Under the pieces are notes generated by a model, which made no database searches, was not told the origin of the DNA, and saw nothing but the letters and a program-made list of their open reading frames with translations. A program made the position numbers and the translations under genes. From a virus, in the IMG/VR virus record IMGVR_UViG_3300049893_000063, positions 1 to 31,323 of that record: DNA of 31,323 nucleotides; one strand, given 5' to 3'. Each line of letters begins with the position of its first letter. Within the stretch, counting starts at the first letter, position 1. Shown piece after piece: positions 1 through 31,323 of this stretch.

Positions 1-14
1 GGATAAGTCATTGA

Positions 15-31
15 TGCACTAAGATGGTGCA
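15..31. promoter_or_regulatory. NtrC-like operator palindrome
   Basis: TGCACTAAGATGGTGCA is an inverted repeat (TGCAC / GTGCA, 7-base spacer). It matches the enteric NtrC enhancer consensus TGCACCAAAATGGTGCA at 15 of 17 positions. No sigma54 -24/-12 element was seen nearby, and the gene it might control is outside the window to the left. The match is directly visible; regulation by NtrC is inference. Confidence 0.3.
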
Positions 32-46
32 AATACCCTTCCTTTT

Positions 47-61
47 TGAGAACAATTCTCA
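47..61. promoter_or_regulatory. Fur-box-like palindrome
   Basis: TGAGAACAATTCTCA is an inverted repeat of TGAGAA / TTCTCA around CAA. With its flanks it agrees with the common Fur-box form AATGAGAATCATTCTCATT at 15 of 19 positions. It lies 15 bases from the NtrC-like palindrome. It could equally be a phage repressor operator or a small hairpin; the symmetry is certain, the regulator is not. Confidence 0.3.
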
Positions 62-70
62 TTTGTAGAT

Positions 71-110
71 TGCAGAAGATACAGCAAATTAGCAGAAGAT
101 AGCAGAAGAT
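71..110. repeat. 10-bp phased direct repeats
   Basis: The unit GCAGAAGAT occurs at 72-80, 92-100 and 102-110. The last two are exact tandem 10-mers (AGCAGAAGAT) and the first is offset by exactly two units, so all three copies face the same side of the helix. Such short iterated blocks can be protein-binding sites; no function can be assigned here. Confidence 0.6.
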
Positions 111-269
111 GATGTCAGATCGTATTGTTTTTAAAACAGGGATGCTTTTAATTTCTTTATTTTGCTATAGGGGGTGGGGGGAAAATTGGTATTCGTTAGA
201 AAGGGATTCTGACACCTTACTAAATTTCTAGTATTTTTCATCCCAAACTAGTGTTCGGTTAATAGGCAT

Positions 270-297
270 AAAAAAAGCCCCGTATTAGGGGGCTTAA
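270..297 (-). terminator. Rho-independent terminator of the leftward operon
   Basis: AAGCCCC (275-281) pairs with GGGGCTT (289-295) around a 7-base loop. On the minus strand the hairpin is followed by a run of T from the A-run at 270-276. It lies 25 bases past the stop of the leftward zincin-like gene. It has the same design and nearly the same sequence as the terminator at 29996-30017. Confidence 0.85.
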
Positions 298-321
298 GGA
301 TGTTGCTGGATGTTATTATTG

Positions 322-1047
322 TTATTTAGTGTTTTGATACCTACGATTAACTTCTGAGCCTAGAACTGAATTACCGACTCCCATGAAGAAGGATGGGATT
401 CCATATAGTCCTTTATCGTAGCCGTTGAGTGTTTCTGCGGCTCTGTAGTAAGATTCGGGGATGTACTTGGATGTTTCTGCTCTGGGAGCTACTCTTGCAG
501 CTACCTCTCCGGGGGAAGTCCAGTAGTTCCACGACGAGTTTCCTCGTTTTAAATATCCCGGTGCTTGGAGGACATTATCTATGTCATCTATTCCATGTTT
601 ACTTTCATGGAGCAGGGCTTGGAGAAGTTCATCAACATCACTGAGTAGATTGGGGTTATACTCAATTCTTGCTGGGATAGTTCCTGTTGTTTTACCTTTC
701 CAGGATGGGACATATCTCCCGAATGCGTTCATTGTTGGGTTAGACCGTACAGCAAGGTCAAACAATTCTGGATAGGATTTTTCAAGTTCACGAGATCGAA
801 TCAGATCTATGAGATACGTTTCATTGTGGGGGGTAGAATGCAGGAGTTGTTCCATTGCTTCTCGATTAGGCATTACATCTCTCGGGGCTGAGGACAGTCG
901 TTTCCCTGTGAGACCTCCCTTGGCTAGGAGCTTAGAAAGGATACCTTTAGGAGAAGATGATTCAAGAACTTCCGGGGATGGGAGAGATGGTGAATAACCA
1001 GTATCTGCTACAGTTCTCTGATTAGCTAGTATATCGAAGATGTTCAT
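322..1047 (-). CDS. Zincin-like metallopeptidase protein, polyvalent type
   Basis: A 241-residue protein with the zinc-protease signature LLHESKHGIDD: H147, E148 and H151 form HExxH. It is followed about 30 residues later by SPGEVAAR, where E181 is a candidate third zinc ligand. The pairing of LHExxHxI with (S/N)PxEVxAR recurs in metallopeptidase domains of phage polyvalent proteins that enter the cell with the DNA; this is family knowledge recalled without a search. Residues 1-60 are low in complexity and probably a linker. No signal peptide is seen. The start ATG overlaps the stop of the upstream 17-codon frame (ATGA), so translation is probably coupled. It is the last gene of the leftward operon, before the terminator at 270-297. 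The substrate is unknown. Confidence 0.7.
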   Translation of the reverse strand: MNIFDILANQRTVADTGYSPSLPSPEVLESSSPKGILSKLLAKGGLTGKRLSSAPRDVMPNREAMEQLLHSTPHNETYLIDLIRSRELEKSYPELFDLAVRSNPTMNAFGRYVPSWKGKTTGTIPARIEYNPNLLSDVDELLQALLHESKHGIDDIDNVLQAPGYLKRGNSSWNYWTSPGEVAARVAPRAETSKYIPESYYRAAETLNGYDKGLYGIPSFFMGVGNSVLGSEVNRRYQNTK

Positions 1048-1097
1048 TTGGTCTTCTTGTTACCAGAACCTTTTTTACGTTTACATTGTTTAGCCAT
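1044..1097 (-). CDS. Very small basic peptide (17 aa)
   Basis: The frame reads MAKQCKRKKGSGNKKTK: 7 lysines and 1 arginine in 17 residues. An AAAGG ribosome-binding site lies about 9 bases before the ATG. The start overlaps the end of the upstream gene and the stop overlaps the next start (ATGA), so it fills the gap of a tightly packed operon. Short MAK-type basic peptides are seen in phage genomes, but this one is not recognised. It could instead be a translational-coupling leader for the zincin-like gene. Confidence 0.45.
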   Translation of the reverse strand: MAKQCKRKKGSGNKKTK

Positions 1098-1317
1098 GGT
1101 GTAATACCTTTCGTGATGTTATGACTGATTTAGGGATAGTGACATAACCTCTGATTAGTCTGTCTTCTGACAAGGATAGACAGAGGGTTATGTACGAGTC
1201 TGTTTCTTTGAGAAGGATACCTACTGTTTCTATTTCACAAAGGTCATGGACTTCTGACTCTTCTACCCATTCATCACCTGCTGAGGTGATGTCTAACCAT
1301 TTGATATATTCAAACAT
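1090..1317 (-). CDS. Conserved small phage protein, unknown function
   Basis: A 75-residue protein, probably beta-rich. It has a W-x-D pattern near the start (IKWLDITSAGDEW), a single central cysteine, a stretch GILLKETDSYITLCLSL and IPKSVI near the end. Similar small proteins with a VGxLxKExDxY / IPKxxI pattern recur in unrelated phages, to my recollection without a known role. It is the first gene of the leftward operon, and its promoter presumably lies in the AT-rich tract at about 1360-1440. The ribosome-binding site is poor, so expression may be low or the start may differ. Confidence 0.65.
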   Translation of the reverse strand: MFEYIKWLDITSAGDEWVEESEVHDLCEIETVGILLKETDSYITLCLSLSEDRLIRGYVTIPKSVITSRKVLHHG

Positions 1318-1885
1318 AACGCTCGTTAGTCTTTGTCAGACATCTCGCTGAGTTTAAGTTACAGTTATATTTATTATCTTTGTTATATAATTTATATTTA
1401 TTAATATTTCTATATAAATCATATATTTATTTATATCACCCTAGATTCAAGAGTCACAGTCCCCCCTACCCACAGTTAAGGGGTAAAAGCGACGTATCTC
1501 TAAATCATTGGGTATCACCCTGAGTTCTTTAGAGGTCTGTACTGTTAGAGGACTTCAGCTTCGCCACGACTTACACCCGATAGCTAGTCGGTAAGGTTGA
1601 GGCTCCTCACTGCCTTTCTCTTGTTATTCAGTACGACTAACCAGACTATTCAGGGAAATAACAATCCCTGCCTACCACGCTCTAGTATCGTCCCACGTCA
1701 CCCCCGAGGTAGCTTTCATGAGGGCATTGTATGATGCAACACAGTAACGAAACGTACGATTATACACCGATAACTTTCCTGCTTTAGCACATCATGTAGC
1801 TTTAGTCACCAGAAAGAGAGAAAAGTTCTGAACTTTTTAGAAAAAATATTGACTAAGAAAATACCGAACATAAGGAGAACTGTAA
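1318..1885. other. Divergent non-coding region before terminase genes
   Basis: This 568-base gap separates the leftward operon from the rightward virion operon. About 1360-1440 is a run of A and T, suited to promoters or easy melting. About 1450-1860 is more balanced and contains hairpins: CTTA/TAAG plus CCGA/TCGG at 1570-1595, and CAGGGA/TCCCTG at 1651-1670. No open frame with a ribosome-binding site and no tRNA was found. Its place directly upstream of terS makes it a candidate for the packaging site, the main late promoter and possibly a structured RNA. None of these is shown by sequence alone. Confidence 0.5.
1651..1670. other. Hairpin in the divergent region
   Basis: CAGGGA and TCCCTG form a perfect 6-bp stem around an 8-base AT-rich loop. 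No T-run follows on either strand, so it is not a standard terminator. It could be part of a structured RNA or a protein-binding site. Confidence 0.4.
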
Positions 1886-2557
1886 GTGGGTAATACACCA
1901 AGAGAAACTCCCCCAGAACTAGTAGAAAAAATTATTGCTTCTTGTCCGGAAGAGATTGTTGTTACCGGAGAAGAGGATGGTAGGATTATGACTGGTACAC
2001 CTAGTTCACACTTCAGATCTAAACATAGCAAGGAAGCTATCCAGCGTTATCAGTGGTGGAGTCCTGAAGCAAGGATCAAAGTAGTGACTCTGTACATGGT
2101 ACTTGGGAACGCTGCCAAGGTAGCTAAGGCTACTGGTATTCCTGCCGGGACTATCCGTCGGTGGAAGATGGAACCTTGGTGGACGGAGATCATGCAACGA
2201 GTTCGTTCTGACAAGAATGACGAGTTGGATACTCAAATCACCAAGATTATTGAAAAGGCCATGAAAGAAGTGGAGGATCGTCTTCAAAATGGTGAATATG
2301 TCTACGATGGTCGCTCTCAGTCGATGGTACGCATCCCTGTCAAGACTGTTGATGCTGTCCGGACTGTCAACACTCTCTTTGATAAACGTGCTCTTATCCG
2401 GGGAGAGCCTACGAAGCGGACAGAACAAACGTCTGTGAACGATAAACTCAAGAAGATGGCAGAGGAATTTGCTAAATTCGCTAAAGCAAGGACTGTAAAT
2501 GGCAAAAGTGAGACAATCTCCGAAGAGCCTGTTGGAAGCAGCACTGTTTCCGGGTAA
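1886..2557 (+). CDS. terS: Terminase small subunit (TerS)
   Basis: A 223-residue protein just upstream of the terminase large subunit. Residues about 60-95 form a helix-turn-helix (VVTLYMVLGNAAKVAKATGI, then PAGTIRRWK), the usual DNA-recognition part of small terminases. Residues about 105-140 are a charged helical segment suited to ring assembly, and the C-terminus is lysine-rich. TerS binds the packaging site and loads the motor. The start is GTG, with AAGGAG about 8 bases upstream. The 3' end overlaps an out-of-frame small gene. Assignment rests on the HTH plus position. Confidence 0.8.
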   Translation: MGNTPRETPPELVEKIIASCPEEIVVTGEEDGRIMTGTPSSHFRSKHSKEAIQRYQWWSPEARIKVVTLYMVLGNAAKVAKATGIPAGTIRRWKMEPWWTEIMQRVRSDKNDELDTQITKIIEKAMKEVEDRLQNGEYVYDGRSQSMVRIPVKTVDAVRTVNTLFDKRALIRGEPTKRTEQTSVNDKLKKMAEEFAKFAKARTVNGKSETISEEPVGSSTVSG

Positions 2558-2648
2558 CGTAAAGAAACCATCTAAGAAGTACACGCTGAAAAAGAATCCT
2601 TACCAGAATCCACCTAAAGGAAAGAAACGTGGGAATACTAACGGCTGA
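2499..2648 (+). CDS. Small basic protein overlapping terS and terL (49 aa)
   Basis: An ATG frame in a different phase from terS. It reads MAKVRQSPKSLLEAALFPGN and then a lysine/proline-rich tail ending GKKRGNTNG. It overlaps the last 59 bases of terS and the first 20 of terL, filling what would otherwise be a gap. An AAGG lies about 9 bases upstream of the ATG. The SLLEAALFPGN segment looks like a short helix or binding motif before a disordered basic tail. The function is unknown; position suggests packaging. It is below usual gene-caller cut-offs. Confidence 0.6.
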   Translation: MAKVRQSPKSLLEAALFPGNVKKPSKKYTLKKNPYQNPPKGKKRGNTNG

Positions 2649-2784
2649 CATTGTTGAGGGCTTTGTAAGAACTGCCCTTGCTTCAAAGTTTGATACACCA
2701 ACGGAAACACCTCTCTGTCACAGGGAATGGTGGGAGTTATGCTGCTCAGATGAGAGAAACGTCGCCATAGCAGCGCCTCGGGGT
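2629..2784 (+). CDS. terL: Terminase large subunit, exon 1
   Basis: The first 52 codons of TerL. GTG (2629) is chosen because it is the only usual start codon after the in-frame stop at 2587-2589, and AAAGGA lies about 7 bases upstream. The protein runs MGILTADIVEGFVRTALASK..., then CHREWWELCC and NVAIAAPRG, the first half of the ATPase P-loop. Translation into the following sequence gives TAA at once, so this exon makes sense only when spliced to 3433. Full coding sequence: 2629-2784 joined to 3433-4800, 507 residues, normal for a TerL. Confidence 0.88.
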
Positions 2785-3432
2785 TAACGACTAGTTACTC
2801 GGCGCAATATAAATAGAGTAAGTGCATGGCCCCGGTAAAATCCCCCTAATTCGGAGAACGGTAGAACACCCAACCCCGAGCTAAACCAGATTGTTCTGGA
2901 AATGTGTAGAGACTATACAGGGGACTCAATCCATATTCAAAAGGAGATTAAAATGAGCCGTGCTCATGATTTAGCTTGGTGTGCTGGTTTTTTTGATGGT
3001 GAAGGCTTTGTCTGTATCCAACGTCGTAAAATGAGGAGAGGAGACAAGGAATACGAGAGTCTCTATCTGCGGATAGGGATTAACCATGTAAATCCAGAAC
3101 CACTGTATGAAATGCAACGTATTTTTGGTGGTAATATTCGGGTACAGAACCCAGAGAAAGTAATAGGCAACAGGAAGCAGCGACATTCATGGTCTCTTTC
3201 CTGTCAGGCTGCAAAAGATGCATTAGTTCAAATGATGCCATACTTTCGGAATAAACAACTTGTAGCTGAACTTGGTATAGAGTTTCAAAATACAATGTCA
3301 GACAACAAGAAGAAAACACCAGAAGAGACAGTCGCATATCGTTCCTTGCTAAAACACAAAATCTCAGAGATGAATGCCAAGGATTGATGAAGATATAGTC
3401 CGACACCCGTAGGGATATGGGACTACAGAAAG
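2785..3432 (+). ncRNA. Group I self-splicing intron in terL
   Basis: A 648-nt intron beginning directly after the exon T at 2784 and ending in G (3432). The guide sequence TGCATGGCCCCG (2823-2834) pairs in two halves: GCCCCG (2829-2834) with the exon end CGGGGT (P1, with the U.G pair at the splice site), and TGCATG (2823-2828) with the 3' exon start CATGCA (P10). A Q-like element CCCCGAGCTAA lies near 2874-2884. The P7 strands GACTAT (2911-2916) and ATAGTC (3395-3400) sit in the typical contexts GTAGAGACTATAC and AGATATAGTCC. The endonuclease gene lies between the two P7 strands. Splicing restores PRGHAKST. Confidence 0.95.
2953..3387 (+). CDS. Intron-encoded LAGLIDADG-type homing endonuclease
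   Basis: A 144-residue protein with one LAGLIDADG-type helix near the N-terminus, AWCAGFFDGEG (residues 8-18). E17 takes the place of the catalytic acid. A single motif implies action as a homodimer. Family members cut the intron-less allele so that the intron is copied in by repair. The start is ATG 2953, with AAGGAG 7 bases upstream; an ATG at 2902 in the same frame is rejected because it lies in the P7 core of the intron. The gene ends just before the P7 3' strand, so it sits in a peripheral loop, as is usual for intron-borne endonucleases. Confidence 0.92.
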   Translation: MSRAHDLAWCAGFFDGEGFVCIQRRKMRRGDKEYESLYLRIGINHVNPEPLYEMQRIFGGNIRVQNPEKVIGNRKQRHSWSLSCQAAKDALVQMMPYFRNKQLVAELGIEFQNTMSDNKKKTPEETVAYRSLLKHKISEMNAKD

Positions 3433-4800
3433 CATGCAAAATCTACAGCCATTACACATTCCTTTACTCTGGCTACTGTTTTGTTCCGGGAGAGTAAGTT
3501 TGTCATGGTGGTCTCTGATACAGAGGCACAGGCAATCAACTTCCTGAACGACATCAAGGCAGAACTCCGTGAAAACTCTGACCTGATTGATCTGTTTGGC
3601 ATCAAACGATTCATCAAGGATGCTGAAACTGACTGTATTGTTGAGATGGAAGACGGACACAGGTTCAAGATCATTGCTAAGGGTGCTGAACAGAAGATCC
3701 GTGGTACTAAGTGGGATAACTACCGTCCTGACATGATTATCATCGACGATCTGGAGAACGATGAACTCGTAATGAACCCGGATCGTAGGGAAAAACTGAG
3801 AAGGTGGTTTTACGGCGCTTTAATGCCCTGTAGGAGCATCGAAGGTAAAGTTAGGTATATCGGTACTATTCTTCACATGGACGCGCTCCTAGAGCGTTTA
3901 ATGCCTTCTGAGAGGGATAAATTTACAAGGAACGACGAACTGCGTACTTGGTCTGAAAAACCGAAGCAGTTTTGGAAGTCTGTCAAGTATAAAGCACATA
4001 ATGATGACTTCTCTCAGATTTTGTGGAAAGACAGGTTTTCTAAGGAACATTTGATCAGGATTCGTCAGGAGTATGCTGACCAAGGTATGCCTGAAGGCTA
4101 CAGCCAAGAATACCTGAACTATCCACTGGACATGAGCAGGGCATACTTCCGTAGGGGTGACTTTGCTCCGATGACAGCCACAGACTTGAAGGAGATTCGT
4201 GATAAGTCAAGACCAGTAAATTATTACATTACGGCAGACTTGGCTATCTCCCAGAAGGAACGTGCTGACTATTCTGTCTTTGCTGTTGGGTGTGTGGACT
4301 CAGACAACAACCTGTACATTGTTGATGTTATTCGTGAGCGACTAGATGGTATGGAGATTGTGGGTACTATTCTGGCCTTGCAAAAGAAATACAAACCTGA
4401 ATTATTTGCTTTGGAAGATGAAAAGATCACCAAGGCTATTGGCCCTTTCTTGACAGAGAGGATGCTTACTGAGAACGTATTTCCATCAATTGTCACCGTG
4501 CGTCCTTCGGGTGACAAGCAAACAAGAGCACGTTCTATTCAGGCTCGTATGAGGATTGGTTCTGTGAAATTCAATAAACAGGAGGACTGGTATGGTGTAT
4601 TTGAGGAAGAATTACTGCGTTTCCCTAGGGACAGACATGATGACCAAGTGGATGCAATGAGCTACATGGGTCTCGTTCTTGACAAATTTATTGTCGCTCC
4701 TACTAAAGAGGAAGAGGACGAGGAAGAAATGGAAGATCTGCTTAGGGAAGCGCACGAAAACGAATCTGGATCTGGTCGGTGTGTCAGCACGGGCTACTAA
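3433..4800 (+). CDS. terL: Terminase large subunit, exon 2
   Basis: Codons 53-508 of TerL, the ATP-driven packaging motor and DNA-cutting nuclease. It begins HAKST, the second half of the P-loop. Walker B is MIIIDD (residues 153-158), with DD where many families have DE. The RNase H-like nuclease has D321 (ITADLA), E380 (ALEDEK) and D455/D459 (HDDQVDA). The protein works at the portal, with TerS. A TTG at 3481 lies in frame, but starting there would remove the P-loop, so the exon boundary at 3433 is used. The stop is followed 15 bases later by the portal start. Confidence 0.95.
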   Translation, partial: HAKSTAITHSFTLATVLFRESKFVMVVSDTEAQAINFLNDIKAELRENSDLIDLFGIKRFIKDAETDCIVEMEDGHRFKIIAKGAEQKIRGTKWDNYRPDMIIIDDLENDELVMNPDRREKLRRWFYGALMPCRSIEGKVRYIGTILHMDALLERLMPSERDKFTRNDELRTWSEKPKQFWKSVKYKAHNDDFSQILWKDRFSKEHLIRIRQEYADQGMPEGYSQEYLNYPLDMSRAYFRRGDFAPMTATDLKEIRDKSRPVNYYITADLAISQKERADYSVFAVGCVDSDNNLYIVDVIRERLDGMEIVGTILALQKKYKPELFALEDEKITKAIGPFLTERMLTENVFPSIVTVRPSGDKQTRARSIQARMRIGSVKFNKQEDWYGVFEEELLRFPRDRHDDQVDAMSYMGLVLDKFIVAPTKEEEDEEEMEDLLREAHENESGSGRCVSTGY

Positions 4801-4815
4801 CTACTGAGGAAAACT

Positions 4816-6879
4816 ATGGACTTTGAATTTGATAAGGTACTTGACTCTGCTAATATTGCAGAAATGTTGGAAGAAGAACAACTCAACAAGATTGGTGATG
4901 ATGTAGTTGAAGGCTATTTGCTTGATGAGGATTCTCGTATTGATTGGATGGATAGGTACGAGGAGTATGTTAAGCTTGCTGCTCAGATCAAGGAAGATAA
5001 AACTTTCCCTTGGCCCAAGGCTGCTAACATCAAGTACCCCCTCTTGTCTACTGCCTCTCTTCAGTTTGCTGCTCGTGCATACCCTGCTCTGGTTCCTGAT
5101 CGCCATCCGGTGAAAGGAAAGGTTACTGGTGCAGATCCAGACGGTGCAAAGGCACAGAAAGCACACCGTATTGGTAACCATATGAGTTACCAGATTCTTG
5201 AGCAGATGGAAGGATGGGAAGAGGACATGGATCGTCTCACTTTTATTCTTCCCATTGCCGGTACTGTGTTCAAGAAGACCTATCGTGATTCTATGAAGAA
5301 CAAGAATGTATCTGACTTGGTTCTTCCTGATAAACTTGCAGTAAACTACTGGGCTCCCTGTCTTGAAAAGGCCCAACGGATTACACACATTCTGGAAGTG
5401 TATCCAAATGATGTGATCTCCCGTAAAAATGCTGGCATCTTCTTAGATATTGACTTAGGTGAACCACAACCTATGGCAAAAACTCCTGTGTCTGACATTG
5501 TTCAGGGGACACAAGACACCAGTGGTTCTTCTAATCCTGATTTTGGAGACCGGCCTTATACTTTCTTGGAACAGCACACTTTCCTGGACTTGGACGAAGA
5601 CGGGTACAAAGAACCATATGTTGTAACTGTTGAACTGGAGTCTCGTAAAGTTGTCAGGATTGTTGCACGATTTGACTCATCTGGAGTCAGGTATGCAGAG
5701 GACAACAAGAAGATCATTGAAATCACTCCTGTACAGTATTTCACCAAGTTCTCCTTCATTCCCAATCCTGATGGTGGGTTCTACGACCTTGGTTTTGGCC
5801 TTTTGCTTGGCAGTCTGAATGATACTGCAAATACCTTGATTAACCAGTTGCTGGACGCTGGCACTCTTTCCAACCTTCAGGGTGGTTTCTTGGGTAAAGG
5901 ACTGCGTATTAAGGGTGGTGTTACGTCTTTCCAACCCGGTGAATGGAAGACTGTCCAGTCCACTGGTGATGATCTTCGTAAGTCGATTGTTCCTTTGCCA
6001 ACAAAAGACCCGTCTCCTGTTCTTTTCCAGCTATTAACTGCTATTGTACAGTCTGGTAAGGAGTTGGCCTCTGTTGCAGAGATCATGACTGGTAAAATGC
6101 CGGGTCAAAATACCCCAGCTACAACCACAATGGCCTCAATTGAGCAAGGGTTGAAGGTATTTTCTGCTATTTTCAAACGAATTTACCGTAGTTTGACCAA
6201 AGAATACAAGAAATTGTATCGTTTGAACAGCATTTACCTTGATCAACAGGAATATTTCCTGATTCTTGATGAGAATGGTGCTCAACAGACTATGCAAGTG
6301 TCCGTAGATGACTACCGTGACGATGGCACGGATGTTTCCCCCAATGCTCATGAGTCTAATATAACTGATACTCAGAAATTGATGAGGGCTCAGGTTCTAA
6401 TGCAACTCATGGGCACAGGTATGTTGAATCCTCTCGAAGTTGTGAAGGAAGTCTTGTCTGCTAATGGAATTAATGACTTCCAGCGTTTCATCATGCAAGC
6501 CCAGCCGCAACAAGACCCCAAACAGCAAGAGATGCAGATGAAGGCTCAGATGGATCAGCAATCTGCTGCCATGAAGATGCAGATGGAACAAGAAAAAATG
6601 AAATTAAAACAACAAGAGATGGAACTTAAATTGCAGATTGAGGGTCTAAAAGCCCAGCTTGAAGAACAAAAAGCTCAAAATGAGATGAGATTGGCTCAGG
6701 AGAAACATAGCATGGAAATTCGCCAGAGTCAAGAAAAACATCAACAAGAGAGCTTCAATAATAAGATGCGGAGTGATCTAGACATCATGAACACTGCCCA
6801 AACGCACCAAGAGCAAATGAGACAAATGCGTGAAAAGGAGCGTAACAATGGTGGAAATAACAAGGGAAGAGTTCGCTGA
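4816..6879 (+). CDS. Portal protein
   Basis: A 687-residue head-to-tail connector that forms the ring through which DNA is packaged and ejected. It follows terL by 15 bases, with GAGGAAA before the ATG. The N-terminal third has the portal-like pattern DRYEEYVKLA, FPWPKAANIKYPL and a hydrophobic segment RLTFILPIAGTVFKKTY. Residues about 570-680 are a long Q/K/E/M-rich coiled coil, reminiscent of the extended C-terminal barrel of P22-type portals, which have about 700-725 residues. Length and order fit a podovirus portal. The last 32 bases overlap the next gene. Confidence 0.88.
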   Translation: MDFEFDKVLDSANIAEMLEEEQLNKIGDDVVEGYLLDEDSRIDWMDRYEEYVKLAAQIKEDKTFPWPKAANIKYPLLSTASLQFAARAYPALVPDRHPVKGKVTGADPDGAKAQKAHRIGNHMSYQILEQMEGWEEDMDRLTFILPIAGTVFKKTYRDSMKNKNVSDLVLPDKLAVNYWAPCLEKAQRITHILEVYPNDVISRKNAGIFLDIDLGEPQPMAKTPVSDIVQGTQDTSGSSNPDFGDRPYTFLEQHTFLDLDEDGYKEPYVVTVELESRKVVRIVARFDSSGVRYAEDNKKIIEITPVQYFTKFSFIPNPDGGFYDLGFGLLLGSLNDTANTLINQLLDAGTLSNLQGGFLGKGLRIKGGVTSFQPGEWKTVQSTGDDLRKSIVPLPTKDPSPVLFQLLTAIVQSGKELASVAEIMTGKMPGQNTPATTTMASIEQGLKVFSAIFKRIYRSLTKEYKKLYRLNSIYLDQQEYFLILDENGAQQTMQVSVDDYRDDGTDVSPNAHESNITDTQKLMRAQVLMQLMGTGMLNPLEVVKEVLSANGINDFQRFIMQAQPQQDPKQQEMQMKAQMDQQSAAMKMQMEQEKMKLKQQEMELKLQIEGLKAQLEEQKAQNEMRLAQEKHSMEIRQSQEKHQQESFNNKMRSDLDIMNTAQTHQEQMRQMREKERNNGGNNKGRVR

Positions 6880-7048
6880 GTGGAAACAGAGTCGCGCTAC
6901 ACAAGCGTTTCTGAAATCTATTCACGGACGAGTTGAAGACTTGAAAGAACTTCTTTCAGGAGACTGTGACGATAAAGTAACTACTACGATTCGTGGACAA
7001 ATCATGGCGTTTCGTTCTGTTCTAGATACGGAGTTTGACGATGCTTAA
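6848..7048 (+). CDS. Small head-operon protein, unknown function
   Basis: A 66-residue acidic, helical protein beginning MVEITREEFAEWKQSRATQAF. AAAAGGAG lies 7 bases before this ATG, which is preferred to an upstream in-frame ATG. It overlaps the portal 3' end and the next start. Small proteins with a REEWxEWKxxxxTxAF start often follow portal genes in phages, to my recollection without a defined role; a head-assembly or chaperone helper is possible. No domain is recognised. Confidence 0.7.
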   Translation: MVEITREEFAEWKQSRATQAFLKSIHGRVEDLKELLSGDCDDKVTTTIRGQIMAFRSVLDTEFDDA

Positions 7049-7337
7049 GGTAGTCGGACACCGAATCTTAATCCTTCCAGATGAAATAGAGAAGCAAACT
7101 CAGTCTGGTATTCTGATTGTTCCTAATGAAAAACTGGAACGTGCAGCAATGGACAGGGGAACTATTGTTGGGATAGGACAAAACGCTTGGAAAGCCTTTG
7201 ATGATGGGGAACCTTGGGCTAGTGTTGGAGACAAGATTTACTATGCAAGGCATTCCGGAAGGTTTGTGAAGGATATGGACACAGACGTTGAATATGTCCT
7301 GATCAACGATGAAGATGTTCAAGTAGTAATAAAATAG
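7041..7337 (+). CDS. GroES-like co-chaperonin
   Basis: A 98-residue protein matching the Cpn10 fold. It has GHRILILPDE at the N-terminus; a mobile-loop-like TQSGILIVPN, where GroES has its GroEL-binding hydrophobic triad; GTIVGIG, then VGDKIYY; and ends with VLINDEDVQVVI. GroES is about 97 residues. Phage versions (T4 gp31, RB49 CocO) replace or modify host GroES for capsid protein folding. Its place between portal and scaffold fits that role. ATG 7041 overlaps the upstream stop, with GGAG 7 bases before it; a TTG two codons earlier is not used. Confidence 0.88.
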   Translation: MLKVVGHRILILPDEIEKQTQSGILIVPNEKLERAAMDRGTIVGIGQNAWKAFDDGEPWASVGDKIYYARHSGRFVKDMDTDVEYVLINDEDVQVVIK

Positions 7338-7346
7338 GAGAGTGGT

Positions 7347-8153
7347 ATGTCAGAAGAAAACCTGCAACTTAATCTAGAACACGAAGAGTCACAAGAAGCT
7401 TCTGAACCTCAGTACTCTGAGGTTGAACTTGAAGCTCTTGATCAAGGATGGACACCGAAGGATTCTTGGAAAGGGAATCCCGACGAATGGCGTCCTGCCA
7501 AAGAATTTGTAGATCGCGGGAACTTATTCCGAAAAATTGAGTCTCAGAAGAATGAGTTACACGAACTTCGCAAAGCAGTTTCTACTCTTGCGGAGCATAA
7601 CCAGAAGGTATTTGATGCTGGTTATAAACGTGCAATGGAAGACCTTCGAGAGGCCAAGAAGTCCGCGATTCGTGAGGGTGATGGAGAAGCTGTAGTCCAG
7701 ATTGAAGAGCAAATGGATGCTCTCTCTGCACAGTACCAAGAACGTAAGCAAGAACTTACTCAACCCACACAACAACAACGTCAACCTGATCCCTTGTTTA
7801 TGACTTGGCTTTCTCATAACAACTGGTATCAGGAAGATCGTAAACTTCGTGGTTATGCAGATTCTGTAACTACTGAGTACCTGTCTCGTAATCCCTCTGC
7901 CAATCTAGGTGAGGTGTTGAAGGCAGTAGACAAGGAAATGCGTGAAGCTTTTCCACAAAAATTTAATGTGAGACGAGAACCTCCCAGTGCTGTAGAGGGT
8001 GGTTCTAATCGTTCTTCCGGTTCTTCAGCAAATCGTGGGATTCGTGAATCCGATTTGAATGATGATGAGAGGAAGATCATGAAGACTCTGATTCGTTCCG
8101 GAGTCATCACAAAAGAAAAGTATCTTGAAGACCTTCAGAAAGTAAGGGGTTAA
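7347..8153 (+). CDS. Capsid scaffolding protein
   Basis: A 268-residue acidic protein. The N-terminus is disordered and acidic and leads to DQGWTPKDSWKGNPDEWRPA. Residues about 60-150 form a coiled coil, followed by a Q/P-rich linker. The C-terminus is charged and helical (DLNDDERKIMKTLIRSG). Scaffolds guide procapsid assembly and then leave or are degraded. The W-x-P-K-D-W-x-G-(D/N)-x-x-x-W pattern is common in phage scaffolds. The position between portal and capsid genes supports the call. AGGAGAG overlaps the preceding stop codon. Confidence 0.8.
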   Translation: MSEENLQLNLEHEESQEASEPQYSEVELEALDQGWTPKDSWKGNPDEWRPAKEFVDRGNLFRKIESQKNELHELRKAVSTLAEHNQKVFDAGYKRAMEDLREAKKSAIREGDGEAVVQIEEQMDALSAQYQERKQELTQPTQQQRQPDPLFMTWLSHNNWYQEDRKLRGYADSVTTEYLSRNPSANLGEVLKAVDKEMREAFPQKFNVRREPPSAVEGGSNRSSGSSANRGIRESDLNDDERKIMKTLIRSGVITKEKYLEDLQKVRG

Positions 8154-8155
8154 AC

Positions 8156-8554
8156 ATGGCTGAAACTAAACGTAATTCTCGCCCTAGTCGTATTCCCGTT
8201 AGTGGATCTAAACGCGATCTTCTCACCGTTTCTGGTAAGGAAGATGGATATGTGTACCGATGGGTTAATGACACTACTGGCCGCATTCAACGATTTAAGG
8301 ATGCTGGTTACGAGGTAGTGGATCATCAAGTCGCTGTTGGTACAATTACTGTTGATTCCAGCAAGTCCCCTAGTTCTACTACTGAACGGTTGGTAGGAAA
8401 GGATGGAACGAAAGCGGTTCTGATGCGCCAGAAAGCTGAGTGGTATGAAGAAGACCAAGCAGCCAAAGCACAACAGATTCGTGAGACGGAAGAGACTATT
8501 AAACGTGAAGCTCTCGTGGATCGTTATGGTAAACTGGAAATTTCCAGATCATAA
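8156..8554 (+). CDS. Head-operon structural protein, unknown function
   Basis: A 132-residue protein with a basic N-terminus (KRNSRPSRIPVSGSKRDLL), a beta-rich middle (GYVYRWVNDTTGRIQRFKDAGYEVVDH) and a charged helical C-terminus. The YRWVND...RIQRFKDAGYE pattern occurs in other phage proteins next to capsid genes. A minor head or completion protein is likely by position only. It starts 2 bases after the scaffold stop, with AAGGGG upstream. Confidence 0.7.
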   Translation: MAETKRNSRPSRIPVSGSKRDLLTVSGKEDGYVYRWVNDTTGRIQRFKDAGYEVVDHQVAVGTITVDSSKSPSSTTERLVGKDGTKAVLMRQKAEWYEEDQAAKAQQIRETEETIKREALVDRYGKLEISRS

Positions 8555-8611
8555 CATTTCTCCATTGGGACGCTCACATCATTTAACCTGTAATAAATAA
8601 GGAGTCATTTA

Positions 8612-9187
8612 ATGGCTAATATTGATCGTCCCAATGGGTTTCGCCCTATTAAGACCGTATCCGGCGCTCCTGTGTCGGGTATGACCCGCTATGTGGGTGT
8701 TGCTGACGGTGCTGACATTTTTGTCGGTGACGCCATCAAACTCTCTAGTGGTCTTGCTGCTGCCTCTACTGCTCACAATGACAACATTGTTGGTGTTGCT
8801 GTGGGTTTTGGCAAGTTTGATAAAGACGGTAAAACCCCCACTGCTAACTTTAATCCTGCTGACCTGTCCACCAAGTATTACGACGACAGTGCTTCTACTC
8901 ATACTGAGTGGTATTGCGCTTATGTTCCCGGTGATGATGTCATCTTTGAAGCCCAGTTCGATGGCACTCCGACCACCCCGGTTGTTGGTCAAGGTTATGG
9001 CCTGATCTATACCGCCGGTTCTGCTACGACTGGTCTGTCCCAACAAGAAATTGATGGTGATGACACTACTGACATTGACGTAGTTATCGTGGAAATTCCT
9101 TCTTATCCTGACAATGATCACGCCGCTGCGTGGGGTCGTGTGTGGGTTAAGTTTGATGACCAAGTTTTCGTCAATGCTGACAGCTAA
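8612..9187 (+). CDS. Putative capsid decoration or stabilising protein
   Basis: A 191-residue protein beginning MANIDRPNGFRPIKTVSGAP. It is rich in G, T, D and V with few long helices, as expected for a beta-structured surface protein. It lies directly upstream of the major capsid gene, with a strong AAGGAG site. The MANIDRPNGF start is common among phage virion proteins beside the capsid gene. Whether it decorates the capsid or joins another head structure cannot be decided here. Confidence 0.6.
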   Translation: MANIDRPNGFRPIKTVSGAPVSGMTRYVGVADGADIFVGDAIKLSSGLAAASTAHNDNIVGVAVGFGKFDKDGKTPTANFNPADLSTKYYDDSASTHTEWYCAYVPGDDVIFEAQFDGTPTTPVVGQGYGLIYTAGSATTGLSQQEIDGDDTTDIDVVIVEIPSYPDNDHAAAWGRVWVKFDDQVFVNADS

Positions 9188-9205
9188 TTAGAGGAGGAAA
9201 GTTAG

Positions 9206-10108
9206 ATGCCTATTAACACTGGTAATTTTGGTAAGGCTCTTTGGCCCGGCGTAAATGCTTGGTATGGCAAGGCTTATAACGAACATGCTAAGGAATATGA
9301 TAAGCTGTTTGATACGTTCAAGTCTCGCAAGGCTTTTGAGGAAGATGTTGGTATCTCTAGTTTTGGTCTGGCTTCTGCCAAGAACGAAGCTGGTTCTATC
9401 AACTACGACTCTGAAGTCCAAGGCTTTTTGAGCCGTTACACCCACATCACCTATGGTCTGGGTTTCATCATCACTAAAGAGATGGTGGAAGATGATCTGT
9501 ATGATGTGGTTGGTGAGCGTCGTGCTCGTGGTTTGGCTTTCTCTATGAACCAAACTAAAGAGACGATTGCTGCGAATGTGTACAACAATGCGTTCTCCAA
9601 CACTCGTCTGGGTGGTGATGGTAAAGAGCTTTGTGCTACTGACCATCCTAATGTCGCTGGTGGTACGTTTGCCAACGAACTGACGACTGCTGCTGACCTG
9701 TCTGAGGCTGCTCTGGAACAGGCTTGTATTGATCTGATGAAATTCACGAATGATCGTGGTCTGAAGATCAATATTATGCCGCAATCTCTGATTGTTCCTG
9801 TGGATCTGGTGTTTGATGCCGAGAAGATTCTGGGTACTGAATACGAAGTTGGTACTGCCAACAACACGGTGAATATCGTGCGTAAGAAGTTCCCGAAGGG
9901 TCTGATCGTCAACCACTACCTGACTGATACGGATGCTTGGTTCATTCGTACCAACTCTCCGGACGGTATGAAGCATTTTGAGCGTCGTGCTGATGAGTTC
10001 TCTATGGATGAGGACTTTGACACCGACAACGCCAAGTACAAAGCTACTGCTCGTTATAGCTTTGGTTGGACTGATCCTCGTGGTATCTTCGGTTCTCCTG
10101 GTGCTTAA
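9206..10108 (+). CDS. Major capsid protein, Mu gpT-like (HK97 fold)
   Basis: A 300-residue protein resembling the Mu-like gpT family of head proteins. It has FEEDVGISSFGLASAKNEAG near the N-terminus, then a helix with RARGLAFSMNQTKETIAANV, the LCATDHPNVAGG motif, a NIMPQSLIVPVDLVFDAEKIL stretch and a C-terminal segment ending in RYSFGWTDPRGIFGSPGA. It is preceded by a very strong GAGGAGGAAAG site, as expected for the most abundant virion protein. It is followed by a structured 121-base gap. Order after scaffold and decoration genes supports the call. Confidence 0.9.
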   Translation: MPINTGNFGKALWPGVNAWYGKAYNEHAKEYDKLFDTFKSRKAFEEDVGISSFGLASAKNEAGSINYDSEVQGFLSRYTHITYGLGFIITKEMVEDDLYDVVGERRARGLAFSMNQTKETIAANVYNNAFSNTRLGGDGKELCATDHPNVAGGTFANELTTAADLSEAALEQACIDLMKFTNDRGLKINIMPQSLIVPVDLVFDAEKILGTEYEVGTANNTVNIVRKKFPKGLIVNHYLTDTDAWFIRTNSPDGMKHFERRADEFSMDEDFDTDNAKYKATARYSFGWTDPRGIFGSPGA

Positions 10109-10120
10109 TCTGTAAATTTA

Positions 10121-10213
10121 GTGTCCTGAACAGACACAGAGGATACGTCCCCAGCGGGTGGAAGGCCCGCTTCCCCATAGAACGGCTATGTCCGTGTTGA
10201 CCCCTATATAGGG
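10121..10213 (+). promoter_or_regulatory. Cluster of hairpins after the capsid gene
   Basis: Three structures fill the gap after the capsid gene: GTGTC/GACAC (10121-10137), AGCGGG/CCCGCT (10153-10171) and the perfect palindrome CCCTATATAGGG (10202-10213), which touches the ribosome-binding site of the next gene. None is followed by a clear T-run, so partial termination, transcript processing or control of downstream translation are the options. A weak TTGACC lies at 10196-10201, but no good -10 was found. Confidence 0.5.
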
Positions 10214-10229
10214 AGGAAAGGAAAATATC

Positions 10230-10859
10230 ATGCCTGTAAATACTTCGTCTAAATATACTCAATTTACCAACATTCAAGCTCAGAAAATCAAGACTACTGA
10301 TGTTCCTGAGACCTCTTCCGGTGTTGGTGCTGGGAATGGTGCCACTGTTTCTGTTACTGAATACGGTGATGCTATTCTGCATAAAACCGTAATCACTTGT
10401 ACTGCCACTCCTGTAACCATCACTGATGATGCTGGTGTTGCCCAATATGGTGGTACAGGTAAACTCTACGATTTCCCTGAAGGTCTGCTGGTTACCTTCG
10501 GTGCTGTGATTGATGGTAGTGTTACCCTTGGTACTACTGGCACAATTACCAACACTTGGGCTGGTGGTGTAGCACTTGGTACTGCTACTGCAACAACTGG
10601 AAGCACCCTGACTGGGACTGAGGCTGACATTATGCCTGAGGTTGATGTTGCTGCTGCAACCGCCAAGGTAGCTGTTGTTGATGCTGTCTCTGTGGCTACT
10701 GCACTCACTGAGTCTGGTGCCCGTTGGTTTGACGGCACTGCAACCGCTAAAGATCTTTTCTTGAATCTGGTTGTAGACGATAGCGCTACTCATACCTCTG
10801 GTACTGGAACTTTCACAGGAACAGTAACTCTCCTCTGGGCGATTGTTGGTGACAAATAA
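10230..10859 (+). CDS. Putative virion structural protein (beta-rich)
   Basis: A 209-residue protein very rich in T, G, A and V with almost no charged helices. It has a repetitive beta pattern (TCTATPVTITDDAGVAQYGG, GTTGTITNTWAGGVALGTAT). The ribosome-binding site GGGAGGAAAGG is strong. Such proteins next to the capsid gene are often head decoration or head-fibre proteins. No catalytic motif is seen. Flanking hairpins on both sides suggest that its expression is set separately from the capsid gene. Confidence 0.65.
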   Translation: MPVNTSSKYTQFTNIQAQKIKTTDVPETSSGVGAGNGATVSVTEYGDAILHKTVITCTATPVTITDDAGVAQYGGTGKLYDFPEGLLVTFGAVIDGSVTLGTTGTITNTWAGGVALGTATATTGSTLTGTEADIMPEVDVAAATAKVAVVDAVSVATALTESGARWFDGTATAKDLFLNLVVDDSATHTSGTGTFTGTVTLLWAIVGDK

Positions 10860-10869
10860 TTAACCTTTT

Positions 10870-10890
10870 GGGATAGGTAACCCCTATCCC
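10870..10890 (+). promoter_or_regulatory. 8-bp stem hairpin between structural genes
   Basis: GGGATAGG and CCTATCCC form a perfect 8-bp stem around TAACC. The sequence after it (ATTACAGGAG) holds the next ribosome-binding site and has no T-run. It may reduce read-through, stabilise the upstream message or control the next start. Confidence 0.5.
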
Positions 10891-10906
10891 ATTACAGGAG
10901 ATTGCT

Positions 10907-11149
10907 ATGATTGATTCTTATCCCTCAACTGCCGCTAAAGCGGTTGCTGTTACTCCCCATGACACAACAATTATCCCTGTAACGCGGGGACTGTATATTG
11001 GTGGTGCTGGTGCGGTCACTGCACGAATGTCTGGTGACTCTGCAAATGCTACATTTGCTGCTGTTCCTGTAGGAACAATTCTCCCAATTCAAGTAGACCG
11101 TGTTCTTTCTACAGGGACAACTGCTACTAATATTGTAGCATTGTACTGA
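10907..11149 (+). CDS. Small beta-rich virion-associated protein
   Basis: An 80-residue protein with the pattern TPHDTTIIPVTRGLYIGGAG, then a short strand region with AAVPVGTILPIQVDRVL and TGTTATNIVALY at the end. This DTTxxPxTRGIYVGGAG...VPxGTILPxxVxRVxxTGTTATxIxALY layout is widespread in phages beside head and tail genes and is usually listed as structural. The exact role is unknown. ACAGGAG lies 7 bases before the ATG. Confidence 0.7.
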   Translation: MIDSYPSTAAKAVAVTPHDTTIIPVTRGLYIGGAGAVTARMSGDSANATFAAVPVGTILPIQVDRVLSTGTTATNIVALY

Positions 11150-11171
11150 AAGAATTTCCTTTGGTACTCGT

Positions 11172-11447
11172 ATGAATACCGTAAAAGGAAAAGGGAGCTA
11201 CAACGTCATTTGTGATGTTTGTGGCTTTAAAATAAAATCTACAGAAGCTCTCAAACGCTGGGATGGCCTAATTGTTTGTCCGGATGACTATGAAGAACGG
11301 CATATCACCGATTTCTTCAGAACACGAAGAGATCAATTTCCTATCCCTTTTTCTAGACCGGAGCCAGCCGATGTGTATATAAACGCAAACACAGCCACAG
11401 ATCGTGCTTGGAATGGATCTGCGCTTAACTTATTGGACATGAACTAA
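11172..11447 (+). CDS. Zinc-ribbon-like phage protein
   Basis: A 91-residue protein with a probable metal site: C14-x2-C17, then C36 and H44 (CDVCGFKIKSTEALKRWDGL, then IVCPDDYEERH). This CDxCG...W.GL.VC...H.DF.R arrangement recurs in phage genomes between head and fibre genes. The role is unknown. The ribosome-binding site is weak. The stop is immediately followed by the next ATG. Confidence 0.7.
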   Translation: MNTVKGKGSYNVICDVCGFKIKSTEALKRWDGLIVCPDDYEERHITDFFRTRRDQFPIPFSRPEPADVYINANTATDRAWNGSALNLLDMN

Positions 11448-12764
11448 ATGGGAATTAAACTAGCTAATAATGCAAAGACCACTCTCCTCATTGGAGTAAC
11501 TGATTCTGATTTATCGTTCACTGTTGCTGCAAGTGGTGGTAGTGTTTTTCCTACATATGGTGTAGGGGACTATTCCTATTTAACTTTTGAGGACTCTACA
11601 GGAGTTACTAGGGAGGTTATCAAAGTCACTGCCAGGTCTGGAGATGTCTTTACAATCGACGCTGCTGGTCGTGGTCTTGATGGAACATCTGCAACTGCCT
11701 TTGCTGCGGGTTCAAAGGTAGAGCTTCGTATTCCGAAGAAAACTGCTGAAGAAATTTTGGCTGCTGTTGATGCTGTTTCTGCTAATGTAGCGGCTGCTCA
11801 AGCAGCCCAAGCCGCTGCTGAGTTGGCACAAACAAATGCCGAGACAGCCGAAACAAATGCAGAAACAGCAGAAACTAATGCTGAAGCAGCCGCCACTGCT
11901 GCTGGAGTGTCAGAGACTAATGCTGCTGCTTCTGCTGCCGCTGCTGCTTCTGCTGCTGATGCTGTAATGTGGAATGACGTTTCTTTCAAAACCTTTTCTG
12001 ACTCTCCTATTACCATCACCAACACAGATGCTGGTAAACTGTTTGCTATTGACACTAGTGGTGGTAATGTTGTTGTCAACCTCCCCTCTATTGCTGGCCT
12101 AACTCTAACTAATCCTTGGAGTGTTGGGTTCAAGAAAACTACTGGTGACGCCAACACAGTAACAATCAATCGTAACGGAACAGATACAATTGATGGTGCC
12201 ACCTCCATAACAATCAACTCAATTCAAGGTAGAGTGCTTGTTCCAGACACAGACCCCTCTCCTGACATTTGGACTTCAATGCAGTTTGGGGCAGATGCAA
12301 TCACTTCAATCAACCTCTCCTCTGTAACCCTAACTGGAACGAAAGCGCAGTTTGACACTGCTTGCTCTGACGGTAACTTTGCTTACCAATCTGATATCGG
12401 CGTTTCGATCCAAGCCTACGATGCCGACACCGCAAAGACTGATGTTGACCAAACCTGGACTGGTGCACAACGTGGGGCCATTAGCACCACAGTTACAAAC
12501 GCTCCGCTTGACATGGCTGCGTACAACAACTTTGACTACCAGCCGGCAGCATCTGACACGCTTGAATTCTCTAACGAAGCCGCAGGGCAGAGTGGATTTA
12601 TTGTTTTGTATAACGCATCCAACTACAGCATTTCTGCTGGGTCTGAGGTTTATTGCTCAGACTCCCTTCTTACCGCAATCAGTGCAACAGGAACCTATCT
12701 GTTGACCTACTTCTGCGTTGACGCCACTCATGTCTATGTGACCGGCACTGGAGCGTTAACGTGA
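11448..12764 (+). CDS. Tail fibre protein with alanine-rich coiled coil
   Basis: A 438-residue fibre. Residues 1-95 are a beta domain (SYLTFEDSTGVTREVIKVTA, then GRGLDGTSATAF) likely to attach to the tail. Residues about 100-175 are an A/E/T/N coiled coil with repeats such as ETAETNAETAETNAEA, suited to a trimeric shaft. The second half is beta-rich and contains GTKAQFDTACSDG and SIQAYDADTAKTDV, both common in phage fibres. It probably contacts the host or carries the next gene's product. The stop overlaps the next start. Base composition rises in GC within the last third. Confidence 0.8.
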   Translation: MGIKLANNAKTTLLIGVTDSDLSFTVAASGGSVFPTYGVGDYSYLTFEDSTGVTREVIKVTARSGDVFTIDAAGRGLDGTSATAFAAGSKVELRIPKKTAEEILAAVDAVSANVAAAQAAQAAAELAQTNAETAETNAETAETNAEAAATAAGVSETNAAASAAAAASAADAVMWNDVSFKTFSDSPITITNTDAGKLFAIDTSGGNVVVNLPSIAGLTLTNPWSVGFKKTTGDANTVTINRNGTDTIDGATSITINSIQGRVLVPDTDPSPDIWTSMQFGADAITSINLSSVTLTGTKAQFDTACSDGNFAYQSDIGVSIQAYDADTAKTDVDQTWTGAQRGAISTTVTNAPLDMAAYNNFDYQPAASDTLEFSNEAAGQSGFIVLYNASNYSISAGSEVYCSDSLLTAISATGTYLLTYFCVDATHVYVTGTGALT

Positions 12765-14302
12765 GCGTCCTTCCTGTAGGCTTCGGCTCAACTGGCGGAT
12801 ACCAGATAACCAAGTCTGTCCGGTTCAACTCGGCGGATTCTGCTTATATGAGCAGAACCCCTGCCGGGGCGGGGAACCGCAAACTGATTGCGTTCAGAAC
12901 CAGAATCAAACGCACCAAGTTTGGCACGGCGCAGGTCATCGCGTCAGCCGGGACGGCGAGCATTGATAAGTTCTATTTTGACTCAAGCGACAGGCTTTGC
13001 TTGGATGTGCTGGGGTCAGCAAGGCTTGTGACTACGCAGGTATTCCGTGATCCTACAGCTTGGACGGTTGATGTTGGGTTCATTCTCGACGTTGCCAATG
13101 GCACAGCAGGAAGCAGGGCGAAGATATTGATTGACGGGGCTGAGGTTTCTTCTTACAGCACAGATGGCCGCGCCTCTATAACTAACACCGACACCAACTG
13201 GAACAACACGGTTGTTCACTACATAGGGCGGGATAATTCCGGGAATTACCTGGATGCTTATCTATCAGAGCCTATCGGTGTTGACGGGTCAACCACAGTT
13301 ACAGCGTACTCCGAAACAACTGGTGGGATTCGTACCCCTGTACGCCCTTCTGCTACCTACGGCACCAACGGCTTTTACCTAGACTTCGCCAATGGCGCGT
13401 CTGCTGCTGAGTTAGGCTACGACGCCGCCGGTAGCAATGATTTCACGGTGACGAACATCTCGGTGACTGCTGGCACCGGCAACGACTGGCTGGAAGATAC
13501 GCCGACGAATAACTACGCCACGTTGAATCCGCTTGCAAGGGCGTCTGGGACTCACGCAAACGGTGCCTTACAGTATTCCATCGCGTCAGCAACAGGCACA
13601 TCCGCTGTTTCCACAATAGGAGTAAGCACGGGTAAATGGGTGTGGGAATTTACTATTACAGCAACAGGTAGCGGGTTTCCATTCTGTGGGGCATATCGCG
13701 GAAATTTTATCCCTTACCTAGACACTAGGATTGGGGTTGATACCAATGGCTTTGTCTATGGTTCGACAGATTATTATGTAGATACTACGCCAACAAACCA
13801 TGGCGGATCAGTTGCGGCAAATGACGTAATCCGGTTCGAACTTGACTGCGACGCCCATACTTGCGCTATCTACAAAAATAACTCACTGGTGGTGTCTCTA
13901 TCTAGCTTGGCTTCTGGCACTTATTACCCCGGATGTATTGTGTATAACGGCACAGGGTTTTATTTCAACGCAGGTCAACGAGCATTTGCGAATACACCTA
14001 ACACTGGCTTTCAAGCCCTTAATACCGCCAACCTAAATGACACTACCGGAGCGACTTCTGGCAGCTTTACGGGCGACGCAAACGCGAACGGGCCTGTTGT
14101 TTATATTGGCGGGGAGCCGGACACTCTCACCATCGACGGAAACGCAGTCACTTGGGGAACCCACGCCGACAAGTTGGCTGGTGGCTTCAAAATTCGCACC
14201 GCTGCTGCTGGTTACAATGACGTTGCAACTAACAACTGGACTGCCACGATTGCAGATGACTTTGTCGAATCCGGCATTCCCAACACGGCACAAGGAAACT
14301 AA
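12761..14302 (+). CDS. Receptor-binding tail fibre/spike with LamG- and SPRY-like domains
   Basis: A 513-residue beta-rich protein that follows the shaft fibre by a 4-base overlap. Residues about 15-190 look like a concanavalin/LamG-type sandwich (SVRFNSADSAYMSRTPAGAG, FRTRIKRT, ILIDGAEV, YLSEPIGVDG). Residues about 290-415 look like a SPRY domain (GKWVWEFTI, RIGVDTNGFVYG, IRFELDCDAHTCAIYKNN). Both folds are common in host-recognition parts of phages. The coding DNA is GC-rich except around the SPRY-like part (13621-13980), which is lower. Receptor specificity cannot be read. Confidence 0.7.
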   Translation: MSVLPVGFGSTGGYQITKSVRFNSADSAYMSRTPAGAGNRKLIAFRTRIKRTKFGTAQVIASAGTASIDKFYFDSSDRLCLDVLGSARLVTTQVFRDPTAWTVDVGFILDVANGTAGSRAKILIDGAEVSSYSTDGRASITNTDTNWNNTVVHYIGRDNSGNYLDAYLSEPIGVDGSTTVTAYSETTGGIRTPVRPSATYGTNGFYLDFANGASAAELGYDAAGSNDFTVTNISVTAGTGNDWLEDTPTNNYATLNPLARASGTHANGALQYSIASATGTSAVSTIGVSTGKWVWEFTITATGSGFPFCGAYRGNFIPYLDTRIGVDTNGFVYGSTDYYVDTTPTNHGGSVAANDVIRFELDCDAHTCAIYKNNSLVVSLSSLASGTYYPGCIVYNGTGFYFNAGQRAFANTPNTGFQALNTANLNDTTGATSGSFTGDANANGPVVYIGGEPDTLTIDGNAVTWGTHADKLAGGFKIRTAAAGYNDVATNNWTATIADDFVESGIPNTAQGN

Positions 14303-14304
14303 TC

Positions 14305-14880
14305 ATGTACAGACTCAATGAAAAAAAGATCAACATCGACGCACCCTTTACCGCCCCTGATGGCACTCGTTATCGCAATCTGCAAGACCCGGCTGTTCGT
14401 GCCGCGCTTGGCGTTGTGGAAGTTCCTGACCCGGTGCGGAAGGACGAGCGGTTTTATAACATCACCGAGGACGAGGCTGGCAATCTGACTCAGGAGCCGA
14501 AGCCGGTTTCGCAAGTCCTGTCGATGCTGTGGGGGCAGATCAAGCAATACCGTGACTATCTTATTCAGACGGGTGGGGCCAAGGTTGGGACGAAGTGGTA
14601 TCACTCCGATACCCACAGCAAGGCGCAACAGATGGCGCTGGTGATGCTTGGGTCGAACATCCCGGCGAGTCTGCAATGGAAGACGATGGATGGTTCTTTT
14701 GAACTGATGACTCCCACACTGGCGCAGGAAATCTTCGCCGCCCAGGTGGCGCAGGAGCAAGCCGTGTTCCAGAAGGCAGAACAGCACAAAGCCGCCCTGG
14801 CCGCCATGACTGACGTTGACCAGATGGCTGCTTACGACTGGAAGGCCGGTTGGCCGGAAGTGTATGAGGAAACCCCGTGA
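14305..14880 (+). CDS. DUF4376-like tail-fibre-associated protein
   Basis: A 191-residue protein. Its middle (LWGQIKQYRDYLIQTGGAKV, then WYHSDTHSKAQQMAL and WKTMDGSFELMTPTLAQEI) matches the DUF4376 pattern: R-x-x-R/D-x-x-x-x-x-GG, W-x-x-SD-x-x-S-x-x-Q, W-K-x-x-DG. This domain is usually found near phage fibre genes and is thought to act in fibre assembly or attachment. The C-terminal third is a helix rich in A and Q. The start has AGGAAA upstream; the stop overlaps the next start by 4 bases. Confidence 0.75.
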   Translation: MYRLNEKKINIDAPFTAPDGTRYRNLQDPAVRAALGVVEVPDPVRKDERFYNITEDEAGNLTQEPKPVSQVLSMLWGQIKQYRDYLIQTGGAKVGTKWYHSDTHSKAQQMALVMLGSNIPASLQWKTMDGSFELMTPTLAQEIFAAQVAQEQAVFQKAEQHKAALAAMTDVDQMAAYDWKAGWPEVYEETP

Positions 14881-15308
14881 TCTACATCGCCATCATCTCC
14901 AACCCCGCGAAGCCGTCATCCTGGCTGACCCAGTTCTTCACTGGGAGTCCGGCGTACCACATCGCCTTTGTGGACACAGACGGTGGCAAGATGTACGACA
15001 TGAACCTGCTTTTCAGGCGTCGCCCCTGGCCCTATTACGATAGCCAGCACGTTGCGCTCTACCAATGCCCCGTCACCGTTACCCGCGAAGACCTGGAGTG
15101 GGAACTAGATCACAGCGAGGATTGGTACGGGGTGTTGGATTACCTGTCCTTCGGCTTGAAGAAACTTGGATTCAAGAACCAGCCATCCCACAAAGGAAGT
15201 ATCTGCTCCGAGAAGGTAGAGGAGATTTTAATGAGGAAAGGATGGAAATCTCCTTTCACTGGTGTACCCTCTCCTGCTGATTTTGAAAATGTATTGATTC
15301 CAGTATAG
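14877..15308 (+). CDS. Permuted papain-like (NlpC/P60 superfamily-like) protein
   Basis: A 143-residue protein with a histidine in AYHIAFVD (H28), a DMNLLFRRRPWPYYDS segment and a cysteine in KGSICSEKVEEIL (C110). The order His before Cys, with the Cys at the start of a helix, is that of permuted papain-fold enzymes (YiiX/LRAT type). Homologous phage proteins beside fibre genes are recalled but uncharacterised. Peptidase or amidase activity on cell-wall peptides is possible, unproven. Codons up to about 15220 are GC-rich and the last 30 are AT-rich, so a recombination joint lies inside the gene. Confidence 0.65.
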   Translation: MIYIAIISNPAKPSSWLTQFFTGSPAYHIAFVDTDGGKMYDMNLLFRRRPWPYYDSQHVALYQCPVTVTREDLEWELDHSEDWYGVLDYLSFGLKKLGFKNQPSHKGSICSEKVEEILMRKGWKSPFTGVPSPADFENVLIPV

Positions 15309-15319
15309 GTATAATAATT

Positions 15320-15586
15320 ATGCCAAGTTCTAAAAACTATAAACGCAATTACAAGAAGGAATACCAGAATTATCAAGGTAGTCCTGATCAAATAAAGAAA
15401 CGTGCTGCTCGTAATAAAGCAAGAAGTGATTATGAGAAAACTAATGGCGATCTTCCATCTACCGTTGATGTAGATCATAAGAAACCTCTTGCTAAGGGTG
15501 GTAACAACTCTAAATCAAATTTAAGATCTGTACCTCGGTCAAAAAACCGTTCATTCAAACGAACGAGAAAAGCGAGGATGGCGTGA
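15320..15586 (+). CDS. Small HNH endonuclease
   Basis: An 88-residue very basic protein with an HNH-type core: VDVDHKKPLAKGG (H53), then N67 in SNLR and N76 in SKNRSF. It lacks a separate DNA-binding domain, apart from the lysine/arginine-rich N-terminus. Free-standing genes like this are often homing or packaging-associated nucleases. It sits at the right edge of the GC-rich cassette and is itself AT-rich. The stop overlaps the GTG start of the next gene. It is not far from the neck genes, so a role with terminase cannot be excluded. Confidence 0.85.
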   Translation: MPSSKNYKRNYKKEYQNYQGSPDQIKKRAARNKARSDYEKTNGDLPSTVDVDHKKPLAKGGNNSKSNLRSVPRSKNRSFKRTRKARMA

Positions 15587-15837
15587 CTGATGAACGCAGA
15601 TCATATGATGTCCAGCTTGCTCTCATGGATCAACGACTGGAAAACCACATGGCACAAGAGGAAGCTGATCTTCAAAAGATTAGGAACGACATCAAGGAAC
15701 TCAAGATGTCTGTTGATGATCTGGTATCTGCTTGGAGGGCAGCAGGTAATGTTGCTACTTTTGTTAAGTGGCTTGCTGGTATTGCTGCTGCTGTAGGAAT
15801 TCTTTGGAGTATGTTTAATGGCAACCTCTGGAAGTAG
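15583..15837 (+). CDS. XhlA/holin-like small membrane protein
   Basis: An 84-residue protein: an N-terminal coiled coil (residues about 10-50; MDQRLENHMAQEEADLQKIR) and one C-terminal membrane helix (FVKWLAGIAAAVGILWSMF). Coiled coil plus C-terminal membrane span resembles XhlA-type proteins that associate with phage lysis or attach to the membrane. Translation from GTG is coupled to the HNH gene. The clear holin of this phage lies near 29.6 kb, so a lysis role here is uncertain. It overlaps the next gene by 20 bases. Confidence 0.6.
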   Translation: MTDERRSYDVQLALMDQRLENHMAQEEADLQKIRNDIKELKMSVDDLVSAWRAAGNVATFVKWLAGIAAAVGILWSMFNGNLWK

Positions 15838-16537
15838 TAATCTTTCTACAACTCGTAACGACCTCATCAACGGGGCGTTGCGTCTTATTGGTGTTCTTGA
15901 TCCTGAAGGTGGTTCTGCTACTGCAACACAGATCAGTAATGCCGCCGAGTCTCTAAACTTTCTCACTAAGTCTTGGATGGCTGATGGCCTCCAGATGTGG
16001 TGTGTCAAGAATACATCAATCACTCTTGTTGATGGAACAGCAAGATATCGTTGTGGTAATAGCCAAACTGTAAATGTCCCAAAGCCTCTTAAAATTTATG
16101 AGGCATATTTGAACGACTCTTCTTCTGACACAGACACTCCGTTAGTTATCATATCAGAACAAGACTACTACCTATTAGGAAATAAAACAAGTGAAGGTAC
16201 TCCTAGTCAAATGTATTATGACCCTCAACGAGAGTATGGAGACATCTACCTGTTTCCTGTTCCTGATGCTACCGCTGCTAGTAACAAGACTCTGAAGATT
16301 GTCTATCAACGTCCAATTGAAGATTTTGATGCGTCTACTGATGAGCCAGATGTTCCCGTAGAATGGTTTAACGCCCTGAAATGGGGACTGGCTATGGAGC
16401 TTGCTCCTGAGTATGGTGTGTCTAATTCTCGCTATCAACTGATCACCCAAGAAGCAGAGCGTCGTAAGATGATGGCTAAGGGGTATGATCAGGAGAACGA
16501 CTCAATTATGTTCTGTCCCGAACGGAGATGGTGTTAA
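15818..16537 (+). CDS. Head-to-tail adaptor, P22 gp4-like
   Basis: A 239-residue protein beginning TTRNDLINGALRLIGVLDPE, the typical start of P22 gp4-like adaptors. SNAAESLNFLTKSWMADGLQ and a C-terminal helical bundle (EWFNALKWGLAMELAPEYGV) follow. These proteins form a ring below the portal and hold the DNA in after packaging. The next gene is a P22 gp10 homologue, the expected partner. The ATG lies within the end of the upstream membrane-protein gene. Confidence 0.8.
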   Translation: MATSGSSNLSTTRNDLINGALRLIGVLDPEGGSATATQISNAAESLNFLTKSWMADGLQMWCVKNTSITLVDGTARYRCGNSQTVNVPKPLKIYEAYLNDSSSDTDTPLVIISEQDYYLLGNKTSEGTPSQMYYDPQREYGDIYLFPVPDATAASNKTLKIVYQRPIEDFDASTDEPDVPVEWFNALKWGLAMELAPEYGVSNSRYQLITQEAERRKMMAKGYDQENDSIMFCPERRWC

Positions 16538-18213
16538 TGGCTGCTGGACGTAAACCTGAACAAATGATGAGGGCAAAACTGCCCTTTGTTGGTTCACAGC
16601 ACAATCGTACATCTGCTTCTACTAAAGACTCTTTGTTTATGAACTGCTACCTTGAAAAAATCAGGGACGCAGTAGAGGGTCAACAGGAGAGCAATACCTA
16701 TTATCTTGTTGGTAGGCCCGGTTATGGTTCTGGTACACAAGTAGCGCCTTCTCCTGCCGAGGGCAGGGGTGTTTATTATTGGTGGAAGAACTCTAAAACA
16801 TACTCTGCATTTGGGAATAAACTATATTCAAACACAACTGAAATACTGACTCTACAAAACAGTACAGGTAAAGTGGGGTTTGATGAGATCCTCACGACCA
16901 CTAACTATTTGGTAGTGTCTGACGGTGTAAAGATATATCTCATTAATTCCAGTGATTCTGTTACCACTGTATCTAATGGGACAATCATTGAGATTGAAAT
17001 CACTGCTGGTGGTAGTGGTTATGTCTCTAATCCAACCGTGTCTCTTACTGGTGGGGGTGGTAGTGGAGCAACAGCCACTGCCACAATTGCCTCTGGTGCT
17101 GTTTCTACCATCACAATTACTAATGCTGGGTCTGGTTATACTTCTGCCCCAACCGTCTCATTCTCTGGAGGTGGTGGGTCTGGTGCCGCTGCTGTAGCCT
17201 ATGTGAATAGCTTGCCCACGAGTCACATTCCACAGCCTGTTTGTTTGGATAACTATGTATTTGTTGCAGAGGCAAGTACAGAGAAGATTTGGAATAGTGA
17301 GGTTCTTGAACCCACTAAATGGTATTCTGATGCTTATGTGTCTGCTGAGAATCATCCAGATAAATTGATTGGTATTGCTCGTTATCAAAATAACATAGTT
17401 GCTTTGGGCGAGTCTACTACAGAATTCTTCTATGATGCTGCTAATGCAACTGGATCTCCTCTGACAAGAAACGATCAAGTATCTAATCAGTTGGGATGTG
17501 CTGCGGAGAGAGCGACAGTTCGTATTGAGAATAATATGATCTACCTTGCTAAGACAAAGGCAGGTGGATACTCTGTTGTTAGTTTAGATGGTTATACACC
17601 AAAGGTTGTTTCTACAGAACCGATTGAAAAGATTATTAATGCTGAGGGCTCTTCAATCAGTTCTGCTTACGCTTGGAAGTTCAAGCAGAATGGACATATC
17701 TTCTATGTCCTGAACCTGTCTTCTCAGTCAAGGACTCTGGTGTATGACCTCCGTGAGAGTGAGTGGCACGAGTGGACAGAAACTGTTTCGGCCTCTCCTA
17801 CTAAGTTTCAGGCTGTCGATGCAACTGATGCTGACGGCACAATCAGGATGCAACACATTACCTCTGGTTACAATTTCACGGTATCTCATGGGACATACCA
17901 AGATAACGGAACAGCCATCTCTATTAAATACGTTTCTCCTTTGTTTGACGGGGGAACACTGAAAAGGAAGTTCATGTCTCGTCTTGAGATTGCCGGAGAC
18001 AAGCTGAGTTCCTCTGCTAACTTGTCTGTAAGGTATTCTGATGATGACTACAGCACTTGGTCAACTGCTAGAACTATTGATCTTTCTAATATGCACCAGT
18101 ATCTGGTTCGTCTTGGTAGTTTCCGCCGCAGAGCTTTTGAATTGACTTTCTCTAGTAACCAGCCATTTCGTCTTGAGGCAATGGAATTTGAACTAGAGCT
18201 TGGGGAGTTCTGA
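16537..18213 (+). CDS. Packaged DNA stabilisation protein, P22 gp10-like
   Basis: A 558-residue tail hub. P22 gp10 is about 470 residues and binds gp4 and the tail spikes to plug the head. The seen pattern is MMRAKLPFVGSQHN, DSLFMNCYLEKI, GRPGYGSGT, then RGVYYWW, SAFGNKLY, a mid section with NYVFVAEASTEKIWNS and ALGESTTEFFYDA, and a beta-rich C-terminus with RRRAFELTFSSNQPFRLEAM. About 75 residues (150-227) are an inserted glycine-rich tandem repeat that explains the extra length. ATG 16537 overlaps the previous stop (TAATG), with GGAG 9 bases upstream. Confidence 0.82.
   Translation: MAAGRKPEQMMRAKLPFVGSQHNRTSASTKDSLFMNCYLEKIRDAVEGQQESNTYYLVGRPGYGSGTQVAPSPAEGRGVYYWWKNSKTYSAFGNKLYSNTTEILTLQNSTGKVGFDEILTTTNYLVVSDGVKIYLINSSDSVTTVSNGTIIEIEITAGGSGYVSNPTVSLTGGGGSGATATATIASGAVSTITITNAGSGYTSAPTVSFSGGGGSGAAAVAYVNSLPTSHIPQPVCLDNYVFVAEASTEKIWNSEVLEPTKWYSDAYVSAENHPDKLIGIARYQNNIVALGESTTEFFYDAANATGSPLTRNDQVSNQLGCAAERATVRIENNMIYLAKTKAGGYSVVSLDGYTPKVVSTEPIEKIINAEGSSISSAYAWKFKQNGHIFYVLNLSSQSRTLVYDLRESEWHEWTETVSASPTKFQAVDATDADGTIRMQHITSGYNFTVSHGTYQDNGTAISIKYVSPLFDGGTLKRKFMSRLEIAGDKLSSSANLSVRYSDDDYSTWSTARTIDLSNMHQYLVRLGSFRRRAFELTFSSNQPFRLEAMEFELELGEF
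16984..17217 (+). repeat. 39-codon tandem repeat within gp10-like gene
   Basis: Two copies of a 39-residue unit lie in tandem. The first has GGSGYVSNPTVSL and the second AGSGYTSAPTVSF, each followed by a GGGGSGA linker and an alanine/threonine-rich strand. The start points G158 and A197 are exactly 39 codons apart. Such GSGYTxAPTVxFSGGGGSGA repeats are known in phage tail and surface proteins as beta modules. Confidence 0.8.
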
Positions 18214-19298
18214 TGTCTTTCTTGCCTCCTCCTCCGTCTCGTGATCAGATGGGAAGCAAGTCTTGGCAGGACTGGTTTGAGCGTCTTCGTCAAGCTTTCT
18301 CTACAGTTGGTTCTGTTACTTGGGATGCTGTGAGCAAAACAGGGTCTGATCTTGCGGATTTACAAATTAAGAGACATAATGATCTTCAGGCTATTCAGGG
18401 TGGAACTTCTGGTAATAATTACCATCTAACAGCAGATGAGTATACTGGAGCAGCACAATCTAATATTGATGCTTCTAAGCTCTTAGGAAATACTTGGGCT
18501 TCTCCTGAAGCAATCGGTACAGGTACTGCTGCTGCTGGCACTTTCACTGACCTGACATCAACTGGAAACACTGTTCTTGGTAATGCCACAACAGACACAA
18601 CAAAAGTCTCTGGTCAACTCATTGTAGCTAAAGATAGTGGTATTGGTATTAAGGTAGATACAACATCCCCTGACTTCGGTTGGGTTGATTTGCTTGGTGC
18701 TATTAATACCCGTCCGGCTGCTGGTGGCGGGGCTTCTTCTGCTCCTGACTTTGTAGCATATCGTGGTAACCTGTATGCTTTCCGGTTTGGAACGACTGCA
18801 CCAAACAACCACATACACGAGGCTTTTATTGAATATCATATTCCTCACGACTGGGTTCCCGGTGTTGTAGGCGAGGGACGAAAGGCATACGTCCATGTCC
18901 ACTGGTCTCAAACAACTGTAGATACCGGGGGTACTGCTGGTGTTCCCGGAGTTGCTAAGTGGTATTTTGACATATCGTATGCTGATGGTCATGGAACTGC
19001 TGGTGGGTCTGCTGATCCGTTTATAGCACCAATCACTGTGTCTGTGACGCAACAAGGATCTACTACTCAGTATGGACATATGATTGCTGAGGTAGAATTT
19101 GCTAATGATGGAGGCACTGGTGGCCTTTTGAACTACAACACGATCCAAGTTGACGGATTGCTTCTGATTCGTGTTTATAGAGACCCAACAGACGTAGCAG
19201 ACACGCTTAACCAAGATACGTTTGTGCATTTTGTTGACATTCATCACCAGTCAACTGGTCGTCCGACAAAGAATCGGGCCCCTAACTTCTATTCGTAG
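18213..19298 (+). CDS. Tail spike/appendage protein
   Basis: A 361-residue protein. The N-terminus has SFLPPPPSRDQMGSKSW, then a helix (DWFERLRQAFSTV) suited to docking on the tail hub. The C-terminal half is a beta domain ending FVHFVDIHHQSTGRPTKNR..., a C-terminus shared by many phage tail proteins in which the final residues close a beta-sandwich. HIHEAFIEYHIPHDW and YVHVHWSQTT are histidine-rich, possibly metal-binding. ATG overlaps the upstream stop (TGATG). Position just after gp10 supports an appendage or tail-needle-like role. Confidence 0.65.
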   Translation: MSFLPPPPSRDQMGSKSWQDWFERLRQAFSTVGSVTWDAVSKTGSDLADLQIKRHNDLQAIQGGTSGNNYHLTADEYTGAAQSNIDASKLLGNTWASPEAIGTGTAAAGTFTDLTSTGNTVLGNATTDTTKVSGQLIVAKDSGIGIKVDTTSPDFGWVDLLGAINTRPAAGGGASSAPDFVAYRGNLYAFRFGTTAPNNHIHEAFIEYHIPHDWVPGVVGEGRKAYVHVHWSQTTVDTGGTAGVPGVAKWYFDISYADGHGTAGGSADPFIAPITVSVTQQGSTTQYGHMIAEVEFANDGGTGGLLNYNTIQVDGLLLIRVYRDPTDVADTLNQDTFVHFVDIHHQSTGRPTKNRAPNFYS

Positions 19299-19309
19299 GA
19301 AATAATAAT

Positions 19310-21187
19310 ATGGCTGGACTTGATCTAAAGAATAATAATTTCTCATACTGGGGTGACTATACAACCCCCGGTGCTGCTATTGGGGAAAGCACCCTGATCA
19401 TGCCGTACATTGACCCAAGTGAAAGTATGTACGTTACTGGATCTCCGAATTTCCGTGGATTCCTTGGGCCATCTTCGATAGATAGTCTTGGGCCATATGG
19501 TACTACAAATCTAAAAACTTCTTCCAACTCTGCTTATTTAACACCAAAGGGTGGAGACATTATCGGGTATTCACCCACAACATACAATGCAAATTCTGAT
19601 GGGGCATATACAGTAGACACACCTATGTATGGGCCAGACTACTCAACAGCAACAGATATTCAGAATTTGTTCAATAAGATCAATAACGATCCCGGTGCTG
19701 GTCTTGGACTTAAGACTCCCTCCGATGCTATATGGAAGGGTGGTTTATTTAACACAGACTGGTTAGACAACAATGCTGCTGGATGGAAAGACAAATACAA
19801 CTATTCACTAATACCAGCAGGAACCCAGAATATGTGGGCATTTGATGGTAATACTGTGTCTCCAACACAGATGTCTCAAAATACTTTCATCCCACTCCCC
19901 CCAAAATCAGACGGTGGTTTGTTTGGTGGTGGAGATTTCATGAGCTTCCTACCGGGTCTCATTGCTCTTGCTACTACTGGACAACCTTGGGGTTTAATAG
20001 GGAGTATTGCTGGACAAGCAACGGGTAATCCCGCTATAGGTCTTCTGGCTAGTCTAGCTGGTGGTTATTTTGGTTCACCTACTGGTGGTTGGAATGCTGA
20101 TGGTGTTTGGGAAGGCGCACTTGCTCCGGGATCTGAATACGCTGCTGGCTCTGCCCCGTGGGAGCTAGGTTCATATAATCCAGATAGCTTCCTTCCCGGA
20201 GGAGGATTTACACCCGACCAGTGGGGCATGGGTGTAGATGGTCTTGGAAATCTTGTTGATAATCTTGGAGAAATCACTACATACTTGGACAACTCTGGTC
20301 GTCTCGGTGCTCTTGCTGGTATGTCTGACATGGCTGCTGATCGGATTGTAAACAGTATCATGCCTGATCTGCGTATCCCTGATGTAGGTAATCCCGGTGG
20401 TTTTGTTGATCAAGCATTTGGTAATGGTAGTGATCTATACAACGTACCAGATCCGTTTGATCCTGGCCCGGAGCAAGGATACTTTGATGACGCTATACAG
20501 TCCTCAGATATGTACAGAAATCCGCGTAATCCTCTCTGGGATAAAGTTCATGACACAACTGGAAATGCTGACCTTGCCTCAATAATTACGAAAGGAAAAA
20601 CCATGTTTGCACCTACTAACCAAGGAGGCTGGGGTCTCCGTCCGAATGATCTAGGCAAGGCCTTGATGTCTCTTAAATCCTATGGTACAGCTAAGGATGC
20701 CTACGGCGATGCGATGGGCAGGATGAATAGCCTGTACAACATGGCGATGTCAACTGCTGATCCTCACGCCCAAACTCGTGCATGGGGTCAACAGGGCTTG
20801 CAGAACCTTCAGTCCTCTCTGGAGAATGATCCTACCTACCGTGCCCACATGGCTGAAGCAGAACAGGGCGCTCGTCGTATGATGGCTCTTCGTGGTCAGA
20901 CAGGTAGTGGTGATGCTCCTGCTCGTATGGCTCGTGCTATTCAAGCTGGTGGTGCTCCGTACAAACAACAACTGATGGATAACTACCTCCGTGCTGCTTC
21001 TCTTGGTGATGGTCGGAGTGCAACTGCCTCTGCTTTTTCTGGGCCTCTAGCCAACCTAGCCATTCAGTCAAGGATGGCTCCTGAAGGTTATCTGGGTTCT
21101 GCTATCAAGTATGGTCTGTCTGGTCTTGGTCTAGGAAACAACGAGTCTCCTATTCAAAGCTGGCTTAAATCCTTTGTGGAGAGTTAA
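19310..21187 (+). CDS. DNA ejection / internal virion protein 1
   Basis: A 625-residue protein. The first half is glycine- and proline-rich and includes a membrane-active stretch with glycine-zipper spacing (GLIALATTGQPWGLIGSIAG, then IGLLASLAGGYFG). Residues about 460-600 are an A/M/Q-rich helix bundle (SYGTAKDAYGDAMGRMNSLY; ARRMMALRGQTGSGDAPARM). This resembles ejection proteins of podoviruses (P22 gp7/16/20, T7 gp14) that leave the capsid with the DNA and form a channel. The next two genes are also of this type. The start has TAGGAAA upstream. Confidence 0.7.
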   Translation: MAGLDLKNNNFSYWGDYTTPGAAIGESTLIMPYIDPSESMYVTGSPNFRGFLGPSSIDSLGPYGTTNLKTSSNSAYLTPKGGDIIGYSPTTYNANSDGAYTVDTPMYGPDYSTATDIQNLFNKINNDPGAGLGLKTPSDAIWKGGLFNTDWLDNNAAGWKDKYNYSLIPAGTQNMWAFDGNTVSPTQMSQNTFIPLPPKSDGGLFGGGDFMSFLPGLIALATTGQPWGLIGSIAGQATGNPAIGLLASLAGGYFGSPTGGWNADGVWEGALAPGSEYAAGSAPWELGSYNPDSFLPGGGFTPDQWGMGVDGLGNLVDNLGEITTYLDNSGRLGALAGMSDMAADRIVNSIMPDLRIPDVGNPGGFVDQAFGNGSDLYNVPDPFDPGPEQGYFDDAIQSSDMYRNPRNPLWDKVHDTTGNADLASIITKGKTMFAPTNQGGWGLRPNDLGKALMSLKSYGTAKDAYGDAMGRMNSLYNMAMSTADPHAQTRAWGQQGLQNLQSSLENDPTYRAHMAEAEQGARRMMALRGQTGSGDAPARMARAIQAGGAPYKQQLMDNYLRAASLGDGRSATASAFSGPLANLAIQSRMAPEGYLGSAIKYGLSGLGLGNNESPIQSWLKSFVES

Positions 21188-21189
21188 TA

Positions 21190-22179
21190 ATGGCTGACGT
21201 AAACTATATCCCAATGTCTGCACCGGAAATCGGCTGGAAAGCTGATGGTGCTCTTGGTGGTTGGGGCTGGGCTGAACGAGACATCAATCATCAGAATGCT
21301 GTTGACAATCAGATGGCTCTTGCTGATCTGGCTATGAGGAAAAAACTCATGGAACAGATGGAATGGGAAAAGCAGGGTGAAACTCGTCGTTTGGAAGACC
21401 TTGCAAAGCGTGGTGGTTTCCAGTCTGATGTCGATCTTCAACAGTCTGGTCTGTGGCACGAAGCTGCCCGTGCTGGGAAGCAAGGAGACATTCTTAAAAG
21501 CCAAGAGAAAGCATACGACTTCACCCAGAAGATGGATAATGGTGCCAAGCTGAAAAAGCTTGAACAAGCCCATATGTTCTCTCAGATGATGGGTGACTAT
21601 ACTCCTGAGAGTATGACCAAAGCTGCACAACTGTATCAGAACATGACGGGTCAACCTGTACCTCCTGAGCTTCTCCAGATCCCTGCCGGAGAATGGAAAC
21701 AAGCTTCTGCCTCGATTCGTAACTCTATTGAACATCTCCGTAAACTGGAAGTTGAGAGTGAGAAGGGTGCAATGGACTTTGATCGTGCCACTGAGGTTGC
21801 TCGTATTGGTGCAGAAGCTTCTCGGTATGGTGCCGATCGTCGAGCAAAGGACGAGGCCGACTGGAGGAAAGAGAATGAACGGATGAAACGTCTTGAGGGT
21901 CTGATTGGAAAAACCCAGAAAGAAGCGGCTCAGGCAGAAACGATGGCATGGCCGTTGCGACAAATTCCCCCAGAAAAACTAAAACCAGAGCAAAGAGAGC
22001 TTATCCGTCGGGCCGATGAATTGCACAAAGACCTTCAGGACTACAAACGACAATATGAGGAAGGTGTTGGAATCAAACTGGGGGGAACTTCTGGCCCGGC
22101 TCCGAGTCAATCTAGTTCAGGAAAAATTAATCAGGGAACCAGTAAGTCTGGTAATACCTATACAATAACGCCTAAGTAA
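21190..22179 (+). CDS. DNA ejection / internal virion protein 2 (coiled coil)
   Basis: A 329-residue highly charged helical protein. It contains long K/E/A/R/Q-rich segments, for example MRKKLMEQMEWEKQGETRRL and DRRAKDEADWRKENERMKRL. It has no cysteine and no membrane span, and a disordered C-terminus. It follows ejection protein 1 by 2 bases and precedes the giant ejection-type gene, as in three-gene podovirus ejection sets. No enzyme motif was seen. The role is inferred from order and composition. Confidence 0.65.
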   Translation: MADVNYIPMSAPEIGWKADGALGGWGWAERDINHQNAVDNQMALADLAMRKKLMEQMEWEKQGETRRLEDLAKRGGFQSDVDLQQSGLWHEAARAGKQGDILKSQEKAYDFTQKMDNGAKLKKLEQAHMFSQMMGDYTPESMTKAAQLYQNMTGQPVPPELLQIPAGEWKQASASIRNSIEHLRKLEVESEKGAMDFDRATEVARIGAEASRYGADRRAKDEADWRKENERMKRLEGLIGKTQKEAAQAETMAWPLRQIPPEKLKPEQRELIRRADELHKDLQDYKRQYEEGVGIKLGGTSGPAPSQSSSGKINQGTSKSGNTYTITPK

Positions 22180-22204
22180 GTAGTAACACTTTTCTGGAAT
22201 AACT

Positions 22205-25200
22205 ATGCCGATTCTATCCTATCGTGGGTATGATGTCGAGTTTAAAACCGACCCGACACAAGATGATATTGATGAACTGACCACTAAAATTGATCAGATG
22301 ATTGGCCCCGCAAAGAGACAAAAAACCACTCTGACGGAGGATTTCGGGGCTGGTCTTAGGGACATCTATGAAATCCCGAAGACAGGCATCGCACTTGGTC
22401 TTGCTGGGGCATCTCGTTTAGCAGGTGCTGACGACTTTGCTGAAAGTGTCCTCACTAATCTTGATGAGGATCGAAAAGCAATTCAAAAGCGAGAGGCTGG
22501 CCTTGATCGTGGTGAGTGGGGTAAGGTAGCCAAGGCTGTTGGTCAAATTCCTGCATATCTGAATCCTATCTCGGCTGGAGCAATGATTGCTGGTTCCGGT
22601 GCTGAAACAGGAATGGGGCATATTGATGCCGGAGTTGATACTGAGAATGCTATTGCTGGTATGGGTATGGATATGGCTCTTGGTACTGCTGGCATGGCTA
22701 TTCCTGCTGCTTTAGTTGCTGGTCGTCTGAAGAATGCTGTTGCTACTGCTGGTGCGAACACAGCACAAAATGCTGTCAGTCATCGTTTTCAACAAGGTAT
22801 TAGGGAAGACCAGAATGTCGCTTCTCTCCCAGATATGACTTGGGGAGACTATGCTGCTTCTGCTATCCCAGGCTTTGCGTTTGGTGCTGTTGCAGCCAAG
22901 AAAGGTGAAACTCCTTCAAACAAAGAAAATAAGACTGATGAACAGCTTCGTAAAGAAGCTGAAGATGCTTTCCTTGCCGAAGCTGAGGCTGCTCTTCCTA
23001 AAACAACTCCGTACAATAAAGACCTTATCTCTGCTGAAGAGATTGCTGCCTTCCGTGCCGAACAGCAACGCCGACAACTGGACAGGGAAAACCAAGATGT
23101 AATCAACCGGACTATGCGGGAGGAAGACTCTCCCGAGGCCGTTGTGGAAGCAGAAAAAAAGCGTACACAAGAAGCCCCGGTTCTCTTAGGGCCGGATGGA
23201 AAACCAATTCAACAACAGCAACAAGGGACACCCCTTCCTGTTAAGTCTGATTTAGAATCTGCTATCGAAAAAATCTCTTCTGGTCGTGAGTTTGATCTGA
23301 CAGCAAATGAGAAAATTGCTTGGAGCAGGGCCCCTGTGCCAGTCTTGCAACAAGTTAATCATATTCGTTCTACCCGAGACCTTGATGTAATTACTCGTGA
23401 CGTAGTGAATCCATACGACATACCGAATGCTAAGTCTCAATCTGTTGAGATTGCTCAGGCTGTTGGTGCTCCCCGTAATCCAATCACTGGTCGTTTCTGG
23501 GGTAAGAACAAGGTTGACGACAGTGCTGATCCTTCTGGTCAGTCTCAGGGTATGCCTTCTCGTCGTGAGACGTTAGAAGGTCTTGGTGTATCTTCTCACA
23601 AGCTTGACTTCATTCGTTCTCGTATTGACCAACTGGCCGGTAAGGTATCTTCTGATGCTGATAGGATAGCTCGTCGTACTGCTTTGCTTGACCGTATTGA
23701 GCAGGTGTACAAGTCTGGTGATCAGGATGCCATATTGAAGCTTGACCAGTTCTTGAATAAGAACGGGTATCGTGAGCCTATCTCTACCAAAAAGACTCAA
23801 GAAAGCGGTCTTGTAGTATCTGAGTCTTCTGCTTCTGATTGGCCCACAAGAACAAAAAGAAATGTTGATGCTGCTGATGTTACCATTGCTATGGCGCATG
23901 ATTATAGTACTGGTGGTGAGAGACTTACAAAGAGGTTAGCAGAGTCCCGTGGGTATTCTCGCTTTATCGAGTTTGCAGGATCAATTGATAACTTTGCAAA
24001 GAACATCGTAGCGGGTCTAACTAACACTCGTGGAACTAGTATTAATGTTGCTGGAAATGGTATATACACTTGGAAGCTTGGTGGTAAAACACAAGAACAA
24101 GTAAATCAAATGATGTTTGATACATTATCTAGGGTTAAGGAAATGTATCCTAATCTTAGAACAATTATTACTGGTGGTCAAACAGGTTCTGACATTGCCG
24201 GTGCGATTGCTGGCCGGGCTCTTGGTTTAAATGTTGATGTTCACATGCCGAAGGGCTTCCTGCAAAAAAATGCAGATGGCAAAACAGTGTCTAATACTAA
24301 AGAAGGTATTACTAAATACATTGAAGAGGCTGCTAAGGCACTCAGACAAGACTCCTCCAATCCTCGTGTTGAAATAATTGACGATGCTACAAAGACTAAG
24401 TACATTGCTGGAACAAGGAAAGACGGTACTATTTATGTAAACACCGCCCAGGTACGTCAACTCTTTTCTGGAGACAAAACACAGTATCTTCGAGACTCTC
24501 CACAAAAAATGAAGATGCTTGAGGCTGTTGGTGAAACTCCAGAGAAGTTTATGTCTCGCTTTGAAACTCCTGAACAGTTCATCAAATTCCTGATTGCTCA
24601 TGAACGGGCCCATATCGAATCAGGTGACTTGTCCAACTATCCGAGAACTCCTGATGGTAAACTAGACTTGATGCACCCCAAGGCAATTGAAATTGAAATT
24701 GCTGCAACCAAAGCGGGGCTTAAAGCACTCAAAGAAGAAACACAACCATCGAAACCACAAAGAACTCTTCACGAGGAGGCTGTTGCTGCTACTCGTGCGT
24801 ACTCTGACGCCCCTACTCTTGGTCGTACTACCCCGAACCTGAGACTGTCTAATACTATTGCCAACACTAAGTATGTTGGTTCGTTCCTACAGAAGATGGT
24901 TCGTGTATTGCGTATGCAGGACAGGCAGATTATTGTCATGACTCTACGCGATGCTTACAAACAGAGTCAAGCTCTGGGAGATGCTCTTGCTGCTGCTGAC
25001 GGTGACAAGTTCTCTCCGATGTTCCACGTTGCTTCTACCAGCAAGAAGGTTAGCTATATTGTTGTCCGTGAGGGTCAATACTCACTTGGTGACCTTGTAT
25101 CCGGGTCTTCTCGCAAGACAATTAAGGACATGGAGGTTATTCAAGAGGCTCGTGCAGAGGCGCGTAACCGTGGTGTTCCTGAGACTGAGATCCAAACAGA

Positions 25201-28200
25201 ACAGCGTAGCTTTGCTAATGAACAACGTGACCGTCTGACCGAGAGCAGAGAGAACAAGAAGGCTGAAGACAATCTTCCGAAACGTCGTAACGACTTCCGT
25301 AAACAAGAAGATGAGAGTGGTTCTGACATTGACTCTTCTATTCTGCGTGGAAGGATTGAGGAAGAAGGTTGGAGTCGTGATAAAGCAGAAGACTATGCTT
25401 CCAAAAGTCTTGATCCTACCCGCTGGACGGAAGAGCGTGTTACTCAACTGCTGGATGAAATCTACGGCCCACGCGATGATAGTATGTCTGGTATCACACA
25501 GTCTGTCTTGGGTGGTAATAAGGAGTCTCGTTCCTCTTTCCTTGGGCGGTATGGTGATGTAGCTAAAGCGGAGAAGGTTCGTCTTATCATGGGTCTTTCC
25601 CATGAGATGGGTCATGCCTTCATGGAACATGCACTGCTGAATGCTGACAAGGTTGCTGGTTCTAAGCCGGGTAAGACTGCGTTTGATGATCTGGTTGTTG
25701 ACTTTGTTAAGTGGGTTGGGAAGCAGAATGATGACCGTGCTTTTCTACAGAAGACTCTTGCTCAACCCGATCTGTTGGGTATGATTGGACAGACACACTT
25801 CTCTACTAAAACTGACCTGTCTGGAACTACTAAAACTCAGGTGGCGGAAACAAATCCTGCCATTGGAAAGCTTGCTAATTACTTTGGTAAGGGCGCTGAT
25901 GCTACCTTGACTAAAGAGCAACGTGCTCTTCTGACCAAGAAGGCTACTGAGCTTCTGGCAGACAACGCTGCTTTCCGTGAGAAGTTTGGTGAGTTCTTTG
26001 CAGAGCAGATTGCTCGTGGCACAACAATGAATGGCTTTAAGGCCAAGCAAGGACTTGTTGCTGAGACTGTCAGCCAACTCAAGGAATTCTTCCGTAACGT
26101 AGCTGCATACCTGCAACGTGAGTTTAACATCCCGATTAATGAGAAGGAAGTTATGACTCCGTTCATGAATAAGTTCATGGACAAGTGGTATGATCAGTAT
26201 GTTCCTGAAATGGCCGAGAAGGTACGTCTTGCTTCCATAGCCAAGGCAGACGGTGTTGATCGTCCTGACACTACAGGTTCTCAGGGAATGGCTGCTCTTG
26301 ACACGATGCTCAGGGATGTATCTAATGGTCTTCCTAGTCTCTCTGTGATCAGACAGGACGTAGGACAGATCGCTGCTGATCTTCAGAAGAACGGTATCAA
26401 GGACATTCGTCCGTTTACCGCTAATGGCATTCGTCTGTTTACTGGTCATGGACAATACTCCAAGATTGTTGCAGAACACCCCATTGTAAAACAGATTGGT
26501 ATCTTGATTCGTGATGCTGATCAGAAAGCTGCACACTGGTTTAATAATCAGATTGGTGGTACTCCTTCTGACTCTACTTATCGTAACAACTTCTGGAAGT
26601 CTGTTGCACAGGCAGATGTCCTGCAAGACAGGGACAGCTTCAAGGCTCTTAGTCGTAGGGCGTCTATTAAAGAGATCCTTAATGTAGCTAACCTGATGCG
26701 TGAGAATTATGGTAATCTTGAACACAAAGCACATTACCAGAAGCTTGTTTCTCAAGGAAAGCTCAAGTCTGATGTAGAGAAGATGCTCTACATGCGTATT
26801 GCTGATATTTCTGAAGCACAGTACAAGCGTATGGCTGATGCCTTGGCAACTGTTGGGTCTAAAATGGAGATCAATAGGGTTCCTGGATGGTATGCTGCTG
26901 TCCGTCAGGGTGAGCATGTTATCTATGCTGAGGATGCTTCTGGTAAACCTACCTATGAGGCATTCCAAACTAAAGGTGAGGCTATGCGTGGTGCCAAGAA
27001 GTATGAGAAGCTTGGCTACCGTGTATCGTATCAACATGAACCATCGCGGTATCGTGGTGAGTTGTCTCGTGAAATGGAACAAGCAATCCTTGATCAGATC
27101 AGTAACCTTCCTGAGAAGGATGCTGTCCGTACCATGCTAGAGGATATGGTCTATCAAAAAGCTTCTGCTGGTTTCGGAGGTGGTAAGAATGACTTGTCCA
27201 AACACTTCAAGTATCGTGAGAACTATGAGGGCTCCAAGGGATTCTCTCGTATTCGTTCTGATAGGGAGAATGCCCTGAACTTCTTGGAAGCTGTACAAGA
27301 GTCGGCCCACTCCTACAATCGTTTTGCAAGAAACCTAGAACTGCTTCATTCCTCTGAGCCGATTGTTGGTCGTTCTTCGGAACTGAACAGCACCCATGAG
27401 AATGCTACTCTTGCTGCACAGATGTTCCGGGATCATGCTATTGGTCGTCGTCCTTTTGGAGAGAGTGCTGAACTGGTAAACAAGGTTCTTGACAAGATCT
27501 CCGAGGGTAGTCGCTGGCTAATCAACAAACCATTTGATGCTGTTGGCAATGTGATTGGCAGGGACATTCGTCCTTTGCGTACAGATGTGAATGCTTTCCA
27601 TCAGATTAACAACAGGTTCTCTCAGATGTTCTATATCTGGGCTCTTACTACCCGTCCTCAGTTCTGGGCGTCTCAGGTAGCATCCCCGTTGCTTGGTCTT
27701 CGTGCGCTGACACACGCTAAGGTACGCTTCGGTGATGAGAACGTGAACATCTTCAAGGGACTTCTGGAAGGCACACACGCTCTTGTCAGTAATCCCAAGG
27801 ACTTCATGGACTTCTTTGTGTGGGCAAAGCAGAACACTGAGACTTTTAATCCTCAGCTTGTTGCTGAGATGAATCGTATTGAGATGTTCCGTAACAACCA
27901 GTCGATGGAAAAGGTCTGGGAGTGGATTTCTGGACAAATTCCTGCACAGGCATCTGACTCATTCTCTCGTGTCATGACTGCCTCCATGTTCTACCATGCC
28001 ATGAAAGATAGCAAGCAGTTCAAGTCTAAAGAAGACCTGTTTCGTCGTGTGGCTATGGAAACTGACAATGCAATGATCAGTTACCGCAGGGCTGATCGTC
28101 CTGAGTTGTATGGCCGTGCCGGACAGCTTGGAGAGCTTGCTGGCCCCCTGACTACGTTCTACCACGGTACTGTTGGTAACTTCATTGCTGATGCTAAGAT

Positions 28201-29158
28201 GGCTGCTGAAATTCGTAGCATTGGGGATGTCAACAAACTGTACCCATTGCTTGTCTCTCAAGCAACATTCATGACCCTCGGTGGTGTAATTGGTGTGGTT
28301 GGTTATGCTGAAGCAGAACTGTTCATCAAATTTGCTAATTACTTGCTTGGACTTGCTGGTGTTGAACAACGCATTCCTTCTCTGTACGAAACACTGATCA
28401 AAATGGATGATGAGTGGTTGGGTGGACAGACTGCCAAGGACATGCTGATTCACGGTGTTCCTTCTGGTGCTACTGGTTTGGACATTGGTGCTTCTATGAG
28501 GGCTGCTCCGATTGTTTCTCAGATTGCTGTTGGGGATCGTAAGTGGTTTGAAATGTTCCCGCAAGTAAGCTTTATGATGAAACAGGTTCCTGCCTTCGGT
28601 ACTAAGATTCAGGCAGAGGTTTACAAGCAGACTGGTTTTGGTAAGCCTGTGACTTCTGCTGAAGAGGATGAGGCTACTAAGCAGGTAGTACCCGGTGGTT
28701 ATCGTGGGCTTGCTCGTGAGTTGGGTGCATTCTCGGATCAGGGTGTGTCTGTTACTCAGGGAACCAAGAGAAGCATGGGAGGTGTTGAGCGTAACATCGA
28801 AGAGAAGATTGCTGAATATATTGGTGGTCGTTCTCTTGCTCAAGCTAAATCCCAAAGGTCTATGAGCCAAGCTAAGGGCAAAGAGCAGTCTTATGTCGAG
28901 GCTCGTCAGCGTGGTGTTGACTTGGTGACTGATGGAGTTATGGAAGGACGGGACGACAAGATTCAAAGTGGTATTGACCTTCTTGTTAAGTCTGGACTCA
29001 ACGGTAAACAAATCAATGATGCTATCTATAATGCAATGATCAACCGTATGACTCCTGAGCAGATGCGCTGGATTACCAATAAGGGCAAGTTTACTGGGTC
29101 TGCTACGCAGAAACGGCACTTTGAACAACTGTATCCATATATGGAAGACATGGAATGA
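22205..29158 (+). CDS. Giant polyvalent ejection protein with SLOG-like and zincin motifs
   Basis: A 2317-residue protein. In order: short beta N-terminus (YRGYDVEFKTDPTQDDIDEL); a glycine/alanine-rich hydrophobic zone (about 115-190) that could insert in a membrane; charged helices; a SLOG-type Rossmann motif IITGGQTGSDIAGAIAG (about 654-670), as in nucleotide/molybdenum-carrier-like proteins; HERAH (H799, E800, H803); HEMGH (H1133, E1134, H1137) with EFFAEQIA about 130 residues on as possible third ligand; a long helical C-terminal half with a hydrophobic stretch near 2015-2050. This matches phage polyvalent proteins sent into the cell with DNA. Stop overlaps the endolysin start. Confidence 0.75.
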   Translation: MPILSYRGYDVEFKTDPTQDDIDELTTKIDQMIGPAKRQKTTLTEDFGAGLRDIYEIPKTGIALGLAGASRLAGADDFAESVLTNLDEDRKAIQKREAGLDRGEWGKVAKAVGQIPAYLNPISAGAMIAGSGAETGMGHIDAGVDTENAIAGMGMDMALGTAGMAIPAALVAGRLKNAVATAGANTAQNAVSHRFQQGIREDQNVASLPDMTWGDYAASAIPGFAFGAVAAKKGETPSNKENKTDEQLRKEAEDAFLAEAEAALPKTTPYNKDLISAEEIAAFRAEQQRRQLDRENQDVINRTMREEDSPEAVVEAEKKRTQEAPVLLGPDGKPIQQQQQGTPLPVKSDLESAIEKISSGREFDLTANEKIAWSRAPVPVLQQVNHIRSTRDLDVITRDVVNPYDIPNAKSQSVEIAQAVGAPRNPITGRFWGKNKVDDSADPSGQSQGMPSRRETLEGLGVSSHKLDFIRSRIDQLAGKVSSDADRIARRTALLDRIEQVYKSGDQDAILKLDQFLNKNGYREPISTKKTQESGLVVSESSASDWPTRTKRNVDAADVTIAMAHDYSTGGERLTKRLAESRGYSRFIEFAGSIDNFAKNIVAGLTNTRGTSINVAGNGIYTWKLGGKTQEQVNQMMFDTLSRVKEMYPNLRTIITGGQTGSDIAGAIAGRALGLNVDVHMPKGFLQKNADGKTVSNTKEGITKYIEEAAKALRQDSSNPRVEIIDDATKTKYIAGTRKDGTIYVNTAQVRQLFSGDKTQYLRDSPQKMKMLEAVGETPEKFMSRFETPEQFIKFLIAHERAHIESGDLSNYPRTPDGKLDLMHPKAIEIEIAATKAGLKALKEETQPSKPQRTLHEEAVAATRAYSDAPTLGRTTPNLRLSNTIANTKYVGSFLQKMVRVLRMQDRQIIVMTLRDAYKQSQALGDALAAADGDKFSPMFHVASTSKKVSYIVVREGQYSLGDLVSGSSRKTIKDMEVIQEARAEARNRGVPETEIQTEQRSFANEQRDRLTESRENKKAEDNLPKRRNDFRKQEDESGSDIDSSILRGRIEEEGWSRDKAEDYASKSLDPTRWTEERVTQLLDEIYGPRDDSMSGITQSVLGGNKESRSSFLGRYGDVAKAEKVRLIMGLSHEMGHAFMEHALLNADKVAGSKPGKTAFDDLVVDFVKWVGKQNDDRAFLQKTLAQPDLLGMIGQTHFSTKTDLSGTTKTQVAETNPAIGKLANYFGKGADATLTKEQRALLTKKATELLADNAAFREKFGEFFAEQIARGTTMNGFKAKQGLVAETVSQLKEFFRNVAAYLQREFNIPINEKEVMTPFMNKFMDKWYDQYVPEMAEKVRLASIAKADGVDRPDTTGSQGMAALDTMLRDVSNGLPSLSVIRQDVGQIAADLQKNGIKDIRPFTANGIRLFTGHGQYSKIVAEHPIVKQIGILIRDADQKAAHWFNNQIGGTPSDSTYRNNFWKSVAQADVLQDRDSFKALSRRASIKEILNVANLMRENYGNLEHKAHYQKLVSQGKLKSDVEKMLYMRIADISEAQYKRMADALATVGSKMEINRVPGWYAAVRQGEHVIYAEDASGKPTYEAFQTKGEAMRGAKKYEKLGYRVSYQHEPSRYRGELSREMEQAILDQISNLPEKDAVRTMLEDMVYQKASAGFGGGKNDLSKHFKYRENYEGSKGFSRIRSDRENALNFLEAVQESAHSYNRFARNLELLHSSEPIVGRSSELNSTHENATLAAQMFRDHAIGRRPFGESAELVNKVLDKISEGSRWLINKPFDAVGNVIGRDIRPLRTDVNAFHQINNRFSQMFYIWALTTRPQFWASQVASPLLGLRALTHAKVRFGDENVNIFKGLLEGTHALVSNPKDFMDFFVWAKQNTETFNPQLVAEMNRIEMFRNNQSMEKVWEWISGQIPAQASDSFSRVMTASMFYHAMKDSKQFKSKEDLFRRVAMETDNAMISYRRADRPELYGRAGQLGELAGPLTTFYHGTVGNFIADAKMAAEIRSIGDVNKLYPLLVSQATFMTLGGVIGVVGYAEAELFIKFANYLLGLAGVEQRIPSLYETLIKMDDEWLGGQTAKDMLIHGVPSGATGLDIGASMRAAPIVSQIAVGDRKWFEMFPQVSFMMKQVPAFGTKIQAEVYKQTGFGKPVTSAEEDEATKQVVPGGYRGLARELGAFSDQGVSVTQGTKRSMGGVERNIEEKIAEYIGGRSLAQAKSQRSMSQAKGKEQSYVEARQRGVDLVTDGVMEGRDDKIQSGIDLLVKSGLNGKQINDAIYNAMINRMTPEQMRWITNKGKFTGSATQKRHFEQLYPYMEDME

Positions 29159-29583
29159 CAACACAGATTACATTGGATGACTATTGGATGAATCGTGATA
29201 AGCTATATTCGTATGAGCTTACAGAAGAAATCATAGAGAATGCCAAGAGTCTCTTAGCTAGAGTAAACAAACTTATGTTTGTTCTTGCTAATTATCAAGT
29301 AGAACTTGAGGTACATCCAAAAACGAAGTCTCTTGTGTCCAGTGGGTGGAGACCCCCACAGGTTAACGCAGACACTCGTGGTGCTGCTCCTAAGTCCAAG
29401 CATATGTCTGGGCTGGCAGTGGACATTTATGATCCAGAGGGAGAGATTGATAGCTTCTGTATGACGAACTTGGATAAGTTGGAGAAGCTAGGTCTGTGGA
29501 TGGAACATCCATCTGCAACCAAGGGATGGTGTCATCTTCAGTCTGTTCCCCCTAGGTCTGGTAATCGTGTTTTCTATCCGTGA
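29155..29583 (+). CDS. Peptidase M15-type endolysin
   Basis: A 142-residue protein with the zinc site of D-Ala-D-Ala-type carboxypeptidases (M15A): SKHMSGLAVDIY with H83 and D90, and GWCHLQ with H127. WRPPQVNADTRGAA lies before it, typical of the substrate side. Members cut peptide crosslinks of the cell wall during lysis. No signal peptide is visible, so a holin must release it; the next gene is one. ATG overlaps the stop of the giant gene (ATGA), with a usable GGAA nearby. Confidence 0.9.
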   Translation: MTTQITLDDYWMNRDKLYSYELTEEIIENAKSLLARVNKLMFVLANYQVELEVHPKTKSLVSSGWRPPQVNADTRGAAPKSKHMSGLAVDIYDPEGEIDSFCMTNLDKLEKLGLWMEHPSATKGWCHLQSVPPRSGNRVFYP

Positions 29584-29589
29584 GGTAAT

Positions 29590-29991
29590 ATGAATCCGTT
29601 AATTCTTGGTAGTATTTTTGAAATTGGCAAATCTCTTCTAGATAAGTTTATTCCTGATCCAGCAGAGAAAGCGAAAGCAGAGATGGAAATGATTCGCATG
29701 GCTGCTGACGGTGAACTCAAACAAGTCATAGCACAACTTGAGATCAATGCTCGTGAGGCGCAACATCCAAGTATCTTTGTGGCTGGGTGGAGGCCGTTCT
29801 TTGGGTGGTGTGGTGGTATTGCTTTTCTGTATGCTACTCTAATTCAGCCTATGCTTGCTTGGTACGGTGCAACTCGTGGATGGCCTGTTCCCCCCTCTCT
29901 CAACATGGACTTGCTCTGGGTAGTAATCACAGGCATGCTTGGCATTGGTGGTTTGAGAACATTTGAGAAGAGTAAGGGTGTAACTAAGTAA
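29590..29991 (+). CDS. Holin, 3TM family-like
   Basis: A 133-residue protein with an N-terminal amphipathic part (LGSIFEIGKSLLDKFIPDPA), a charged helix (AEKAKAEMEMIRMAADGELK), then HPSIFVAGWRPFFGWCGGIA and a second span VVITGMLGIGGLRTFEKSKG. The pattern 'PSIFVAGWRP(F/A)xGW' with 'GxGGLRTxEK' is that of 3TM holins. It forms holes in the inner membrane to set lysis time and to let the endolysin out. It ends the rightward virion block, directly before the terminator. Confidence 0.9.
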   Translation: MNPLILGSIFEIGKSLLDKFIPDPAEKAKAEMEMIRMAADGELKQVIAQLEINAREAQHPSIFVAGWRPFFGWCGGIAFLYATLIQPMLAWYGATRGWPVPPSLNMDLLWVVITGMLGIGGLRTFEKSKGVTK

Positions 29992-29995
29992 AAAA

Positions 29996-30017
29996 AAAGC
30001 CCCGATTAAGGGGCTTT
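29996..30017. terminator. Bidirectional terminator between convergent operons
   Basis: AAAGCCCC and GGGGCTTT form a perfect 8-bp stem around GATTAA. The flanking A-run (29990-29998) gives a T-run on the minus strand, and TTTAACTTTA follows on the plus strand. It lies 5 bases after the holin stop and 8 bases before the stop of the last leftward gene, so it can end both operons. Confidence 0.9.
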
Positions 30018-30024
30018 AACTTTA

Positions 30025-30156
30025 CTACTGCTTGAAGAAGTCTTTAAACACTTGCCTACCTAACTCATAGAAGTCTCTCCAACCATAGACCACCAAACAG
30101 AGACCAAGTAGAACAGGTGCTCCTATGGCAATGTAAATCAGGACTTCAGGACTCAT
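30025..30156 (-). CDS. Small single-span membrane protein (43 aa)
   Basis: It starts MSPEVLIYIAIGAPVLLGLC, continues LVVYGW and ends in a charged amphipathic tail (RQVFKDFFKQ). One membrane helix spans residues about 5-26. AGGAGAAGGGAG precedes the ATG, a strong site. The start overlaps the end of the upstream gene by 11 bases. It is the last gene before the terminator. Small one-span proteins in phages often affect lysis timing or exclusion, but no family is recognised. Confidence 0.65.
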   Translation of the reverse strand: MSPEVLIYIAIGAPVLLGLCLVVYGWRDFYELGRQVFKDFFKQ

Positions 30157-30304
30157 CTCCCTTCTCCTGTTTAATATTCAGAATCTCCTGAAGGTTCAGG
30201 AAGAATTTCTGATTAGCTTCATACATCTTTTTCATTAGGAAGGACTGCTCTTCCATTAGATGCATGATGCGCTTTGTTGCTTCCGTAGGATCAATCGGAG
30301 TCAT
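30146..30304 (-). CDS. Small helical protein (52 aa), unknown function
   Basis: It starts MTPIDPTEATKRIMHLMEEQ and continues as a charged helix that could form a coiled coil, rich in M, F, K and E. AGGTG lies 6 bases before the ATG. It begins 2 bases after the upstream stop and overlaps the downstream membrane-protein start, a normal tight operon. There is no motif of known function. Confidence 0.6.
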   Translation of the reverse strand: MTPIDPTEATKRIMHLMEEQSFLMKKMYEANQKFFLNLQEILNIKQEKGDES

Positions 30305-30306
30305 GA

Positions 30307-30513
30307 TTACACCTGTCGGATGCTATACCCGAAATCAGAGATAGACGGGTTGTTATGGATAAGTTCACCAAAACCAGTTGCCTTGTTCAGACGGGTATCC
30401 ATGCTCACGTTCTCACGAATCCACCGACGAAGGAAACTACGCGCCTCTTCGTAGGTCTTGAACGTCCACTTGCTGTTAGTAATTACCTTGCCATTCTTAT
30501 ACACTTTGTACAT
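30307..30513 (-). CDS. Small phage protein (68 aa), unknown function
   Basis: It starts MYKVYKNGKVITNSKWTFKT, then YEEARSFLRRWIREN, and ends with a short beta-like part GFGYSIRQV-type (SDFGYSIRQV). The YxEAR-xxLR-xWIR helix after a YKxYKNGK(V)I strand is a pattern found in small phage proteins of unassigned role. AAAGGAG lies 9 bases upstream of the ATG, next to the preceding stop. Confidence 0.65.
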   Translation of the reverse strand: MYKVYKNGKVITNSKWTFKTYEEARSFLRRWIRENVSMDTRLNKATGFGELIHNNPSISDFGYSIRQV

Positions 30514-30515
30514 AG

Positions 30516-30704
30516 TTACTCTCCTTTTTTACAGTTAAACCGGAATTCAGTCCGCCCTGCTTGCTCTGTTGATTGTGCAGCATAACAACCAACACCAGCG
30601 ATTACTGCCTGTTCACGAACATATTCTTTACCAGAAGAATATGCTCCGAATGAAATAATAAGCCAAATAACTGATGCAATTATAGCTCCAACCATCTCGT
30701 CCAT
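30516..30704 (-). CDS. Small membrane-anchored protein (62 aa)
   Basis: One membrane helix near the N-terminus (VGAIIASVIWLIISFGAY), a charged segment GKEYVREQAVIAGVG and two cysteines, C40 and C58, that could pair if the C-terminus is in the periplasm. 'REQAVxAGVGxY...GRTEFRF' resembles a small, widespread phage protein of unknown role. Start and upstream stop overlap (TAATG). Confidence 0.65.
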   Translation of the reverse strand: MDEMVGAIIASVIWLIISFGAYSSGKEYVREQAVIAGVGCYAAQSTEQAGRTEFRFNCKKGE

Positions 30705-31027
30705 TATCGGTTATCTCCTGATCCAGAAATTACATTTCGTTGCAAACGGCTTTCCAGCTTTTCACGATTGTCTTGCATAATCGTATCGAGACTGGTTCCA
30801 ATTGCACTAGCAAAACGTGCAGCATACCACAAAACATCTCCTAGCTCTTTAGCAAGGTCTTCATTGTCCCGTTTGTTATCACGGTAAATTTTTTTTACCT
30901 TATTAGCAATCTCACCTGATTCTCCTACCAAACCAAGAGACAGATAATAAAGCTCTTCGTTATCACCAGTACCCGCTTTGGGGTACTTGGCGGTTGTCAA
31001 TGTCCACTGCTGATACTCATAACTCAT
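30704..31027 (-). CDS. mazG: MazG-like nucleotide pyrophosphohydrolase
   Basis: A 107-residue all-helical protein with the two metal-binding motifs of the MazG/dUTPase-2 group: GESGE (E36, E39) and KELGD (E61, D64), with VLWYAARFA after. The family hydrolyses NTPs to NMP and pyrophosphate; phage versions are thought to alter nucleotide pools or (p)ppGpp level. It is next to a ribonucleotide reductase, so a role in nucleotide supply fits. AAGGAG is 7 bases upstream. The start overlaps the lipoprotein stop (ATGA). Confidence 0.92.
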   Translation of the reverse strand: MSYEYQQWTLTTAKYPKAGTGDNEELYYLSLGLVGESGEIANKVKKIYRDNKRDNEDLAKELGDVLWYAARFASAIGTSLDTIMQDNREKLESRLQRNVISGSGDNR

Positions 31028-31188
31028 TGTTTCTCCTTAATAATTGAACATTCCTCTAGTGTGCCCACATACATGTCGTAGTTCCAGACTTGTTTTGTTT
31101 TGCAAATACTGGAACAACTAGACAAGCTCACAAGCACCAGCACTGCAAGCAAGCTCTTTGACATTATCTGTAGAATCCTCTTTTTCAT
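31024..31188 (-). CDS. Small lipoprotein overlapping the reductase gene
   Basis: 54 codons. MSKSLLAVLVLVSLSSC is a lipoprotein signal with lipobox LSSC; the mature part is about 30 residues with two more cysteines. The first ATG (31188) has a poor site; the second (31164, MSKS...) follows AGAGGA by 11 bases and fits a transcript starting near 31190, so it is the likelier start (46 aa). The first 71 bases overlap the reductase gene in another frame. It might be a spanin-like or cell-envelope protein; no partner is clear. Confidence 0.65.
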   Translation of the reverse strand: MKKRILQIMSKSLLAVLVLVSLSSCSSICKTKQVWNYDMYVGTLEECSIIKEKQ

Positions 31189-31323
31189 AATGAGTAATCA
31201 TACTCCAATCTACAGCCGGTGTCAAGTCTTTTAGTGCAAAATATTCCTCCTCTGTAATCTCCTCATAGGGAGCCTGTTTGTACACATGGTCGGTGTGGGG
31301 CAGAAAGCTAACACCACCAAGAC
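31118..31323 (-). CDS. nrdJ: Class II (B12-dependent) ribonucleotide reductase, C-terminal part
   Basis: The last 68 codons of a gene cut by the window edge. LGGVSFLPHTDHVYKQAPYE, followed by EITEEEYFAL and VDWS, matches the C-terminus of monomeric adenosylcobalamin-dependent reductases. The tail ends CSAGACELV: the C-x4-C pair that passes electrons to the active site. The enzyme makes deoxynucleotides without oxygen and needs B12 from the host or medium. No start is visible in the window. The 3' end contains a promoter and the start of another gene. Confidence 0.85.
   Translation of the reverse strand, partial: LGGVSFLPHTDHVYKQAPYEEITEEEYFALKDLTPAVDWSMITHYEKEDSTDNVKELACSAGACELV
31197..31225 (-). 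promoter_or_regulatory. Sigma70-type promoter inside the reductase gene
   Basis: On the minus strand TTGACA (31220-31225) is followed after exactly 17 bases by TATGAT (31197-31202). This is a full -35 consensus and a one-mismatch -10. Transcription would start near 31190 and serve the lipoprotein, mazG and the small genes to the terminator at 29996-30017. It also encodes part of the reductase (DLTPAVDWSMI), so chance cannot be excluded. Confidence 0.65.

What the first reader, a model, noticed from the sequence alone, without database searches (positions are those of the whole stretch)
2785..3432. Group I intron with LAGLIDADG-type endonuclease splits the terminase P-loop
Exon 1 ends ...APRG and exon 2 starts HAKST, so the intron lies in the middle of the Walker A loop, the most conserved site of the packaging motor. 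Both splice sites are readable: TGCATG+GCCCCG (2823-2834) pairs with CATGCA (3' exon) and CGGGGT (5' exon). P7 strands and a terminal G are present. Group I introns in phage terL genes have been described (for example Lactobacillus phage LL-H), so novelty lies in the exact site, host and endonuclease pairing, not in the principle. Because TAA follows at once, no unspliced product could have ATPase activity.
Basis: partly seen in the sequence, partly recalled or inferred. Interest (0 to 1): 0.8.

Follow-up and report, generated by a model that had tools for sequence, protein, structure and literature searches.

The report
Mobile self-splicing intron in phage terminase
An uncultured phage carries a self-splicing RNA element with its own DNA-cutting enzyme in the middle of the ATP-binding site of its DNA-packaging motor gene; at least ten related elements sit at exactly the same point in distantly related phages, so it is a real, spreading genetic parasite of a known kind.

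Summary
The finding is confirmed. Window 2785-3432 is a group I intron in terL, inserted between Gly52 and His53 of the Walker A sequence APRG^HAKST. Its P8 loop encodes a single-motif LAGLIDADG endonuclease of I-CreI/I-MsoI fold (2953-3387). Rfam's group I model matches end to end at 47.3 bits, just under its cut-off of 50; two same-site relatives exceed it. At least ten other distinct contigs carry introns at exactly this codon boundary, while 84 of 88 close TerL loci are uninterrupted. An intron-free/intron-bearing pair, 93% identical in TerL, shows the precise empty site. Guides covary with synonymous changes in their own exons. The intron is scattered over the TerL tree; endonucleases 67% identical lie in terminases 32% identical; one intron keeps only an endonuclease remnant; ribozyme and endonuclease trees disagree. 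This is a homing intron; terL group I introns and TerL P-loop inteins are already published. Less expected: the loop GGCGC of a hairpin in P1 is complementary to exon GCGCC. Nine of nine introns with the hairpin show complementarity, one through a compensatory change, while 1 of 73 intronless alleles has that exon sequence. Splicing and cleavage were not tested.

The parts
2629..2784 (+). terL exon 1 (52 codons, GTG start), ends inside the Walker A loop (APRG)
   Evidence: tblastn of the joined protein to intronless and intron-bearing relatives
2785..3432 (+). group I intron, 648 nt, begins UAA (in-frame stop) and ends G
   Evidence: RF00028 47.3 bits over 2776-3422; empty alleles; same-site relatives
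2773..2777 (+). exon GCGCC (Ala-Pro codons), complementary to the loop at 2801-2805
   Evidence: present in all intron alleles with the GGCGC loop, in 1 of 73 distinct intronless alleles
2778..2784 (+). P1, 5' exon strand UCGGGGU (U.G at the splice site)
2795..2821 (+). hairpin in the P1 loop: stem UUACUC/GAGUAA, 15-nt loop GGCGCAAUAUAAAUA
   Evidence: variable stems, conserved loop GGCGCnnUAyAAAU in most same-site relatives
2823..2835 (+). internal guide sequence: P10 strand UGCAUG (2823-2828) and P1 strand GCCCCGG (2829-2835)
   Evidence: guides covary with their own exons; for P1, 0 of 20000 shuffles reach the observed pairing
2840..2925 (+). catalytic core, 5' half: P3 5' (AUCCCC 2840-2845), P4 5' (2850-2856), P5, P4 3' (2874-2880), P6 hairpin (2886-2899), P7 5' (GACUAUA 2911-2917), P3 3' (GGGGAC 2920-2925)
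   Evidence: cmscan alignment, coordinates
2926..2932 (+). P8 5' strand UCAAUCC
2953..3387 (+). LAGLIDADG homing endonuclease ORF (144 aa) in the P8 loop, SD AAAGGAG at 2940-2946; its stop codon lies in the P8 3' strand
   Evidence: Pfam LAGLIDADG_1; AlphaFold2 pLDDT 91; Foldseek top hits I-CvuI, I-CreI, I-MsoI; profile hits to the same
3381..3387 (+). P8 3' strand GGAUUGA
3394..3400 (+). P7 3' strand UAUAGUC
3406..3421 (+). P9 hairpin CCCGUA-GGGA-UAUGGG (GNRA loop)
   Evidence: 9 distinct P9 stems in 10 introns, all with a GNRA loop
3433..4800 (+). terL exon 2 (455 codons + stop), starts HAKST; first 6 nt CAUGCA pair with the P10 strand

Best explanation
It is a homing group I intron. The terL pre-mRNA folds so that the IGS (2823-2835) aligns both exon ends. 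Guanosine bound in P7 attacks after U2784, exon 1 then attacks after G3432, and ligation restores the Walker A codons GGT|CAT and a 507-residue TerL. Without splicing, the UAA at 2785 stops translation after 52 residues, so no motor ATPase can be made. The endonuclease encoded in the P8 loop would dimerise like I-CreI, cut intron-free terL alleles of co-infecting phages across the conserved P-loop codons, and be copied in by repair. Shown by sequence: intron core, boundaries, exon-guide covariation, empty alleles, horizontal spread, endonuclease family. Inferred: self-splicing, cleavage, homing. A further inferred feature is that the loop GGCGC (2801-2805) of a hairpin in the P1 loop pairs with exon GCGCC (2773-2777), giving extra 5'-exon recognition pseudoknotted with P1.
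For: RF00028 full-length match, E 8.5e-11, with relatives at 74.2 and 52.4 bits. Same-site introns in L008, L009, L031, L033/L034, L036, L037, L038, L314, L325 and L386. Continuous P-loop in 84 of 88 nearest TerL loci, the other four being three truncated contigs and one same-site intron. Exact empty-site pair L129/L038: blastn breaks at L038 2414|3104 against contiguous L129 2294|2295, TerL 93% identical. Guide-exon pairing in 112 of 130 cells; for P1 alone 67 of 70 with 0 of 20000 guide shuffles as good; P10 changes CAT:AUG to CAC:GUG. Scatter on the TerL tree, at least 5 changes. L009/L037 endonucleases 67% but TerL 32% identical. Endonuclease remnant in L325. I-CreI/I-MsoI fold. Exon-loop complementarity with one compensatory change.
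Against: The window's own Rfam score is below the gathering threshold. No RNA data exist. All close relatives with the intron are metagenomic contigs. L009 and L386 end in A instead of the otherwise universal terminal G, so some same-site copies may splice poorly. The exon:loop pairing rests on an association plus a single compensatory change (the middle pair), and it would be a pseudoknot with P1.
Confidence: 0.95

Rival explanations
1. A degenerate, no longer splicing intron: terL is dead or supplied in trans and the element is a relic.
For: Rfam score slightly under the gathering cut-off; some same-site copies have lost the endonuclease (L325) or end in A (L009, L386).
Against: All core helices, 13/13 guide pairing, terminal G, GNRA P9 loop, intact endonuclease ORF with SD, and intact exon 2 with conserved TerL motifs are kept in the window. 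A dead terL would not be expected to stay conserved.
Confidence: 0.03
2. An intein or a free-standing endonuclease insertion rather than an RNA intron.
For: Inteins with endonuclease domains occur in TerL P-loops (PMC5050341).
Against: The insert starts with a stop codon in frame with exon 1, the endonuclease has its own start and SD, no intein domain was found in the ORF, and group I core and guide pairing are present and covarying.
Confidence: 0.01
3. The exon GCGCC / loop GGCGC complementarity is not RNA pairing but reflects the endonuclease's target preference or exon co-conversion carried with the intron. (This rival concerns only the added pairing, not the intron itself.)
For: Intron homing co-converts flanking exon, and endonuclease sites lie near the insertion point (PMC2988022). 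Eight of nine cases are identical, so most of the signal is association, not covariation.
Against: Codons on both sides of GCGCC vary freely between the alleles (GCA, GAG, GCG, GCT, GCC before it; CCN and several Arg codons after it), which co-conversion blocks would not do. L386 has GCCCC with loop GGGGC. The two introns without the hairpin, L009 and L038, lack GCGCC.
Confidence: 0.35

Closest known systems
Group I introns in phage terL: Lactobacillus phage LL-H (Mikkonen and Alatossava 1995, cited in PMC4299906), Bacillus phage Moonbeam (PMC4299906), Bastillevirinae incl. SIOphi and phiAGATE (PMC11878797)
   Same: group I introns in the large terminase gene, several with endonuclease genes; splicing shown in vitro or in infected cells for SIOphi and phiAGATE TerL
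   Different: an endonuclease family tabulated in Bastillevirinae terL introns is of VSR/HNH type (PMC11878797), here LAGLIDADG; different terminase family; the insertion sites in those phages were not compared here
TerL1-a and TerL1-b inteins of mycobacteriophages (PMC5050341)
   Same: mobile element with homing endonuclease in the P-loop of TerL
   Different: protein splicing, not RNA splicing; inserted between the Walker Lys and Thr (TerL1-a) or one residue away (TerL1-b), here two codons before the Lys
Phage T4 td/nrdB/nrdD group I introns (PMC2988022)
   Same: phage group I introns with homing endonucleases at functionally critical sites; 3' parts of L033/L036/L038 resemble td (from memory)
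   Different: T4 introns encode GIY-YIG or HNH enzymes; the window's core lacks the insert between P7 5' and P3 3' that L033-L038 have
I-CreI / I-CvuI / I-MsoI homing endonucleases
   Same: single LAGLIDADG motif, same fold (Foldseek E about 4e-7 to 9e-6), encoded in group I introns
   Different: about 20% identity; known ones lie in algal organelle rRNA introns (from general knowledge), here a phage protein gene

Membership tests
group I intron | P3-P9 core with P7 guanosine-binding helix | tested here: met
   RF00028 whole-model alignment, 47.3 bits, E 8.5e-11 (below GA 50); relatives 74.2 and 52.4 bits
group I intron | IGS pairing with 5' exon ending in U.G, and P10 with 3' exon | tested here: met
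   13/13 pairs; covariation over 10 introns
group I intron | terminal G | tested here: met
   G3432 in the window; A in relatives L009 and L386
group I intron | precise absence in related alleles | tested here: met
   L129/L038 pair; 84 continuous TerL loci
group I intron | guanosine-dependent self-splicing | not testable with these tools
   needs RNA
LAGLIDADG homing endonuclease (single-motif) | LAGLIDADG motif and domain | tested here: met
   AGFFDGEGF at the N-terminus, PF00961 29.6 bits against 23.1
LAGLIDADG homing endonuclease (single-motif) | I-CreI-like fold | tested here: met
   AF2 pLDDT 91, Foldseek I-CvuI/I-CreI/I-MsoI
LAGLIDADG homing endonuclease (single-motif) | cleavage of the intronless site | not testable with these tools
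   needs protein
phage terminase large subunit | Walker A, Walker B, RNase H-like nuclease domain | tested here: met
   joined APRGHAKST, IIIDD, PF17289 25.1 bits against 22.6, TIGR01630, phrog_38
intein | in-frame insert with splicing domains | tested here: not met
   in-frame UAA at the first intron codon; no intein domain in the ORF
group I subgroup IA (P7.1/P7.2) | extra hairpins between P7 5' and P3 3' | tested here: not met
   window goes straight from P7 5' to P3 3'; L033-L038, L314, L325, L386 have an insert there

The most novel reading that the evidence does not exclude
These same-site introns use a previously undescribed extra 5'-exon recognition element: a hairpin in the P1 loop whose loop (GGCGC, or GGGGC in L386) pairs with exon nucleotides -12 to -8, pseudoknotted with P1. 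It constrains a synonymous codon of the terminase P-loop. Ribozyme cores and endonucleases at this site have been swapped between phages.
Probability: 0.45. Interest if true: 0.6.

Novelty: new member of a known kind. Interest (0 to 1): 0.42.

Why it matters
It gives a well-bounded case of a phage gene kept active only by RNA splicing at its catalytic loop, with natural empty, full and endonuclease-degenerate alleles at one site. That makes the homing cycle and the convergence of introns and inteins on the terminase P-loop testable. If the exon:P1-loop pairing is real, group I introns can read more of their 5' exon than P1 alone, which matters for splice-site fidelity and for trans-splicing ribozyme design.

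Tried and rejected
Rfam gathering scan of the whole window: no hit; resolved with evalue mode. Endonuclease alignment search of genome contigs: no relative. blastn of terL in INPHARED phages: only a 5% match in Alcaligenes phage vB_Af_QDWS535, whose terL spans the record start and is intron-free. The P1 drawn by cmscan (pairing the exon end with bases just downstream of the splice site) was rejected because it sets no U.G splice site; the IGS at 2823-2835 does. The chance value of the guide match alone is modest (1 of 3000 shuffles), so it was not used as proof. No dedicated covariance model was built. Most hits of the DNA patterns were chance matches in unrelated sequence. Two paper searches, for exon:P1-loop pseudoknots and for introns without a terminal G, returned nothing that by title and abstract deals with these questions; the hits were not read in full, and subscription literature is not held.

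Full report
What is there. The terL reading frame opens at 2629 and stops after 52 codons at TAA 2785-2787, and TerL resumes in frame at 3433. Joining 2784 to 3433 gives ...AIAAPRG|HAKSTAITH..., a continuous TerL of 507 residues. Its C-terminal part matches Terminase_6C, phrog_38 and TIGR01630.

The RNA. Rfam's group I model matches 2776-3422 over its full length with 47.3 bits, E 8.5e-11 for the 861-nt stretch searched. That is below Rfam's curated score of 50, so the plain scan of the window shows nothing. The helices and their coordinates are in the parts list. The internal guide 2823-2835 pairs with all seven last bases of exon 1 (U.G at the splice site) and the first six of exon 2.

Empty sites. 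Of 88 TerL loci most like this one, 84 run straight through the P-loop, three are truncated, and one has an intron at the same place. Alcaligenes phage vB_Af_QDWS535 (one of the three truncated) is continuous across its record start. The cleanest pair is L129 (no intron) and L038 (intron). Their TerL proteins are 93% identical, and the DNA alignment breaks at exactly 2414|3104 of L038 against 2294|2295 of L129.

A same-site family. Searching with the endonuclease, and then with DNA patterns, gave introns at the identical codon boundary in L008, L009, L031, L033, L034 (near-identical to L033), L036, L037, L038, L314, L325 and L386. All start UAA except L037 (CGA); all end in G except L009 and L386 (A). 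Across ten of them (the window included) the guides match their own exons in 112 of 130 cells. For P1 none of 20000 reassignments of guides to exons reached the observed 67 of 70. In P10, exon CAT goes with AUG and exon CAC with GUG. P9 stems differ almost everywhere but always close a GNRA loop.

Mobility. On a tree of 91 TerL proteins the intron label needs at least five changes (several long branches, so exact placement is unsure). L009 and L037 have endonucleases 67% identical but terminases 32% identical. L325 retains only a remnant of the endonuclease, matching residues 103-138. The ribozyme cores of W (the window), L008, L009 and L031 form one group (98/96) that lacks an insert between P7 and P3, while the endonuclease of L009 groups with those of L037 and L314 (99/99), whose cores have that insert. 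The simplest reading is that endonuclease and ribozyme have been exchanged between introns at the same site. Those trees are of short sequences and should be read with care.

The endonuclease. The 144-residue ORF has one LAGLIDADG motif (AGFFDGEGF), passes the Pfam cut-off, and folds with mean pLDDT 91. It is most like I-CvuI, I-CreI and I-MsoI by structure and by profile. A single motif implies a homodimer (established for I-CreI; inferred here).

An unexpected feature. Between the 5' splice site and the guide, nine distinct introns have a hairpin with a variable stem and a loop GGCGCnnUAyAAAU or close to it (L008 GGCGCUAAAUAAAU); the L031 stem is weak. The GGCGC is complementary to exon GCGCC, 8-12 nt upstream of the splice site. 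Eight of these introns have exactly that exon, against 1 of 73 distinct intronless alleles, although the Ala codon GCG is a synonymous choice (Fisher p 2.8e-10, which ignores relatedness). The ninth, L386, has exon GCCCC and loop GGGGC. In one search the script's table printed 'NO' for L037 because it picked the first GGNGC in GGGGCGCGG; GGCGC is present there. The two introns without the hairpin (L009, L038) have other exon codons and a single longer P1 with one U-U mismatch. The most likely reading is an additional exon:loop pairing, pseudoknotted with P1. Endonuclease target preference or co-conversion are the alternatives. One compensatory change is not proof.

Comparison with what is known. 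Group I introns in terL are published (LL-H and Moonbeam, PMC4299906; Bastillevirinae, with splicing shown, PMC11878797). Inteins sit in the TerL P-loop (PMC5050341), and insertion at functionally critical sites is a recognised trait of phage introns (PMC2988022). In the open papers searched I found no report of this site with a LAGLIDADG intron, but subscription papers were not searched. The object is therefore a new member of a known kind, with one possible structural novelty.

Limits. No RNA or enzyme data; all intron-bearing relatives are metagenomic contigs; the window is a 31-kb virus fragment of unknown host.

Noticed in passing
L009:2865-3457 and L386:214 to the base before CACGCAAAATCC: Two same-site introns end in A instead of the nearly universal terminal G, with the P7 GACUA/UAGUC strands unchanged; unexplained (assembly error, poor splicing, or real exception).
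   Followed up: partly
L325 (reverse strand, intron of 370 nt after exon base 423): Same-site intron with only a C-terminal remnant of the endonuclease: a natural degenerate stage of the homing cycle.
   Followed up: partly
TerL P-loop position 52 in intronless relatives: The Gly before the insertion site is often Tyr, Ser, Asn, Arg or Ala in intronless alleles (APRYHAKST in 20), but always Gly (GGT) in intron alleles; perhaps a homing-resistant variant or a splice-site need.
   Followed up: partly
window 15320-15586 and L008:468-737: Homologous-looking small HNH proteins (VDHK..P..KGG motif) lie far from terL in the window but directly upstream of terL in L008.
   Followed up: no
window 7035-7337: GroES-like co-chaperonin in the head module, as in MW202796.1 and Alcaligenes phage QDWS535 (from annotation of the relatives and appearance of the sequence).
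   Followed up: no
window 22205-29158: 2317-residue polyprotein-like virion gene with no NCBIfam match.
   Followed up: no
L037 exon 1 / intron start (L037:1655): Intron starts CGA, so exon 1 reads on for 42 codons into the intron, unlike all other members, which stop at once.
   Followed up: no
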